Shown here: one piece after another, positions 1 through 60,134 of the stretch
Layout: each line of letters opens with the position of its first letter
Position numbering within the stretch: the first letter of the stretch is position 1
DNA from: Eubacterium sp. ER2
Lineage (GTDB): Bacteria > Bacillota > Clostridia > Lachnospirales > Lachnospiraceae
DNA length: 60,134 bases
Direction: 5' to 3'
NCBI RefSeq assembly: GCF_000765215.1
Contig: NZ_JPJE01000033.1
Span: 1 to 60,134, forward strand
Notes under the pieces: generated by a model
The model's input: only the letters and a program-made list of their open reading frames with translations
Databases searched by the model: none
Told to the model about the DNA's origin: nothing
Translations under genes and position numbers: made by a program

Positions 1-1
1 G

Positions 2-1057
2 AATGTTATGTTTGCAACCTGGAGTGAACAAGGCGGCCAGGACGATCTGGTATGGTATACAGGGCACAAGAATGCAGATGGGAACTGGGAGGCAGCGATA
101 GATATTCGGAATCATAAAACACCCGGGGCCTATAAAGTGGATGTATACTATACATTGGCCAATGGTGTCATGAAGAGCCTTGGTTCTGCGTTTTTTGAAG
201 TTTCTGGAGCGAGTTTGACTTCTGAAATATCAATCAAAGATTATAATGATGCAACAGGGAGTTTTACAGTAGTAGTTCCTGAACCGCAATCGGCCTCCGG
301 TGTTTCTTCTGTATTGGTACCGGTATGGTGTTCGGAAGATCAGAGTGACATATGTTGGTATAGCACAAAACATCAGTCAGATGGAACATATACAGTATCT
401 GTAGACCCAATAAATCATAAGTATAATTCTGGCTTATACAAGATACATGTATATGTAGTATCGAATAACGGAATACAACAAAATGTCGGAACTGCTTCTC
501 AGATGGTTAGCGCTACCCAATATTATACTATTATGGGAGATACTACAGTTACCATTGATCAGATGATGAGGTGTTTCGAATCCAGCGGACATGCATATCC
601 TTCAGCGGCTCTTGGAGTAGGAGGAGCATCTACCCTGGAACAGTTCTGCCTCTTGTATTTGGAAGAAGCACATGCTGAAGGGGTGCGTGCGGAGGTGGCT
701 TTTGCACAGGCAATGAAAGAAACAGGATGGCTTCAATATGGAGGAATTGTGCAGATTGACCAGTTTAATTTTGCGGGAATAGGTGCACTTGATGGTAATT
801 CGTCAGGAAACTGTGCCTCATTTCCTGATGTAAGAACTGGTATCAGAGCTCAAATTCAGCATTTGAAAGCATATGCTTCAAATGAAGCGTTGGTGAATGC
901 ACAGGTAGATCCAAGGTTTCATTTGGTTACCAGGGGCTCAGCACCTTATGTTGAGTGGCTTGGACAGAAGGAAAATCCTACAGGAGCAGGTTGGGCTACA
1001 AGTACCAATTATGGATATTCTATAGTTTCTATGATCAGACAAATTAAACTATTATAA
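2..1057 (+). CDS. Bsp-like-repeat cell-wall glucosaminidase, 5' partial
   Basis: This is the 3' part of a secreted wall hydrolase. The reading frame is open to the left edge, so the true start and signal peptide lie outside; the ATG at 8 is probably internal, because it falls inside a repeat (FATWSEQGGQDDLVWY). Two GBS-Bsp-like repeats are visible, each with a VWxxxxxQxDxxWY core followed by an NHK...G.Y.V.VY stretch. The C-terminal third (about residues 205-345 of the visible part) resembles a mannosyl-glycoprotein endo-beta-N-acetylglucosaminidase domain: FAQAMKETGWLQYGG holds the likely catalytic Glu and is followed by QFNFAGIGA. It probably cleaves the glycan backbone of peptidoglycan outside the cell. 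The same repeats occur in the L,D-transpeptidase at 9278. Family assignment is confident; the exact bond cut is inferred. Confidence 0.85.
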   Translation, partial: NVMFATWSEQGGQDDLVWYTGHKNADGNWEAAIDIRNHKTPGAYKVDVYYTLANGVMKSLGSAFFEVSGASLTSEISIKDYNDATGSFTVVVPEPQSASGVSSVLVPVWCSEDQSDICWYSTKHQSDGTYTVSVDPINHKYNSGLYKIHVYVVSNNGIQQNVGTASQMVSATQYYTIMGDTTVTIDQMMRCFESSGHAYPSAALGVGGASTLEQFCLLYLEEAHAEGVRAEVAFAQAMKETGWLQYGGIVQIDQFNFAGIGALDGNSSGNCASFPDVRTGIRAQIQHLKAYASNEALVNAQVDPRFHLVTRGSAPYVEWLGQKENPTGAGWATSTNYGYSIVSMIRQIKLL

Positions 1058-1309
1058 AACGGTTAGTGAAAAAAACGAAAAACAACAAAACAGGAGAGAT
1101 GAAGACATTTTCTTTAAGTTTTGTTATTTTTCTCATGAAAATGAATTATTATATTTAATGGCCTTTGCGATTAAAGGAGAAATTGCTTGTAAAAGGCTTG
1201 CTTATTGGAGGATGTGCAAGAAAGCCCCTCTTAGTTATTCATTTGGACTTTGCAACTATTGATTAGTAGTCATTAGAGATTACAGTATTATTATACTAGG
1301 AGACGTAAT

Positions 1310-3499
1310 TTGTTGGATATCTATCGTGAGAATATAAGAAAAAAGCTAAACAAAAAAGATATTTTTGAGGCGTTAATAATTGGGTTTCTTTTTTCTATTT
1401 TAGTACTTTTCGTTTATAAAATAGGTAGAAATACTGATTTTTTCTTCTATAATAATGAAGAAGGCATTACTTTAAACAGAACAATAGAATTGTTTTGCCA
1501 ATACAGAAAGTCGAGCTTTTTTCTTGGTATAATTGGATGTTGGGCCTTTTTTTCAATAGGATACTTTTTTTTGAACAATCTAAATAAAAAATATTTTGAG
1601 ATTATATATAAATACCGCTATGTTATTGCTATATTATTTTTAGCAGGAGGTGTTCTTTTTGAGATAAGCGGCTCGTCAATAAGCAGTTTATGTAGTGCAT
1701 TAGGTGTTGATGTGACACAAAGCGGACTTATGTTTCGTGTGCCTAATCCATATAGGAGTGATGAGTTTGGCTTAAATACAATATTTGCAATTGCACAAGG
1801 GAAAAATCCAGGAGAGAGCTATCCATATATAAGTAATATTGTGCGTGGTACAACTACAGATATGTATATTGTATACGGACAACCTGTAAAGGATATAGGA
1901 ATTCTGTTTCGCCCCTTTCATTGGGGGTATTTGTTGTTTGGCAGCGAGAAAGGATTGGCCTTTTTTTGGTGCGGACGTCTCATATTTTTATTTATGATGA
2001 GCTTCGAGTTTGGCAGAATTTTTTTGAGAAACAAAAAGAAGATAGCAATAGTTTATGCTATTTTTATTGCTATGTCTCCGGTACTCCAGTGGTGGTTTGC
2101 TATTAATGGGTTGGCGGAAATGCTAATATTTGGACAATTATGTTCAATAATGTTATATTTGTTTATGAGAACAACTGTTGTTTGGAAAAGAACGATTTAT
2201 TCATTTGTTTTTTTCTGGTCTGGATGTGTATATATATTATTGTTTTATCCTGCATGGCAAGTTGTTTTTGGATATGTCTATTTAGGGATTTTCATTTGGA
2301 TTGTTTTGGAAAATCGGACACAGTTTGTTTGGAGATGGAAAACAGATATTATATCCATCCTTATTCCAGCCCTTTGTTGTGGGGGACTACTACTTTTTTT
2401 GGTTTGTAGATCTTGGGACACTATTCAATCTGTAATGAATACAGTCTATCCTGGAAATAGAATTGATACGAATAAATTAGAGATATGGAAGCTTTTTGGT
2501 GGGGCATATAATGTGTACTTGGCGTTGACAGATTCGCAAATGGTTATGCCATGGGGGTTTATAGATTTATTTCCGTTAGGCGTTATTTTTGCGGGATATG
2601 TGCTGTTTAAAAAGCGTAAAAGGGATAGGATGTTAATAATAATGTTAGTTATAGATTTGATTTTAATCATCTTTTTTACGCTTCCGGTTCCTGAGATTCT
2701 GTTGAAAATAACTTTACTCTCTTTGACAACTTGTGATCGTGCATTGATTTCAATTCAGTTTTTTAATATCATTCTTCTGTATAGAGCTGTGAGTCTTTTA
2801 GACGATGAGATTAAAACTGGAAAGATAATAATAGGATCGGTAATTTATGCAGGAGTAGTAGTGTTGATTTTTACAGGAACTATGGATGATATTCCGCTTT
2901 CAACAGCTATGCAAGCGGGAATGTTTTTGATTTTATTTATTTTTTCAGTATTGTTCTGTAAAAGCCAAACAAAAAAAGGGGCAAGAATATTGATCGCATT
3001 TGCGATGATGGTGTTTTTGATCGCAGGAGGTCTTGTTAATCCGATTCAAAAAGGATTGCCGCTGTTGGAAAGAAGTAACATCCTTAGTGAAATTACGAAA
3101 ATAGTAGAGAAAGATAATAAGGCAAAGTGGATTTCGATTGACCTTCCTTACCCGGAGACGAATATTTCTCTACTTGCCGGGGCAAGTACAATAAATAGTA
3201 CCAATGTTTATCCGACTTTAGAAAGATGGGAGGAATTAGACTCAGATGGAATTTATACAGACATATATAATAGATATGCGCATATTACGATTGGCCTTGA
3301 GGCGGACGAAAAGACGAAATTTGAGCTGATTGCACCGGATTATTTTCTTATCAACCTTAATGTTGATGATTTGGAAAAGTTAGAGGTGAAATATATTTTA
3401 AGTAAGGAGGATCTTACAATATACTCTAATGATAACGTGCTTATAGAAAAAATAAAGGAAGTTGATGGATATTTTATTTATGAGATAAATTATCTATAA
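1310..3499 (+). CDS. Large polytopic membrane protein, putative GT-C-like glycosyltransferase
   Basis: A protein of about 729 residues with roughly a dozen hydrophobic segments between residues 20 and 570 and a soluble, probably extracytoplasmic C-terminal part (about 575-729). The first loop (about 140-210) is long and polar, as in GT-C glycosyltransferases and YfhO-like proteins, which take sugars from polyprenyl-phosphate donors outside the membrane. I recognise no named family with certainty. The TTG start at 1310 is chosen because an AGGAG site ends about 7 nt before it. The next gene encodes a GT2 of the polyprenyl-phosphate-sugar synthase type, the usual partner that makes such donors; this supports a role in decorating a surface polymer. 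The gene is markedly AT-rich with many ATA and TTT codons, unlike the second half of the window. Function is inferred. Confidence 0.7.
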   Translation: MLDIYRENIRKKLNKKDIFEALIIGFLFSILVLFVYKIGRNTDFFFYNNEEGITLNRTIELFCQYRKSSFFLGIIGCWAFFSIGYFFLNNLNKKYFEIIYKYRYVIAILFLAGGVLFEISGSSISSLCSALGVDVTQSGLMFRVPNPYRSDEFGLNTIFAIAQGKNPGESYPYISNIVRGTTTDMYIVYGQPVKDIGILFRPFHWGYLLFGSEKGLAFFWCGRLIFLFMMSFEFGRIFLRNKKKIAIVYAIFIAMSPVLQWWFAINGLAEMLIFGQLCSIMLYLFMRTTVVWKRTIYSFVFFWSGCVYILLFYPAWQVVFGYVYLGIFIWIVLENRTQFVWRWKTDIISILIPALCCGGLLLFLVCRSWDTIQSVMNTVYPGNRIDTNKLEIWKLFGGAYNVYLALTDSQMVMPWGFIDLFPLGVIFAGYVLFKKRKRDRMLIIMLVIDLILIIFFTLPVPEILLKITLLSLTTCDRALISIQFFNIILLYRAVSLLDDEIKTGKIIIGSVIYAGVVVLIFTGTMDDIPLSTAMQAGMFLILFIFSVLFCKSQTKKGARILIAFAMMVFLIAGGLVNPIQKGLPLLERSNILSEITKIVEKDNKAKWISIDLPYPETNISLLAGASTINSTNVYPTLERWEELDSDGIYTDIYNRYAHITIGLEADEKTKFELIAPDYFLINLNVDDLEKLEVKYILSKEDLTIYSNDNVLIEKIKEVDGYFIYEINYL

Positions 3500-3539
3500 T
3501 TAATACTTGTGTTGCAGATAAAGGAGGTAAAAACAAAAA

Positions 3540-4454
3540 ATGGATAAAATTGCTGTGTTAATTCCTTGTTACAACGAAAGTCAGACTATTGAGAAAGTTG
3601 TCAATGACTTTAAGAAAGTCTTACCTGAGGCAGTTATATACGTATATGATAATAACTCCACAGATGGAACGGATGAAATAGCAAAAAAGGCAGGAGCTAC
3701 TGTTAGATATGAGTATCAGCAGGGTAAGGGAAATGTTATTCGAAGAATGTTTCGTGATATTGATGCAGAATGCTATATTATGACGGATGGCGATGATACT
3801 TATCCTGCAGAATTTGCGCCAGAAATGGCTAGAAGAGTTCTTGAAAAGCAGGTGGATATGGTTGTGGGAGATCGGTTGTCATCAACATATTTTGTAGAGA
3901 ATAAAAGGCCCTTTCATAATTGGGGAAATTCGATTGTAAGAAAAAGTATCAATTTGTTGTTTAAGACAGATATTAAAGATATTATGACAGGCTACCGTGC
4001 TTTTAGTTATCAGTTTGTGAAAAGTTTTCCGGTTTTATCGAAAGGGTTTGAAATTGAGACGGAAATGAGTATTCATGCTGCAGATAAAAATATGTATGTA
4101 GATAATGTGGTGATTGAATACAGAGATAGACCGGAAGGGAGCGAATCTAAATTAAACACATATTCTGACGGAATCAAGGTGTTGGCTACAATTGTTAGAT
4201 TGTATAAAAACTATAAACCAATGGGCTTTTTTGGGATTTTATCACTAATCTTAGTTTTAGTGGCGGCAGTAATGTTCATTCCGATTTTGATAACTTATAT
4301 GCAAACAGGAATTGTTCCGAGATTTCCAACGTTAATTGTTAGTGGCTTTGTTATGCTGGCGGCCATACAATCTTTTTTTGCGGGAATGATTCTACAAACA
4401 ATTGCGCAAAAGAGTCGTCAGGACTTCGAAATACAATTGCATCATATAAAATAA
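3540..4454 (+). CDS. GT2 glycosyltransferase, polyprenyl-phosphate sugar synthase type
   Basis: A 304-residue family 2 glycosyltransferase. The N-terminal GT-A domain starts IAVLIPCYNES, carries YDNNSTDGT and a metal-binding DGDDTYP motif (about residue 83), and has the MTGYRAF segment common in DPM1/GtrB-like enzymes. Two C-terminal transmembrane helices (about 232-255 and 268-290) anchor it, as in bactoprenol glucosyl- or mannosyl-transferases. The likely reaction is transfer of a sugar from a nucleotide donor to undecaprenyl phosphate at the inner face of the membrane. A strong AAAGGAGG site precedes the ATG. It lies between the GT-C-like gene and the ABC exporter with short gaps, so it is probably in the same operon. 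The sugar cannot be read from sequence. Confidence 0.85.
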   Translation: MDKIAVLIPCYNESQTIEKVVNDFKKVLPEAVIYVYDNNSTDGTDEIAKKAGATVRYEYQQGKGNVIRRMFRDIDAECYIMTDGDDTYPAEFAPEMARRVLEKQVDMVVGDRLSSTYFVENKRPFHNWGNSIVRKSINLLFKTDIKDIMTGYRAFSYQFVKSFPVLSKGFEIETEMSIHAADKNMYVDNVVIEYRDRPEGSESKLNTYSDGIKVLATIVRLYKNYKPMGFFGILSLILVLVAAVMFIPILITYMQTGIVPRFPTLIVSGFVMLAAIQSFFAGMILQTIAQKSRQDFEIQLHHIK

Positions 4455-4479
4455 GTTATGTGTAAGTACGGAGGATTTC

Positions 4480-5256
4480 ATGTCTGTTTATATACAAAAT
4501 TTTATCAAATTCAGGCCATTGTTAAATGAGTTGATTTCGAGAGATATAAAAATAAAATACAGGAAGTCTGTTTTGGGAGTGTTGTGGACATTACTAAATC
4601 CGCTTTTGATGATGATCGTATTGTCTGTAGTTTTTTCAAATCTGTTCCGATTTGATGTTGAAAATTTCCCGCTATATTTGTTGAGTGGTCAGATTATTTT
4701 TAACTTCTATAACGATGCGACCTCTACGGCCATGTCAGCCATTGTAGGGAATGCTGCGCTGATCAAGAAAGTTTATGTGCCTAAATATTTATTTGTGATT
4801 TCCAGAGTTTTTTCAAGCTTCATTAATCTTATGGCATCTTTTACAGCATTGATGCTCGTTATGGTTGCTACAAGGGCAGAACTTCATTGGAGCGTAATAC
4901 TTTCAGTTATTCCTTTGTCCCTCTTGATGCTGCTTTCTCTGGGAATTGGCCTTATCCTGGCTGCGCTTACTGTGAAGTTTAGGGATATTATGCATCTTTA
5001 TTCAGTATTTACAACAGTGCTTTTATATCTTACTCCGGTCATTTATCCAATGTCCATCCTACCGGGCTGGTTAGAGAAGGTGGTGCTGTTAAACCCGTTG
5101 ACCAATATCCTGATGATGTTTAGGGATGTTATGATAAATGGGTTGATTTTTGATGTGTGGTCACTTGTTATTGCAATTGTTGAGACGGCTTTTTTCCTGG
5201 CATTGGGACTGTATGTTTTCTATAAAAATCAGGATCAGTTTATTTTGAATATTTAG
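4480..5256 (+). CDS. Polysaccharide ABC exporter, membrane permease (Wzm/TagG type)
   Basis: A 258-residue ABC-2 permease with six predicted membrane segments. The cytoplasmic N-terminus reads LISRDIKIKYRKSVLG and is followed by LGVLWTLLNPLL, the typical opening of Wzm/TagG/RfbA exporters of O-antigen, teichoic acid or capsular polymer. It pairs with the ATPase encoded only 15 bp downstream. The complex would flip or export an undecaprenyl-diphosphate-linked glycan. An ACGGAGGATT site sits at good distance before the ATG. The neighbouring glycosyltransferases fit a glycan substrate rather than a drug. Confidence 0.92.
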   Translation: MSVYIQNFIKFRPLLNELISRDIKIKYRKSVLGVLWTLLNPLLMMIVLSVVFSNLFRFDVENFPLYLLSGQIIFNFYNDATSTAMSAIVGNAALIKKVYVPKYLFVISRVFSSFINLMASFTALMLVMVATRAELHWSVILSVIPLSLLMLLSLGIGLILAALTVKFRDIMHLYSVFTTVLLYLTPVIYPMSILPGWLEKVVLLNPLTNILMMFRDVMINGLIFDVWSLVIAIVETAFFLALGLYVFYKNQDQFILNI

Positions 5257-5271
5257 ACAGTGGAGGCGAAT

Positions 5272-6006
5272 ATGGAAAACGATATTATTATAAAAGTCGA
5301 TCATGTGTCTATGAAGTTTAATCTGGCATCAGAGCGTTTTGACGGCTTTAAGGAATATGTGATAAGGAGTCTGAAAAAGCAGATAAAATATAATGAATTC
5401 TGGGCCCTAAAAGATGTTTCTTTTGACGTGTACCGCGGTGATTCGCTGGGGCTTATCGGTTTGAATGGAAGTGGGAAAAGCACAATGCTTAAAACCATTG
5501 CAGGAGTCCTTAAACCTACTATAGGAACTGTATCTGTCAGGGGAAATGTTGCGCCTTTGATCGAACTGGGAGCAGGATTTGATTTTGAATTGACTGCAAA
5601 AGAAAACATCTATCTGAACGGAGCTTTGTTGGGCCATTCCCGAGAAGTCATGCAGGAGCATTATAAAGATATTGTGGAATTCTCAGAATTGAGAGATTTT
5701 ATGGACGTCCCTGTGAAAAATTTTTCTTCAGGCATGGTTTCCAGATTGGCATTTGCTATTGCGACTATAGGTGTTCCGGATATTCTGATCGTAGACGAAG
5801 TATTATCAGTCGGCGATTTCCGGTTCCAACAGAAATGTGAAAAAAGGATACGGCATATGATGGAGCAGGGAGCAACAATCCTTTTTGTATCTCACAGTAT
5901 CCAACAGGTTAAGGATATATGCAATAAGGTTGTCTGGCTCGAGCATGGTGTTATGAAGCGCTTTGGTGATGCGTTGGAAATTTGTGAAGAATACAGCCAG
6001 ATATAG
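5272..6006 (+). CDS. Polysaccharide ABC exporter, ATP-binding protein (Wzt/TagH type)
   Basis: A 244-residue ATPase subunit for the exporter encoded just upstream. Walker A is GLNGSGKST, the signature region is NFSSGMVSRLAFA, Walker B is ILIVDEVLSVGD, and the switch His is in FVSHS. The N-terminus has the extended HVSMKFN...KEYVIRSLKK segment typical of TagH/Wzt proteins. The chain stops soon after the nucleotide-binding domain, so it lacks the C-terminal carbohydrate-binding domain that classical Wzt proteins use to recognise a capped O-antigen. A GTG at 5260 is in frame, but TGGAGG at 5261-5266 is correctly spaced for the ATG at 5272, which decides the start. Confidence 0.92.
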   Translation: MENDIIIKVDHVSMKFNLASERFDGFKEYVIRSLKKQIKYNEFWALKDVSFDVYRGDSLGLIGLNGSGKSTMLKTIAGVLKPTIGTVSVRGNVAPLIELGAGFDFELTAKENIYLNGALLGHSREVMQEHYKDIVEFSELRDFMDVPVKNFSSGMVSRLAFAIATIGVPDILIVDEVLSVGDFRFQQKCEKRIRHMMEQGATILFVSHSIQQVKDICNKVVWLEHGVMKRFGDALEICEEYSQI

Positions 6007-6037
6007 CAAAAGGGACCAGATGATTGAGAGGAAAGCA

Positions 6038-6640
6038 ATGAAGAAAATAAAAACAGTTATAGGCATAGTTGTAGTAATTGTGATAGCATTTTTATATGCT
6101 CATATAGGGAAGGTAAATCCTTTATACGACAGGAATCTGGATAACAGTGAATATATAGGGACCGGTGTTTTTGAAGACAAGATAGAGCAGACATTTATTT
6201 CTTCTGAAGAAACGCTGGATGGGATTACTGCAAAGTGTCAGTTACAGGGAGATGCAACAGGCTCTTCCATACTATTGACTTTAGTAGATGAAGAAACAGA
6301 TGAAGTCGTAGCAGAGTCTGAACTAAAAGCAGAAGATATAGAAAATAGTAAGTTTAACGAGTTCCCTTTTGAAACAGTGCATGGATGTAAAGGGAAGACG
6401 TATAGAGCAATCTTTGAAAGCGTCAATGAAGATGTGGAGAATACCAGAGGTATTGGACTGTTGTATGAACCTAAGACGGAAGATAATACCAGTCTTCAGA
6501 TAAATGGAGCGAATACAGATGGTACAATGATAATTAAAACAGTTACGGACAGATTTGACCTGGAAACATTCGGTGTGTTTCTGATTTTTGTTATATATAT
6601 TGTATTTTTCATGAAGTTCCTCTATAAACTATTCAGATAG
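6038..6640 (+). CDS. Uncharacterised membrane protein with ectodomain
   Basis: A protein of about 200 residues that I do not recognise. A basic MKKIK start is followed by a hydrophobic helix (about 5-22), then a polar, acidic domain of about 145 residues, probably outside the cell, and a second hydrophobic helix near the C-terminus (about 175-195) ending in KFLYKLFR. The middle domain looks beta-rich (FISSEETLDGITAKCQL, TYRAIFESVNED). The start at 6038 is chosen for the GAGAGGAAAG site; ATG 6020 is also possible, and frames further upstream would overlap the ATPase gene. The gene is 31 bp after the ATPase and 13 bp before a GT2 gene, so it is likely cotranscribed and may serve glycan export or assembly. 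Function unknown. Confidence 0.75.
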   Translation: MKKIKTVIGIVVVIVIAFLYAHIGKVNPLYDRNLDNSEYIGTGVFEDKIEQTFISSEETLDGITAKCQLQGDATGSSILLTLVDEETDEVVAESELKAEDIENSKFNEFPFETVHGCKGKTYRAIFESVNEDVENTRGIGLLYEPKTEDNTSLQINGANTDGTMIIKTVTDRFDLETFGVFLIFVIYIVFFMKFLYKLFR

Positions 6641-6653
6641 GGAGAGAAAAGCA

Positions 6654-9143
6654 ATGGGAATCAAATATTATATTGACGAAAAGAAGTATCGTGTTAAACC
6701 GCAAGAAAAGTATATACGCGTTAATGGATGGGCGTTTGATACTTTAGGAAAAGCATTGCATTATAAAGCCTTTATTAATGGAAAACCTGCGGACAAATTT
6801 AAGCTGAAGAGAATAGATAGAAAGGATGTAGAGAAGAAGTATCAAAAGTATAATGTGCCATGTGACAGCGGCTTCCATATTAAAAGCTATACAGATACAG
6901 CAGAAGTTCCAGAGACTTTTGAATTGTATGTATCAAATGGAGAAGAACGTAAGTGTATTGTCAAACTAAACAAGAAACAGTTGGCTAAAATTACAGATGA
7001 CAGTACAATATCATATAATATAGATTTGATTTACGTGCGTGATACTAAAGCGGAAATTACGGGATGGGCTTCTTCGGTTGATGGGGCAGAGGCGGTAAGT
7101 TTTGGCTTAATAGATGCTGAAGGAGGCGAAGTCGATTTTAAATTAAAAAAATTGAAAAGACCTGACTTGGTAGATGCTGGTCTGATTGAGGAAAAAGATA
7201 TTCTTTGTGGTTTCCGCATAGATTACTTTTATGATAAACAGGAAGAATTTTGCTTGTCTCTGGAGGATGGAAATAAGAAGAAGCATTTGATTTTTAATTT
7301 GGCTAATATCCGGAAAAAGCAGTCTCTGCGTGAAAAGGTTGGTTTTGTTAGAGCTGCATATAAATATGTAACTCCTGAATATGCTCAAAAGACTATTAAA
7401 TATGTGAAAAAGAATGGGTTTTCTCACCTGAAAGAGCATATTTTTATGAAAGTTATGCATGCAGGAAAATCATATGAGGAGTGGTTTGAAGAGAATAAGC
7501 CGACAAAGGAAGAGCTTGGGCGGCAGAGGGCGGAAGAGTTTGAGAAAGCCCCCCTGATCAGTATCATAGTTCCGACCTATAAAACTCCTATTCCCTATTT
7601 GCAAGAAATGATAGATTCTGTGTTGGCTCAGACATATGCAAAGTGGGAATTGTGTATTGCAGATGGCAGTGAAGGAGATAAAGAAGTTGAAAGTGAGCTT
7701 GAGAGATACGGCCAGAAAGATAACCGCATTAAATATCGGATCTTAGAAAAAAATCTTGGTATATCCGGTAATACAAATGGTGCGCTTGAGCTTGCAACAG
7801 GCGAATATATAGGTTTATTTGACCATGATGATATATTAGCGCCTAGTGCTTTATACGAAGTTGTTAAGTGCCTTCAGAAAAAGGATTACGATATTCTGTA
7901 TACAGACGAAGACAAGGTAGATGGTGATGGAAAAGAACATATGGATCCTAACTTTAAACCGGATTTTAGTATAGATCTTTTTAGAAGTCACAATTATATT
8001 ACGCATTTCTTTGTTGTAAAGAAAAAAATTGTTGATGAGATAGGCGGCTTTAGGAAGGAATTTGATGGATCTCAGGATTATGACCTTATGTTTCGCTGTA
8101 TAGAAAGGGCAGAGAGTATTAAGCATATTCCTATGATTTTGTATCATTGGAGAGTGCATATGAATTCGGTCGCAGGCGACCCTTCAAGCAAAATGTATGC
8201 ATATGAGGCCGGAAAAAGAGCAATAGAAGAACACTTAAAAAGAGTGGGAATAGATGCTACAGTGGAGCATGTAGGATTGTGGGGAATGTATCATGTAAGA
8301 TATAAAGTACACGGGGATCCTCTAGTATCTGTTGTTATTCCCAATAAGGATCATGTCAGTGACCTGAAAAAATGCATCCAGTCTCTGTATACAGTAAATC
8401 AATATAAGAACTTTGAAATTGTCATTGTAGAGAATAACAGTGAGGAGAAAGAGACCTTCACTTATTATGAGAGTCTGCAGAAAGAGCATGATAATATACG
8501 AGTTATAATGTGGAAAGGCGATTTCAATTATTCTGCAATCAATAACTATGGAGTAAAAGAGACAAAGGGAGAATATCTTCTGTTTCTGAATAATGATACA
8601 GAAGTAATTTCACCTGATGCAATCGAAGAGATGCTTGGCTGCTGTATGAGAGACGATGTGGGCGCCGTAGGAGCAAAGCTTCTCTATGAAGATGACACGG
8701 TACAGCACGCAGGCGTTGTAATTGGATTTGGAGGATATGCCGGACATGTAAATACCGGAATTGGACGGAATGACTATGGATACATGGTGAGAGCTCGTAT
8801 TAATTGCAATTATAGCGCGGTAACGGCGGCCTGCATGATGACTAAAAAGACTCTTTTTAATGAAGTAGGAGGTTTTGATGAACAGTTTGTTGTCGCCTGC
8901 AATGACGTGGATTACTGTCTCAAACTGAGAGAACTGAACAAATGGATTGTATTTGATGCATTTGCTGAGTGGTATCATTATGAGTCTAAATCCAGAGGGT
9001 ATGAGGATACCAGAGAAAAGCAGAAAAGATTTGATGGTGAGGTGGAAAAGTTCCAGAAAAAATGGAAGCGCATACTGGATGAAGGCGATCCTTTTTATAA
9101 TAGAAATTTCCCGATTACACAAGCGCCCTTTACCTTAGGATAA
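6654..9143 (+). CDS. Two-domain GT2 glycosyltransferase with duplicated N-terminal domain
   Basis: An 829-residue cytoplasmic-type protein. Residues 1-230 hold two related beta-rich units, each with a GWA motif (VNGWAFD, ITGWASS), a KLKRxD motif and a GF.I ending. Two GT-A domains follow: the first at about 298-530 (ISIIVPTYK; metal site FDHDD), the second at about 555-800 (VSVVIPNKD; metal site LNNDTEV, then GAVGAKLLYEDD). Such tandem GT2 proteins build alternating or branched surface glycans, including rhamnans and O-antigens, from nucleotide sugars. GGGAGAG precedes the start. It closes the first glycan operon; a stem-loop follows the stop. Donor and acceptor sugars are unknown. Confidence 0.88.
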   Translation: MGIKYYIDEKKYRVKPQEKYIRVNGWAFDTLGKALHYKAFINGKPADKFKLKRIDRKDVEKKYQKYNVPCDSGFHIKSYTDTAEVPETFELYVSNGEERKCIVKLNKKQLAKITDDSTISYNIDLIYVRDTKAEITGWASSVDGAEAVSFGLIDAEGGEVDFKLKKLKRPDLVDAGLIEEKDILCGFRIDYFYDKQEEFCLSLEDGNKKKHLIFNLANIRKKQSLREKVGFVRAAYKYVTPEYAQKTIKYVKKNGFSHLKEHIFMKVMHAGKSYEEWFEENKPTKEELGRQRAEEFEKAPLISIIVPTYKTPIPYLQEMIDSVLAQTYAKWELCIADGSEGDKEVESELERYGQKDNRIKYRILEKNLGISGNTNGALELATGEYIGLFDHDDILAPSALYEVVKCLQKKDYDILYTDEDKVDGDGKEHMDPNFKPDFSIDLFRSHNYITHFFVVKKKIVDEIGGFRKEFDGSQDYDLMFRCIERAESIKHIPMILYHWRVHMNSVAGDPSSKMYAYEAGKRAIEEHLKRVGIDATVEHVGLWGMYHVRYKVHGDPLVSVVIPNKDHVSDLKKCIQSLYTVNQYKNFEIVIVENNSEEKETFTYYESLQKEHDNIRVIMWKGDFNYSAINNYGVKETKGEYLLFLNNDTEVISPDAIEEMLGCCMRDDVGAVGAKLLYEDDTVQHAGVVIGFGGYAGHVNTGIGRNDYGYMVRARINCNYSAVTAACMMTKKTLFNEVGGFDEQFVVACNDVDYCLKLRELNKWIVFDAFAEWYHYESKSRGYEDTREKQKRFDGEVEKFQKKWKRILDEGDPFYNRNFPITQAPFTLG

Positions 9144-9159
9144 AAAAATTTTAATATAC

Positions 9160-9197
9160 TACTAAAATGAGCCTCATAATCGAGGCTCATTTTAGTA
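9160..9197 (+). terminator. Stem-loop terminator after the GT2 gene
   Basis: Perfect 16-bp inverted repeat (arms 9160-9175 and 9182-9197) with a 6-nt loop; the arm core is GAGCCTC/GAGGCTC. A-rich sequence lies on the left and TTTTAGTAATTTAT on the right, so it may act in both directions. It separates the glycan operon from the L,D-transpeptidase gene. Confidence 0.8.
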
Positions 9198-9213
9198 ATT
9201 TATACAAAAGTCT

Positions 9214-9241
9214 TTGCTTATCTATGGAAAAATGTTATCAT
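9214..9241 (+). promoter_or_regulatory. Probable sigma-A promoter for the L,D-transpeptidase gene
   Basis: TTGCTT (9214-9219), 16-bp spacer, TATCAT (9236-9241) preceded by TGT, which forms an extended -10. It lies just after the terminator and about 37 bp before the start codon. Confidence 0.55.
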
Positions 9242-9277
9242 AAAATTAATTACCGATTTCATCAGGGAGGGAAAGGA

Positions 9278-12200
9278 ATGAAAAAGAAATTATTCAGGGG
9301 AATAGCGCTTGTGTTGGCTTGTTGCCTTCTGTCGAATGTTGCGACGCTTAATGCGGAAGAAACGGTTGGAGAACAGGAGGAACAAATAATTGAAGGCTCC
9401 GGGAAATTGGACAGAGACAATACATCCGAGGCTGCAACACGGGAAGACAAGGACGTAGAGGATGCGGATTCTGAAGAGTTTGCGGATGAAAATGTTGAAG
9501 ATAAAAAGGAAATTGAAGAAAGCAATCAGGAAAATACAGATATTTCTTCTTTGAAGATAAACAATCAAGAGACGAATTTGGACGCCCAGCCATCTGCTGC
9601 TCCACAGAATGTGAAAATTACAGGAAGTGTTGAAGTTGCTGGAGAGGATAAAGATAAAGGCATTTTTACAGTACGAGCTTATGATTTTTCTGATATAGAG
9701 AGTATCTGTGATATAAGGTTTGCTGTTTGGAGTGAAGAGGGAGGACAGGATGATCTGACATGGAATATTGTGGAAAGCAGTTTAGATGCGTCCTTTTATT
9801 CGGATGTAAAGTTGTCGGATCACAATTATACTTTAGGGAAATATATTGTTCATGCATATGCTTTGCTTGAGTCTGGAGGGCAAGTATGGGTGGGGGAAAC
9901 AGAGTATGAAATAGTTGTTGAAAGTTCAGAACTGAAAATTACAGAGGGGACGGACAGTGGAGAATATTTCTTTACTTTAAATGACCTTGTAGTACCGGCG
10001 GGGGAAGAAGCGGTCTTGTTTGCTGTTTGGAGTGAAAATGGCGGACAGGATGACATGGTATGGTACGATGCCAGAAAGCTGAAAAAGGGTTCGTATGAGT
10101 ATGACTGGTCTGTGCAAAACCATAGGGCACTTGGAAAATATAATGTACATGTGTATGTGCGCACAAAAGGTAATACAATGAAAGGAATTGGAGCATATGA
10201 ATTCAATATTGATGCTCCTAAAGTTGCCGAAATTGAGATAAGTGATCGGAATGTAGAGAGGGGAACATTTAGCGCTCGAGTGGAAGGCGTATCAAATGCA
10301 GATCTTGTTAAAGAAATTATGATTCCGGTTTGGAGTAATTCAAACGGACAGGACGATCTCGTGTGGTATGCGGCTCAAAAAGATTTAGACGGGACATATG
10401 AACTTACAGTGGATGTGAAGAACCATAAATACTCAGATGGATCTTACAATATACACGCATATGTGACGGATATTACCGGATATCAATATTTCGTGGGAAG
10501 CACTGAGTGCAGCATGGATATAGAAAAAGGCAGTTTGCAGATCGAAAATATCGGTGATGCAAGATATCGTATTGTATTATCGGATTTTGTCATTCCTGCG
10601 GGCGCATCTGAAGTCCTTTTCCCTGTATGGAGCGAAAATGGCGGACAAGATGACCTTGTATGGTATACTGCAGGCAAGAATGGTGAAGGGGATTATGTGT
10701 GCACAATTAGCCTGGATGACCATAGAGGTCTGGGAAGATATAATGTCCATGCATATGCTAAAAAACAAAACGGGGAACAGATTCCTCTGTTGATTTCAGG
10801 ATTTGAAACAGAAGTACCCATTGTCAATACTTTCGAGGTGGAAAAAGTAGATGAAGAGGCAGGATGCTTTACAGTAAAAGTTTCTGATATTGAAAATGAG
10901 GATCTTGTTAAAAACATAAAAATTCCTGTATGGTCTAAAAATGATCAAAGTGATCTCATCTGGTATAATGCAAGAAAAAATTTGGCCGGTGAATATATTA
11001 TTGATGTACATATCAAGGATCATCGATATAACATAGGGGAGTATAGTATTCATTGCTATGTAGAAGATATTACTGGCATGTTGAACGGAATTGGATCAAG
11101 AAGCTGTGATATGTCAGCAAAAGTAGAAGCAATAGAAGCGGAAGATATAGATGACTCGGAGGAGACTTTTGAAATCAATATATCCGGGGTTAATGTTCCG
11201 GCAGGTGAACGAGAGTTGCGAGTTGCTGTGTGGGGGGATAAAGATGGTCAAAATGATCTTACATGGCATACATTAAGCCGGCAGTCAAATGGAAATTATT
11301 CATTAGATGTTGAGGTGCGCGATCACTGTGAATTGGGATTGTATAACGTACATGTATACTGCGTGACCAAAGGCGGAGGAATGTTTGGACTTGGAACGAC
11401 AACCTTTAATGTATCTAATGTCCCTCTGTTTTCAAATGTGACAATTTCAGAGATAAACGGGAATAAAGGTACATTTCGAGTGACTATTTCAGGTCTTCTT
11501 GCCTCTTCAGGTATCCAGAAGGTTGAAATACCCATGTGGTGTTCTGATAATCAGAATGATATATACTGGTATACGGCCTCGAGATTATCCGAAGGTTCTT
11601 ATACTACAACGATGAACGTTGTGAATCATCGTCACCATTTTGGGGATTATAAAGTCCATGTATATGTCACAATGGGGAATGGAGTGAGAGTATGTGTCAG
11701 TTCATCAAATATCCAGAATATCAGCCCCAATAATTATCTGTACAATGAGTATATAAGTGACACACAAAGAAGAGTTTGGCTTCTTGGAGTTGACGGAGAG
11801 CTTGTTCAGTTCCCTACATGGAGCGATGAACAGGGGCAGGATGATATTGTCTGGTATGATGGAACCAATAATGGAAATGGCACATGGAGTGCGCTTGTAG
11901 ATAGTGCAAACCATAGCAATGGCGGAAATTATACAACTCATGCATATGTAACTAAAAGCGGTGTGAGGCAGTCGGTAGGGTCGACAAATTATTCATTAAT
12001 TAAAATACCTACAGATCTGGAAATGATGAGGCTGAAAGCCAATTCCTATTCAAGTACCACAGGATATATTGCCCTTGTAAACAGGACAACCCATAAAGTT
12101 GGCATTTTTCAAGGATGGCAGGGCAATTGGAACTGTATTCAGTACTGGGATTGTTCAGATGGAAAGGCAAGTACCCCGACTGTGGAAGGGGTATTCCGAG

Positions 12201-12433
12201 TGGGAAGCAGAGGATATTATTTCTATTCGGGAGATGCGATTTGTTACTGGTGGACGCAGTTTTACGGAGATTATCTGTTCCATTCGGTGCTTTACAACAG
12301 ATATAATGGCTCGCTAATGGATGGCAGATTGGGTATGGGGCTTTCCCACGGCTGTGTGAGATTAAATATTAATAATGCAAAGTGGATTTATGACACCATT
12401 CCTTCCGGGACGACGGTGGTGGTGTATCATTAG
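9278..12433 (+). CDS. Secreted L,D-transpeptidase with eight Bsp-like repeats
   Basis: A 1051-residue modular exported enzyme. A signal peptide (MKKKLFRGIALVLACCLL, cut after about residue 26) is followed by an acidic, disordered linker to about residue 110. Then come eight GBS-Bsp-like repeats, each with a core like PVWSENGGQDDLVWY and a following DH...G.Y.VH.Y strand. The C-terminal domain (about 925-1051) is a YkuD L,D-transpeptidase: an HSVLYN segment precedes SHGCVRL, with the catalytic Cys near residue 1026. It would form 3-3 crosslinks or attach proteins to peptidoglycan outside the cell. The start at 9278 follows GGGAGGGAAAG; an in-frame upstream start would lie inside the terminator stem. 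Repeat number seven has MWCSDNQNDIYWY, close to the second repeat of the glucosaminidase at the window start. Substrate is inferred. Confidence 0.93.
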   Translation: MKKKLFRGIALVLACCLLSNVATLNAEETVGEQEEQIIEGSGKLDRDNTSEAATREDKDVEDADSEEFADENVEDKKEIEESNQENTDISSLKINNQETNLDAQPSAAPQNVKITGSVEVAGEDKDKGIFTVRAYDFSDIESICDIRFAVWSEEGGQDDLTWNIVESSLDASFYSDVKLSDHNYTLGKYIVHAYALLESGGQVWVGETEYEIVVESSELKITEGTDSGEYFFTLNDLVVPAGEEAVLFAVWSENGGQDDMVWYDARKLKKGSYEYDWSVQNHRALGKYNVHVYVRTKGNTMKGIGAYEFNIDAPKVAEIEISDRNVERGTFSARVEGVSNADLVKEIMIPVWSNSNGQDDLVWYAAQKDLDGTYELTVDVKNHKYSDGSYNIHAYVTDITGYQYFVGSTECSMDIEKGSLQIENIGDARYRIVLSDFVIPAGASEVLFPVWSENGGQDDLVWYTAGKNGEGDYVCTISLDDHRGLGRYNVHAYAKKQNGEQIPLLISGFETEVPIVNTFEVEKVDEEAGCFTVKVSDIENEDLVKNIKIPVWSKNDQSDLIWYNARKNLAGEYIIDVHIKDHRYNIGEYSIHCYVEDITGMLNGIGSRSCDMSAKVEAIEAEDIDDSEETFEINISGVNVPAGERELRVAVWGDKDGQNDLTWHTLSRQSNGNYSLDVEVRDHCELGLYNVHVYCVTKGGGMFGLGTTTFNVSNVPLFSNVTISEINGNKGTFRVTISGLLASSGIQKVEIPMWCSDNQNDIYWYTASRLSEGSYTTTMNVVNHRHHFGDYKVHVYVTMGNGVRVCVSSSNIQNISPNNYLYNEYISDTQRRVWLLGVDGELVQFPTWSDEQGQDDIVWYDGTNNGNGTWSALVDSANHSNGGNYTTHAYVTKSGVRQSVGSTNYSLIKIPTDLEMMRLKANSYSSTTGYIALVNRTTHKVGIFQGWQGNWNCIQYWDCSDGKASTPTVEGVFRVGSRGYYFYSGDAICYWWTQFYGDYLFHSVLYNRYNGSLMDGRLGMGLSHGCVRLNINNAKWIYDTIPSGTTVVVYH

Positions 12434-12447
12434 TTAAGTGATATAAT

Positions 12448-12477
12448 AATTGCCTCGTGAAAGAGCACGAGGCAATT
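12448..12477 (+). terminator. Stem-loop after the L,D-transpeptidase gene
   Basis: Perfect 12-bp inverted repeat (12448-12459 and 12466-12477; core GCCTCGTG/CACGAGGC) with loop AAAGAG. There is no clear T-run on the right, so termination may be partial. Confidence 0.65.
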
Positions 12478-12504
12478 GTAGTAAAGGCAGTTCAGGAGAC
12501 TGAT

Positions 12505-12532
12505 TTGACTAAGAAGGCAGTGGCTGGATAGT
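12505..12532 (+). promoter_or_regulatory. Possible promoter for the NlpC/P60 gene
   Basis: TTGACT (12505-12510), 16-bp spacer, GATAGT (12527-12532). The -35 is good and the -10 weak. It lies about 55 bp before the start codon in the gap between two secreted-enzyme genes. Confidence 0.4.
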
Positions 12533-12585
12533 CCACTCGTTATATTGAAAACAAGATTTTGTATTTATGAGGGAGGGAAAGTTTA

Positions 12586-15500
12586 ATGAATTACTCAAAA
12601 AGACGGAAATATATTACCGGGCTCCGGCGAATATTATTGTGTCTTATGATTTGCACAATAGTGTTTAGCGACTATTCTTTTGCGTACGCTTCTTCAACAG
12701 AAAGTAATATGGATGAGACAAAGGAAGAGGATTCATTAGACAGCACAGGAATCTCTGAAACGGACGTTGCTTCTGATACAGAAGAAGATTCCGATAGTTT
12801 ATCGGAAGATCAGGGAACAGAAGATGATGCAGATGATGCGGAAAATGCGCAGAACCCGATTTATACAGGCGAAAGCGCCAGTGAATTCAGTGATAATATA
12901 CAAAGCGATGAGCTGCAAGAGACTTCAGTCAGTGATGACTCAAGCACTCAGATTATGCGGCTTGCTCCGCAGGAAGAAAAGACATTGGATGATTTGGCTA
13001 TGCAGAACAGTTCGGTTCTGGCGGATGGTGAATATGTGATTGGTTCCCGTCTGTCCAGTAGACAGGTCATTGATGTTGAGAGCGGATCGAATAATGATGG
13101 CGCTAATGTACAAATATATGAAACAAACACTACAAAGGCACAGAAATGGGAAGTTGTGCATGATGAAAAGGGATATATTACTTTCATTAATGCCGGCTCC
13201 GGGAAAGTGCTGGATGTAGCCAGCGGATATAATGTGGCCGGGACCAATGTACAGCAATATACTTCCAATGAAAGCAGGGCGCAGAAGTGGATCGTATTAA
13301 ATAATGGGGACGGTACCTTTACTATTAAATCGGCAGTTGGAAATGGAATGGTCTTAAATGTTACGGGGATGACAGCTGCCAATTCATCCAATGTCGATAT
13401 TGACTCTGGTGACGGAAGTGATAATCAGAAGTTTCTGTTTTATTCCACTAAAGCGGAGATATCAAATAGTGGAAAGACCATTGCAGATGGTACATATATG
13501 ATTAGCAGTAACGGCAGTTATTTGAAAAATGTGGGCAGCAAAATACAAAGTAATGCTGGTAAACAGAATGATCTGACTCAATATTTTTTTATTTCTTATA
13601 ATGAGTCAAAAGGATATTACACAATAAGGTCATGCAGTGCTGATCGAAATTTGGATGTTGACAGAGGAGATACTGTACCCGGCGCACTTGTGACAGCGGC
13701 ACCGGAAAATACTGAAGCGCATCAACAGTTCTGGGATATTCTGCAAAATGAAGATTATACATATACAATTACCAGCGCAGCCAATGGTCAAATGCTGGGG
13801 CAAGATCAAGCGGCAACAAATTCTATTGTAACCGTGCCGGGAGAAGATACTCGAAGCTGTACATGGACATTGGAAGAGGCTCCTTTTTGTTGGTCGGAAG
13901 AAGAGATGGACAGCCTTGCCGCAATAAAGATCGGACAGCCGGATATAGCTGCGGGAACATATCAGATTACGTCAGTGTTGAACGAAAAAATGTCATTAGA
14001 TGTTACAAATGGTTCAAAAGCCACTGGCGCGAAAGTACAGTTATATGAATCTAATGAAACTTTAGCTCAACGGTGGAAAGTTGAATATACGGATGACGGA
14101 TATGCGAAGATAGTCAGTGCCAACTCCGGGAAAGTTCTTGATGTAGACGGAGCATCTATCCAAAATGGTGTCCAGATACAGCAATATGATTGGAATAAAA
14201 CAAGAGCGCAGAAATGGCTTCCTATCAAGAATGACAATGGAACATATACCTTTTATTCTGCATTGGGACGAGGATTGGTCCTGGATGTGGCTTCGGGAAT
14301 AGCAGTGAATGGAGCAAAAGTGCAGACATATACCTGGAACGGAACAAATGCACAAATGTTTTGTTTTTATAATACAGAGGCCAATGTTCCTTCTCAGGGA
14401 AAAGTTATTGAAGACGGGTACTATACAATTGCGCTTTCCGCAGATAGCAATATGGTTATGGATTTGCATAATGGAGACGCAGCAGACGGAACACCCATGC
14501 AGATTTATAGTTCTAACGGAACATTAGCACAGTGTTTCTGGGTCGAATATCATGAAGACGGTTACTATAGTATAAAAATAGTAAAAACCGGCAAAGTAGT
14601 TGAACTGACTCGAGGTGGCCTTGTTCCCGGAACAGTAGTGCAGCAGGAAGCTGAAGATAATACGATAAAACAGCGCTGGATCATATCGGACACCGGGGAC
14701 GGTTCTTACAGAATAATTTCAGCTGCCAATGGATTGAGTATGGATGCGGGAGATATATCACAGGGAAGAACAATTACTACTCAGAACATTTCTGACGTGT
14801 CTTCTCAAAAGTGGAGTTTTATAGAGTATAAGCCGTCAATTGCAGAAGGATGCTATATGATCAGCACGGCTATTAATTCAAATAAAGTTGTTGATATTGC
14901 AGGTGGTTCATTGTCTGTTGGAGGAAATGCTCAGATTTATACCGATAATAAAAGCCTGGCACAAAAATGGCAGGTCAGAACGGTTGAAGAAGGGATTATA
15001 TCCTTGCAGAATCTTGGTTCAGGATTGTATTTAACAGATGTAAATGGAAACGTTTGCCAAATGAATAATTCCGGAAATGTTACAGATGCACAATGGGTTT
15101 TAGGTTTGCAGTTGGGAGATGGATTTACTTTAACGAATAGAGCTTCGGGGAAAAGATTAGATTTAAGTGGAGCTAATACCGCGGATCAGACCAATATAGG
15201 AACCTATGACGAGAATGGGACAAAAGCGCAAGCGTGGACTTTCAACGCTGTCAGTGTATTAGAGCCGGGATTTTATGAGTTCGCTCCATTATCTAATACC
15301 GGTTTGCGCCTGGAAGTTGCAGGAGGATCAAGAGATAATTTCGCAAATGTACAGGTCTATTCATCTAATGGAACTCTTTCACAACGGTGGTGGGTGAAGA
15401 GCGTGGGCGATGGCTGGTATACCTTGACGGCATGCTGCTCGGCAAAAGTCTTAGATATCAGTGGTGGAAGTGCGGCATTGAATGCAAATATTCAACAATA

Positions 15501-16218
15501 TGAGGCAAATGGAAGCAATGCGCAAAAGTGGCGCTTTGAAATGGGGGAAAATGGTATTGTTTTAAAATCTGCTTTGGGAACAGTAGCAGATGTTGTCGGC
15601 AGCTCAGGACAATCTGGCACAAATGTGTGGGCATATGAGCAGAATGGAAGTTCGGGACAGGAGTGGCGTGTTTTCTCTGCGGCAACTCCTGGAAAAATAG
15701 GATGGCAGAATCCTGCGGGATATCCGCAGGTGAGTTCGAGAACGGTTATGCTGCCCAGCTATTGTACGGGCTATTTCACTTATGTAACACCTTCCAGAAT
15801 TGCGATAGATGCGTCCAGAGAGGATTGTGTAAATGCATTTGTTGCAAGAGCATATGAATATTTAGGAACGCGATATATTGAGCCCTGGTCAAGCTGGCCG
15901 GGTGACGCTGTGGATTGCTCTGGACTGGTTTTACAGTGTTTATATGCGACTGGAATGGATATGGGAATTTATAATCCATATAACCATAGATGGTTGCCGG
16001 GACAAACATATAATTCTATGAATTGGCTGAACAATAATACATTTATGCCTGTGGGGCTAAATAATCTGCAGCGGGGAGATTTGGTGTATTACAGAAATCA
16101 TGTTGCAATTTATATAGGCGGGGGACAAATTATTGACTCCTGGCCTGGACAGGGTGTGACAATACAAGGATTGTATAGCCGAGGTAATGTGATAGGAGTG
16201 CAGAGGCCGTTTGTATAA
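12586..16218 (+). CDS. Secreted NlpC/P60 peptidase with six ricin-like lectin modules
   Basis: A 1210-residue exported wall enzyme. A twin-basic start and a hydrophobic signal (about 14-36) are followed by an acidic linker to about residue 135. Six modules then begin near residues 144, 300, 455, 608, 752 and 892, each opening with a (D/A/P)G.Y.I motif and containing QIY....A.QKW and GKVLDV repeats, the pattern of ricin B-type beta-trefoil lectins; module two is degenerate. The C-terminal domain (about 1070-1210) is NlpC/P60: catalytic Cys in DCSGLV, His in NHVAIYIG, then GGQIIDSWP. It probably cuts peptide stems while the lectin modules hold wall or surface glycan. GAGGGAGGGAAAG sets the start. 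Catalytic class is confident; sugar specificity is unknown. Confidence 0.93.
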   Translation: MNYSKRRKYITGLRRILLCLMICTIVFSDYSFAYASSTESNMDETKEEDSLDSTGISETDVASDTEEDSDSLSEDQGTEDDADDAENAQNPIYTGESASEFSDNIQSDELQETSVSDDSSTQIMRLAPQEEKTLDDLAMQNSSVLADGEYVIGSRLSSRQVIDVESGSNNDGANVQIYETNTTKAQKWEVVHDEKGYITFINAGSGKVLDVASGYNVAGTNVQQYTSNESRAQKWIVLNNGDGTFTIKSAVGNGMVLNVTGMTAANSSNVDIDSGDGSDNQKFLFYSTKAEISNSGKTIADGTYMISSNGSYLKNVGSKIQSNAGKQNDLTQYFFISYNESKGYYTIRSCSADRNLDVDRGDTVPGALVTAAPENTEAHQQFWDILQNEDYTYTITSAANGQMLGQDQAATNSIVTVPGEDTRSCTWTLEEAPFCWSEEEMDSLAAIKIGQPDIAAGTYQITSVLNEKMSLDVTNGSKATGAKVQLYESNETLAQRWKVEYTDDGYAKIVSANSGKVLDVDGASIQNGVQIQQYDWNKTRAQKWLPIKNDNGTYTFYSALGRGLVLDVASGIAVNGAKVQTYTWNGTNAQMFCFYNTEANVPSQGKVIEDGYYTIALSADSNMVMDLHNGDAADGTPMQIYSSNGTLAQCFWVEYHEDGYYSIKIVKTGKVVELTRGGLVPGTVVQQEAEDNTIKQRWIISDTGDGSYRIISAANGLSMDAGDISQGRTITTQNISDVSSQKWSFIEYKPSIAEGCYMISTAINSNKVVDIAGGSLSVGGNAQIYTDNKSLAQKWQVRTVEEGIISLQNLGSGLYLTDVNGNVCQMNNSGNVTDAQWVLGLQLGDGFTLTNRASGKRLDLSGANTADQTNIGTYDENGTKAQAWTFNAVSVLEPGFYEFAPLSNTGLRLEVAGGSRDNFANVQVYSSNGTLSQRWWVKSVGDGWYTLTACCSAKVLDISGGSAALNANIQQYEANGSNAQKWRFEMGENGIVLKSALGTVADVVGSSGQSGTNVWAYEQNGSSGQEWRVFSAATPGKIGWQNPAGYPQVSSRTVMLPSYCTGYFTYVTPSRIAIDASREDCVNAFVARAYEYLGTRYIEPWSSWPGDAVDCSGLVLQCLYATGMDMGIYNPYNHRWLPGQTYNSMNWLNNNTFMPVGLNNLQRGDLVYYRNHVAIYIGGGQIIDSWPGQGVTIQGLYSRGNVIGVQRPFV

Positions 16219-16363
16219 GATAGAGGACAAGTATCCCTTGTATTCACATAGAGATTTCAATTTATTGTGTATGTCCGATCTGCGTTTATGTGCCTTTTTC
16301 AAAGAATATTTTTGTTAGATTGACAAACGCCGATCGGTTATCAGAGGATGCGGAGGAAAAGTG

Positions 16364-17554
16364 ATGAATGAAGAGTTGATTTCAGTGTTAATGGTAAACT
16401 ATAACCGTGAAAATACGATTAGAGATGCAGTGCAGAGTGTGCTGAATCAGACCTGGAAGAATCTCCAGTTGATCATAGTGGATGATGGCTCTACAGATCG
16501 TTCCTGCGAAATTGTGGAAGACTTTTCGGATAGCAGGATTGAGATGTACAGACTTGAAAAGAATGAGCATATCTGTTATGCAACAAATTTTGGATTTGAC
16601 AAAGTCCGGGGAAAGTATCTCGCCAGAATTGACAGTGATGATATCTGGTATGAAAACAGGCTGGACAGACAAATGCAATTTATGAAGAAAAATCCTGAAT
16701 GCAGGATTTGTTTTACCTGGTGTAACTGGATTAATGAAAGAGGAGAGATTATAAACGATGAAGAGCCTGAACTGAGGAAAATGTGCGATGCTGATTTCAG
16801 AAGCCAGCGTGACTGGATAAAGCAGTTTTACTATGTAGGCAATTGCCTTTTGCATTCTTCGGTTTTAATGGAAACGGAATTGATGCGGGAGACCGGCGGT
16901 TTTGAACCAGCATACAGGCAGCTGCACGATTATGATTATTGGGTTAGGATCGTTAAGCATCATAATCTCTATGTGATTCCCGAGCGGCTGATTGGGATGC
17001 GCAGATTTGGAAAAGAGAATGACAAAAATATAAACGCAAGTGCCGTGACAGAGGAAAACGATATCAGAACATTTAACGAGTATGCAGATATCAGAGCTCA
17101 CATTTTTGATGATATGCCGGAAGATGTATTTCTGGCAGCATTTCAGGATGACTTTATCTGTAAAGCTTCTGTTACACCTCAGGAATTGGAGTGTGAAAAG
17201 GCATTCATATTGTGTAAGTCACAGATTGGCTGGGAATGGACAGCTCCGGCGGGCATTGAAAAGCTGAAAGAGCTGTTTAGAGATGACGAAATGAAAGACA
17301 TTCTGGAAAAAAAATTTAATTTCTCTATAAAGGATCTATATAGGATGAATGCAAAAAATATTTATTTTGATCCAATCGTTCAGAAGAAGTTTCAGACTGT
17401 AAGAGAGGAGAGAGACAGGCTTGAGGTTGATAACAAGTCACTATATGACGAGGTGGAAAGACTGAAGAAGGAAATTTCCCTATATAGAGATTCGACAAGC
17501 TGGAAAGTTACCCGCCCGCTTCGCCGCATCGGGAAAATCGTGCGTAGAAAATAA
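16364..17554 (+). CDS. GT2 glycosyltransferase with C-terminal coiled coil
   Basis: A 396-residue family 2 glycosyltransferase. The GT-A domain opens ISVLMVNYNRE, has VDDGSTDRS and the metal site IDSDD (about residue 88), followed by a segment with LHDYDYW typical of acceptor-side residues. Residues 340-385 form a charged coiled coil, and the tail (SWKVTRPLRRIGKIVRR) is a basic motif common at the end of O-antigen-type GT2 proteins, where it may dock on the membrane or partners. The GTG at 16361 is in frame, but CGGAGGAAAA is better spaced for the ATG at 16364. It is the last gene of the AT-richer section. Sugar specificity unknown. Confidence 0.87.
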   Translation: MNEELISVLMVNYNRENTIRDAVQSVLNQTWKNLQLIIVDDGSTDRSCEIVEDFSDSRIEMYRLEKNEHICYATNFGFDKVRGKYLARIDSDDIWYENRLDRQMQFMKKNPECRICFTWCNWINERGEIINDEEPELRKMCDADFRSQRDWIKQFYYVGNCLLHSSVLMETELMRETGGFEPAYRQLHDYDYWVRIVKHHNLYVIPERLIGMRRFGKENDKNINASAVTEENDIRTFNEYADIRAHIFDDMPEDVFLAAFQDDFICKASVTPQELECEKAFILCKSQIGWEWTAPAGIEKLKELFRDDEMKDILEKKFNFSIKDLYRMNAKNIYFDPIVQKKFQTVREERDRLEVDNKSLYDEVERLKKEISLYRDSTSWKVTRPLRRIGKIVRRK

Positions 17555-17600
17555 AGAGATGAAAAGTGTAAGAGACTATGAAAATTCACACTAACTACAC

Positions 17601-17629
17601 TGGACATAACTTCCAAATCCGCTTATAAT
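17601..17629 (+). promoter_or_regulatory. Sigma-A promoter for the GerMN lipoprotein gene
   Basis: TGGACA (17601-17606), 17-bp spacer, perfect TATAAT (17624-17629). A GGAGGAC ribosome site and the ATG at 17668 follow. Confidence 0.75.
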
Positions 17630-17667
17630 TTAATCAGAACACTCTTTACAAACGGAGGACAAGCATC

Positions 17668-18282
17668 ATGAAATCCAAACTGATAATAGCAATTTTACTT
17701 TTAACCCTTGTCTTTTCTCTGGCCGCCTGTGGCAGGAATTCCGGAGATAGCCAGGAGCCTTCCGATAGTTCGGATACCCAGACGGAGGAGCAGAAAGAAG
17801 AGGAACCGGAAGAGACAGAAGAGCCGGAGGCGGAAGAGGAGCAGCCCTCTCAGGATGCGACGAATACAGACACACAGACTCCTGCTCAGGAGCCGGTGGC
17901 TGAGACTGCGACGATTACTGTCTTCTACAGCAATGCGGACTCCACGGCTTTTGAGTCTTCAGAAGTGCAGATAGCTTCCCTCTCTCCCGAGGCTGTTCTT
18001 GAGGCTTTGGTTTCGCAGGGGGCGCTGACAGCCGACGTGGCGGAAAATTCCTTTACTATGAACACAGTGGATGGGAAGGAGAGCATAGAGCTGGATCTGA
18101 ATGGCGCCTTTGCTACATATGTATCTAACATGGGGACGACAGGCGAGTACTATACAGTGGGTGCCCTTGTCAATACATTCCTGGATGCCTACGAGTGTGA
18201 GCAGATTCGCATCACGGTAGATGGGGATACGCTGTCCACAGGACATGCCGAGTATCCGGGCTATCTGTCCAGATTTGAATAA
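17668..18282 (+). CDS. GerMN-domain lipoprotein
   Basis: A 204-residue lipoprotein. The signal peptide ends in a lipobox (SLAAC, Cys near residue 21), so it should be lipid-anchored on the outer face of the membrane. A long Glu/Pro/Thr-rich linker (about 25-88) is followed by a GerMN-type domain (about 90-204): ITVFYSN, LSPEAVLEALV, FTMNTVDGKE, LDLNGAF and a closing ITVDG motif. GerMN domains occur in spore-germination protein GerM and in wall-associated lipoproteins. The molecular role is not settled; with spore genes elsewhere in the window a sporulation or envelope role is plausible. It has its own promoter and is 17 bp upstream of the MerR-methyltransferase gene, so the two may be cotranscribed. 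Confidence 0.82.
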   Translation: MKSKLIIAILLLTLVFSLAACGRNSGDSQEPSDSSDTQTEEQKEEEPEETEEPEAEEEQPSQDATNTDTQTPAQEPVAETATITVFYSNADSTAFESSEVQIASLSPEAVLEALVSQGALTADVAENSFTMNTVDGKESIELDLNGAFATYVSNMGTTGEYYTVGALVNTFLDAYECEQIRITVDGDTLSTGHAEYPGYLSRFE

Positions 18283-18299
18283 GATTTGCGGAGCGGGAC

Positions 18300-19481
18300 A
18301 TGAAGAAACCAGGCTACTATTCATCCGGCGAGTTTGCCCGCATGGCTCAGGTGACCCTGCGGACGATCCGCTACTATGACAAACAGAACATTTTAAAGCC
18401 CTCGTATGTGACTGATGCGGGGGCACGTTTTTATACAGACGAGGATTTTGCCAGACTGCAGCAGATCCTCCTTTTGAAGTATCTGGGGTTTTCTCTGGAC
18501 GATATCCGTGAGATGACCATTGCGGATACGGATTACCACTTTATGCTCAATTCCTTGGACATTCAGAAGAAGCTGGTGCAGGACCGGATCGAGCAGATGC
18601 AGCTTGTGGAGCAGGCCATCGAGGACACGACAGCTGCCATCCGGGAGGAGCATGTGGTGGACTGGAGCCGGATGCTGGGGCTGATCCATCTGACGGGCAT
18701 GGAAAAGAGCTTTAAGAACCAGTATAAGAGCGCCACCAATATCTCAGCCAGGATCAATCTGCACAGCCTTTATTCTCAGAACAGGCAGGGGTGGTTTCCC
18801 TGGATCTATGAGAAGCTGCGTGTTGAGAGCGGGATGAAGATACTGGAGCTGGGATGTGGGGACGGTACCCTCTGGACGGAGAACAAGGAGAAACTTCCGG
18901 CTGATGTGGCAGTCACGCTCTCTGATGTCTCGGAGGGCATGCTCCGGGATGCCAGGCGCGCTATAGGGACGGAGGATACGAGGTTTGCTTTCAACAGCTT
19001 TGACTGTCATCATATTCCCTATGACAATGAGACCTTTGACCTGGTGATCGCGAACCATGTGCTTTTCTACTGCCAGGATATCCCGGCTGTCTGCCGGGAG
19101 GTGAAAAGAGTGCTAAGGCCTGGCGGCAGATTCATCTGCAGCACCTACGGGCGGGAGCATATGAAGGAGGTCGGTCAGCTTGTCCAGGAGTTTGACGAAA
19201 GGATTGCCCTGTCTGCGGATAAGCTGTATGAGAAGTTTGGCAAGGAGAACGGCAAAGAGCTGCTTGGAGAGAGCTTCGCTGAAGTGGTGTGGCAGCAGTA
19301 CGGGGACGCCCTTGTGGTCACGGAGCCGGAGCCCCTCATTTCCTATGTGCTCTCCTGCCATGGGAACCAGGGGCAGTACATCGGGGAAAAATACAATGAC
19401 TTCCGGGCGTTTGTGAAGAAGAAAACCGCCGGGGGATTCAGGATCACAAAGGATGCCGGGATATTTATTTGTGCAAAATAA
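18300..19481 (+). CDS. MerR-family regulator fused to a SAM-dependent methyltransferase
   Basis: A 393-residue fusion. Residues 6-75 are a MerR winged helix (SSGEFARMAQVTLRTIRYYD, then ARFYTDEDFARLQQI), followed by a dimerising helix (about 88-115). Residues 170-300 are a class I methyltransferase: motif I LELGCGDGTLW near 185, then SDVSEGMLRDARR, FDLVIANHVLFY and VLRPGGRFICSTYG. In MerR proteins the C-terminal part normally senses an effector; here a SAM-binding enzyme takes that place, so the protein may couple methyltransfer, or SAM or substrate binding, to promoter control. A perfect dyad in a 19-bp promoter spacer lies 30-60 bp downstream, before rmlA. Domain calls are confident; the effector and methylated substrate are unknown. 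Confidence 0.88.
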   Translation: MKKPGYYSSGEFARMAQVTLRTIRYYDKQNILKPSYVTDAGARFYTDEDFARLQQILLLKYLGFSLDDIREMTIADTDYHFMLNSLDIQKKLVQDRIEQMQLVEQAIEDTTAAIREEHVVDWSRMLGLIHLTGMEKSFKNQYKSATNISARINLHSLYSQNRQGWFPWIYEKLRVESGMKILELGCGDGTLWTENKEKLPADVAVTLSDVSEGMLRDARRAIGTEDTRFAFNSFDCHHIPYDNETFDLVIANHVLFYCQDIPAVCREVKRVLRPGGRFICSTYGREHMKEVGQLVQEFDERIALSADKLYEKFGKENGKELLGESFAEVVWQQYGDALVVTEPEPLISYVLSCHGNQGQYIGEKYNDFRAFVKKKTAGGFRITKDAGIFICAK

Positions 19482-19510
19482 CCAAATTATTACAAAATGT
19501 TAAAAAACAC

Positions 19511-19541
19511 TTGAAGGTGACCTAAGGTCACCTTTTATAAT
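19511..19541 (+). promoter_or_regulatory. MerR-style promoter/operator upstream of rmlA
   Basis: TTGAAG (19511-19516), 19-bp spacer, TATAAT (19536-19541). A perfect 9-bp dyad (arms 19514-19522 and 19526-19534, core GGTGACC/GGTCACC) fills the spacer. A 19-bp spacer with a central dyad is the known MerR-family operator design, and a MerR-type gene ends 29 bp upstream. The same dyad could instead be a terminator. Confidence 0.5.
19514..19536 (+). terminator. Alternative reading of the same dyad: short terminator
   Basis: A 9-bp perfect stem with a 3-nt TAA loop followed by TTTTAT could terminate the MerR-methyltransferase transcript. The T-run is short. This competes with, or coexists with, the operator reading. 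Confidence 0.45.
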
Positions 19542-19622
19542 GCAATTAAACTAATAAGATACGGCTTATCAGAAATACTATTTACCAGGAATACCAGATG
19601 AAGGTACCAAGGAGGTTTTACA

Positions 19623-20519
19623 ATGAAGGGTATTATTTTAGCGGGAGGATCCGGCACAAGGCTCTATCCTCTGACAATGGTCACATCCAAACAGCTTCTG
19701 CCGATCTACGACAAGCCGATGATCTACTATCCCATGTCGGTTCTTATGAACGCGGGCATCCGGGACATTCTGATCATCTCCACACCGCAGGATACGCCAA
19801 GGTTTAAAGAGCTGTTGGGAGATGGACATCAGTTTGGCGTGCAGCTTTCTTACGAAGTGCAGCCAAGCCCGGACGGACTGGCACAGGCGTTTATCATTGG
19901 TGAGAAATTTATTGGCGATGATTGCGTGGCTATGGTGCTGGGGGATAACATTTTTGCGGGCCACGGCCTTAAGAAAAGATTAAAGGCAGCTGTGGAAAAT
20001 GCGGAGTCCGGCAAGGGCGCCACAGTGTTCGGCTACTATGTGGATGACCCGGAGCGGTTTGGCATTGTGGAGTTCAACCAGGAGGGTAAGGCTGTCTCCA
20101 TAGAGGAGAAGCCGGAGCATCCCAAGAGCAACTACTGCGTGACCGGCCTTTATTTCTATGACAACAAAGTGGTGGATTACGCGAAAAACCTGAAGCCAAG
20201 CGCCAGAGGAGAGCTGGAGATCACAGACCTGAACCGCATTTACCTGGAGGCGGGACAGCTCAATGTGGAGCTTCTTGGACAGGGCTTCACCTGGCTGGAC
20301 ACGGGAACTCATGAGAGCCTGGTGGACGCCACCAATTTTGTCAAGACTATGGAGACTCACCAGCACAGGAAGATTGCCTGCCTGGAGGAGATCGCCTACT
20401 TAAACGGATGGATTTCCAAAGAGGACGTGATGGAAGTGTACGAGGTTCTGAAAAAGAACCAGTACGGTCAGTATCTGAAGGACGTGCTGGACGGGAAATA
20501 CCAGGAAAATCTCTATTGA
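19623..20519 (+). CDS. rmlA: Glucose-1-phosphate thymidylyltransferase
   Basis: A 298-residue enzyme making dTDP-glucose from dTTP and glucose-1-phosphate, the first step of dTDP-L-rhamnose synthesis. The nucleotide-binding motif [11 protein letters not shown] lies at residues 8-18; [14 protein letters not shown], the GDNIF metal site and [10 protein letters not shown] are all typical of RmlA, and the length matches the family. AAGGAGG sits well before the ATG. First gene of an rmlA-B-D-C operon with a possible MerR-type promoter upstream. Confidence 0.97.
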
Positions 20520-20578
20520 TAATAAAGAGATATAGGAAAATCATCTAACTATTGCCAAGAAAAAGGAGAAGAAACACT

Positions 20579-21610
20579 ATGAATATTATTGTAACCGGCG
20601 GAGCTGGATTTATCGGAAGCAACTTTGTATTTCACATGCTGGACAAGTACCCGGACTATCGCATCATCTGTCTGGACTGTCTGACATATGCGGGAAACCT
20701 GTCCACTCTGGCTCCTGTCATGGACAATCCCAACTTCCGCTTTGTGAAGGCCAGCATCACGGACCGTGAGGCTGTGTACAAGCTCTTTGAGGAGGAGCAT
20801 CCGGACATGGTAGTCAACTTTGCGGCTGAGAGCCATGTGGATCGCTCCATCGAGAACCCGGAGGTCTTCCTTGACACCAACATCAAGGGAACAGCTGTGC
20901 TCATGGACGCCTGCCGCAAGTACGGCATCAAGAGATACCATCAGGTATCCACAGACGAGGTGTACGGCGACCTGCCTCTGGACAGGCCGGATCTGTTCTT
21001 CACAGAGGAGACTCCCATCCACACAAGCAGCCCCTACAGCGCCTCCAAGGCTTCCGCAGACCTTCTTGTGCTGGCCTACCACAGGACATACGGCCTGCCG
21101 GTGACCATCAGCCGCTGCTCCAACAACTATGGCCCCTACCATTTCCCGGAGAAGCTGATCCCGCTGATGATCGCCAATGCGCTCAATGACAAACCTCTGC
21201 CGGTATACGGGGCAGGGGAGAATGTCAGGGACTGGCTCTACGTGGAGGACCACTGCAAGGCCATCGACCTGATTATCCACAAGGGCCGCGTGGGCGAGGT
21301 GTACAACATCGGCGGCCACAATGAGATGAAGAACATTGACATTGTAAAGCTGATCTGCAAGGAGCTGGGCAAGCCGGAGAGCCTCATCGTTCACGTGGAG
21401 GACAGAAAGGGCCACGATATGCGCTACGCCATCGACCCCACAAAGATCCACAACGAGCTGGGCTGGCTGCCGGAGACAAAGTTCGCAGACGGCATCAAGA
21501 AGACCATCCAGTGGTACCTGGACAACAAGGAGTGGTGGGAGACCATCATTTCCGGAGAGTATCAGAACTATTATGAGAAGATGTATGGAAACAGGGAGGA
21601 GATCAAATAA
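20579..21610 (+). CDS. rmlB: dTDP-glucose 4,6-dehydratase
   Basis: A 343-residue short-chain dehydrogenase/reductase that converts dTDP-glucose to dTDP-4-keto-6-deoxyglucose with bound NAD. The Rossmann motif is GGAGFIGSNF; the catalytic motif STDEVYGDL is followed by YSASKA, and RCSNNYGPYHFPEKLIP is diagnostic. An AAAGGAGAAG site favours the ATG at 20579 over an in-frame start 27 bp upstream; the result matches the usual family length. It sits 59 bp after rmlA, and its stop overlaps the rmlD start. Confidence 0.97.
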   Translation: MNIIVTGGAGFIGSNFVFHMLDKYPDYRIICLDCLTYAGNLSTLAPVMDNPNFRFVKASITDREAVYKLFEEEHPDMVVNFAAESHVDRSIENPEVFLDTNIKGTAVLMDACRKYGIKRYHQVSTDEVYGDLPLDRPDLFFTEETPIHTSSPYSASKASADLLVLAYHRTYGLPVTISRCSNNYGPYHFPEKLIPLMIANALNDKPLPVYGAGENVRDWLYVEDHCKAIDLIIHKGRVGEVYNIGGHNEMKNIDIVKLICKELGKPESLIVHVEDRKGHDMRYAIDPTKIHNELGWLPETKFADGIKKTIQWYLDNKEWWETIISGEYQNYYEKMYGNREEIK

Positions 21611-22551
21611 TGAAGGTATTTGTGACCGGTGTTGCAGGACAGCTTGGACATGATGTGATGAATGAACTGGCAGGACGGGGATACGAAGGCGTGGGCTCTG
21701 ACCTGAAGGAGGAGTACAGCGGCATTAAGGACGGCACTCCGGTGGAGATCATGCCCTATGTGCCCATGGATATCACGGATCAGGCCTCTGTAGAGAAGGT
21801 GCTCTCCGAGGTGCGGCCGGACGTGGTGGTGCACTGCGCCGCGTGGACGGCAGTAGACCTGGCAGAGGATGAGGATAAAAAGGAGAAGGTCCGGGCCATC
21901 AATGTGGACGGCACAAAATATATTGCCCAGATGTGCAAAAAGCTGGACTGCAAGATGATCTATCTGAGCACGGACTACGTCTTTGACGGACAGGGGGAGA
22001 CGCCCTGGGAGCCGGACTGCAAGGATTACAAGCCCTTAAATGTATATGGGGAGACAAAGCTGGCAGGAGAGCTGGCTGTGTCTGAGACGCTGGAGAAATA
22101 TTTCATCGTCCGCATCGCCTGGGTGTTTGGTAAAAACGGAAAGAATTTCATCAAGACCATGCTGAATGTGGGCAAGACTCACGACACGCTGACGGTAGTG
22201 AACGACCAGATCGGGACTCCGACCTACACCTTTGACCTGGCAAGGCTTCTGGTGGATATGCTGGAGACAGAGAAGTATGGCTACTATCACGCCACAAATG
22301 AGGGCGGTTACATCAGCTGGTATGATTTCACAAAGGAGATCTTCCGCCAGGCAGTGGAACTGGGACACACAGAGTACAGTGAGGACCGTCTCACGGTGAA
22401 GCCGGTGACCACGGCGGAGTACGGCGTGTCCAAGGCGGCCCGTCCCTTCAACAGCAGGCTGGACAAGAGCAAGCTTGTGGAGAACGGATTTACTCCTCTC
22501 CCCACATGGCAGGACGCTCTTAATAGATATCTGAGAGAAATCGAGTTTTAA
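21610..22551 (+). CDS. rmlD: dTDP-4-dehydrorhamnose reductase
   Basis: A 313-residue reductase for the last step, dTDP-4-keto-L-rhamnose to dTDP-L-rhamnose, using NAD(P)H. The N-terminal motif GVAGQLGHDV binds the cofactor; CAAWTAVDLAE, STDYVFDG and the catalytic YGETKLAGE follow. The ATG overlaps the rmlB stop by one base (TAATG), which implies translational coupling. The insert around residues 30-45 (LKEEYSGIKDGTPV) is longer than in many RmlD proteins. Confidence 0.95.
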   Translation: MKVFVTGVAGQLGHDVMNELAGRGYEGVGSDLKEEYSGIKDGTPVEIMPYVPMDITDQASVEKVLSEVRPDVVVHCAAWTAVDLAEDEDKKEKVRAINVDGTKYIAQMCKKLDCKMIYLSTDYVFDGQGETPWEPDCKDYKPLNVYGETKLAGELAVSETLEKYFIVRIAWVFGKNGKNFIKTMLNVGKTHDTLTVVNDQIGTPTYTFDLARLLVDMLETEKYGYYHATNEGGYISWYDFTKEIFRQAVELGHTEYSEDRLTVKPVTTAEYGVSKAARPFNSRLDKSKLVENGFTPLPTWQDALNRYLREIEF

Positions 22552-22565
22552 GGAGGCTTACAGCA

Positions 22566-23174
22566 ATGGGACAGATCAAAGTTGAGAAAAATGCAGGCGG
22601 CATCCAGGGACTCTGCGTCATCGAGCCGGCAGTGCACGGGGACGCCAGAGGGTATTTCATGGAGACGTACAACCAGAGAGACATGGAGGAGAACGGCCTT
22701 GACATGGTCTTTGTGCAGGACAACCAGTCCTGCTCCACAAAGGGTGTCCTGCGGGGACTTCACTTCCAGAAGGAATTCCCTCAGGGCAAGCTGGTCAGGG
22801 TCATCAAGGGCTCTGTCTTCGATGTGGCGGTGGATCTTAGGAGTGGCAGCGAGACATACGGCAAGTGGTTCGGCATTGAGCTGACAGAGGAGAATAAGAA
22901 GCAGTTCTACATTCCCGAGGGCTTTGCCCACGGCTTCCTGGTTCTCAGCGATGTGGCTGAGTTCTGCTACAAGTGCACGGACTTCTATCATCCGGGAGAT
23001 GAGGGCGGACTGGCCTGGAACGACCCGGAGATCGGCATTACATGGCCCCAGCTGGAGGGCGAGTACCAGGGAAGCGCTTCCGCGGAGGGGTACCATCTGG
23101 CGGACGGCACGGCTCTGAACTTAAGCGACAAGGATCAGAAGTGGGCCGGGCTGAAGGATACGTTCCACTTTTAA
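22566..23174 (+). CDS. rmlC: dTDP-4-dehydrorhamnose 3,5-epimerase
   Basis: A 202-residue cupin enzyme that epimerises the 4-keto sugar before RmlD acts. LRGLHFQ carries the catalytic His, and IPEGFAHGFLVLS and CTDFYHPGDEGGLAWNDP are family hallmarks. A TAAGGAGG site lies 14 bp after rmlD. It ends the operon and is followed by a strong bidirectional stem-loop. The gene order A-B-D-C gives a complete dTDP-rhamnose pathway, so the cell almost certainly makes a rhamnose-containing surface polymer. Confidence 0.96.
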   Translation: MGQIKVEKNAGGIQGLCVIEPAVHGDARGYFMETYNQRDMEENGLDMVFVQDNQSCSTKGVLRGLHFQKEFPQGKLVRVIKGSVFDVAVDLRSGSETYGKWFGIELTEENKKQFYIPEGFAHGFLVLSDVAEFCYKCTDFYHPGDEGGLAWNDPEIGITWPQLEGEYQGSASAEGYHLADGTALNLSDKDQKWAGLKDTFHF

Positions 23175-23219
23175 AGCCTTTTGTTCGTAAAATATACACA
23201 ATAGTACATCAGTAAAGTG

Positions 23220-23262
23220 AAAATGAGACGTAATACTTTTTAAAAGTGTTACGTCTCATTTT
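23220..23262. terminator. Bidirectional terminator between rmlC and the convergent GT2
   Basis: A near-perfect stem of about 20 bp (left arm from 23220, right arm ending 23262) with one G-T pair; the core is GAGACGTAA/TTACGTCTC. A-run on the left and T-run on the right allow use from both strands. Confidence 0.88.
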
Positions 23263-23272
23263 AATAATTGTT

Positions 23273-24253
23273 CTAATTGTGTCCCAGCTTTCTGCTGAAC
23301 CAGTCCTTTGCGTAGGCGAAGGTATGTGCGATCAGCTCCAGCTCGATGGCCACGTAGTTTCCAAGGTGGCGGAGCCGGAAGGGGACTTTTTTCTGCTCTG
23401 AGAGAGTCTGGAACCCTTCCTTCAGGCCCTCTCGGTAGTCTCTGCCAAAGCCGATCTTCGCGAAGAAGAGAGATTTGATGAGCCATCCAAGAGCCAGGGG
23501 CACAAAGTTGAGGATCAGCTGTGCCAGAGGCATGTTCTTGTAGTTGAGGTACACGCTGTTTCTGGCGGACAGCTTTACCTTGAAGGAGTTGTACTTGGAT
23601 CCGCTTGTGCCGCTGCCCACATGGTAGACGAGGGCAGTGGGACAGTACATGTTCTTATAGCCGTAAATCTTTGCCCGGTAGCCCACATCAATGTCCTCCA
23701 GGTAGGCGAAGTGGGATTCATCAAAGTATCCGATCTTCTCAAAGGCGGAGCGGCGGTAGATGGCGGCTCCGGCACAGGCTGTGAAGATCTCGTCTGCTTC
23801 TGTGTAGTTGGACACAGGTCTTCCGGTACCCCGGCAGACGCCCCAGCCCATGAGGGTGTAGAGATCTCCGGCGCTGTCAATGAGCTCCGGGTGGTACATC
23901 TGGATCATCTTGCTGCTGACAGAGAAGATCCGTTTGGACTTCCGGATCGCCCGAACCATCTCCTCTACATAGCGGGGATCCACAGTGGTGTCGTTGTTCA
24001 GGAGAATGACATAGGGAGTGCGGGAGGCACGTATCCCTTCATTCACCGCCCGGCTGAATCCATAGTTTTTGTCCAGGGCAATACAGCGGATCTCCGGGTA
24101 AGTCTCCTTCATATATTCCATGCTCCCGTCGGAGGAAGCGTTGTCTACCACGATGATCTCAAACCCCTTGTATGTCTGCTTGTCCAGTGACTCCAGACAG
24201 GGCTTCATGAAATGCTTTCCATTGTAATTTGGAATGACGATCGTAACCTGCAT
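23273..24253 (-). CDS. GT2 glycosyltransferase, rhamnosyltransferase-like
   Basis: A 326-residue family 2 enzyme on the minus strand. It starts VTIVIPNYNG, has VDNASSDGS and the metal site LLNNDTTVDP, then a FAYLEDIDVGYR segment; this arrangement is typical of WbbL/RgpB-like rhamnosyltransferases. Amphipathic and hydrophobic stretches at about 240-265 suggest membrane contact. An AGGGGAAA site precedes the start. It is convergent with rmlC and divergent from the glycosylphosphotransferase gene, so it has its own promoter. Use of dTDP-rhamnose is inferred from the adjacent rml operon. Confidence 0.85.
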   Translation of the reverse strand: MQVTIVIPNYNGKHFMKPCLESLDKQTYKGFEIIVVDNASSDGSMEYMKETYPEIRCIALDKNYGFSRAVNEGIRASRTPYVILLNNDTTVDPRYVEEMVRAIRKSKRIFSVSSKMIQMYHPELIDSAGDLYTLMGWGVCRGTGRPVSNYTEADEIFTACAGAAIYRRSAFEKIGYFDESHFAYLEDIDVGYRAKIYGYKNMYCPTALVYHVGSGTSGSKYNSFKVKLSARNSVYLNYKNMPLAQLILNFVPLALGWLIKSLFFAKIGFGRDYREGLKEGFQTLSEQKKVPFRLRHLGNYVAIELELIAHTFAYAKDWFSRKLGHN

Positions 24254-24306
24254 AGTCTATTTCCCCTGCTTCTGATTTTCGAATTATTCATGTTAAATAC
24301 TTATTG

Positions 24307-24336
24307 ATTATACCAGAGACGGGCGTGAATTGCCAG
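24307..24336 (-). promoter_or_regulatory. Probable promoter for the minus-strand GT2
   Basis: Read on the minus strand: CTGGCA (24336-24331), 18-bp spacer, TATAAT (24312-24307). About 54 bp before the start codon at 24253. Confidence 0.5.
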
Positions 24337-24399
24337 ATGAACTTCATGAATATTTCAAAAGTGTTAAATAAATGTTAAGAAAAAATGTGGAGGGAAGGC

Positions 24400-24428
24400 T
24401 TGTTCAATCACTATATTTAGTGTATGAT
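24400..24428 (+). promoter_or_regulatory. Probable sigma-A promoter for the glycosylphosphotransferase operon
   Basis: TTGTTC (24400-24405), 17-bp spacer, TATGAT (24423-24428), in the divergent gap and about 65 bp before the start codon. Confidence 0.6.
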
Positions 24429-24493
24429 AAAACAGGATTTGATATCGGTATGTCAAATAATGATAGGTTTTATATAAAATAGAGGAAATGATC

Positions 24494-25897
24494 ATGATAA
24501 AAGATAATCAACGGTTCTGGAACGGACTTCACGTGGTGCTGGACGCCTGTGTCATAGGGCTGTCCTATGTGCTTGCCTGGTATATCCGGTTTAAATTTGG
24601 TGTATTTTCACCTTCGCCCTGGTACCTGTCACTGCAGGAGTACTGCCGGGTACTGCTCTTTGTGATCCCGGGCTACCTGATCCTGTACTACATTTTTCAG
24701 CTCTATACGCCAAAGAGAGTTCAGGGGCGGCGGCTGGAGATCTGGCATATCACTCAGGCCAACGTGATCGGCCTGATGGGACTGATCCTGATCCTTTATC
24801 TTGTGAAGGAGCAGAACTTCTCCCGAAGCATGCTCTTTGTGTTCTTCTGTGTAAATGTGTTTGCGGAGGCGCTGATGCGCAACCTGATCCGGATTCTGCT
24901 GCGCAGCATCCGGAAAAAGGGATTGAATCAGAAGCAGATCCTTCTGATCGGGTACAGCCGGGCTGCGGAGGAGTACATTGACAGGGTAGTGGCCAACCCA
25001 TCCTGGGGCTACACTGTCCGCGGGATCCTGGCGGACAATGTGCCGAGGGGAACCGAGTACAAGGGAATCAGGGTGCTGGGCCGGATCGACAACCTGTCTA
25101 TTATTCTGCCGGAAAACCGGCTGGACGAGATTGCCATTACCCTTGGCCTGGCGGAGTATCACAAGCTGGCAAAGATTGTAAGCATGTGTGAAAAGTCCGG
25201 CGTCCACACGAAGTTTATCCCGGATTACAACAATATTATCCCCACAAAGCCCTACACGGAGGACCTTCTCGGCCTTCCGGTCATTAATATACGTCACGTG
25301 CCTCTGAACAACCGGCTCAACGCCTTTATGAAGCGGTGCGTGGATCTTTTCGGAGCCGTGGTGGCGCTGATCCTGTTTTCCCCTGTCATGGCAGTGGTGG
25401 CGGTGATCATCAAGGCCACGTCACCGGGACCGCTGATCTTTAAGCAGGAGAGGATTGGCATGAGGAATAAGCCTTTTTATATGTACAAATTCCGCTCCAT
25501 GGTGGTGCAGGACGCTTCCTCTGAGAAGAAGGCCTGGACAACCCAGAACGATCCCAGGGTGACTCCTATCGGCCGCTTTATCCGGAAGACCAGCATTGAC
25601 GAGCTGCCCCAGCTTATTAACGTGCTGAAAGGGGATATGAGCCTGGTGGGCCCCCGTCCCGAACGGCCCCAGTTTGTGGAACAGTTTAAGGAGGAAATCC
25701 CCAGATACATGGTAAAGCATCAGGTACGCCCGGGCCTGACCGGATGGGCCCAGGTCAACGGCTACAGGGGAGATACATCTATTCGGAAGCGGATCGAGCA
25801 CGATCTCTACTATATTGAGAACTGGACCCTTGGGTTTGATTTCAAGATTATCATCATGACCTTCTTTAAGGGGTTTGTGAACAAGAACGCCTACTAG
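24494..25897 (+). CDS. Undecaprenyl-phosphate glycosyl-1-phosphate transferase
   Basis: A 467-residue WbaP/WcaJ-type initiating enzyme. Four N-terminal membrane helices (to about 135) and a Rossmann-like CoA-binding domain (LLIGYSRAAEEYIDRV, about 155-260) precede the catalytic bacterial sugar-transferase domain (about 275-467). That domain has the hydrophobic re-entrant helix, KQERIGMRNKPFYMYKFRSM, RKTSIDELPQ and SLVGPRPERP. It moves a sugar-1-phosphate, commonly glucose or galactose, to undecaprenyl phosphate and so starts a lipid-linked repeat unit. ATG 24488 is too close to AGAGGA, so ATG 24494 is chosen. First gene of a run with LCP, Wzy-like and GT2 genes. Confidence 0.93.
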   Translation: MIKDNQRFWNGLHVVLDACVIGLSYVLAWYIRFKFGVFSPSPWYLSLQEYCRVLLFVIPGYLILYYIFQLYTPKRVQGRRLEIWHITQANVIGLMGLILILYLVKEQNFSRSMLFVFFCVNVFAEALMRNLIRILLRSIRKKGLNQKQILLIGYSRAAEEYIDRVVANPSWGYTVRGILADNVPRGTEYKGIRVLGRIDNLSIILPENRLDEIAITLGLAEYHKLAKIVSMCEKSGVHTKFIPDYNNIIPTKPYTEDLLGLPVINIRHVPLNNRLNAFMKRCVDLFGAVVALILFSPVMAVVAVIIKATSPGPLIFKQERIGMRNKPFYMYKFRSMVVQDASSEKKAWTTQNDPRVTPIGRFIRKTSIDELPQLINVLKGDMSLVGPRPERPQFVEQFKEEIPRYMVKHQVRPGLTGWAQVNGYRGDTSIRKRIEHDLYYIENWTLGFDFKIIIMTFFKGFVNKNAY

Positions 25898-25921
25898 ACA
25901 ATGGAAGATACAGGAGATAGA

Positions 25922-27049
25922 ATGAGCAGAAAAAAGAGATTACAGAAGAAGATGACCCGCGAGGAGAGGCGGCAGCTTCGAAGGAAAAAGAGAAGAAAAC
26001 GGATCATTGTTCTGATCCTTGAGCTGATCATCCTGGCTGTGCTGGGCGTAGTGGCCTATGGAATGTTCAAGCTGGACAAGCTGGACTTTAATATCCTGGA
26101 CAAGAGCAGGTTGGATGTATATAAGGACACCGGACCTTACACTAATATTGCCCTGTTCGGGCTTGACTCCAGAAACGGAGAGCTGGAGGGAGGCGTCCAG
26201 AGTGACACCATCATGATCGCCAGCATCAACAATGAGACCAGCGATGTGAAGCTTGTATCTGTCTACAGAGATACTCTTCTCCAGCAGGCGGACGGTACAT
26301 ATGAGAAAGCCAATTCAGCCTATAACACCGGGGGTGTGGAGGATGCTATCAGCCTTCTGAACCGGAATTTTGACCTGGACATCCAGAATTATGTGAGTGT
26401 GAATTTCAATGCCCTTGTGGATGTGATTGATCTTTTAGGAGGACTTGAGATCGATATGACAGCTGAGGAGGCGTTCTGGTGCAATGGCTACGCCTTTGAG
26501 ACGGCCCAGGTGACCGGGAAAGAGATGACGCAGATCAAAGAGGAGGCCGGGACCCAGCTTTTGGATGGGGTCCATGCGGTGGGCTATGCCCGGATCCGAT
26601 ATACAGACGGAAACGATTTCAAGAGGACAGAGAGACAGCGTATTGTCCTTGAAAAGGTCATGGAGAAGGCGAAGAAAGCCAGCTTTTCTACGTTGAACAA
26701 GATTGTAGATGAAGTTTTCCCGCAGATATCGACCAGCTTTTCGTCCGCGGATTTACTTGGCTTTGCAGCCAATGCGCTGAATTACAATATCGTAGATACG
26801 TCAGGCTTCCCGTTCGATGTGACAACATCGGAAAATGTGCGGAACCACAGCGGCTCCTATGTTGTGCCTATCGATTTCTCATCCAATGTCAGCCGCCTGC
26901 ATGAATTTCTCTTTGGGGAGGAAGACTATACGCCATCAGAGACTGTACAGCAGATTGACAATGATATTATATACCTCACAGGAGTAGATGAGAGCACGAC
27001 CGCAATGCAGTCAGACTTTACGGAGTCAGAAGATACAGGAGACGAGTAG
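25922..27049 (+). CDS. LCP-family wall-glycopolymer transferase (first copy)
   Basis: A 375-residue LytR-CpsA-Psr protein. A very basic cytoplasmic N-terminus (about 1-25) is followed by one membrane helix (about 28-50) and an extracellular LCP domain (about 75-280): ALFGLDSR, SDTIMIASIN, SVYRDTLLQ, FNALVDVIDLLGG and RYTDGNDFKRTERQR. LCP enzymes move undecaprenyl-diphosphate-linked polymer to peptidoglycan. The start at 25922 is set by CAGGAGA. It is a close paralogue of the gene at 29368; between them lie a Wzy-like polymerase and a GT2, which places both copies in assembly of one wall polymer. The acidic C-terminus is short. Confidence 0.93.
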   Translation: MSRKKRLQKKMTREERRQLRRKKRRKRIIVLILELIILAVLGVVAYGMFKLDKLDFNILDKSRLDVYKDTGPYTNIALFGLDSRNGELEGGVQSDTIMIASINNETSDVKLVSVYRDTLLQQADGTYEKANSAYNTGGVEDAISLLNRNFDLDIQNYVSVNFNALVDVIDLLGGLEIDMTAEEAFWCNGYAFETAQVTGKEMTQIKEEAGTQLLDGVHAVGYARIRYTDGNDFKRTERQRIVLEKVMEKAKKASFSTLNKIVDEVFPQISTSFSSADLLGFAANALNYNIVDTSGFPFDVTTSENVRNHSGSYVVPIDFSSNVSRLHEFLFGEEDYTPSETVQQIDNDIIYLTGVDESTTAMQSDFTESEDTGDE

Positions 27050-27054
27050 GAAGC

Positions 27055-28392
27055 ATGAGAGAGAATGGAACGATGTTTCGCAATTTTATAGCGGAGGCAG
27101 TGCTGTGTGCAGTGATCTATTTTGGCAGCTTTCTTGCCTCCAGGGGGGGAGTGCATATACTGAGCTCCCTTCTTCTTGTTTTCTATGCCCTGGGCGTTTA
27201 TATCTGCCGTTTCAGGGAGAGCGGGAATCTGGTGGACATGAAGGGACTGTTTGCCCTGGCCTGGGTAGGAGGGCAGGGAATCGCCTGCCTGCAGCTCAGC
27301 CATCTCCAGACAGACTGGAGCGTCTGGACCTGGCTTACCTTTTTCCTGGCTTACATTGGCTTCTGCGCCGGATATATGCGGAGGCAGTCCATGCCGGAGC
27401 ATGTAGCGCTGGCAAAAGACGGGGTGAGGGCAGGAAGGCTGTTACTCTGTGCCTGCGGGCTGGCTGTTGCCTCCTGGGTCTGCTTTCTGATCGAGTTCCT
27501 GGCTGTGGGCTTCATCCCTCTCTTTTCGGATAAGCCCCATGCCTATTCCTATTTCCATGTTTCCGGGGTGCACTATTTTACCATCAGCTGTATTCTGATC
27601 CCGGCGATCACTGTCCTCTACTGGAAGGTGAAGGAGAAGAGGAGCAGGAGAGACTATGTACTGCTGGGGATAGCGAACATAACGGCAGTGGCGGTGCCGG
27701 TGCTGTGTGTATCCAGGTTTCAGCTGCTGTTTGCGGTGGGGTTTGCCGTGGTGGTCTATATACTCACGAACCGGCATCTGAACTGGAAGGTGCTGGTGCT
27801 CCTGCTGGTCATCATGGTTCCCGTCTATGTGGGGCTCACTGTGGCAAGGAACCACGACGTGGAATACCTGAACGGCATCTTTGATATGAAGAACAGCAGC
27901 ACACCCATCTTCATCACGCAGCCCTATATCTATGTAGCCAACAATTTTGAGAACTTTAACTGTCTTGTGGAGCAGATCGCAGAGCACACCTATGGGGTGC
28001 GGATGCTGTTCCCGGTGTTCGCTCTGACAGGTCTGAAATTTATTTTTCCGGAGCTGACAGCAAGTCCTATCTATATTACCAAGCCGGAGCTGACGACTCT
28101 GACCATGTTCTACGATGCCTACTATGATTTCGGGATAGTGGGAGTGCTTCTCCTGGCGCTGATCATTGGTTTTGCTGCCAGGAAGCTGACAGTCTGGATC
28201 CATAAGGGCGGCAACCCGGTGGCTTATCTTTTTTACGGGCAGATTGCGATCTATCTGGGGCTGGCATTTTTTACCACCTGGTTCAGCAATCCCACCACCT
28301 GGTTCTGGCTTGCTCTTACTACGGTGATGTATCTCTTTGTAGGATATCAGAAAAAGGAGGAAGATGGCAGATGGCGGAAAGGATTGAAGTGA
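27055..28392 (+). CDS. Wzy-like oligosaccharide repeat-unit polymerase
   Basis: A 445-residue polytopic protein with about eleven hydrophobic segments and a larger extracytoplasmic loop (about 260-345) containing ARNHDVEYLNG and ITKPELTT. This topology and the position between an initiating transferase, glycosyltransferases and LCP genes match O-antigen/capsule polymerases, which are poorly conserved in sequence. It would join lipid-linked repeat units at the outer face of the membrane. It starts 5 bp after the first LCP gene and overlaps the next gene by 22 bp, so the three are tightly coupled. O-antigen ligase is the main alternative. Confidence 0.75.
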   Translation: MRENGTMFRNFIAEAVLCAVIYFGSFLASRGGVHILSSLLLVFYALGVYICRFRESGNLVDMKGLFALAWVGGQGIACLQLSHLQTDWSVWTWLTFFLAYIGFCAGYMRRQSMPEHVALAKDGVRAGRLLLCACGLAVASWVCFLIEFLAVGFIPLFSDKPHAYSYFHVSGVHYFTISCILIPAITVLYWKVKEKRSRRDYVLLGIANITAVAVPVLCVSRFQLLFAVGFAVVVYILTNRHLNWKVLVLLLVIMVPVYVGLTVARNHDVEYLNGIFDMKNSSTPIFITQPYIYVANNFENFNCLVEQIAEHTYGVRMLFPVFALTGLKFIFPELTASPIYITKPELTTLTMFYDAYYDFGIVGVLLLALIIGFAARKLTVWIHKGGNPVAYLFYGQIAIYLGLAFFTTWFSNPTTWFWLALTTVMYLFVGYQKKEEDGRWRKGLK

Positions 28393-29285
28393 TCATACCG
28401 GTTTACAGGCCGGGAAGGGAGTTTGAAAAGCTGATTCTCAGGCTGAAGAAGCAGACCCGGCTGCCGGACGGGATCCATGTGATCAACACGATATCAGATC
28501 ATTTCCCGGCAAGGTTCTGCATGGAACAGGGAATTCGGGTGACGCACATTGAAAAAGAGCAGTTTGACCATGGCGGTACCAGGGACATGGGGATCCGGCA
28601 GTCAGATGCGGATATTATCGTCTTCATGACTCAGGATGCGGTACCCTATGACAAGTATTTGATCGAGAATCTGATAAAGCCCTTTGAGAGGGACGATGTG
28701 GGAGTGACGTATGCCCGGCAGCTTCCCGGGAAGGACTGCCATGTCATTGAGAGATACACCAGATCCTTTAACTATCCGGAGAAGTCCAGACTGAAAGGAA
28801 AGGAGGATCTGCCGGTTCTTGGGATCAAGACCTTCTTCTGTTCAGATGTGTGTGCGGCCTACAGCAAAAAGGCCTACGAGGAGACAGGCGGATTTGAAAA
28901 GAAGACTATTTTCAACGAAGATATGATCCTGGCAGGCCACATGATTGAAAAGGGATACAAGATCGCCTATGCGGCGGAGGCCAGGGTAATCCACTCCCAC
29001 AATTATACAGGAGTCCAGCAGTTCCACAGAAATTTTGATCTGGCTGTCTCCCAGGCGGATCACCCGGAGGTGTTCGCGGGGATCGCCTCGGAGAGCGAGG
29101 GGATCCGCCTCGTGAAGAATACGGCAAAATATCTGCTGAGAGAGAAGAAGGGATGGCTGATCCCGAAGCTGGTGTGGCAGAGCGGCTGTAAGTATCTGGG
29201 ATACCGACTGGGGCGCAGCTACAGGAAGCTCCCTTTCTGGCTTATAAAAAAATGTACGATGAGCCAGAGTTATTGGGAAAAATAA
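28371..29285 (+). CDS. GT2 glycosyltransferase, rhamnosyltransferase-like
   Basis: A 304-residue family 2 enzyme. It opens IEVIIPVYRPG, has FDHGGTRDMG and the unusual metal site FMTQDAVPYD instead of a plain DxD, then GGFEKKTIFNEDM. The HGGTR and TQDA features are typical of bacterial rhamnosyltransferases. The start overlaps the polymerase gene and is preceded by AAAAAGGAGGAAG inside that gene, indicating coupled translation. It probably adds rhamnose to the lipid-linked unit, using dTDP-rhamnose from RmlABCD; donor assignment is inferred. Confidence 0.85.
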   Translation: MAERIEVIIPVYRPGREFEKLILRLKKQTRLPDGIHVINTISDHFPARFCMEQGIRVTHIEKEQFDHGGTRDMGIRQSDADIIVFMTQDAVPYDKYLIENLIKPFERDDVGVTYARQLPGKDCHVIERYTRSFNYPEKSRLKGKEDLPVLGIKTFFCSDVCAAYSKKAYEETGGFEKKTIFNEDMILAGHMIEKGYKIAYAAEARVIHSHNYTGVQQFHRNFDLAVSQADHPEVFAGIASESEGIRLVKNTAKYLLREKKGWLIPKLVWQSGCKYLGYRLGRSYRKLPFWLIKKCTMSQSYWEK

Positions 29286-29314
29286 TTGCAGTTTTTGAGA
29301 AAATCATGTATAGT
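29286..29314 (+). promoter_or_regulatory. Possible promoter for the second LCP gene
   Basis: TTGCAG (29286-29291), 17-bp spacer, TATAGT (29309-29314). A GCGAAAGGA ribosome site follows near 29350. Confidence 0.45.
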
Positions 29315-29367
29315 ATAGAATGATATGTTCGGAAATCATGTAGTTTTTTAGCGAAAGGATTTTAGTA

Positions 29368-30783
29368 ATGGCAAAAGAAAGAAAGCATTACCGGCGCGGA
29401 CGCAGAAAGAAAAACCGAGGATTTGCTTCCTGGTCTCTCGGGAAGAAGATCGCCTCCATTGTGGGGGGCACCTTCCTGATCGTGGCGGCGGCGGGGGCAG
29501 TGCTGCTGGCCAGCAAACTGGCAAAGATCGATACAGTGGAGCTGGACGCGGATAAGTTGAATATCTCTAAGGAGGCCAGAGAGAGGGGGACGGGATATCT
29601 CAACGTTGCCCTTTTTGGCGTTGACTCCAGAGACAATGAATTAGGGGAGGGGACCAGGAGCGATACGATCATGATCGCCAGCCTCAACCGCGAGACATTG
29701 GAAGTAAAGATATCATCGGTGTATCGTGATACTCTCCTGCAGCAGAGTGATGGAACGCTGAACAAGGCCAATGCGGCCTATGCTTATGGAGGTCCTGAGG
29801 GGGCCGTTGCTATGCTCAATGAGAATCTGGATATGGATATTGAACACTATGTGACGGTGAATTTTAATGCGCTGATTGATGTGATCGATGCCGTTGGCGG
29901 TGTGGAGATCGATGTCCAGCAAGAGGAGATTAGTTATATTAACGGCTATGCGACTGAGATTATTAAGGTGACGGGAAAGGACTCTATGGGAGTAATGGAA
30001 CCGGGGCTTCAGACTTTAAATGGTGTGCAGGCAACAGCCTATTCCCGTATTCGTTATACGGCCGGTGATGACTTTAAGCGTGCTGAGAGGCAGAGAGAGG
30101 TGCTGACAAAAGTTATTGAAAAGCTGCAGGGAGCAAGCCTCTCCCAGATCAATAAGATCATAGATAAGGTATTCCCGGAGGTGTCTACAAACTTTACCCT
30201 CACAGAAATTCTTGATTATGCGCTGGATGCTTTCGACTATAAGCTGGGGGAGACGACGGGATTTCCCTTTGATAAATCGACGGATACGCTGAATAATATA
30301 GGCAGTGTAGTTATTCCTGTGACGTTGGAGAGCAATGTACAGCAGCTTCATGAGTTTTTCTTTGGAACAGAAGATGGATATACACCTTCTTCAACGGTGT
30401 CCACCATCAGTGGAAACATTGTGGCCAAGGCCGGCGATAGGCAGGCAGACACGGATGAGGACAGTCAGGCCATCATGGAACAGCCGGATGATTCCTATTA
30501 CGACTATGACTATGAAAGCAGTTCCGGAAGCTCCAGCGGCAGTGGAAGCTCCGGCAGCGGTGGATCAGGATGGACTGGCGGCAGCGGCGGATCGGGATGG
30601 ACCGGGGACAGCGGTGATGTCAGCGGCGGCAGCGGAAGCGGCGGCGAAGTCAGCGGCGGTTCTGGCGGCAGCGGAGATGGAGGAGCAGAGACTGGGGGCT
30701 CATCCGGTGGAGAGAGCTCCTCGGGCGGCGAAGTCAGCGGCGGCTCTGACGGCAGTGGCGGTGACGCAGTATCCGGATATTAG
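29368..30783 (+). CDS. LCP-family transferase (second copy) with Gly/Ser-rich tail
   Basis: A 471-residue paralogue of the LCP protein at 25922. A basic N-terminus (KHYRRGRRKKNR), one membrane helix (about 30-50) and the LCP domain (about 75-285; VALFGVDSRD, SDTIMIASLN, SVYRDTLLQ, RYTAGDDFKRAERQR) are clear. From about residue 385 the chain becomes a low-complexity tail rich in GSGGSG, GGEVSGGS and acidic Tyr/Asp patches, about 85 residues long and absent from the first copy. The tail may span the wall or display the domain. It has its own probable promoter and is followed by the cohesin-like gene. Confidence 0.92.
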   Translation: MAKERKHYRRGRRKKNRGFASWSLGKKIASIVGGTFLIVAAAGAVLLASKLAKIDTVELDADKLNISKEARERGTGYLNVALFGVDSRDNELGEGTRSDTIMIASLNRETLEVKISSVYRDTLLQQSDGTLNKANAAYAYGGPEGAVAMLNENLDMDIEHYVTVNFNALIDVIDAVGGVEIDVQQEEISYINGYATEIIKVTGKDSMGVMEPGLQTLNGVQATAYSRIRYTAGDDFKRAERQREVLTKVIEKLQGASLSQINKIIDKVFPEVSTNFTLTEILDYALDAFDYKLGETTGFPFDKSTDTLNNIGSVVIPVTLESNVQQLHEFFFGTEDGYTPSSTVSTISGNIVAKAGDRQADTDEDSQAIMEQPDDSYYDYDYESSSGSSSGSGSSGSGGSGWTGGSGGSGWTGDSGDVSGGSGSGGEVSGGSGGSGDGGAETGGSSGGESSSGGEVSGGSDGSGGDAVSGY

Positions 30784-30836
30784 AAATGCTGATGGGCTGA
30801 ATGATTGAAATATTACGAATAAAGAGGAAAAGAACA

Positions 30837-32447
30837 ATGAAAAGATTGAGAAAAGCATTAATGGCATTGATGGCGGTGTGTATGCTGGTTTCAGGTTTTT
30901 CCTTTTCTGCATACGCATCCTCGGGGCAGCTCCGCTTTTCTGACCCCTCCACGACTGTGGGGGCGGAGGTGGAAGTGACAGCTACCTTTACCGGTACAGT
31001 GGCGGTGCAGTCAGCAGAGGCGACCCTCACCTATGACACATCCATGCTCCGGTTTGTGGAGGGAAGTCAGGTGACGGACAACAACGGCACCCTGTCCCTG
31101 AGCGGTGCGGGAGACGGAACCTCCACACAGCTGAACTTTACGATGACCTTCCAGGCCCTCAAGGAGGGTACAACGGTGATCGAGATTTCCTCTGCTTCTG
31201 GTACAGATGTCGATGGAGATGATATTGATGTTACAAGAGGTCAGTCTACGATCACCATCGGACCTGGGGATCCCTCCCTGATTCAGGACACTGCAGCGGC
31301 GTCGGCCAACGGGCCTTCGGTGGAGGTGAACGGGACATCCTATGTGGTTTCCGGAGATTTCTCCGACGCCATCATACCCGGAGGCTTTGAACGCTCTGAG
31401 ATGCAGTTTGAGGGACAGACCTGTACAGTAGTCACACAAGCTGCCAGCGGCGCGACGGCTATGTACCTTGTGCCGGCTGCCGGAGGGGATGGAGACTTTT
31501 TCCTCTACAACACGAATGATGGAACCTTTTCTCCCTTTGAGGAGATCGAACTCTCCACGGACCGGTATCTGATCCTTCTGCAGAACGACGGTTCAGTGGA
31601 TATCCCGGGAGGATACCAGGAGACTACGCTCACCTTGAACGGCAAGGAGTTCCCGGCATGGCAGAACACCAACAACACAGAGTACTATCTGGTGTACGGC
31701 CTGAACAGTGACGGAAACAGCGTGCTCTATCAGTATGACACAGCGGATGGCACCTATCAGAGATATGTGCGCCCTCTGTCCATCTCCACAGATGATTCCG
31801 GAGAGGCGGACGGGATACTGGGATCAATCCTTCAGTTTATCCAGGACAATCTGCGCTGGGTAATGGTTGCCGCCTGCGTGCTGTTTGTGCTTGTGGTGAT
31901 CATCCTGATTGTGGCTCTTGTAAAGCTGCATCACCGCAACCTGGAGCTGGACGACCTCTATGACGAGTACGGCATTGACCTGGAGGAGGAGCCGGAGGAA
32001 GTGCCGGACAAGAAAAAGAAAGATAAGAAGGCCAATAAGAAGTCGAAGAAGCAGGACAAGCTGGCCCTGGACGAGGACTCTGAGCTTGATGATGACTTTG
32101 AGGACTACGAGGACGAGGACTTTGAGGACGGCTTTGACAGCGACTATGAAGATGAATACGATCTGGATGGCGATGATGATAATGATGACAGCTATGATGA
32201 GGAAGACGACTACGATGAGGACTATGAGGAGGATTACGACGCCTTTGTAAGAGGTGCAAAGCGATCTTACGACGATGCGCCCCGCCGCAGCCGCCGCTCA
32301 GGTGACGAGGAGGACATTGACGATCTGGATGAGCTTCTGAACGCGCGGGTGAGAGAGCCGGCGAAGAGACCGAAGAAGGAGTCCCAGAGACGCAGCCATG
32401 CGGAGGCGGACGATACCTTCAAGATGGATATCATTGATCTGGATTAA
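30837..32447 (+). CDS. Cohesin-like membrane protein with charged cytoplasmic tail
   Basis: A 536-residue type I membrane protein. A signal peptide (MKRLRKALMALMAVCMLVSG, cut after about residue 28) is followed by a cohesin-like beta-sandwich (about 30-150: LRFSDPSTTVGAEVEVTATF, LTYDTSMLRFVEGS, LNFTMTFQALKEG). A second extracellular part (about 165-325) ends at a membrane helix (about 343-370). The cytoplasmic tail (about 375-536) has a Lys-rich patch, then a long run of Asp/Glu/Tyr, then Arg-rich segments. Cohesin folds bind dockerins in cellulosomes; no dockerin was seen here, so the partner is unknown. AGAGGAAAAG sets the start at 30837. It directly follows the second LCP gene and may act with it. 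Confidence 0.75.
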   Translation: MKRLRKALMALMAVCMLVSGFSFSAYASSGQLRFSDPSTTVGAEVEVTATFTGTVAVQSAEATLTYDTSMLRFVEGSQVTDNNGTLSLSGAGDGTSTQLNFTMTFQALKEGTTVIEISSASGTDVDGDDIDVTRGQSTITIGPGDPSLIQDTAAASANGPSVEVNGTSYVVSGDFSDAIIPGGFERSEMQFEGQTCTVVTQAASGATAMYLVPAAGGDGDFFLYNTNDGTFSPFEEIELSTDRYLILLQNDGSVDIPGGYQETTLTLNGKEFPAWQNTNNTEYYLVYGLNSDGNSVLYQYDTADGTYQRYVRPLSISTDDSGEADGILGSILQFIQDNLRWVMVAACVLFVLVVIILIVALVKLHHRNLELDDLYDEYGIDLEEEPEEVPDKKKKDKKANKKSKKQDKLALDEDSELDDDFEDYEDEDFEDGFDSDYEDEYDLDGDDDNDDSYDEEDDYDEDYEEDYDAFVRGAKRSYDDAPRRSRRSGDEEDIDDLDELLNARVREPAKRPKKESQRRSHAEADDTFKMDIIDLD

Positions 32448-32459
32448 CAGCTTTCGGTA

Positions 32460-32495
32460 AAAAAGGAGAATGTGGGAAACTGCATTCTCCTTTTT
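32460..32495 (+). terminator. Rho-independent terminator after the cohesin-like gene
   Basis: 13-bp perfect stem (32460-32472 and 32483-32495; core AGGAGAATG/CATTCTCCT), 10-nt loop, and a T-run that forms part of the right arm and continues as TTTTTCTTT. Confidence 0.9.
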
Positions 32496-32496
32496 C

Positions 32497-32525
32497 TTTA
32501 CACATGGACGTATTTTTGATACAAT
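32497..32525 (+). promoter_or_regulatory. Sigma-A promoter for glmS
   Basis: TTTACA (32497-32502), 17-bp spacer, TACAAT (32520-32525). The leader to the ATG at 32586 is about 55-60 nt, too short for a glmS ribozyme. Confidence 0.7.
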
Positions 32526-32585
32526 ACAGCTTGATAATGCAAAAAAAACGGATATATGTACAAATTTAAGTGAGGAGAAAAGATT

Positions 32586-34412
32586 ATGTGTGGAATAGTT
32601 GGGTATATTGGAGATCAGCAGGCAGCGCCTATCTTGTTGGATGGGCTGGAGAAGCTGGAGTACAGAGGATACGATTCGGCCGGTATTGCGGTCTATGACG
32701 GTGAGAAGATTAACGTGATGAAGGCGCAGGGAAGGCTGAAGGTGTTGAGAGAGCTGAGCCACGATGGAGAGCTGCTTCCCGGGACTCTGGGGATCGGGCA
32801 CACCAGATGGGCTACCCACGGAGCCCCCTCTGACAGGAACGCGCATCCCCATTTCAACCAGGACAGGACTATTGCAGTGGTGCACAACGGCATCATCGAG
32901 AACTACCTCAAGCTGAAGAAAAAGCTGGAGAAGAAGGGCTATAATTTTGTCTCTGAGACGGACACAGAGATCATCGCCCAGCTGCTGGACTACTACTATG
33001 ACGGAAATCCGCTGCGGGCTATCACGAAGGTGATGCACCGGATGGAGGGCTCCTACGCCCTGGGGATTATTTTCAGCGACCATCCGGATGAGCTCTACGC
33101 GGTCCGCAAGGACAGCCCGCTCATTGTGGGCCACACCAAAGGTGGCAGCATCATTGCCTCCGATGTGCCGGCAGTGCTGAAGTACACAAGAGATGTGGTT
33201 TTCATAGAGAACGAGGAGATTGTCCGCATGACAGAGGACCAGATGGAATTCTTCAATGTGGATGAGGAGGCCATTGAGAAGGAGACAGTCCACATCGACT
33301 GGGATGTCAACGCGGCGGAAAAGGGCGGATATGAGCACTTCATGCTGAAGGAGATGTATGAGCAGCCAAAGGCTATCACGGACACCTTCTCCCCCAGGCT
33401 GAAGGACGGGAAGATTGTCATCGAGGAGCTGGGGCTGAGCGACGAGGATATCAGGGCCATCCGTAAGATCATGATCGTGGCCTGCGGCTCCGCCTACCAT
33501 ACGGGCATGACCAGCAAGTACGTGTTTGAGGGGCTGACCAGAATTCCCGTGGAGGTGGATCTGGCTTCCGAGTTCCGCTACAGGGATCCCATTCTGGAGG
33601 AAGGAACCCTTCTGATCGTGGTCAGCCAGTCCGGGGAGACGGCGGACACACTGGCGGCCCTGCGGGAGGCAAAATCCAAGGGCGTGCGGGTGCTTGGCAT
33701 TGTAAATGTAGTGGGAAGCTCCATTGCCAGAGAGGCGGACAATGTGATGTACACCTGGGCCGGCCCGGAGATCGCCGTGGCCACCACAAAAGCCTACTCG
33801 GCCCAGCTCATTGCTCTCTATCTGCTGGCTATGAAGTTTGCCCATGTGAGGGGCAAACTGTCTGACGAGGGACTGGCCGGGATGATCGAGGAGATGAAGG
33901 AGCTGCCCGCCCAGGTGGAGATGATGCTGAACAACCAGAACAAGATACAGAAATTCGCCAACCGCTATCTGGCGGCCAGGAGCATTTTCTTCATCGGGAG
34001 AGGGATCGACTATGCCATTTCTCTGGAGGGCTCTCTGAAGCTGAAGGAGGTATCCTACATCCACTCCGAGGCCTACGCGGCTGGTGAGCTGAAGCACGGG
34101 ACCATCTCGCTTATTGAGGAGGGAACCCTGGTGTGCGCGGTGCTGACTCAGGAGGAGCTCTACAAGAAGACTATCAGCAACATGGTGGAGGTCAGGACGA
34201 GGGGAGCCTTTGTCATGGCGATCACCAATGTGGACAATACAGAGGTGGAGAAGGCGGCGGACTACGTTGTCTACATCCCGAAGACGAACAAGTATTTCAC
34301 TAATTCACTGGCCATCATCCCGCTGCAGCTCTTTGGCTACTACGTGGCTGTGGGCAGGGGATGCGATGTGGATAAGCCGAGAAACCTTGCCAAATCCGTC
34401 ACAGTAGAGTAA
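32586..34412 (+). CDS. glmS: Glucosamine-6-phosphate synthase (isomerising)
   Basis: A 608-residue enzyme making glucosamine-6-phosphate from fructose-6-phosphate and glutamine, the entry to UDP-GlcNAc and peptidoglycan. It starts MCGIVGYIG, with the catalytic Cys exposed after Met removal. The glutaminase domain (1-240) has GHTRWATHG and HNGIIENY. Two SIS domains follow (about 285-425 and 455-600) with ACGSAYHTG, SQSGETADT and ELKHGTISL. The C-terminus ends KPRNLAKSVTVE, a GlmS hallmark. TGAGGAGAAAAG precedes the start. Unlike many Firmicutes glmS genes it has no room for the self-cleaving ribozyme. Confidence 0.98.
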   Translation: MCGIVGYIGDQQAAPILLDGLEKLEYRGYDSAGIAVYDGEKINVMKAQGRLKVLRELSHDGELLPGTLGIGHTRWATHGAPSDRNAHPHFNQDRTIAVVHNGIIENYLKLKKKLEKKGYNFVSETDTEIIAQLLDYYYDGNPLRAITKVMHRMEGSYALGIIFSDHPDELYAVRKDSPLIVGHTKGGSIIASDVPAVLKYTRDVVFIENEEIVRMTEDQMEFFNVDEEAIEKETVHIDWDVNAAEKGGYEHFMLKEMYEQPKAITDTFSPRLKDGKIVIEELGLSDEDIRAIRKIMIVACGSAYHTGMTSKYVFEGLTRIPVEVDLASEFRYRDPILEEGTLLIVVSQSGETADTLAALREAKSKGVRVLGIVNVVGSSIAREADNVMYTWAGPEIAVATTKAYSAQLIALYLLAMKFAHVRGKLSDEGLAGMIEEMKELPAQVEMMLNNQNKIQKFANRYLAARSIFFIGRGIDYAISLEGSLKLKEVSYIHSEAYAAGELKHGTISLIEEGTLVCAVLTQEELYKKTISNMVEVRTRGAFVMAITNVDNTEVEKAADYVVYIPKTNKYFTNSLAIIPLQLFGYYVAVGRGCDVDKPRNLAKSVTVE

Positions 34413-34453
34413 GATATCAGCAGTACGAAAGAAAGTGGAAGAGGAATTTGCTG

Positions 34454-35554
34454 ATGAAATACGATTATCTTATAGTGGGAGCCGGCCTTTTTGGCGCGGT
34501 GTTTGCCAGGGAGGCCATGGACAGGGGAAAGACCTGCCTTGTGCTGGACAGAAGGGACCACATTGGGGGAAATATTTACACAGAAGAGATAGAGGGCATC
34601 CAGGTACACCGGTACGGGGCCCACATTTTCCATACCTCGGACAGGAGAGTCTGGGATTACATCAACCGGTACGCGGAGTTTAACAACTATATCAACTCTC
34701 CGGTGGCTGTGTACAGGGATGAGCTGTACAATCTCCCCTTTAACATGAACACCTTCAGCCGGATGTGGAACATCCGCACGCCCCGGGAGGCTAAGGAGAT
34801 CATCGAGGGGCAGATCGCGGATCTGCATATCGAGGAGCCGGGGAACCTGGAGGAGCAGGCACTCTCCCTTGTGGGGCGGGATGTGTACGAGAAGCTGGTG
34901 AAGGGCTACACGGAGAAGCAGTGGGGAAGAGACTGCAAGGATCTGCCCGCCTTTATCATCCGCAGGCTGCCCCTGCGCTTCACCTATGACAACAATTATT
35001 TCAATGACAGGTATCAGGGCATCCCCATCGGCGGCTATACCAGTATCGTCCGGAAGCTCCTTAAGGGGGCGGATGTTCGGACGGGCGTGGACTACCTGAA
35101 GGAGAGAGAGGCCTATGAGGGCGCCGCTGGGAGGATCGTTTTCACCGGCATGATCGATGAGTACTACGGCTACAGGCTGGGACCTCTGGAGTACAGGAGC
35201 GTCCGGTTCGAGACAGAGGTGCTGGACTGTGACAACTACCAGGGGAACGCGGTGGTCAACTACACGGACAGGGAGGTGCCCTGGACCAGGATCATCGAGC
35301 ATAAGCATTTTGAGTTCGGAACCCAGGAAAAGACCGTGATCTCCCGGGAGTATTCCTCTGAGTGGAAGGTGGGGGATGAGCCCTACTACCCGGTTAATGA
35401 CGAAAAGAACTCCCACCTCTATGAGGAGTACGCCGCCCTGGCAGCGGAGGAGAAAAACGTGATCTTCGGCGGCAGGCTGGGAGCCTACCGGTATTACGAC
35501 ATGGACAAGGTGATCGCCAGTGCCCTGGAGCTTGCGAAAAAAGAACTGGCATAA
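34454..35554 (+). CDS. glf: UDP-galactopyranose mutase
   Basis: A 366-residue flavoprotein that interconverts UDP-galactopyranose and UDP-galactofuranose. The FAD-binding motif is IVGAGLFGAVFA, followed by HIGGNIYTE, RYGAHIFHT, YNLPFNMNTF and YTEKQWGRDC; GGRLGAYRYYDMD lies near the end. ATG 34454 is preferred to an in-frame TTG at 34448 because AGAGGA is too close to the latter. It is 41 bp after glmS, so the two may be cotranscribed. It implies that galactofuranose enters some surface glycan of this cell; the matching transferase is not identified. Confidence 0.96.
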   Translation: MKYDYLIVGAGLFGAVFAREAMDRGKTCLVLDRRDHIGGNIYTEEIEGIQVHRYGAHIFHTSDRRVWDYINRYAEFNNYINSPVAVYRDELYNLPFNMNTFSRMWNIRTPREAKEIIEGQIADLHIEEPGNLEEQALSLVGRDVYEKLVKGYTEKQWGRDCKDLPAFIIRRLPLRFTYDNNYFNDRYQGIPIGGYTSIVRKLLKGADVRTGVDYLKEREAYEGAAGRIVFTGMIDEYYGYRLGPLEYRSVRFETEVLDCDNYQGNAVVNYTDREVPWTRIIEHKHFEFGTQEKTVISREYSSEWKVGDEPYYPVNDEKNSHLYEEYAALAAEEKNVIFGGRLGAYRYYDMDKVIASALELAKKELA

Positions 35555-35665
35555 AAGGCTGCAGACGAGTTTTAACATTATTTAATCAATTCATCACAGT
35601 TTAAACACAATTATACGTTAGACTACAGTCATAGAAAGCATGAGATTATGAAAGGAGTCTGCACT

Positions 35666-36928
35666 ATGGATAATCAGTACAACTACTACAATCCGGGGCC
35701 GGATGATCAGAATATATTTAACGGGCAGCAGACAGAGAAGCCGCCGAAGAAAAAGAGGGGCGGCAGCTCGAAGAGATGGCTGTCCATCGTCAGCGGAGGA
35801 CTCGTGTTTGGCCTTGTGGCCTGCGCGGCCTTCCGGGCGGGGAACATCATTGTGGACCGGGCTGTCGGAGAGGACACAAAGGAGGTGCGCCAGACATCCA
35901 CGGCGACTCAGCTGAACCAGACCTCCAGCACAGTGACCTCCGACGTGTCCGACATTGTGGAGCAGGCTATGCCCTCCATTGTGTCCATCACTAATATGAG
36001 TATTCAGGAGGTTCAGAGCTTCTTTGGACAGACCCAGGAGCAGGAGAGCGAGAGCCTCGGCTCCGGCATCATCGTTCAGCAGTCTGACACAGAGCTTCTG
36101 ATCGCCACTAACAATCATGTGGTGGAGGGAGCGGACACCCTGACTGTCACATTTGTGGATGATGAAAATGTGGAGGCCAATATAAAGGGAACAGACCCCT
36201 CCAAGGATCTGGCTATCGTGGCCGTTCCCCTGGAGTCCATCAAGGACTCCACCATGGACGCCATCGCCATTGCCACTCTCGGTGACTCCAATGAGGTGCA
36301 GGTGGGCGAGCCGGCTATTGCCATCGGCAATGCCCTGGGCTACGGACAGTCCGTGACAACGGGCATTGTCTCAGCCACAAACCGGCAGATCGACATGGAT
36401 GGATTTGACAGTGAGCTCATCCAGACAGACGCGGCCATCAACCCGGGCAACAGCGGCGGGGCCCTGCTCAACGCCAACGGGGCGGTCATCGGCATCAACA
36501 CGGCCAAGATCAGCTCCAGCGTGGCGGAGGGGATGGGCTATGCCATTCCCATCTCAGACGCCAGCGAAGTGCTGACTAATCTGATGAACCGGGAGACCAG
36601 AACCAGAGTCTCTGACGAGGAGAGAGGCTATCTGGGTATCACAGGCCAGGATGTCTCCTCTGACATCGGCGAGGCTTACAATATGCCAACAGGCGTGTAC
36701 ATCTCTGAGGTGACAAAGGGAGGCGGCGCCGAACAGGCAGGACTTGCCAGGGGAACCATCATCACTGGCATGGAGGGCGTTACCATAGACAGCATGGAGA
36801 CGCTGCAGGATCAGCTCTCCTACTATGCGGTGGGCGAGACTGTGGAGCTGACTGTCCAGGTTCCCGCAAGCGGTGGGGAATATCAGGAGCAGACCGTCTC
36901 CGTGACTTTGGGACCCAATCCCAACTAA
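35666..36928 (+). CDS. HtrA/DegP-type serine protease
   Basis: A 420-residue membrane-anchored quality-control protease. A polar N-terminus with KPPKKKRGG is followed by one membrane helix (about 35-58). The trypsin-like domain (about 95-310) has the triad His in TNNHVVEG, Asp in SKDLAIVAV and Ser in NPGNSGGALL. A single PDZ domain (about 325-420: YLGITGQDVSS, GVYISEV, AEQAGLARG) should bind substrate C-termini. This is the standard Gram-positive HtrA layout. AAAGGAG decides for ATG 35666 over an in-frame ATG at 35648. It probably degrades misfolded exported proteins. It stands alone between glf and a terminator. Confidence 0.94.
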   Translation: MDNQYNYYNPGPDDQNIFNGQQTEKPPKKKRGGSSKRWLSIVSGGLVFGLVACAAFRAGNIIVDRAVGEDTKEVRQTSTATQLNQTSSTVTSDVSDIVEQAMPSIVSITNMSIQEVQSFFGQTQEQESESLGSGIIVQQSDTELLIATNNHVVEGADTLTVTFVDDENVEANIKGTDPSKDLAIVAVPLESIKDSTMDAIAIATLGDSNEVQVGEPAIAIGNALGYGQSVTTGIVSATNRQIDMDGFDSELIQTDAAINPGNSGGALLNANGAVIGINTAKISSSVAEGMGYAIPISDASEVLTNLMNRETRTRVSDEERGYLGITGQDVSSDIGEAYNMPTGVYISEVTKGGGAEQAGLARGTIITGMEGVTIDSMETLQDQLSYYAVGETVELTVQVPASGGEYQEQTVSVTLGPNPN

Positions 36929-36956
36929 GCAGACAGGGCTTACAAAAAGGGCACGC

Positions 36957-36996
36957 AAAGGAGTGTGGCAGAAAGTGGCGCCATACTCCTTTTTTT
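36957..36996 (+). terminator. Rho-independent terminator after htrA
   Basis: 12-bp stem (36957-36968 and 36981-36992; core GGAGTGTGG/CCATACTCC, one G-T pair) followed by seven T. Confidence 0.88.
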
Positions 36997-37009
36997 GCCC
37001 GGGGATGTA

Positions 37010-37018
37010 TGATATAAT
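37010..37018 (+). promoter_or_regulatory. Extended -10 promoter for glyA
   Basis: TG at 37010-37011, one base, then perfect TATAAT at 37013-37018: an extended -10 with no clear -35 (the T-run of the preceding terminator sits there). A 6-bp hairpin (GCATCG/CGATGC, 37023-37039) follows in the leader. Confidence 0.6.
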
Positions 37019-37090
37019 ATGAGCATCGTGGTTGCGATGCCTGCTAAAACATAACAGACAGCGATAGACTAGCTACAAGGAGGAGAGAAA

Positions 37091-38326
37091 ATGTACAGTT
37101 TTGAGGAGATCCAGAAGACAGACAGCGAGGTGGCAGAGGCAATCCGGCATGAGATGGAGAGACAGAACTCCCATATCGAGCTGATTGCCTCCGAGAACTG
37201 GGTGAGCAAGGCGGTTATGGCTGCCATGGGAAGCCCGCTGACCAATAAATACGCGGAAGGCTATCCGGGAAGGCGCTACTACGGCGGCTGCGAGTACGTG
37301 GACGTGGTGGAGAACCTGGCCCGGGAGAGGGCAAAGGAGCTGTTTGGCTGTGAGTATGTCAATGTGCAGCCCCACTCCGGCGCACAGGCGAACATGGCCG
37401 TATTTTTCGCCATGTTAAAGCCCGGTGACAAGATCCTGGGCATGAACCTGGATCACGGCGGACACCTGACCCACGGCTCACCGGTGAACTTTTCCGGCAG
37501 CTATTTTGTGACATCCTTCTACGGCGTGAATGATGAGGGATTTATCGATTACGATGAGGTCCGCAGGATTGCTCTGGAGGAGAAGCCCAAAATGATCATC
37601 GCGGGAGCCAGCGCCTACGCCAGAAGGATTGACTTTAAGAAATTCCGGGAGATTGCGGATGAGGCGGGAGCTTACCTCATGGTGGATATGGCCCACATCG
37701 CCGGACTGGTGGCGGCGGGACTCCACGAGAGCCCCATCCCCTATGCGGATGTGGTGACTACCACCACCCACAAGACGCTGCGGGGACCCAGAGGCGGTAT
37801 GATCCTCTCCAGCCAGGAGGCGGCAGATAAGTTCAAGTTCAACAAGGCAGTGTTCCCGGGCATCCAGGGAGGCCCCCTGGAGCATGTGATCGCCGGGAAG
37901 GCGGTCTGCTTCAAGGAAGCGCTGCAGCCGGAGTTCAAGGAATACCAGAAGCAGATTGTGAAGAACGCGAAGGCCCTGTCCGAGGCTCTCATGGCAAAGG
38001 GAATGAAGCTGGTGTCCGGAGGAACGGATAACCACCTGATGCTCATGGATCTGAGCGGAGAGGACGTGACCGGAAAAGAGCTGGAGAAGCGTCTGGACCA
38101 GGCGGGCATCACATGCAACAAGAACACCATTCCAAATGATCCCCGTTCCCCCATGGTCACAAGCGGCATCCGACTCGGCACGCCGGCTGTCACCACCAGG
38201 GGTATGAAGGAGGACGATATGGAGCAGATCGCTGAGGCGATCAGGCTTGTACTTGCAGGCGAGGAGAATATTGAGAAGGCCAGGGAGATCGTGGCCGGCC
38301 TTACGAAGAAGTATCCTCTGATCTGA
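37091..38326 (+). CDS. glyA: Serine hydroxymethyltransferase
   Basis: A 411-residue PLP enzyme that converts serine and tetrahydrofolate to glycine and methylene-tetrahydrofolate, the main one-carbon source. Family motifs in order: [41 protein letters not shown], the PLP lysine in [14 protein letters not shown], and [23 protein letters not shown] precedes the ATG. It has its own promoter and a 64-bp gap, holding a GC hairpin, before the CsoR-type gene. Confidence 0.98.
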
Positions 38327-38332
38327 CCCGGT

Positions 38333-38352
38333 CCGGCATCAGGAGATGCCGG
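38333..38352 (+). other. Intercistronic GC hairpin between glyA and the CsoR-type gene
   Basis: Perfect 8-bp stem CCGGCATC/GATGCCGG with loop AGGA; a further CCCGG/CCGGG pair (38327-38331 and 38360-38364) could extend it. No T-run follows, so it is more likely an RNA stability or processing element than a full terminator. Confidence 0.6.
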
Positions 38353-38390
38353 TACATGGCCGGGCAGCGGTGACGAAAGGAAAGACAGAC

Positions 38391-38669
38391 ATGAAGACAA
38401 AGCACAGAGATGACGAAGAGCTGAGGAAACTGATGAACCGGCTGAACAGAGTGGAGGGACAGGTGCGGGGCGTCAAGAAGATGCTGGAGGAGGAGCAGTA
38501 CTGTGTGGATATCCTCACCCAGGTGTCTGCCATACAGGCGGCTCTGAATGCGTTCAACAAGGAGCTTTTATCCAGCCATATCCACTCCTGCGTGGTGGAG
38601 GAGATCCAGAAGGGAAATACGGAGGTGGTGGATGAGCTCTGCGAGTCCATCAAAAAGCTGATGAAATAA
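38391..38669 (+). CDS. CsoR/RcnR-family metal-sensing repressor
   Basis: A 92-residue all-helical regulator (DUF156). NRLNRVEGQVRGVKKMLEE at about residues 16-34 is the DNA-contacting signature. The metal-site residues are visible: Cys in EQYCVDIL, and His and Cys in SHIHSCV, which fits a copper-type C-H-C site. The start at 38391 follows AAAGGAAAG. No copper ATPase, chaperone or other metal gene lies in the window, so its target is elsewhere or only itself. It lies 64 bp after glyA and is followed by a strong terminator. Confidence 0.88.
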   Translation: MKTKHRDDEELRKLMNRLNRVEGQVRGVKKMLEEEQYCVDILTQVSAIQAALNAFNKELLSSHIHSCVVEEIQKGNTEVVDELCESIKKLMK

Positions 38670-38709
38670 TTCTGATATAATTTTTGCGAAAACAGAATGA
38701 AGAGCCATA

Positions 38710-38758
38710 AAAAGAGGAGCTTTGTCCGGGGGCGCGCCTGCCGGGGGGCTCCTCTTTT
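38710..38758 (+). terminator. Terminator after the CsoR-type gene
   Basis: 11-bp outer stem AAAAGAGGAGC/GCTCCTCTTTT (38710-38720 and 38748-38758) with a GC-rich inner region (CCGGGGGCGCGCCTGCCGG). The T-run is part of the right arm. Confidence 0.85.
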
Positions 38759-38787
38759 GTCACATTTTCCCGGCCCTTCCATAAAAT
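38759..38787 (+). promoter_or_regulatory. Sigma-E-type sporulation promoter for cotJABC
   Basis: GTCACATT (38759-38766), 13-bp spacer, CATAAAAT (38780-38787). These differ by one base each from the Bacillus sigma-E patterns GTCATATT and CATACAAT. The cotJ operon of Bacillus subtilis is known to be sigma-E dependent, and sigE lies in this window. Confidence 0.65.
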
Positions 38788-38821
38788 AATAGTGCAGATT
38801 GTAATGGAAGGAGTAAATGAC

Positions 38822-39151
38822 ATGCCGAATTACCGTTATCAGACACAGGACTGTCAGAGCCGGCAGGGACGGAGCTGTCCGAACCAGGGCATGTACCGGG
38901 GAGCGCAGCAAAGCGGCAGGCAGCAGGCGCAGCAGGACGCGCGGCAGCGCGGGAATATGCAGCAGTCGGCCATGGGGCGGGCCCATGCGTGCGGAAGAGA
39001 CGCCCGGCAGCTCTCTGACCTGCCTGTCGCTATGGCCTATGTGCCGTGGCAGGAGTGGTATGGAATATTTGACCTGGAAAAAGGCTTTTGCTGCGGGACG
39101 ATCTTTGAGGAGCTGAACAAACCATTTACCGGAGCAGGAGGGAGACGCTGA
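38822..39151 (+). CDS. cotJA: Spore coat-associated protein CotJA
   Basis: A 109-residue protein. The N-terminal half is Gln/Arg/Gly-rich and low in complexity (SGRQQAQQDARQRG); the conserved CotJA core is at the C-terminus (LPVAMAYVPWQEWYGIFDLEKGFCCGTIFEELNKPF, positions 39016-39123). CotJA helps place the CotJ complex in the spore coat. A GAAGGAG site favours ATG 38822 over upstream in-frame ATGs. Its stop overlaps the cotJB start. A sigma-E-like promoter precedes it, so expression in the mother cell is expected. Confidence 0.92.
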   Translation: MPNYRYQTQDCQSRQGRSCPNQGMYRGAQQSGRQQAQQDARQRGNMQQSAMGRAHACGRDARQLSDLPVAMAYVPWQEWYGIFDLEKGFCCGTIFEELNKPFTGAGGRR

Positions 39152-39423
39152 TGGCAGACAACAGACCGTGCAGGAGAGACCTGCTTCACTGGATCAATGT
39201 GATCAGTTTTGCGGTGAATGACACCACCCTTTTTCTGGACACTCATCCTGATGACAGGGAGGCGCTGGCCTTTTTTGACGAGTGCCAGGAAAAGAGAAAC
39301 CGGGCTCTGAAGGAATATGCCAAATATTACGGGCCCCTCACCATCGATACGGCGGACGCCTCCGAGACGGACAGGTGGAACTGGACAGGTGAACCGTGGC
39401 CATGGCAGGAAGGAGGATGCTGA
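39151..39423 (+). CDS. cotJB: Spore coat protein CotJB
   Basis: A 90-residue acidic protein with the family's LLHWINVISFAVNDTTLFLD start, TLHPDDREAL-like TH(P)DD segment, YAKYYGPLTID and a Trp-rich end (WNWTGEPWPWQ). It is the middle partner of the CotJ coat complex. Its ATG overlaps the cotJA stop (TGATG), and cotJC follows 3 bp after its stop, so the three are translationally coupled. Confidence 0.92.
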   Translation: MADNRPCRRDLLHWINVISFAVNDTTLFLDTHPDDREALAFFDECQEKRNRALKEYAKYYGPLTIDTADASETDRWNWTGEPWPWQEGGC

Positions 39424-39426
39424 TCT

Positions 39427-40029
39427 ATGTGGAATTATGAGAAGAGACTGCAGTACCCGGTGAAGATCACCCAGACCAACCCGAAGCTGGCCCAGGTGAT
39501 CATCAGCCAGTTCGGAGGCCCGGACGGCGAGCTGGCCGCCTCCATGCGCTATCTGTCACAGAGATACACCATGCCCTACAGGGAAGTGACAGGGACGCTG
39601 ACGGATATCGGGACGGAGGAACTGGCCCACATGGAGATGATCTGTGCCATCGTCTACCAGCTCACGAAAAATCTGTCCCCGGAGGAGATCGAACGGTCCG
39701 GATTTGACAAATACTATGTGGATCATACGCTGGCCCTGTGGCCTCAGTCCGCCGGCGGCGTGCCCTGGAGCGCCACGGTGTTCCAGTCCAAGGGGGATCC
39801 CATCACGGATCTGCACGAGGACATGGCGGCAGAGCAGAAGGCAAGGACCACCTACGACAACATTCTCCGGCTTGTGAAGGACCCGGAGGTGGCTGATCCC
39901 ATCCGGTTCCTGCGGGAGCGGGAGATTGTCCACTACCAGCGCTTTGGCGAGAGCCTGCGCATTGTCCAGGACCATCTGGACAGCCGCAACTTCTACGCCT
40001 TCAACCCGGCCTTTGACCTGGGAAAATAG
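39427..40029 (+). CDS. cotJC: Manganese-catalase-like spore coat protein CotJC
   Basis: A 200-residue four-helix-bundle protein of the manganese catalase family. Likely metal ligands are the Glu and His residues in GTEELAHMEMI, DMAAEQKARTTYDNI and REREIVHYQRF. The opening (YEKRLQYPVKITQTNPKLA) and QFGGPDGELAASMRYL are family hallmarks. In spores it sits in or near the coat and may remove peroxide. Last gene of the cotJ operon; a GC-rich terminator follows. Confidence 0.94.
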   Translation: MWNYEKRLQYPVKITQTNPKLAQVIISQFGGPDGELAASMRYLSQRYTMPYREVTGTLTDIGTEELAHMEMICAIVYQLTKNLSPEEIERSGFDKYYVDHTLALWPQSAGGVPWSATVFQSKGDPITDLHEDMAAEQKARTTYDNILRLVKDPEVADPIRFLREREIVHYQRFGESLRIVQDHLDSRNFYAFNPAFDLGK

Positions 40030-40053
40030 AAGAGAAGGAGCATAGAAGCCTTC

Positions 40054-40107
40054 AGCCCGGACGGGAGGAGCCTCTGCGGGGCGCCCTCCTGTTCCGGGCT
40101 TGTTTTT
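40054..40107 (+). terminator. Terminator after cotJC
   Basis: Stem AGCCCGGA-GGGAGG pairing with CCTCC-TCCGGGCT (40054-40067 and 40085-40100), then TTGTTTTTATC. Confidence 0.88.
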
Positions 40108-40128
40108 ATCCCCGGTTGCCGTTATAAT
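40100..40128 (+). promoter_or_regulatory. Sigma-A promoter for the first FtsW-family gene
   Basis: TTGTTT (40100-40105), 17-bp spacer, perfect TATAAT (40123-40128). The -35 lies in the T-run of the cotJ terminator. Confidence 0.65.
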
Positions 40129-40173
40129 ATATGCGTCGGTGTAGACTGGCACAATGATTGGAGTGTAAATGTA

Positions 40174-41409
40174 ATGGACAACAGAAACAGCAAGGTCAGG
40201 CAGATGCCTGACAGCAGCAGGGGAAACAGCCGCCCGGGGGAAGCCTCCGCCAGATCGGAGAAGGTGCGGGCGAGAGTGAAAAGCAGTATACGGTACTTTG
40301 ATTACAGTCTGGTGGCCTCCATGGTCTTTCTGATCTGCTTTGGGCTGGTCATGCTCTACAGCGCCAGCGCCTATGCGGCCCAGGTGGACTACGGGGACAG
40401 CATGTACTATTTTAAGAGGCAGATCCTCTTCTGCCTGGCAGGCGCGTTGGGCGCCTATCTGGTTTCGCTGATCGACTATCATATCTGGTCCAGGCTGGCG
40501 AAGAAGATTTTCTTCCTATCCCTGATCGTTATGGCCCTCGTGCAGACGCCTTTGGGGAAAGAGGTGAACGGCGCCAGACGGTGGATTAAGCTGCCCCTGG
40601 GCCAGCAGCTGCAGCCCTCGGAGCTTGCCAAGATCGCGGTCATCCTCTTTATCCCCGTGGTGATCTGCCAGGTAGGAAAGCAGATCAATACGCTGGCGGG
40701 GATTGTGAGAGTGCTCTGCTGGGGAGCTCTGTCGGCAGCCTGCGTCTTTTTCCTGACGGAGAACTTAAGTACAGCCATCATCGTGTTCGGCATTTCTTTT
40801 CTGATGGTCTTTATCGTCCATCCGAAGAAAGCCATGTTCATTGTGCCCGTTGTGGCGGGGGTGGCGGCGGTGCTCCTTATACCCGTGATCCTGGGGCCTC
40901 TCGTGGAGGCTGGGGATTTTTCCGGGAACTTCCGCCTGGGAAGACTGCTCGTGTGGCTGGATCCGGAGCGGTACTCCTCCGGTATCGGCTACCAGGTGGT
41001 GCAGGGGCTCTACGCGGTGGGCTCCGGCGGCTTCTTTGGAAAGGGGCTGGGAAACAGTGCCCAGAAGCAGTTTATCCCTGAGGTGCAGAATGATATGATC
41101 CTGTCGGTTATCTGCGAGGAGCTGGGAGTGTTCGGGGCCATCATGGTGCTCCTCCTCTTTGGACTCCTTCTGTATCGCCTGATGGTGATTGCCCAGAACG
41201 CGCCGGATATGTACGGCGCCCTTGTGGCCAGCGGCATCTTCTGTCATATTGCTCTCCAGGTGATCCTGAACGTGGCAGTGGTGATCAATCTGATCCCCAA
41301 CACGGGCATTACGCTGCCCTTCATCAGCTACGGAGGCACGTCGATCCTCTTTCTCATGGCGGAGATGGGACTGGCCCTTGGAATATCCAGGCAGATCAGG
41401 ATGGGATGA
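40174..41409 (+). CDS. FtsW/RodA/SpoVE-family peptidoglycan glycosyltransferase (first copy)
   Basis: A 411-residue SEDS-family protein with a basic, disordered cytoplasmic N-terminus (about 40 residues) and ten predicted membrane helices. Hallmarks: MLYSAS, NGARRWIKL, QPSELAKIAVI, the functionally key Asp in the WLDPERY loop, GSGGFFGKGLGNS and PNTGITLPFISYGGTS. SEDS proteins polymerise lipid II together with a class B PBP. It is a paralogue of the gene at 51105; this copy stands alone, between cotJC and degV, without a PBP. Whether it is FtsW, RodA or SpoVE cannot be decided here. Confidence 0.93.
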   Translation: MDNRNSKVRQMPDSSRGNSRPGEASARSEKVRARVKSSIRYFDYSLVASMVFLICFGLVMLYSASAYAAQVDYGDSMYYFKRQILFCLAGALGAYLVSLIDYHIWSRLAKKIFFLSLIVMALVQTPLGKEVNGARRWIKLPLGQQLQPSELAKIAVILFIPVVICQVGKQINTLAGIVRVLCWGALSAACVFFLTENLSTAIIVFGISFLMVFIVHPKKAMFIVPVVAGVAAVLLIPVILGPLVEAGDFSGNFRLGRLLVWLDPERYSSGIGYQVVQGLYAVGSGGFFGKGLGNSAQKQFIPEVQNDMILSVICEELGVFGAIMVLLLFGLLLYRLMVIAQNAPDMYGALVASGIFCHIALQVILNVAVVINLIPNTGITLPFISYGGTSILFLMAEMGLALGISRQIRMG

Positions 41410-41447
41410 TTGCCGAAAGTCATTGCCGGGAGGATTTGATAAAACCC

Positions 41448-41476
41448 TTTTCAAGCGCGCGTTATTGTGCTATGAT
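41448..41476 (+). promoter_or_regulatory. Possible promoter for degV
   Basis: TTTTCA (41448-41453), 17-bp spacer, TATGAT (41471-41476). A second TATAAT at 41502-41507 lacks a spaced -35. Confidence 0.45.
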
Positions 41477-41538
41477 GTATAAAGTGGTTTTTGATACTAT
41501 GTATAATAGCAATGGATAACGCGGAGGATTGATCGGAA

Positions 41539-42378
41539 ATGAGTTATAAGATTATTGTGGACAGCTGCGGAGAGCTTACGGAGGAGATGAAGCGCTGCGG
41601 GCATTTCGAGACGGCTTCATTGAGCATTGATATTGATGAGCATCACATCGTGGACGATGAGACATTTGACCAGAAGAGGTTCCTGGCCCTCATCGCCCAG
41701 AGCCCTAATTCGCCCAAGTCCTCCTGTCCCTCGCCGGAGACCTACATGGAGGGATATCACTGCGAGGCTGAGCACGTCTACGCGGTGACTCTGTCAGCTG
41801 AGCTCAGCGGCTCCTACAACAGCGCTGTGCTGGGGAAAAATCTGTACCACGAGGAGTACGGAGAGAAGGATATCTATGTCTTTAACTCCCGGTCCGCCTC
41901 CATCGGAGAGACGCTGATCGCCCTGAAGATCCAGGAGTGCGAGGAGGCCGGCATGGAGTTTGAAGAGGTGGTCCGCACAGTGGAGGCCTACATTGAGGGA
42001 CAGCACACCTACTTTGTGCTGGAGACGCTGGAGACGCTCCGCAAGAACGGCCGGCTGAAGGGCATCAAATCTCTGATGGCCTCCGCCCTGAATATCAAGC
42101 CAGTCATGGGCTCCACCCCCCAGGGGACCATCTGTCAGCTGGGGCAGGCCAGAGGCATCAGGAAGGCTCTGGAGAAAATGATCGACGAGATCGTCCGGGG
42201 TGTGAAAAAGCCGGAGGAGAAGGTGCTGGCCATCAGCCACTGCAACTGCCCTGAGCGGGCCAAGAAGGTGAAGGAGCTGCTCCTTGAAAGGATACGGCCC
42301 AAGGATGTAATCGTGCTGGATACGGCTGGGATCAGCAGTATGTACGCGGCCGACGGAGGCATAATCGTGGTTGTATAA
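41539..42378 (+). CDS. DegV-family fatty-acid-binding protein
   Basis: A 279-residue DegV protein. The N-terminal domain begins YKIIVDSCGELTEEM, with TVTLS-type segment AVTLSAELSGSYNSA, then FNSRSASIGETLIA; the C-terminal domain has VLETLETLRKNGRLKG and ISHCNCPERAKKV. In Firmicutes, FakB-type DegV proteins bind a fatty acid and present it to the FakA kinase. The Ser residues of the two loops that hold the carboxylate are present. No FakA gene is in the window. GGAGG lies about 11 nt before the ATG. Confidence 0.92.
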   Translation: MSYKIIVDSCGELTEEMKRCGHFETASLSIDIDEHHIVDDETFDQKRFLALIAQSPNSPKSSCPSPETYMEGYHCEAEHVYAVTLSAELSGSYNSAVLGKNLYHEEYGEKDIYVFNSRSASIGETLIALKIQECEEAGMEFEEVVRTVEAYIEGQHTYFVLETLETLRKNGRLKGIKSLMASALNIKPVMGSTPQGTICQLGQARGIRKALEKMIDEIVRGVKKPEEKVLAISHCNCPERAKKVKELLLERIRPKDVIVLDTAGISSMYAADGGIIVVV

Positions 42379-42437
42379 TCCGGGCTTTTATGGTAAAATA
42401 GGCACTAGCTGATGAGTGATAGAAGGAGTGCATGAAG

Positions 42438-42680
42438 ATGAGCCAGGAAAAAGTGGACAGATATAAAAAGGAAAAAGCCAACCGCAGGAAGACCATGAAA
42501 AAGGAGAAGATTCAGTATTATATCCGCCGCTGTGTGGTTGCGGTCCTTGCTGTGGCCCTTGTGGGATGGATCGGCTATTCCGCCTTCAGCAGGTATGAGA
42601 GCAGCAGGCCTGTGGAGACCGCGGAGGTGGATTATAACGCTATCACGGATTACGAGACAAGCCTGAATACGGCGCAGTAG
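42438..42680 (+). CDS. Small single-pass membrane protein
   Basis: An 80-residue protein of unknown function. A highly charged Lys/Arg/Glu-rich N-terminus (about 1-32) is followed by one membrane helix (about 34-52: VVAVLAVALVGWIGYSAF) and a short polar exterior tail rich in Tyr, Asp and Glu. By the positive-inside rule the N-terminus is cytoplasmic. AAGGAG is 9 nt before ATG 42438 and only 3 nt before ATG 42432, so the later start is chosen. It is 59 bp after degV and is closed by a terminator. Confidence 0.7.
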   Translation: MSQEKVDRYKKEKANRRKTMKKEKIQYYIRRCVVAVLAVALVGWIGYSAFSRYESSRPVETAEVDYNAITDYETSLNTAQ

Positions 42681-42764
42681 GATGACGGCAGAGCCGGCAG
42701 ATCCGGGACGGAGCGGGCAGCAGCGGGGGAGATCCCCGGGAAATACACTATAATAGAAGACGAG

Positions 42765-42794
42765 AGAAGACAGGAAAGCCTGTCTTCTTTTTTT
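42765..42794 (+). terminator. Rho-independent terminator before the division cluster
   Basis: Perfect 10-bp stem (42765-42774 and 42779-42788; AGAAGACAGG/CCTGTCTTCT), loop AAAG, then seven T. Together with the hairpin, promoter and operator listed next it fills the 320-bp gap before mraZ. Confidence 0.93.
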
Positions 42795-42816
42795 GTGCGA
42801 TATGTCCGTAGGGTGA

Positions 42817-42848
42817 CTGCCGTGCCCCCGCGAGCGGGCATCCGGCAG
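42817..42848 (+). other. GC-rich stem-loop upstream of the mraZ promoter
   Basis: Outer pair CTGCCG/CGGCAG (42817-42822 and 42843-42848) and inner TGCCC..CGC/GCGGGCA. No T-run follows. It lies before the promoter, so it is not in the mraZ mRNA; it may shield the cluster from upstream transcripts or be a DNA site. Confidence 0.5.
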
Positions 42849-42889
42849 GCGACTGTGCGCTATATTTTGGATTTTTGCAAAAAAAGGGG

Positions 42890-42918
42890 TTGAAATCACC
42901 AATGAAGTGGTTTACAAT
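42890..42918 (+). promoter_or_regulatory. Sigma-A promoter of the mraZ division cluster
   Basis: TTGAAA (42890-42895), 17-bp spacer, TACAAT (42913-42918). The -10 overlaps the second MraZ-type box, so bound MraZ would block RNA polymerase. Confidence 0.8.
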
Positions 42919-42971
42919 GGTTTCAAGTGGTAGAAAGTGGTGAAAAGTGGTACAAAGTGGTGCAAAAGTGG
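42907..42971 (+). promoter_or_regulatory. MraZ operator: seven tandem GTGG/ATGG boxes
   Basis: Boxes start at 42907, 42917 (ATGG), 42927, 42937, 42947 and 42957, each exactly 10 nt apart and mostly preceded by AA or AAA; a seventh starts at 42968, after 11 nt. MraZ is known to bind TGG- or AAAGTGG-type direct repeats in front of its own gene. An array of this size suggests a ring of MraZ on one DNA face. The seventh box also forms an inverted repeat (AAAGTGGC, AG, GCCACTTT; 42965-42982). Confidence 0.85.
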
Positions 42972-43000
42972 CAGGCCACTTTGAAAGAGGGTGAGTTCTG

Positions 43001-43441
43001 ATGTTGAAAGGAGAGTACAGTCACAATATCGACCCTAAGGGGAGGGTGATCATTCCAGCCAAGTTCCGTGACGATCTGGGGGAGCATTTCGTCATAACAA
43101 AAGGCATGGAGAACTGCCTGTACGTGTATCCTGAAGACGAATGGACCGCCTTTGAAGAGAAGCTTAACGCCTTACCAACGACCACAGACAAAAAAGCCCG
43201 TGCTTTTGCGCATTTCTTTCAGGGAAGCGCAAATGACGGCGACCTTGACAAGCAAGGTAGAACTTTAATCCCACCGGCCCTGCGCAGCTACGCGAAGCTC
43301 GAGAAAGAGGTTGTGTTTATCGGTATGGGGAAGCGTGCCGAGATCTGGGACAAGGCCAGATGGGATGAAAAGAATGCTGAACTGGAGCTCACGATTGAGG
43401 ATATTGCATCTGATATGGAGGAGAGTGGATTCAGTATCTAG
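43001..43441 (+). CDS. mraZ: MraZ transcriptional regulator of the division/wall cluster
   Basis: A 146-residue AbrB-like DNA-binding protein with two SpoVT/AbrB half-domains, each with the family DxxxR motif (DPKGRVIIP near 11 and DKQGRTLIP near 87). It forms rings and binds tandem repeats upstream of its own gene; seven such boxes lie 30-95 bp before this start. First gene of the cluster, 11 bp before rsmH. AGAGGGTGAG precedes the ATG. Confidence 0.97.
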
Positions 43442-43452
43442 AGGGAGAAGAT

Positions 43453-44388
43453 ATGGAATTTAAACACAGGTCAGTATTACTTGAAGAAACTGTCAATGGA
43501 TTAAACATCAGGCCGGACGGCATTTATGTGGACGGAACGCTTGGTGGAGGCGGACATGCGTACGAGATATGCAGACGTCTCGGTGACAAGGGGAGTATTG
43601 TAGGAATAGACCAGGATGAGGCTGCCATAGAGGCGGCGGGCATCCGCTTAAAGGACTTCGGGGAGAAGGTCACGATAGTCCGGAGCAACTATTGTGAAAT
43701 GAAGTCCGTGCTCCAAGGATTAGGCATTGACAAGGTCGATGGGATCGTGCTCGATCTGGGCGTATCATCTTATCAGTTAGATACGGCAGAGAGGGGATTC
43801 TCCTATCGCGAAGATGCACCCCTGGATATGAGAATGGACAGGCGTCAGACGATGACGGCCAGGGACATTGTCAATGACTACAGTGAGAAGGACCTCTATC
43901 GCGTTATCAGAGATTACGGGGAGGATAGGTTTGCCAAGAACATTGCCAAGCATATCGTGATCGAACGCGAGAAGAGGTCCATCGAAACAACCGGACAGCT
44001 GACGGAGATCATCAGGGGAGCCATTCCCATGAAATTCCAGAAAAAGTCCGGGCATCCGGCCAAGAGGACCTTTCAGGCCATCCGGATCGAGCTGAACAGA
44101 GAGCTGGATGTGCTGAAGAATTCTCTGGACGATATGATCGATCTGCTAAATCCGGGGGGAAGGCTTTGCATCATCACCTTCCACTCACTGGAGGATCGGA
44201 TTGTGAAAAGCGCATTTAAGAAAAATGAGGATCCCTGTACATGCCCGAAGGATTTTCCGGTGTGCGTGTGCGGAAAGGTCTCAAAAGGGAGTATTTTAAC
44301 TAGAAAACCTATTCTGCCGAGCCAGGAGGAGATGGAGGAGAACAGCCGTTCCAAGAGCGCGAAGCTCCGGATCTTCGAGAGAAAGTAG
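43453..44388 (+). CDS. rsmH: 16S rRNA (cytosine-1402-N4) methyltransferase
   Basis: A 311-residue SAM-dependent enzyme that methylates C1402 in the ribosomal decoding centre. Motifs: HRSVLLEE at the start, SAM site [30 protein letters not shown], and C-terminal [14 protein letters not shown] with a Cys-rich [13 protein letters not shown] segment. Standard second gene after mraZ. GAGGGAGAAG precedes the ATG. Confidence 0.97.
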
Positions 44389-44428
44389 GCGGGCAGGCGC
44401 AGGGAGTATATAGAAAGGGGATTATCAG

Positions 44429-44986
44429 ATGGCTGCGGGAAGAGCATCATCCAGAAGGACAAATACATACAGAAGAAGCGGCGCTGATTCCCGTTCTATG
44501 TACGTGTACGGCAACGCGGTGCCAAAGCCGGATTACGAGCCCCAGCGGCGTGGGGAGCCGTCGCGGGAGCTCAGGCGAGGGAAAAGCAGCCGTCAGAGCC
44601 GGCGGGTACGCCAGAACCAGAGAAGAGAGCTGCGGGTCGGGAAGCGATACGTGATCTTTCTCTCCGTGGCAGCGGTGCTGGCCCTTTTTATCTGCGTAAA
44701 CTATGTGCGCCTCCAGTCAGAGATTGCCGGCCGCTCCAGCAACATCACAGCGCTGCAGGAGGAGCTGGCTGACATGCGGGAGGCGAACAACACGAAATAC
44801 AATTCCATTGTCGACTCCGTCAACATGGATCAGATCAAGCAGAAGGCGGAGGGTGAGCTGGGAATGGTGCCCGCCCAGAGCGGCCAGATTGTAGAATATG
44901 ACAGTCCTGAGGGGGATTACGTGACACAGTATGAGCAGATACCGGAGAGTGGTATCATTGCGAGCGCAGACAATGTACAGGACTAA
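44429..44986 (+). CDS. ftsL: FtsL/DivIC-like septum protein
   Basis: A 185-residue bitopic protein. The cytoplasmic N-terminus is long and very basic (about 70 residues, with RRGEPSRELRRGKSSRQSRR). One membrane helix (about 73-92) precedes a leucine-zipper-like extracytoplasmic coiled coil (about 93-140: ITALQEELADMREANN). The position between rsmH and the class B PBP gene is where ftsL sits in other bacteria. FtsL with FtsQ and DivIC activates FtsW-FtsI at the septum. Sequence conservation in this family is low, so the name rests on topology and position. Confidence 0.82.
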   Translation: MAAGRASSRRTNTYRRSGADSRSMYVYGNAVPKPDYEPQRRGEPSRELRRGKSSRQSRRVRQNQRRELRVGKRYVIFLSVAAVLALFICVNYVRLQSEIAGRSSNITALQEELADMREANNTKYNSIVDSVNMDQIKQKAEGELGMVPAQSGQIVEYDSPEGDYVTQYEQIPESGIIASADNVQD

Positions 44987-44995
44987 GGTGTAAAG

Positions 44996-46852
44996 ATGAC
45001 CAAAAAAGTAAAGAAATTATTGCGGAAGAAATTTCCCAAATTTATGCAGAAAAAGCTAGTTATCCTCTATGTGGGGATCATACTAGCTTTTGCTGGTCTT
45101 GTGGTGAGGATCACCTACATCAATGCGGCCAGCGGAGAGGAATATACAAAGATCGTGCTGGATCAGCAGCAGTATGACAGCCGGGTCATCCCTTACAAGA
45201 GGGGGGATATCGTGGACCGGAACGGCACCAAGCTGGCCACCAGCGAGCGGGTGTACAATGTGATCCTGGACGTAAAGACCATGCTCAGCGATGAGGATTA
45301 CGTGGAGCCCACAAAGCAGGTGCTGAAGGACTGCTTTGGCGTCGAGGAGGAGACGGTGGACAGTCTCATAGAGAACAGCCCGGACAGCCGGTACAGCATC
45401 CTCGTAAAGGGGATCGACTACGAGACGGCCCAGAATTTCAACGCCATTGATGACGATGATGAGAACTATCCCAATGTCCAGGGGATCTGGCTGGAGGATG
45501 ACTATCACAGGACCTACCCCTACAGCACCCTGGCCTCCGACGTGCTTGGGTTCACTGTGGATGGAAATGTGGGAAATGGGGGCATAGAAGGGTACTATAA
45601 CTCCACTCTCAACGGCACCGACGGCCGGGAGTACGGCTATCTGGACAGCGGCTCCTCCGTGGAGCGGACCGTGAAGGAGCCGGTGAACGGAAAGACCGTG
45701 GTGTCCACCATTGACCTGCAGGTGCAGAGCGTGGTGGAAAAGTATATCCAGCAGTTCAACGATGAGAGGAAAAACAACGCCACTCCCGGGGAGGGGAGCA
45801 AGAACACGGCGGTCATGGTCATGAACCCCCAGAACGGGGAGATCCTGGCGGAGGCCAGCTATCCAAACTTTGACCTGAACAATCCCAGGGATCTGACGAA
45901 ATACTACACCCAGGAAGAGATCGACGCCATGAGTGACGAGGAGACGCTGGACGTCCTCAACAGCCTGTGGAAGAACTTCTGCGTCACCGACACCTATGAG
46001 CCCGGCTCCACCATCAAGCCCTTCACTGTGGCGGCGGCGCTTGAGACGGGCGCCCTCACCGGGGATGAGACCTTTTACTGCGGCGGCTCTCTCCACATCG
46101 GGGACTATGATATCCACTGCATCAACCGGGATGGACACGGAACCCTGACGGTGAAGGGGGCGATAGAGAACTCCTGCAACGTGGCTCTGATGCAGATCGG
46201 GGAGATGATCGGAGCGGTGGATTTCTCCAAATATCAGCACACCTTCGGCTTTGGCGAGATGACCGGCATCGACCTGCCGGGTGAGGCGGAGACTTCGGCC
46301 CTTCTCTATACGGCGGACAACATGGACGAGACCAGCCTTGCCACCAATGCCTTTGGACAGAACTTCAACGTGACCATGACTCAGATGATGGCGGGCTTCT
46401 GCTCTCTCATCAACGGCGGCTACTACTATGAGCCCCACATCGTGAAGCAGATCCAGGATGAGAACGGGAACGTGATCGAGAATGTGGACCCTGTCCTTGT
46501 GAAGAGGACCATATCGGAGGATACGAGCACTCTGGTGAAGGACTACATGAGAGGCGTGGTTCTGGAGGGCAGCGGCAAAGCAGCCAACATAGAGGGCTAC
46601 GAGGTGGGAGGAAAGACGGGGACGGCGGAGAAGCTGCCCCGAAGCGACGGCAAAAACCTTGTTTCCTTCATCGCCTACGCACCCCAGGAAAATCCGGAGA
46701 TCGCCATTTATGTAGTTATCGATGAGCCCAACGAATACGACCAGGCCCAGAGCTCTCTGGCCGTCCAGATGGCCAGCGACATCATGAAGGAGATTTTCCC
46801 CTACCTGGGCATCAGCCAGACGGCGGACGCGTCAGCCGGCTCGGATCAGTAG
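44996..46852 (+). CDS. pbpB: Class B penicillin-binding protein (FtsI/PbpB-like)
   Basis: A 618-residue peptidoglycan D,D-transpeptidase. A basic cytoplasmic start and one membrane helix (about 20-42) precede the dimerisation domain (about 55-230: KRGDIVDRNG, then GNVGNGGIEGYYN). The transpeptidase domain (about 255-605) has the active-site SxxK in YEPGSTIKPF, SxN in ENSCNVALMQ and KTG in VGGKTGTAEK. No PASTA domains follow. It would crosslink septal wall with an FtsW partner. It starts 9 bp after ftsL and is followed by a second, related PBP gene behind a hairpin. Confidence 0.94.
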   Translation: MTKKVKKLLRKKFPKFMQKKLVILYVGIILAFAGLVVRITYINAASGEEYTKIVLDQQQYDSRVIPYKRGDIVDRNGTKLATSERVYNVILDVKTMLSDEDYVEPTKQVLKDCFGVEEETVDSLIENSPDSRYSILVKGIDYETAQNFNAIDDDDENYPNVQGIWLEDDYHRTYPYSTLASDVLGFTVDGNVGNGGIEGYYNSTLNGTDGREYGYLDSGSSVERTVKEPVNGKTVVSTIDLQVQSVVEKYIQQFNDERKNNATPGEGSKNTAVMVMNPQNGEILAEASYPNFDLNNPRDLTKYYTQEEIDAMSDEETLDVLNSLWKNFCVTDTYEPGSTIKPFTVAAALETGALTGDETFYCGGSLHIGDYDIHCINRDGHGTLTVKGAIENSCNVALMQIGEMIGAVDFSKYQHTFGFGEMTGIDLPGEAETSALLYTADNMDETSLATNAFGQNFNVTMTQMMAGFCSLINGGYYYEPHIVKQIQDENGNVIENVDPVLVKRTISEDTSTLVKDYMRGVVLEGSGKAANIEGYEVGGKTGTAEKLPRSDGKNLVSFIAYAPQENPEIAIYVVIDEPNEYDQAQSSLAVQMASDIMKEIFPYLGISQTADASAGSDQ

Positions 46853-46892
46853 AAAGCAGCGCAAAGGGAAAACAGCATACGGGCAGATGTAT

Positions 46893-46942
46893 AACCTCAC
46901 AGAAGCACTCATAAATTGTAGAAAGGCTTTTGTGAGGTTTTT
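46893..46942 (+). promoter_or_regulatory. Stem-loop/attenuator covering the RBS of the second PBP gene
   Basis: 14-bp stem (46893-46906 AACCTCACAGAAGC and 46926-46939 GCTTTTGTGAGGTT, one G-T pair), 19-nt loop and five T ending at 46942, three bases before the GTG start. The GTGAGG ribosome site (46932-46937) is inside the right arm. The element can act as a terminator/attenuator or hide the ribosome site. Confidence 0.75.
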
Positions 46943-46944
46943 CT

Positions 46945-48669
46945 GTGCGCAACCGGACATATAATAAGAAGAAACTCTTCATCGTTTTTCTCGGGGCCCT
47001 GTTCATCCTGCTTTTCCTGGCCGGGCGCCTTGTCTGGCTGATGGTCTTTGAGGCGGACTACTACCAGGAGAAGGCGGAGGCTCTCCATGAGCGGGAGAGG
47101 GAGATCAAGGCGGCCAGGGGGAGGATACTGGACGCATCAGGCCATGTGCTGGCGGATAACCGGACCGTGTGCACCATCTCCGTCATCCACAGCCAGATCA
47201 CGGACCCTGAGGCGGTGATACGCGCTCTGTCCCAGACGCTGGAGATGGAGGAGAGTGAGGTCAGGGAGAAGGTGGAGAAGGTCTCCTCCATGGAGCGGAT
47301 CAGAACCAACGTGGAGAAGGAGACCGGGGACATTATACGGAATATGGGCCTTGACGGGGTGAAGGTGGATGAGGATTTCAAGCGGTATTACCCATACGGG
47401 GACCTGGCCTCCACAGTGCTTGGGTTTACCGGGGCGGATAACCAGGGGATCATCGGCCTCGAGGTGAAGTATGAGGAGTACCTGAAGGGGCAGAACGGCA
47501 CCATACTGACCACCACGGACGCCCGGGGCATAGAGCTTCCCGGGGAGGCGGAGGACCGGATCGAGCCGGTGGCCGGAAACGACCTGCAGACAAGTCTTGA
47601 CTACAATCTGCAGATGTACGCCCAGCAGATGGCGGAGAAGGTGATGGAGGAGAAACAGGCCGACGGCGTCTCCATCCTTCTCATGAACCCGCAAAGCGGG
47701 GAGATAATGGCCATGGTGAATGTGCCTGAATTCGATCTGAACGACCCATTCACCCTGAACACAGGGACAGATACCTCCGCTTTGTCGGACGAGGAGAAGC
47801 AGGACGCTCTGAACCAGATGTGGAGAAACCGGTGCATCAACGACACCTACGAGCCCGGATCTACCTTCAAGATCATCACCGCCTCGGCGGCTCTGGAGGA
47901 GGGCGTGGTGTCTCTGGATGACACCTTCAGCTGCCCCGGCTACCGGGTGGTGGAGGACCGGAAGATCCGCTGCCACAAGGTGGGAGGACACGGGCAGGAG
48001 ACCTTTGTGGAGGGTGTCATGAACTCCTGTAATCCGGTGTTTATCGATGTGGGGCTGCGGCTGGGGGCGGACACCTTCTGCGATTACTATCAGCAGTTCG
48101 GTCTCCTTGACCTGACCGGAGTGGACCTGCCAGGGGAGGCCGGGACCATCATGCACAAGCGGGAAAATATAGGTACTGTGGAGCTTGCCACTATGTCCTT
48201 TGGCCAGTCCTTCCAGGTCACACCCATCCAGATGGCGGCCACTGTCAGCTCTATCATAAATGGCGGCTACCGGGTGACGCCCCATGTGGGAGTCCGGGTG
48301 CTGGATGAGGAGGGGCGGGAGAAGCTGACGCTGAACCAGGGAAAGAAGGACCGCATCGTCTCGGAGGAGACCTCCCGGACCATGCGCACGATCCTGGAGA
48401 AGGTGGTGGCGGAGGGCTCGGGTAAAAACGCGGCCATAGCGGGATACCGGATCGGGGGCAAGACAGCCACCTCCCAGACGCTCCCCAGGAGCGCGAACAA
48501 ATATATCTCCTCCTTCATCGGATTTGCGCCGGCGGACGACCCTCAGGTGCTTGGCATGTGCATTATATACAATCCCCAGGGAGTCTACTATGGGGGAACC
48601 ATTGCGGCGCCGGTGATACGGGACATTTTTGAGAACATCCTCCCCTATCTTGGCGTTGAAAAAGAGTGA
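46945..48669 (+). CDS. Second class B penicillin-binding protein, SpoVD-like
   Basis: A 574-residue transpeptidase paralogous to the one just upstream. One membrane helix (about 12-34), dimerisation domain with AARGRILDASG and FTGADNQGIIGLEVKYEEYL, and a transpeptidase domain (about 230-570) with SxxK in YEPGSTFKII and SxN in MNSCNPVF. The third motif reads GGKTATSQ, so the usual KTG is KTA. In Bacillus subtilis the gene after pbpB is spoVD, which makes cortex; position supports that, although no PASTA domain is seen. The GTG start is the only usable one, since a stop codon lies 12 bp upstream in frame; its ribosome site sits within a stem-loop. Confidence 0.9.
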   Translation: MRNRTYNKKKLFIVFLGALFILLFLAGRLVWLMVFEADYYQEKAEALHEREREIKAARGRILDASGHVLADNRTVCTISVIHSQITDPEAVIRALSQTLEMEESEVREKVEKVSSMERIRTNVEKETGDIIRNMGLDGVKVDEDFKRYYPYGDLASTVLGFTGADNQGIIGLEVKYEEYLKGQNGTILTTTDARGIELPGEAEDRIEPVAGNDLQTSLDYNLQMYAQQMAEKVMEEKQADGVSILLMNPQSGEIMAMVNVPEFDLNDPFTLNTGTDTSALSDEEKQDALNQMWRNRCINDTYEPGSTFKIITASAALEEGVVSLDDTFSCPGYRVVEDRKIRCHKVGGHGQETFVEGVMNSCNPVFIDVGLRLGADTFCDYYQQFGLLDLTGVDLPGEAGTIMHKRENIGTVELATMSFGQSFQVTPIQMAATVSSIINGGYRVTPHVGVRVLDEEGREKLTLNQGKKDRIVSEETSRTMRTILEKVVAEGSGKNAAIAGYRIGGKTATSQTLPRSANKYISSFIGFAPADDPQVLGMCIIYNPQGVYYGGTIAAPVIRDIFENILPYLGVEKE

Positions 48670-48753
48670 GAAATGAAGTATACTGAATGGAGCTATGGAT
48701 TGCCCCGGCAGTCCTGGGCCAGGAAAATAACGAAAGAGACGAGAGGTGTATCT

Positions 48754-49710
48754 ATGGACTATACAATTTTTGTGCCAGTGCTCATTTCCTTTGCGCTGAG
48801 CGTGATCATGGGCCCGGTTGTGATTCCGGTGCTCCGCAGATTGAAAATGGACCAGACGGAGAGGGAGGAGGGTGTGAAATCCCACCTAAAGAAGGCGGGC
48901 ACTCCCACCATGGGAGGAGTCATCATCCTGACCGCGGTGGTACTCACATCCGTTATCTACATCGGGCGGTATCCGAACATTATTCCCATTCTCTTTGTGA
49001 CTCTGGGATTTGGACTTATCGGATTTCTGGACGATTATCTGAAGGTGGTGCTCAAGAGGTCTGACGGGCTCTTCCCCAGGCAGAAGATGGCCCTGCAGAT
49101 CCTTGTGACGGCGGTCTTTGCCTTCTACCTTGTGAAGTTTACAGACGTGCCTTTGACGATGCTCATCCCCTTCTCCGGCGGCAGATACCTGGATATCGGA
49201 TGGCTGGCCATCCCCCTGCTCTTTGTGGCGGTGATCGGTACGGTCAACGGGGTGAACTTTACAGACGGCCTGGACGGTCTGGCCTCCAGCGTGACCGTAC
49301 TTGTGGCCACCTTCTTCACGGTGGTGGCAGTGGGGACGAAGAGCGGCATCGAGCCGATCACCTGCGCGGTGGTGGGCGCCCTCCTCGGGTTCCTTCTGTT
49401 CAATGTGTACCCGGCCAGCGTGTTTATGGGGGACACAGGTTCCCTGGCCCTTGGCGGCTTTGTGGCCTCCACAGCCTACATGCTGCAGATGCCCATTTTC
49501 ATTATCATCGTGGGACTGATCTATGTGGTGGAGGTGCTCTCCGTCATGATCCAGGTTACATACTTTAAGAAAACCGGGGGCAAGCGGTTTTTCAAGATGG
49601 CCCCCATCCACCATCATTTTGAGCTCTGCGGGTGGTCGGAGACAAAGGTTGTGGCCGTGTTTTCCATCATCACAGCCATCCTCTGCCTGATCGCTCTCAT
49701 GGCCATGTAG
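48754..49710 (+). CDS. mraY: Phospho-N-acetylmuramoyl-pentapeptide transferase
   Basis: A 318-residue polytopic enzyme making lipid I from UDP-MurNAc-pentapeptide and undecaprenyl phosphate. Motifs: KAGTPTMGG, the catalytic DDYLKV segment, NFTDGLDGLASS, FMGDTGSLALGG and APIHHHFEL. About ten membrane helices. An in-frame start 81 bp upstream exists, but AGAGGTG and the family's usual length favour ATG 48754. It lies directly after the SpoVD-like gene; murE and murF, which often sit here, are missing. Confidence 0.97.
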   Translation: MDYTIFVPVLISFALSVIMGPVVIPVLRRLKMDQTEREEGVKSHLKKAGTPTMGGVIILTAVVLTSVIYIGRYPNIIPILFVTLGFGLIGFLDDYLKVVLKRSDGLFPRQKMALQILVTAVFAFYLVKFTDVPLTMLIPFSGGRYLDIGWLAIPLLFVAVIGTVNGVNFTDGLDGLASSVTVLVATFFTVVAVGTKSGIEPITCAVVGALLGFLLFNVYPASVFMGDTGSLALGGFVASTAYMLQMPIFIIIVGLIYVVEVLSVMIQVTYFKKTGGKRFFKMAPIHHHFELCGWSETKVVAVFSIITAILCLIALMAM

Positions 49711-49732
49711 CAGGAAGGAGAGAAGGGATACA

Positions 49733-51091
49733 ATGGATACAGCAGGAAAAGAAGTACTCGTGTTCGGCCTGGGGATCAGCGGCATCGGCGCTGGATCCCT
49801 GCTGGAGAAGAGAGGCGCCCGTGTGGTTCTCTATGACGGCAATGAAAAGCTGGACAAGGATAAGATCAGAGAACAACTGGGAGAGGACAGCAGTGCCAGA
49901 ATCATCACGGGGCCTTTCCCGGAGGAGCTGCTGGGGGAGCTGGACCTTGTGGTGCTCAGCCCCGGCGTGCCCACAGATCTGCCCGTCATAGAGAAGATGA
50001 GGGAGATGGGGATAGAGATCATCGGGGAAATTGAGCTGGCCTACCTCTTTGGCAGAGGAGAGATCCTGGCCATCACAGGCACCAACGGGAAGACCACCAC
50101 CACCTCTCTTCTGGGGGAGATTGCGAAGAACGCCTTTGACAGTGTCTTTGTGGTGGGAAATATTGGCAATCCCTACACCGCAGTGGTGGACCAGACCAGG
50201 GACGATTCCGTCATCGTGGCGGAGATGAGCAGCTTTCAGCTGGAGAGCATCGTTACCTTCCGTCCCAGGGTGTCCGCCATTCTCAACCTGACACCAGATC
50301 ATCTGAACCGGCACCACACCATGGAGGCCTACATCCAGGCAAAGGAGAATATCACGAGGAACCAGACAGAGGAGGATTTCTGCGTCCTCAACTACGAGGA
50401 CGAGGTGCTCCGCAAATTCGGGGAGAGCCTGCGGGCGCAGGTGATCTGGTTTTCCAGCGCCAGGAAGCTGGAGGCAGGCATTTATCTGGAGGATGGTCAT
50501 ATAATATACAGGGGAGCCAAAGGGGCGGAGGAGCTGCTGTGCAGCGTGGATGAGCTCCAGCTTCTGGGCACCCACAACTATGAGAATGTGATGGCGGCCT
50601 CCGCCATGGCCATCGCCTACGGCGTCCCCATGGACGTGATACGTGATACGGTGAAGGCCTTCAGGGGTGTGGAGCACCGGATCGAGTTCGTGGCGGAAAA
50701 GGGGGGCGTGGCCTACTACAATGACTCCAAGGGCACCAATCCGGATGCGGCTATCAAGGCGGTCCAGGCCATGAAGAGGCCCACTGTGCTGATCGGGGGA
50801 GGCTATGACAAGCAGTCCGACTACAGAGAGTGGATCGAGAGCTTTGGAGGGAAGGTGAAGCTCCTTGTGCTCCTGGGAGCCACAAAGGAGAAGATCGCCG
50901 CCCAGGCAAAGGAGTGCGGCTTTACAGACTATGTGTTTGCGGATAGCTTCGACGAGGCAGTCCAAAGAGCGGCATCCGCCGCGGCGCCTGGGGATGCGGT
51001 TCTTCTGTCACCCGCCTGCGCCAGCTGGGATATGTTCAGGAGCTATGAAGAACGGGGAGATAAATTCAAAGAGATTGTAAATTCCTTGTAA
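49733..51091 (+). CDS. murD: UDP-N-acetylmuramoylalanine-D-glutamate ligase
   Basis: A 452-residue cytoplasmic ligase adding D-Glu to UDP-MurNAc-L-Ala. The N-terminal domain starts VLVFGLGISGIGAG; the ATP site is ITGTNGKTTTTSLLGE; VAEMSSFQLE, LNLTPDHLNRH and the C-terminal VAYYNDSKGTNPDAAIKA are family hallmarks. AAGGAGAGAAGGG precedes the start. It lies between mraY and an FtsW/SpoVE gene, as in Bacillus. Confidence 0.97.
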   Translation: MDTAGKEVLVFGLGISGIGAGSLLEKRGARVVLYDGNEKLDKDKIREQLGEDSSARIITGPFPEELLGELDLVVLSPGVPTDLPVIEKMREMGIEIIGEIELAYLFGRGEILAITGTNGKTTTTSLLGEIAKNAFDSVFVVGNIGNPYTAVVDQTRDDSVIVAEMSSFQLESIVTFRPRVSAILNLTPDHLNRHHTMEAYIQAKENITRNQTEEDFCVLNYEDEVLRKFGESLRAQVIWFSSARKLEAGIYLEDGHIIYRGAKGAEELLCSVDELQLLGTHNYENVMAASAMAIAYGVPMDVIRDTVKAFRGVEHRIEFVAEKGGVAYYNDSKGTNPDAAIKAVQAMKRPTVLIGGGYDKQSDYREWIESFGGKVKLLVLLGATKEKIAAQAKECGFTDYVFADSFDEAVQRAASAAAPGDAVLLSPACASWDMFRSYEERGDKFKEIVNSL

Positions 51092-51104
51092 GGGAGAGCA
51101 TAGA

Positions 51105-52190
51105 TTGCCGGGTTCATCCAGAAAGAAAAAATATGACTACACGCTGCTTGCGGCGCTGTCTCTTCTCCTCCTGGCGGGGCTTGTGATCCTGCAGAGCACC
51201 AGCGCCTGGAACGGGGAAGTGAAGTTTAACGATCCTTATTATTATCTGAAAAAGCAGGTTTTTGCCACAACCATCGGGATAGCGGCCATGTTCGTGACAG
51301 CCAATATGGACTACCATGCCCTGCGCCGTCTCGCCCTGCCGGCCTACCTGGCAGCAGTGCTATTGTCCGTCGCTGTCCTTCTTGTGGGAGATGAGTACAA
51401 CGGGTCCAGAAGATGGCTTTCTTTGGGCCCGTTTTCTTTTCAGCCCTCAGAGTTCGCCAAGGTGGCAGTGATCCTCTTCCTGGCCGATCTTGTGACGAAG
51501 TGCGCGGACAGGGTAAAGAAGATGCGGGTTATGGCGGGGATCATGATCCTGGTCCTGCCGGTGGCCGGCCTTGTGGGAGCCAGCAACTTAAGCACAGCCA
51601 TCATCATCCTGGGCATCGGGGTAATCCTTGTGTTCATCGCCAGCCCGAAGTACGGGCAGTTTGTCTGGATGGGAGTCATTGGCTGTGCCTTTCTGGCCGT
51701 CTTTCTGGCTCTGGAGAGCTACCGCCTGGAGCGGCTGGCCATTTGGAGAAACCCGGAGGCCTACGAGAAGGGCTACCAGACTCTGCAGGGGCTCTACGCC
51801 ATCGGCTCCGGGGGACTTTTTGGCCGGGGGCTGGGAAACAGTGTGCAGAAGCTGGGATTTGTCCCGGAGGCCCAGAACGACATGATCTTCTCCATCATCT
51901 GTGAGGAGCTGGGACTTTTCGGGGCCGGCTTTATCCTCCTGCTCTTTCTCATCCTGATCTGGCGGTTCTACGTCATCGCCAGCAGAGCCCCGGACCTCTT
52001 CGGGGCCCTTATCGCCGCCGGGGCCATGGGTCACATGCTGATCCAGGTGATCCTGAACATCGCGGTAGTGACCAACACCATTCCCAACACAGGCATCACC
52101 CTGCCCTTTATCAGCTACGGGGGTACCTCGGTGGTGTTCCTCCTGCTGGAAATGGGGCTTGTGCTGAGCGTGTCATCTCTGGTAAAATAA
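51105..52190 (+). CDS. FtsW/SpoVE-family peptidoglycan glycosyltransferase (second copy)
   Basis: A 361-residue SEDS protein with about ten membrane helices and a short basic N-terminus. Hallmarks: LVILQSTSAW, NGSRRWLSLG, QPSEFAKVAVIL, the loop WRNPEAYEKGYQTLQGLYAIGSGG (nt 51744-51815), RGLGNSVQKLG and PNTGITLPFISYGGTS. In this copy the loop has WRNPEAY where the first copy has WLDPERY. The TTG start is supported by AAGGGAGAG six bases upstream. Position after murD matches spoVE/ftsW in Bacillus; the nearby class B PBPs are likely partners. Confidence 0.92.
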   Translation: MPGSSRKKKYDYTLLAALSLLLLAGLVILQSTSAWNGEVKFNDPYYYLKKQVFATTIGIAAMFVTANMDYHALRRLALPAYLAAVLLSVAVLLVGDEYNGSRRWLSLGPFSFQPSEFAKVAVILFLADLVTKCADRVKKMRVMAGIMILVLPVAGLVGASNLSTAIIILGIGVILVFIASPKYGQFVWMGVIGCAFLAVFLALESYRLERLAIWRNPEAYEKGYQTLQGLYAIGSGGLFGRGLGNSVQKLGFVPEAQNDMIFSIICEELGLFGAGFILLLFLILIWRFYVIASRAPDLFGALIAAGAMGHMLIQVILNIAVVTNTIPNTGITLPFISYGGTSVVFLLLEMGLVLSVSSLVK

Positions 52191-52199
52191 CAGGAAAGT

Positions 52200-52221
52200 G
52201 CCGGCTGCCATGGCGGCCGGC
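52200..52221 (+). other. GC hairpin between ftsW/spoVE and ftsQ
   Basis: 10-bp near-perfect stem GCCGGCTGCC/GGCGGCCGGC (one T-G pair) with a very short loop. No T-run follows and the ftsQ ribosome site comes 10 bp later, so it is probably a transcript-processing or stability element. Confidence 0.55.
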
Positions 52222-52241
52222 GGGAATACAGGAGGCTTTAC

Positions 52242-52985
52242 ATGAAGCAAAAGAAAAACAGGGGCTACAAAATGTCCCATAAAATATACGCGCTGACAGT
52301 CATTGTTCTGGGGCTTGCCATTATCCTGCTGGCCCTGTTTCTGCTCTTCTATGTGCAGAAGATCGAAGTGAAGGGAAATGAGTACACAGACAGCCAGGAG
52401 ATCGTGGATCTTGTGGAGGAGGATCCGCTCTCCAAGAATTCGCTCTATCTCCTGTACAAGTACCGCTTTACGGACTATGATATGCCGGGCAGCCTGAACT
52501 CCATGAAGGTGACTCTTACGGCCCCCTGGTCCGTAAAGGTGACTGTGGATGAGAAGAAGATACTGGCCTGCGTGCCAGGCGGCGAGCAGAATGTGTACTT
52601 CGACGAGGAGGGGCTGGTTGTGAAGATGAGCAGCGAGGTCCTGGAGGGAGTGCCCTGTATCGAGGGGCTGGATGTGTCTGGGGCGGAGCTCTACAAGCCC
52701 CTTGAGAACGGGGATGAGGCCCTGTTTAAATCCATCCTGGAGGTGACCCGGGAGGTGGCGGAATTTGCACTCTCCCCGGACCGGATCGTGTGCAGCGACG
52801 GGGACATCCAGCTCTGGTTCGGCGAAATATGCGTGCTTTTGGGGGACGACATCACCGCCGACAAGATTGCCCAGATTTCCCCCATTCTGGCGAAGCTGGA
52901 GGGACAGCGGGGAACACTCCACCTGGAGCACTTTGTGGAGAAGGGGGATGCGGTTTCCTTCACGCCGGATGTGCTGCCCGAGTAA
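52242..52985 (+). CDS. ftsQ: FtsQ/DivIB-type division protein
   Basis: A 247-residue bitopic protein. A Lys-rich cytoplasmic start and one membrane helix (about 18-40) are followed by a POTRA domain (about 42-112: VQKIEVKGNEYTDSQEIVDLV) and a beta domain to about 245. It is part of the FtsQ-FtsL-DivIC complex that controls septal wall synthesis. Immediately upstream of ftsZ, with no ftsA between. ACAGGAGGC precedes the ATG. Confidence 0.9.
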   Translation: MKQKKNRGYKMSHKIYALTVIVLGLAIILLALFLLFYVQKIEVKGNEYTDSQEIVDLVEEDPLSKNSLYLLYKYRFTDYDMPGSLNSMKVTLTAPWSVKVTVDEKKILACVPGGEQNVYFDEEGLVVKMSSEVLEGVPCIEGLDVSGAELYKPLENGDEALFKSILEVTREVAEFALSPDRIVCSDGDIQLWFGEICVLLGDDITADKIAQISPILAKLEGQRGTLHLEHFVEKGDAVSFTPDVLPE

Positions 52986-53042
52986 ATGCCTGTTTTCCAC
53001 ATAAAAATGAGCGGAAATCCATAAAAATAGAGAAAATTCTAT

Positions 53043-53070
53043 TGATATTTTGCACAAAAGCCTATATTAT
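53043..53070 (+). promoter_or_regulatory. Probable sigma-A promoter for ftsZ
   Basis: TTGATA (53043-53048), 16-bp spacer, TATTAT (53065-53070). Alternative -10-like TATAAT elements lie at 53112 and 53120 without good -35 partners. The 168-bp gap after ftsQ supports separate transcription. Confidence 0.5.
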
Positions 53071-53081
53071 ATAGTATATAT

Positions 53082-53100
53082 GGCGGACTGGCAGTCCGCC
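53082..53100 (+). other. GC hairpin in the ftsZ leader
   Basis: Perfect 8-bp stem GGCGGACT/AGTCCGCC with 3-nt loop GGC, just after the likely transcription start. No T-run. It could stabilise the ftsZ mRNA 5' end or bind a regulator. Confidence 0.6.
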
Positions 53101-53153
53101 GTTATGGGATGTATAATTATATAATAAGGATAGAAACAAAGGAGGAGAAACCC

Positions 53154-54383
53154 TTGCTAGAAATTAAAACAAACGAGTCGGAAGCGGCGGCAAAAATTAT
53201 TGTTGTTGGAGTTGGAGGCGGCGGAAACAACGCTGTCAACCGAATGATTGACGAACAGATCGCCGGCGTTGAATTTATCGCTATTAATACAGACAAGCAG
53301 GCCCTGCAGTTATGTAAGGCGCCTACACTGATGCAGATCGGTGACAAGATTACCAAGGGACTGGGCGCGGGAGCCCGCCCGGAGATCGGAGAGAAGGCGG
53401 CAGAGGAGAGCGCGGAGGAGATCTCGGCGGCTCTGAAGGGCGCTGACATGGTATTTGTTACCTGCGGTATGGGAGGCGGAACCGGAACCGGAGCTACGCC
53501 CGTTGTCGCCCGCATCGCAAAGGAGCAGGGGGCTCTGACCGTAGGCGTTGTCACAAAGCCTTTCCGCTTTGAGTCCAAGACCCGCATGAACAACGCTCTG
53601 GCTGGAATTGATAAATTAAAAGAAAATGTCGATACACTGATCGTCATCCCCAACGACAAGCTGCTGGAGGTGGTGGACAGACGCACCACCATGCCGGAGG
53701 CTCTGAAGAAGGCGGATGAGGTGCTGCAGCAGGGTATCCAGGGTATCACGGATCTGATCAATGTTCCGTCCCTGATCAACCTGGACTTTGCGGACGTACA
53801 GACTGTTATGACGGACAAGGGTATCGCCCACATCGGTATCGGACAGGGCCGAGGCGACGACAAGGCGCTGGAGGCTGTGAAGCAGGCTGTGGCCAGCCCG
53901 CTGCTTGAGACCACCATTGCGGGGGCTTCCCATGTCATCATCAATATTTCCGGCGACATCACCCTCATGGACGCATCCGATGCGGCTGAGTTCGTGCAGG
54001 ATCTGGCGGGAGAGGATGCCAACATTATCTTTGGCGCTATGTACGATGACTCCAGAGCCGACGAAGCCACCATCACTGTCATTGCGACAGGCTTACATAA
54101 TGTAGGCGGAACCTCCTCCAAGCTGAAATCCAGACTGGAGGGACGCTCCGGAATGGTTCCACCGGCCAGCAGCTATGACAGACAGCTGAATTCTGCCCAC
54201 ACGACGCACACATCCCACACCACTCATGCTCCGAGGCAGGAGGCGGGAACAGCGCCGTCTAACAGCGGAAGCGGGCTGAAGCGTCCGCTGGGAGGGACAA
54301 CCCCCTCACTGGAGACACCGAGGACACCCACCAGCAAGGTGAAGGAGCAGTCCATCAAGATTCCGGATTTCTTTAAAAAATAA
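53154..54383 (+). CDS. ftsZ: Cell division protein FtsZ
   Basis: A 409-residue tubulin-like GTPase that forms the Z ring. The start is TTG 53154 (AAAGGAGGAG six bases upstream, giving [20 protein letters not shown], the usual clostridial opening). The GTP loop is [12 protein letters not shown] near residue 105; [16 protein letters not shown] and the T7 loop [11 protein letters not shown] are present. The linker (about 325-395) contains a His/Thr-rich stretch ([13 protein letters not shown]). The end IKIPDFFKK is the conserved peptide that binds FtsA, SepF or ZapA-type partners. ftsA is absent next door. Confidence 0.98.
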
Positions 54384-54403
54384 AAATATGTAACGTCTTA
54401 CCC

Positions 54404-54437
54404 GGGAGGCCGCGCGAAGAGCGCGGCTTCCTTTTTT
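54404..54437 (+). terminator. Terminator after ftsZ
   Basis: Stem GGAGGCCGCGC/GCGCGGCTTCC (one G-T pair), loop GAAGA, followed by six T. Confidence 0.92.
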
Positions 54438-54443
54438 CTGCCC

Positions 54444-54552
54444 TTTTTCGAAAACTTCTGTATTTCTGCGGAAACCATATTTTTCTGTCGAGAAAATCTG
54501 CCGGCCTCCCGGCACCATCTGACAAATTTTGAAGCCCCCTTCTCTTTATAAT
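54444..54552 (+). promoter_or_regulatory. spoIIG-type promoter with Spo0A-box-like sites
   Basis: CTGACA (54519-54524) and TATAAT (54547-54552) are separated by 22 bp, the unusual spacing known for the Spo0A-activated spoIIG promoter of Bacillus. Three matches to the 0A box TTTGTCRAA occur: TTTTTCGAA (54444-54452), TCTGTCGAG (54484-54492) and, on the minus strand over the -35, TTTGTCAGA (54526-54518). Confidence 0.7.
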
Positions 54553-54616
54553 AAATCCTGCCCGGGTACAGTAAAGCAGTACGCGATGTCTGCACAAAAG
54601 AGAAAGAAGGTGTAAT

Positions 54617-55405
54617 GTGGAGTATGAACTGTATATAGATATTTTTTTCCTGGAAAATTTTATGATGGATCACATACTGCTCCTTCTTGTCAGGCGGATA
54701 CTGAAAAGCCCTGCCACGCTTGGACGTATCGCCCTGGGAGCACTGGCGGGATCCGCGCTCATGTGTGTGGTGATCGCCTGTCCGCTTCCCTGTCCGTTCA
54801 TAAAATTTTTTCTGTTCCACGGCATGGTCAGTGTGGCCATGCTGCGGGCGGGCCTTGGGATACCCTGGGGGAGGAAGATGGTGTACGCTTTCTTCCTTCT
54901 GTACGCGGCAGGGTTCCTGACAGGCGGGATCATGGGCTGGCTGGCCCAGTACGGGGACTGGCTGGAGGTGGGAAGCCTCTTTTTCGCCCTGACGGCCGGG
55001 AGCTATTACCTGGCCTCCGGCGTGCTCTGGCTTGTGTCCCTGGGACTTCAGAGAGGCCGCGGCAGGTGCCGGGCGGATCTTTTCTGGAGGGACAGGAAGG
55101 TGACGCTGACAGCCCTTGTGGACACCGGCAACTCCCTGAAGGATCCCTTCACCGGGGAGCCCGTCAGCATCCTGGAGAGGGAGGCGGCGGAGGAGCTGTT
55201 TCAGGGCCGGCTGCCGGAGGAGCTGCGGTATATCCCGTACCGCTCAGTTGGAAGGAAGGATGGAGTGCTTCCGGCTGTGAGGCTGGAAAGGCTCTGCATA
55301 TATGAGAGGGGGCCCAGGTGGATACAGGGGCCTCTTGTGGGGATCAGCGAGGACGCAGTATCTTCAGACGGAACATACCGGATGCTCATTCATCCGGATC
55401 TGTAG
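54617..55405 (+). CDS. spoIIGA: Pro-sigma-E processing protease SpoIIGA
   Basis: A 262-residue membrane aspartic protease. About five membrane helices fill residues 1-135, starting ELYIDIFFLENFMMDHILLL. The C-terminal domain carries the active-site motif ALVDTGNSLKDPFTGEPV (Asp near residue 172) and VGISEDAVSSDGTYRMLIHP. It becomes active in the mother cell after signalling from the forespore and cleaves pro-sigma-E. The GTG start at 54617 follows AAGAAGGTG. sigE lies 23 bp downstream, as in Bacillus. The promoter has Spo0A-type features. Confidence 0.95.
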   Translation: MEYELYIDIFFLENFMMDHILLLLVRRILKSPATLGRIALGALAGSALMCVVIACPLPCPFIKFFLFHGMVSVAMLRAGLGIPWGRKMVYAFFLLYAAGFLTGGIMGWLAQYGDWLEVGSLFFALTAGSYYLASGVLWLVSLGLQRGRGRCRADLFWRDRKVTLTALVDTGNSLKDPFTGEPVSILEREAAEELFQGRLPEELRYIPYRSVGRKDGVLPAVRLERLCIYERGPRWIQGPLVGISEDAVSSDGTYRMLIHPDL

Positions 55406-55428
55406 CATAGATTGGAGGATAGAAAGAC

Positions 55429-56169
55429 ATGATGATAAAAGTAGCGGTGCCAAATCAATTTAAACTCAAGGTGATACCGAATTTCAGGACTTTGCTTTTC
55501 CCGGAGAGGGGGGACGTGCACTATATCGGCGGCTCAGACATCCTCCCGGCGCCCCTGGAGGCCGAGGAGGAGGCCGATGCCATCGGAAGGCTGGGGACGG
55601 AGGAGGACAAGGCGGCCAGGAAGCTGCTCATCGAGCACAACCTCCGGCTGGTGGTGTACATAGCAAAGAAATTTGACAACACGGGCGTGGGGGTGGAGGA
55701 TCTGATCTCCATCGGCACCATCGGCCTCATCAAGGCCATCAACACCTACGACCCGAAGAAAAAGATCAAGCTGGCCACCTACGCCTCCCGGTGCATTGAA
55801 AATGAAATTCTCATGTACCTGCGCAGGAACAACAAGACAAGGATGGAGGTGTCCATCGACGAGCCTCTCAATGTGGACTGGGACGGCAATGAGCTGCTCC
55901 TGTCGGATATCCTTGGTACGGAGGAGGATACCATCTACCGGGACCTGGAGCAGGAGGCGGAGCGGAAGGTGCTGGGGAAGGCCCTGGAGAGGCTCACCAG
56001 CAGGGAGCAGACTATCGTGCGCCTCCGGTTCGGCCTGGGAGTGCCCGGCGGAGAGGAGAAGACACAGAAGGAGGTGGCGGATGTGCTGGGCATCTCCCAG
56101 TCCTACATCTCCCGGCTGGAGAAGAAGATCATGCAGCGGCTGAAGAGGGAAATGGTAAAATATTCATAG
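55429..56169 (+). CDS. sigE: RNA polymerase sporulation sigma factor sigma-E precursor
   Basis: A 246-residue mother-cell sigma factor. The pro-sequence (about residues 1-31) is followed by the processing region [13 protein letters not shown], matching Bacillus YIGGSE.LPPPL. Region 2 has [27 protein letters not shown] and [18 protein letters not shown]; region 4 ends [20 protein letters not shown]. The pro-peptide [16 protein letters not shown] is less obviously amphipathic than the Bacillus one. TTGGAGGA precedes the start. It is cotranscribed with its protease gene, and a cotJ promoter in this window matches its consensus. Confidence 0.97.
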
Positions 56170-56219
56170 CCACGGCCCGGGTAAAATGATACAATAAAAA
56201 CAAAAAGGGGTTGAGGTAT

Positions 56220-57827
56220 ATGAAGCTTACTTTTATCGGCGCGGCCCACGAGGTGACAGGCAGCTGTCATCTTCTGGAAGCCTGCGGGAAACGGGTTCTC
56301 ATCGACTGTGGAATGGAGCAGGGGCCGGATCTGTATGAGAACCAGAAGCTGCCGGTGACGGCGGGGGAGATCGACTACGTGCTTCTGACCCACGCCCACA
56401 TCGACCACTCGGGAAACATCCCGCTCCTGTGCAAACAGGGATTTTCAGGCGAGGTGGTCACCACCTTTGCCACCTCGGACCTGTGCAGCATCATGCTGCG
56501 AGACAGCGCCCACATCCAGGAGTTTGAGGCCCAGTGGAGAAACCGGAAGGCCCGCCGCAGCGGAGGAGAGCTGTACGAGCCGGTGTACACCATGGCGGAC
56601 GCGGACGCGGCCATCCAGCTCTTCGCCCCCTGCGACTACGGACAGACCATCGACCTGTGTCCCGGGATCCGTGTCCGGTTTAACGACATGGGCCATCTCC
56701 TTGGCTCTGCCAGCATCGAGGTGTGGGTGACGGAGGGGGACGTGACAAAGAAGGTGGTGTTCTCCGGGGATGTGGGAAATATAAACCAGCCCATCATCCG
56801 GGATCCCCAGCCTGTGAGGGAGGCGGACTACGTGGTCATAGAGTCCACCTACGGAGACAGGCTCCACGGGGATGAGATCCCGGACTATGTGGGTGAGTTT
56901 ACCCGGATCCTGCGGGAGACCTTTGACCGGGGCGGCAATGTGGTTATCCCCTCCTTCGCCGTGGGCAGGACCCAGGAGCTGCTCTACTTTATCCGGGAGA
57001 TCAAGGAGAAAAATCTCCTGCCCGAATACCCCTCCTTTGAGGTCTATGTGGACAGTCCTCTGGCCATCGAGGCCACTACGGTCTTCAATAAGAATGTCCG
57101 TTCCTGCTTTGACGAGGAGGCCATGGCTCTTGTGGAGCAGGGCATCAACCCGCTCGTTTTCCCTGGGCTGAAGACAAGCATCACCACGGAGGAGTCCAAG
57201 CAGATCAATCTGGACGACCGGCCCAAGGTCATCATCTCCGCCTCCGGCATGTGCGAGGCGGGCCGGATCCGCCACCATCTGAAGCACAATCTGTGGCGCA
57301 GCGAGTGCACCATCTGCTTTGTGGGCTACCAGGCGGTGGGGACTCTGGGAAGGAAGCTTCTGGAGGGTGCCCAGGTGGTGAAGCTCTTCGGGGAGACCAT
57401 CTCAGTCAACGCCCGGATCGAGTCCATCAAGGGCATCAGCGGCCATGCGGACATGAACGGTCTGCTGGCCTGGCTGGAGGGCTTTGAGAAGAAGCCGGAC
57501 CGGGTCATCGTGGTCCACGGGGAGGACACTGTGACGGAGAGCTTTGCCCGGACTGTGGAGGAGAGGATCGGCTGCCCTGCCTTTGCTCCCTTCTCCGGCG
57601 GCTGCATGGACCTGGCCACGGGACAGATCCTGTCGGAGGGGGTGCGGATCCCCAGGAAGGCGGCCGAGAAGCCTGCCAAGGCGAGGGCGAGAGCGGCCTT
57701 TGAGAGAGTGGTGGCAGCGGCCAGACGCCTCATGGAGGTGGTCGTGAAAAACGAAGGACTCTCCAACAAGGACCTGGCAAAATTCGAGACCCAGATCCAG
57801 AATCTGGCGGACAAGTGGGACAGGTGA
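56220..57827 (+). CDS. Beta-CASP metallo-beta-lactamase protein, putative RNase
   Basis: A 535-residue protein of the Ysh1/CPSF73-like class. The metallo-beta-lactamase part has motif I region FIGAAHEVTGSCHLL, motif II THAHIDHSG, GHLLGSAS and motif IV FSGDVGN. The beta-CASP insert has ESTYGDR, FAVGRTQELLYF and VDSPLA; motifs GMCEAGRIRHHL and SGHADMNGLL complete a two-zinc site. Such enzymes cut RNA endo- or exonucleolytically. The last 60 residues are an Ala/Arg/Lys-rich helical extension that could bind RNA. GAGGT and AAGGGG lie before ATG 56220. It separates sigE and sigG, which are neighbours in Bacillus. Substrate unknown. Confidence 0.9.
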   Translation: MKLTFIGAAHEVTGSCHLLEACGKRVLIDCGMEQGPDLYENQKLPVTAGEIDYVLLTHAHIDHSGNIPLLCKQGFSGEVVTTFATSDLCSIMLRDSAHIQEFEAQWRNRKARRSGGELYEPVYTMADADAAIQLFAPCDYGQTIDLCPGIRVRFNDMGHLLGSASIEVWVTEGDVTKKVVFSGDVGNINQPIIRDPQPVREADYVVIESTYGDRLHGDEIPDYVGEFTRILRETFDRGGNVVIPSFAVGRTQELLYFIREIKEKNLLPEYPSFEVYVDSPLAIEATTVFNKNVRSCFDEEAMALVEQGINPLVFPGLKTSITTEESKQINLDDRPKVIISASGMCEAGRIRHHLKHNLWRSECTICFVGYQAVGTLGRKLLEGAQVVKLFGETISVNARIESIKGISGHADMNGLLAWLEGFEKKPDRVIVVHGEDTVTESFARTVEERIGCPAFAPFSGGCMDLATGQILSEGVRIPRKAAEKPAKARARAAFERVVAAARRLMEVVVKNEGLSNKDLAKFETQIQNLADKWDR

Positions 57828-57878
57828 TCTGTCAAAAAAGGTCACATAAGAAGAGAGAAAAAGTGAAGAAAGACATGT

Positions 57879-57916
57879 AAAGTTTTGGCCCTTTGTCAAG
57901 GGCTAAAACTTTTTTT
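57879..57916 (+). terminator. Terminator after the beta-CASP gene
   Basis: 15-bp stem (57879-57893 and 57898-57912; core TTTTGGCCCTT/AAGGGCTAAAA, one G-T pair), loop TGTC, seven T at the end. Confidence 0.93.
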
Positions 57917-57932
57917 ATTTTCCCCTGGGCCG

Positions 57933-57961
57933 GTATAAGCCCGGGCCTGATTGAGAAAAAT
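57933..57961 (+). promoter_or_regulatory. Possible sigma-F-type promoter for sigG
   Basis: GTATA (57933-57937), 15-bp spacer, GAGAAAAAT (57953-57961), compared with the sigma-F/G pattern GYWTA and GGNNANANT; the second G of the -10 is A. sigG is known to be sigma-F dependent in Bacillus. Confidence 0.35.
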
Positions 57962-58009
57962 CAATACTGTACGAGATCAGATGACGACGGAGAACAAGGA
58001 GGTTTGAAG

Positions 58010-58792
58010 ATGATGGCACAGGGGAAGGTTGAGATCTGCGGGGTGAACACGTCAAAGCTCCCGCTTCTTACAGAGGAGGAAAAGGAGGAGCTGCTGGCCC
58101 GCATCAAGGAGGGGGACGAGGAGGCGAAGGACCGGTACATCAAGGGAAACCTGCGGCTGGTGCTGAGCGTCATAAAGCGCTTCTCCTCCAGCAATGAAAA
58201 TCCCGACGACCTGTTTCAGATCGGCTGCATCGGGCTGATCAAGGCGGTCAACAATTTTAATACGGAGCTGGATGTGAAATTCTCCACCTACGCGGTCCCC
58301 ATGATCATCGGGGAGATCCGGCGCTACATGAGGGACAACAATTCCATCCGGGTGAGCCGCTCCCTGCGGGATACAGCCTACAAGGCGATCTACGCCAGGG
58401 AGAGCTACATGAAGCAGCACTTAAAAGAGCCCACGGTCCAGGAGATCGCGGAGGAGATCGGCATCTCGGGGGAGGACATCGTCTTTGCCCTGGACGCCAT
58501 ACAGGCCCCGGTGAGCCTGCAGGAGCCGGTGTACAGCGACGGCGGGGACGCCCTCTACGTGATGGATCAGATCAGCGACAAGAAGAACCGGGAGGAGAAG
58601 TGGATCGAGGATCTGTCCCTGGAGGCGGCCATGGAGCACTTGAGCGACCGGGAGCAGTACATCATAAGGCTCCGGTTTTTTGAGGGAAAGACCCAGATGG
58701 AGGTGGCGGAGGAGATAGAGATCTCCCAGGCCCAGGTGAGCCGGCTGGAAAAGCACGCCCTGAGGGTCATGCGGCAGTATCTGAACGGCTGA
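58010..58792 (+). CDS. sigG: RNA polymerase sporulation sigma factor sigma-G
   Basis: A 260-residue forespore sigma factor, the same length as in Bacillus. The opening KVEICGVNTSKLPLL is diagnostic. Region 2 has LRLVLSVIKRF, PDDLFQIGCIGLIKAVNNF and FSTYAVPMIIGEIRRYMRDN; region 4 ends QMEVAEEIEISQAQVSRLEKH. AAGGAGG is seven bases before ATG 58010; in-frame codons further upstream lie in the terminator. It drives late forespore genes such as SASPs and germination receptors. Own transcription unit after a terminator. Confidence 0.97.
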   Translation: MMAQGKVEICGVNTSKLPLLTEEEKEELLARIKEGDEEAKDRYIKGNLRLVLSVIKRFSSSNENPDDLFQIGCIGLIKAVNNFNTELDVKFSTYAVPMIIGEIRRYMRDNNSIRVSRSLRDTAYKAIYARESYMKQHLKEPTVQEIAEEIGISGEDIVFALDAIQAPVSLQEPVYSDGGDALYVMDQISDKKNREEKWIEDLSLEAAMEHLSDREQYIIRLRFFEGKTQMEVAEEIEISQAQVSRLEKHALRVMRQYLNG

Positions 58793-58857
58793 CGAAAAAA
58801 GGAGACAAAAAGAAGCGGCGAAAACAACAGGAAAACGGCAGGATATGCAAATACCCG

Positions 58858-58886
58858 TTGAAATTTCGGCCGCTTCATACTATGAT
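58858..58886 (+). promoter_or_regulatory. Sigma-A promoter for the HAD phosphatase gene
   Basis: TTGAAA (58858-58863), 17-bp spacer, TATGAT (58881-58886), about 37 bp before the start codon. Confidence 0.7.
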
Positions 58887-58922
58887 AGGGGAGAAGAAAG
58901 AGGAAAAGGAGTGCCGTGTATT

Positions 58923-59582
58923 ATGAGAGGCTGTATATTTGATCTGGACGGAACATTGACGAATACATTGGAGTCACTGACCTATTCTGTAAACCTGACT
59001 ATGAAAGAGATGGGCCTTCCATCCATCACGATGGACCAGTGCAGAAGATTTGTGGGAGAAGGCGCCAGAAAGCTGATCGAGAGGACGCTGAGGGCCTGCG
59101 GGGACGAGAACCTGAGCCGCCTGGAGGAGGGACTTAAGGTCTACGGCAGAATATTCCATGACAACTGTACATATCATGTAACACCCTACGACGGGATCAC
59201 AGAGATGCTGGGGGATCTGAGGGCCATGGGCATCCGACTGGCGGTGCTGTCCAACAAGCCCCACGGGCAGGCCGTGGATGTGGTGAGACAGATCTTTGGA
59301 GAGGGAGTCTTTGACTTTGTGCAGGGGCAGAGCGAGGAGCTGCCGAGGAAGCCGGATCCGGCCGGGGTTTTGTACCTGCTGGATAAGATGGGCGTCAAAA
59401 AGGAGGACTGCGTCTACGTGGGAGACTCGGAGGTGGATGTGGCCACCGCCAGGGCAGCCGGCGTGACGGAGCTGGCCGTCACATGGGGATTTCGCAGCAG
59501 ACAGGTCCTTGAGGAGGCCGGGGCCGCCGTGCTCATCGACCATCCGGGAGAGCTGGTGGATTTTCTGCGAAGCCGCGGATAA
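58923..59582 (+). CDS. HAD-family phosphatase, phosphoglycolate-phosphatase-like
   Basis: A 219-residue haloacid-dehalogenase hydrolase. Motif I CIFDLDGTLTNT holds the nucleophile Asp; motif II is AVLSNKPHG; the motif III Lys is in PRKPDPAGVLYLL; motif IV is VYVGDSEVDVATA. A helical cap (about 15-85) marks the phosphoglycolate phosphatase/GmhB-like subgroup. The likely job is removal of phosphate from small metabolites; the substrate is not given by sequence. ATG 58923 is used (AAGGAG about 11 nt upstream); longer in-frame starts lack a site. The stop lies in a 17-bp tandem repeat. Confidence 0.9.
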   Translation: MRGCIFDLDGTLTNTLESLTYSVNLTMKEMGLPSITMDQCRRFVGEGARKLIERTLRACGDENLSRLEEGLKVYGRIFHDNCTYHVTPYDGITEMLGDLRAMGIRLAVLSNKPHGQAVDVVRQIFGEGVFDFVQGQSEELPRKPDPAGVLYLLDKMGVKKEDCVYVGDSEVDVATARAAGVTELAVTWGFRSRQVLEEAGAAVLIDHPGELVDFLRSRG

Positions 59583-59612
59583 AGCGAAGCCGCAGATAAA
59601 GCGAAGCCGCGG
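59567..59612 (+). repeat. 17-bp tandem repeat over the phosphatase stop codon
   Basis: Two full copies and one partial copy of GCGAAGCCGCRGATAAA at 59567-59583, 59584-59600 and 59601-59612. One base differs between copies one and two. The TAA stop of the phosphatase gene is in the first copy. Confidence 0.9.
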
Positions 59613-59720
59613 CTGGCCGGGACTGCGTATGGCGGGAAGCTGCGGCATAGAGAAAGAAGCAAAAGGACAATGAGAGCATACGGGATATAGAAAGGAAAAG
59701 AAAGAAGGGAGGAAAAACGT

Positions 59721-59984
59721 ATGTATGAGTATGATGAAGAATGTCTGCAGGTGTTCCTTGACAAGCAGGGACAGCTGTTCGACGAGCCGGTGGCCGGGAC
59801 CTTAGAGGAGGCGGAGGCTTTCCTGGAGGACTGTATGGCCGTTGTGGTGGACAGCATCCAGGAGGTGGCAAACTACTTCCAGGAGGAGGGTGTGGACGTG
59901 GACGGCATGTCCCTCGAGGAGCTGGAGGAGGCCTCGGAGGTCTTTGCCCTGCCAAGCGGCAAATATCTGATCGTGGAAGGATAG
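59721..59984 (+). CDS. Small acidic protein of unknown function
   Basis: An 87-residue protein, strongly acidic with few basic residues, and without signal or membrane segments. Sequence features: YDEECLQVFLDKQGQLFD, then a helical acidic centre (TLEEAEAFLEDCMAVV) and an ending FALPSGKYLIVEG. The fold looks like a small mixed alpha/beta domain. A GGGAGGAAAAAC site precedes the ATG, and codon use matches its neighbours, so it is likely a real gene. I do not recognise the family. Two stem-loops follow its stop. Confidence 0.75.
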   Translation: MYEYDEECLQVFLDKQGQLFDEPVAGTLEEAEAFLEDCMAVVVDSIQEVANYFQEEGVDVDGMSLEELEEASEVFALPSGKYLIVEG

Positions 59985-60021
59985 GAGGAGGGGCCCTGCA
60001 TGGGGAGGGCCCGGCGAGAAA

Positions 60022-60046
60022 GGAGCCGCCCGGCGTGGGCGGCTCC
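60022..60046 (+). terminator. GC stem-loop after the small acidic gene
   Basis: Perfect 10-bp stem GGAGCCGCCC/GGGCGGCTCC with loop GGCGT. No T-run follows, so it may be only a transcript-end stabiliser. Confidence 0.55.
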
Positions 60047-60063
60047 TCAGACTGTAGACAAAG

Positions 60064-60100
60064 GTGGTGCTGGAGCCCTAGCTCCAGCACCACTCTTTTT
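60064..60100 (+). terminator. Strong Rho-independent terminator
   Basis: Perfect 13-bp stem (60064-60076 and 60081-60093; GTGGTGCTGGAGC/GCTCCAGCACCAC), loop CCTA, then TCTTTTT. The last 34 bp of the window show nothing further. Confidence 0.93.
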
Positions 60101-60134
60101 GCCAAAATGCCAACTCCCATATTTTCTTATAAAG

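Follow-up and report, generated by a model that had tools for sequence, protein, structure and literature searches.

Regulators of the Mta/BmrR/TipA group, known from Bacillus and Streptomyces, carry drug-binding C-terminal domains and serve resistance. CarA and CarH of Myxococcus are MerR proteins fused to a B12-binding domain, and CarH represses at an operator of a different kind. We know of no characterised MerR protein with a class-I methyltransferase as its sensor domain. A drug-binding C-terminal domain and a role in resistance are also described for AlbA/TipA (PMC10189885, in excerpt). In a search of 5.39 million open papers, no report of a link between a MerR-methyltransferase protein and the rml genes was found, nor any published regulator of dTDP-rhamnose supply in gut Lachnospiraceae; PMC3954586 has a single mention of MerR, in a set of genes that clinical isolates lack. 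The present analysis indicates that a MerR protein fused to a methyltransferase very probably switches the rml genes through a promoter whose over-long spacer is filled by a dyad.

In the window, the whole stretch of 60,134 nucleotides analysed here, the gene of the MerR-methyltransferase fusion (18300..19481, plus strand, 393 amino acids) stands ahead of the rmlABDC operon. The first gene of the operon, rmlA (19623..20519, with its ATG at 19623), codes for glucose-1-phosphate thymidylyltransferase (TIGR01207), rmlB (20579..21610) for dTDP-glucose 4,6-dehydratase (TIGR01181), rmlD (21610..22551) for dTDP-4-dehydrorhamnose reductase (TIGR01214) and rmlC (22566..23174) for dTDP-4-dehydrorhamnose 3,5-epimerase (TIGR01221); all lie on the plus strand and each was named by an NCBIfam equivalog model scoring above its cut-off. 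Past rmlC a terminator scan found a long hairpin with a 20-pair stem (23220..23262, no strand assigned), which would probably be the terminator between the rml genes and a convergent glycosyltransferase gene. Judging from the neighbouring sugar-transferase and LytR-CpsA-Psr genes, it is plausible that the rml genes supply a surface rhamnan. Elsewhere in the window, positions 9167-12433 encode a protein in which an L,D-transpeptidase (YkuD) domain comes after eight GBS-Bsp-like repeats, and positions 12586-16218 encode about eleven ricin-type lectin stretches with an NlpC/P60 domain at the end. A gene for a GerMN-domain lipoprotein (17668-18282) stops 17 bp ahead of the fusion gene, and such a gene also precedes the fusion in the relatives L032, L048, L038, L051-L053 and L035. 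In G015, where no close fusion was found, GerMN-like sequence seems by eye to run directly into rmlA (L106). The lipoprotein gene could possibly be a co-transcribed partner of the fusion.

The promoter that had been predicted between the fusion gene and rmlA was read directly at 19511-19541. It consists of the -35 hexamer TTGAAG (19511..19516), a spacer of 19 bp (19517..19535), which is 2 bp above the usual 17, and the -10 hexamer TATAAT (19536..19541), all on the plus strand. The original prediction placed a perfect 9-bp dyad in the spacer. The dyad AAGGTGACCT-A-AGGTCACCTT (19514..19534, 21 bp, no strand assigned), a candidate operator, is indeed perfect, but its arms are of 10 bp (19514-19523 and 19525-19534, with one central base), and it does not lie wholly inside the spacer because the left arm overlaps the final three bases of the -35 hexamer. 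A standard promoter scan did not list this site, as only spacers of 16-18 bp were allowed. In the 3.27-Mb assembly (74 contigs) the dyad 21-mer occurs at one place when up to 3 mismatches are allowed, and likewise a loose 31-base pattern of promoter and dyad. A weight matrix built from relatives gives the element of the window a score of 52.9, while the best of 149 base-shuffled upstream regions reaches 3.2. Autoregulation through the element was also considered; none was seen in the window, the sole genomic site lying before rmlA.

The fusion protein has a MerR winged helix-turn-helix at residues 7-72, a long helix at about 79-117, a class-I SAM methyltransferase domain at about 164-300 and the motif SCHGNQ at 352-357 near the C-terminus. 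The codons of residues 18-30 (VTLRTIRYYDKQN), which cover the recognition helix and the residues after it, lie at 18351..18389 on the plus strand. Pfam searches matched MerR_1 (3.9e-18) and Methyltransf_11 (8.3e-20); the winged helix-turn-helix scored 65.8 bits with PF13411 (cut-off 21.6) and 37.8 with PF00376 (cut-off 28.2), and its nearest solved relatives are the MerR-family regulator 3hh0, MtaN, BmrR and TipA. The AlphaFold model has a mean pLDDT of 79 and is good over most of the methyltransferase domain and poor at residues 61-150 and 351-360, the latter being the SCHGNQ region. In this single-chain model one helix at 79-117 is placed where the coiled-coil helix of a MerR protein is expected, with a pLDDT there of about 56-67. 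According to Pfam, the alignment and Foldseek, the C-terminal domain has a Rossmann-like class-I methyltransferase fold with a GxGxG SAM loop; the fusion proteins keep this loop, which reads LExGCGxG in most of them. Foldseek matched many small-molecule methyltransferases and pointed to the general methyltransferase fold, with no specific substrate among its matches.

CHGNQ near the C-terminus is present in 102 of 102 aligned fusion proteins, all picked at 45% identity or more, and also in L270, L267, L278 and L265, which are remoter or unaligned copies found by rml-type genes or in genomes with rml genes. The paralogs L271 and L285, near which no rml genes were seen, have PGNA in place of CHGNQ, and L020-L022 are without it. 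The methyltransferase domain would be expected to bind SAM together with a ligand related to the pathway. A more tentative idea, to which we give rather less than even odds, is that the domain would be catalytically active and at the same time the sensor of its own pathway. It would bind or methylate a dTDP-sugar or an intermediate on the way to rhamnan, with SAM as competitor, and the flux through surface-rhamnose synthesis would act in feedback on the rml promoter by way of a MerR-type twist of the DNA. If the protein were bifunctional in this manner, a class-I methyltransferase would be the sensory part of a MerR switch.

The distribution of fusion and element was determined in an even set of 396 Lachnospiraceae genomes that are at least 90% complete. 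The fusion was called at E <= 1e-60 in 78 genomes and rmlA at E <= 1e-140 in 145 genomes at 149 places, and all 149 upstream regions were scanned with a weight matrix from 27 unique elements at a score cut-off of 9. The element was found at 60 of 69 rmlA upstreams in genomes with the fusion as compared to 2 of 80 in genomes without it; of the nine places lacking it, three belong to a second rmlA copy whose partner in the same genome does have the element. Counted per genome, a first tally gave 74 of the 77 fusion genomes examined against 2 of 79 rmlA genomes in which no fusion was found (Fisher p = 6e-38, a value that ignores kinship). One of the three misses, G339, has the element before rmlBD on another contig, and G431, a fusion genome outside the first tally, was settled later; with both included the element stands at rml genes in 76 of the 78 fusion genomes. 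The two in which no element was seen are G398, where the contig starts 92 bases before the gene, and G183, where the fusion match is a paralog of 34% identity with no rml genes on the 7.8 kb inspected. Among the 107 genera with rmlA, the element was present in 49 of 49 with the fusion and in 0 of 58 without it; genus labels were taken from the sample lists, and two of the 49 are the genera of the exceptions G223 and G395. In the draft assemblies of G223 and G395 the element is present and no fusion gene was found, and each has a genus mate with the fusion.

The element is placed at the rml genes in various arrangements. Fusion loci from named organisms, Blautia, Dorea, Faecalicatena and Claveliimonas among them, number 47. 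In 42 of these an element with 24 or more matches out of 31 is present within the locus itself, standing before rmlA or, in L061-L063, before rmlB. The remaining five (L036, L046, L070, L071 and L076) have one genomic pattern match each, before rmlA. The named locus closest to the fusion of the window is that of Lachnoclostridium sp. An118, with a protein 95% identical. When genes or long stretches come between fusion and rmlA (L033/L005, L043, L012), the element remains with rmlA; in genomes whose rml operon starts with the fusion gene, the element precedes that gene (G056, G083, G197, G248, G357, G385, G288, G417, G176 and G039); and in G018 and G431 the element is flanked by divergent genes. 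In nine genomes fusion gene and element are unlinked, being separated by some 7 kb or more or placed on different contigs (G007, G211, G434, G450, G445, G308, G147, G148 and G149, the status of G147-G149 being judged from contig sizes and content); in all nine the element is at rml and none was seen at the regulator gene. It should be noted that one contig labelled Bacteroidales (L065) carries a Lachnospiraceae-type fusion with an rml operon and is probably a mis-binned metagenome contig.

Second sites were searched for in 77 of the 78 fusion genomes with a strict pattern that recovers a site in 62. In G385 such a site precedes an rmlC that stands apart, in G186 it precedes rmlD (both genes were named by NCBIfam), and an earlier pattern had given one in G056, again before a separate rmlC. 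G043 has one site before the fusion gene and another before rmlA. Further matches in G052 C55 (L127), G324 C101 and G256 C89 look like chance, one scan of their neighbours being empty. Relatives of the fusion at 39-48% identity (L270, L267 and L278) adjoin an rmlB-type gene, and the element, with scores of 23-27, lies before that gene. As rmlB is divergent in G372 and G194 (44-47%), the target there may be another dTDP-sugar pathway.

The operator was found to change together with the recognition helix. The usual dyad core is mostly GACC..GGTC or GACG..CGTC, and GCCC..GGGC occurs in 4 of 87 loci that have both fusion and element. These four loci alone among the 102 aligned proteins have K20 K21 with E28 H29, and the other 98 of 98 have R21. 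In two further genomes the operator was known first and the helix was checked afterwards; G351 has K20 K21, A28 instead of E, and H29, and G431 has K20 K21, E28 and H29. A pattern search of 397 genomes added two rml-linked GCCC..GGGC cases, G533 and G480, which belong to one genus with fusion proteins 92% identical and which both have K20 K21 E28 H29. In total, K20 K21 with H29 accompanies 8 of 8 rml-linked GCCC..GGGC operators, four of them checked after the operator was known, and changes at residues 20, 21, 28 and 29 accompany changes at operator columns 10 and 18. L016, L218 and L281, whose core TCCC..CGTC has C at column 10 alone, keep R21. The same search of 397 genomes gave four sites that are not at rml genes. 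A fusion paralog unconnected with rml follows the site in L344 and a different MerR gene follows it in L346, and K21 is present in both proteins; around the sites in L343 and L345 a motif search revealed no MerR gene. A dyad promoter, TTGACCTTGCCC..GGGGCAAGG, was also noted at L271:1637-1667, upstream of a fusion paralog that is not at rml and shares about 32-34% identity; this paralog has K at the recognition-helix position, which fits the recognition code.

By alignment to the CueR profile, residues 21 and 28 are positions 14 and 21 of the published MerR code, if the numbering of that work is the profile's minus one; operator columns 10 and 18 we take, by comparison with known promoters, to be its sites 6 and 13. 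Among 776 protein/site pairs of metal-regulator MerR proteins, helix position 14 correlates most with site positions 6 and 13, and C-K, G-K and T-R are over-represented at position 14 and C-E and G-E at position 21 (PMC5045206, in excerpt). The co-change of helix and operator appears to be in line with this MerR code. Several independent origins of the KK helix were considered, for which the trees need 3-4 changes, but an AU test on six of the eight cases did not reject a single KK clade (p = 0.465), and the GCCC/KK state may have one origin.

Spacing was surveyed as the best TTG...TATAAT-like pairs within 250 bp of rmlA under strict hexamer rules, with ties counted repeatedly. A spacing of 19 bp was best or joint best in 46 of 69 upstreams with the fusion against 3 of 80 without, and a spacing of 17 bp in 3 of 69 against 23 of 80; no promoter was found under these rules in 17 of 69 and 47 of 80, respectively. 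The dyad-filled spacer of the target promoter is in the range of 19-20 bp that marks promoters of MerR activators. G001 and G004, of the same genus as the window, have rmlA (92%), and no fusion gene was found in either, G001 being just 82% complete. In both, the boxes before rmlA form a promoter TTGAAG-17 bp-TATAAT; of the dyad, the right arm is still recognisable and the left arm is destroyed. In the RmlA tree they are sister to G007 with weak support (82/84), and since their RmlA proteins are near-identical sisters they count as one event. A mer promoter cut to a 17-bp spacer gives strong constitutive expression that is nearly independent of MerR (PMC11049809, in excerpt). By analogy, the 17-bp promoter of G001/G004 could be the remnant expected after loss of a MerR-type activator.

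An alternative reading is that the dyad is just an intrinsic terminator of the fusion gene, with the hexamers there by coincidence. In the window the dyad RNA does fold well, forming a 3-nt loop on a stem of 10 pairs, one a G-U, at -14.6 kcal/mol and z -3.7; none of 200 shuffles folds as stably, and TTTT follows. Across relatives the signature of a terminator, a conserved GC stem and T-run closing the upstream gene, is not what was found. Among 86 unique elements with a score of at least 21, a cut-off that partly selects for these columns, TTG and TAnnnT are present in 86 of 86, whereas 36 have an RNA stem weaker than -5 kcal/mol and just 39 have TTTT after the dyad; in the first tally, TTG is likewise present in each of the 74 genomes that carry the element. 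At least 7 of 10 dyad pairs are kept in 67 of the 86, and paired columns change together, 12/16 being G-C in 39 and C-G in 17, and 10/18 A-T in 76 and C-G in 5. The original prediction had named a stem retained in relatives without the hexamers or the 19-bp spacing as evidence against a regulated promoter; when the gap was aligned, the opposite pattern was seen, hexamers and 19-bp spacing being kept where stem and T-run decay. Moreover, the position of the element does not follow the 3' end of the fusion gene, for the element accompanies rml even where the regulator gene is distant or sits on a different contig, and it is found between divergent genes or upstream of the regulator. It is also missing in 77 of 79 rmlA genomes without the regulator. 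Termination as the main role is hence rejected as extremely unlikely.

Joint inheritance of regulator and element as one block with rml would account for their co-occurrence, and fusion and rml genes are adjacent in most genomes. We regard this as next to negligible, given that the nine unlinked genomes keep the element at rml, that second sites stand at separate rmlC and rmlD genes, that dyad and regulator are both missing in G001/G004, and that an element without the regulator occurs in just 2 of 79 genomes. Control by another MerR protein of the genome is a very unlikely alternative. Promoters of the same class are found before other MerR genes (e.g. L023, L026 and L274), several of them generic, so that the fusion is not alone in having this class of motif. 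Yet matches to other MerR proteins are common across a set of 145 genomes, with and without the fusion, while the rml element follows the fusion, and in 8 of 8 cases the recognition helix that changes along with the operator is that of the fusion itself. A last alternative is that the fusion acts as a repressor only, which would be released by the ligand of the methyltransferase and would not twist DNA. Unliganded MerR proteins also repress (PMC11049809, in excerpt), and the sign of control is not readable from sequence alone. A pure repressor would have no need of the retained 19-bp spacer, and promoters without the regulator, where seen, are mostly of 17 bp (23 of 80, with none found in 47), as if the 19-bp form needs an activator. 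Repression alone is on this basis judged unlikely.

Our preferred reading, to which we assign a probability of roughly 0.87, is that the fusion is a dedicated regulator of dTDP-L-rhamnose synthesis, which would sit as a dimer on the dyad and activate rmlABDC by ligand-triggered untwisting. The architecture of promoter and dyad, its conservation, its tie to the fusion and its placement at rml are supported by the sequences, and the distortion of DNA and the activation are inferred from the MerR family. The predicted control of rml by the fused regulator gains from the fact that the element tracks the fusion gene even when unlinked and that the operator changes with the recognition helix. The MerR domains of the dimer would occupy the 21-bp dyad between -35 and -10 boxes spaced 2 bp too far, and in the resting state the rml promoter would be poor or held closed. 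A ligand, for which SAM/SAH, a dTDP-sugar and a wall-glycan intermediate are candidates, would then occupy the methyltransferase domain, and the liganded dimer would bend and untwist the spacer such that RNA polymerase with the main sigma factor could use both boxes and transcribe rmlABDC. One protein, one 31-bp element and one pathway are tied together in 49 sampled genera, and dTDP-rhamnose presumably feeds surface glycans in many gut Lachnospiraceae.

The fusion shares features with several described systems. As in CarA and CarH, the MerR part is joined to a cofactor-binding, enzyme-like domain, which binds B12 in those proteins and is a SAM-methyltransferase here. The C-terminal domain has the same fold and GxGxG motif I as OxaG, RebM, MitM, YcgJ and phosphoethanolamine N-methyltransferase, but identity to the fusion is just 13-22% in the 50 best Foldseek rows. 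With CueR and the MerR metal regulators it shares a dyad in an over-long spacer, that of mer being 19 bp (PMC11049809, in excerpt), and a recognition code at the same helix positions (PMC5045206, in excerpt); it differs from them in that no metal-binding domain was found in the fusion and in that the regulated genes are biosynthetic. Mta, BmrR and TipA are among the nearest solved relatives of its winged helix-turn-helix and putative coiled coil (MtaN 7e-17, BmrR 7e-14, TipA 1e-13), and AlbA, like the rml promoter, has a dyad in a 19-bp spacer (PMC10189885, in excerpt). Where this group carries a drug-binding domain of the GyrI-like/TipAS kind, the C-terminus of the fusion matches Methyltransf_11/25, a class-I SAM methyltransferase, and its predicted target is the synthesis of dTDP-rhamnose.
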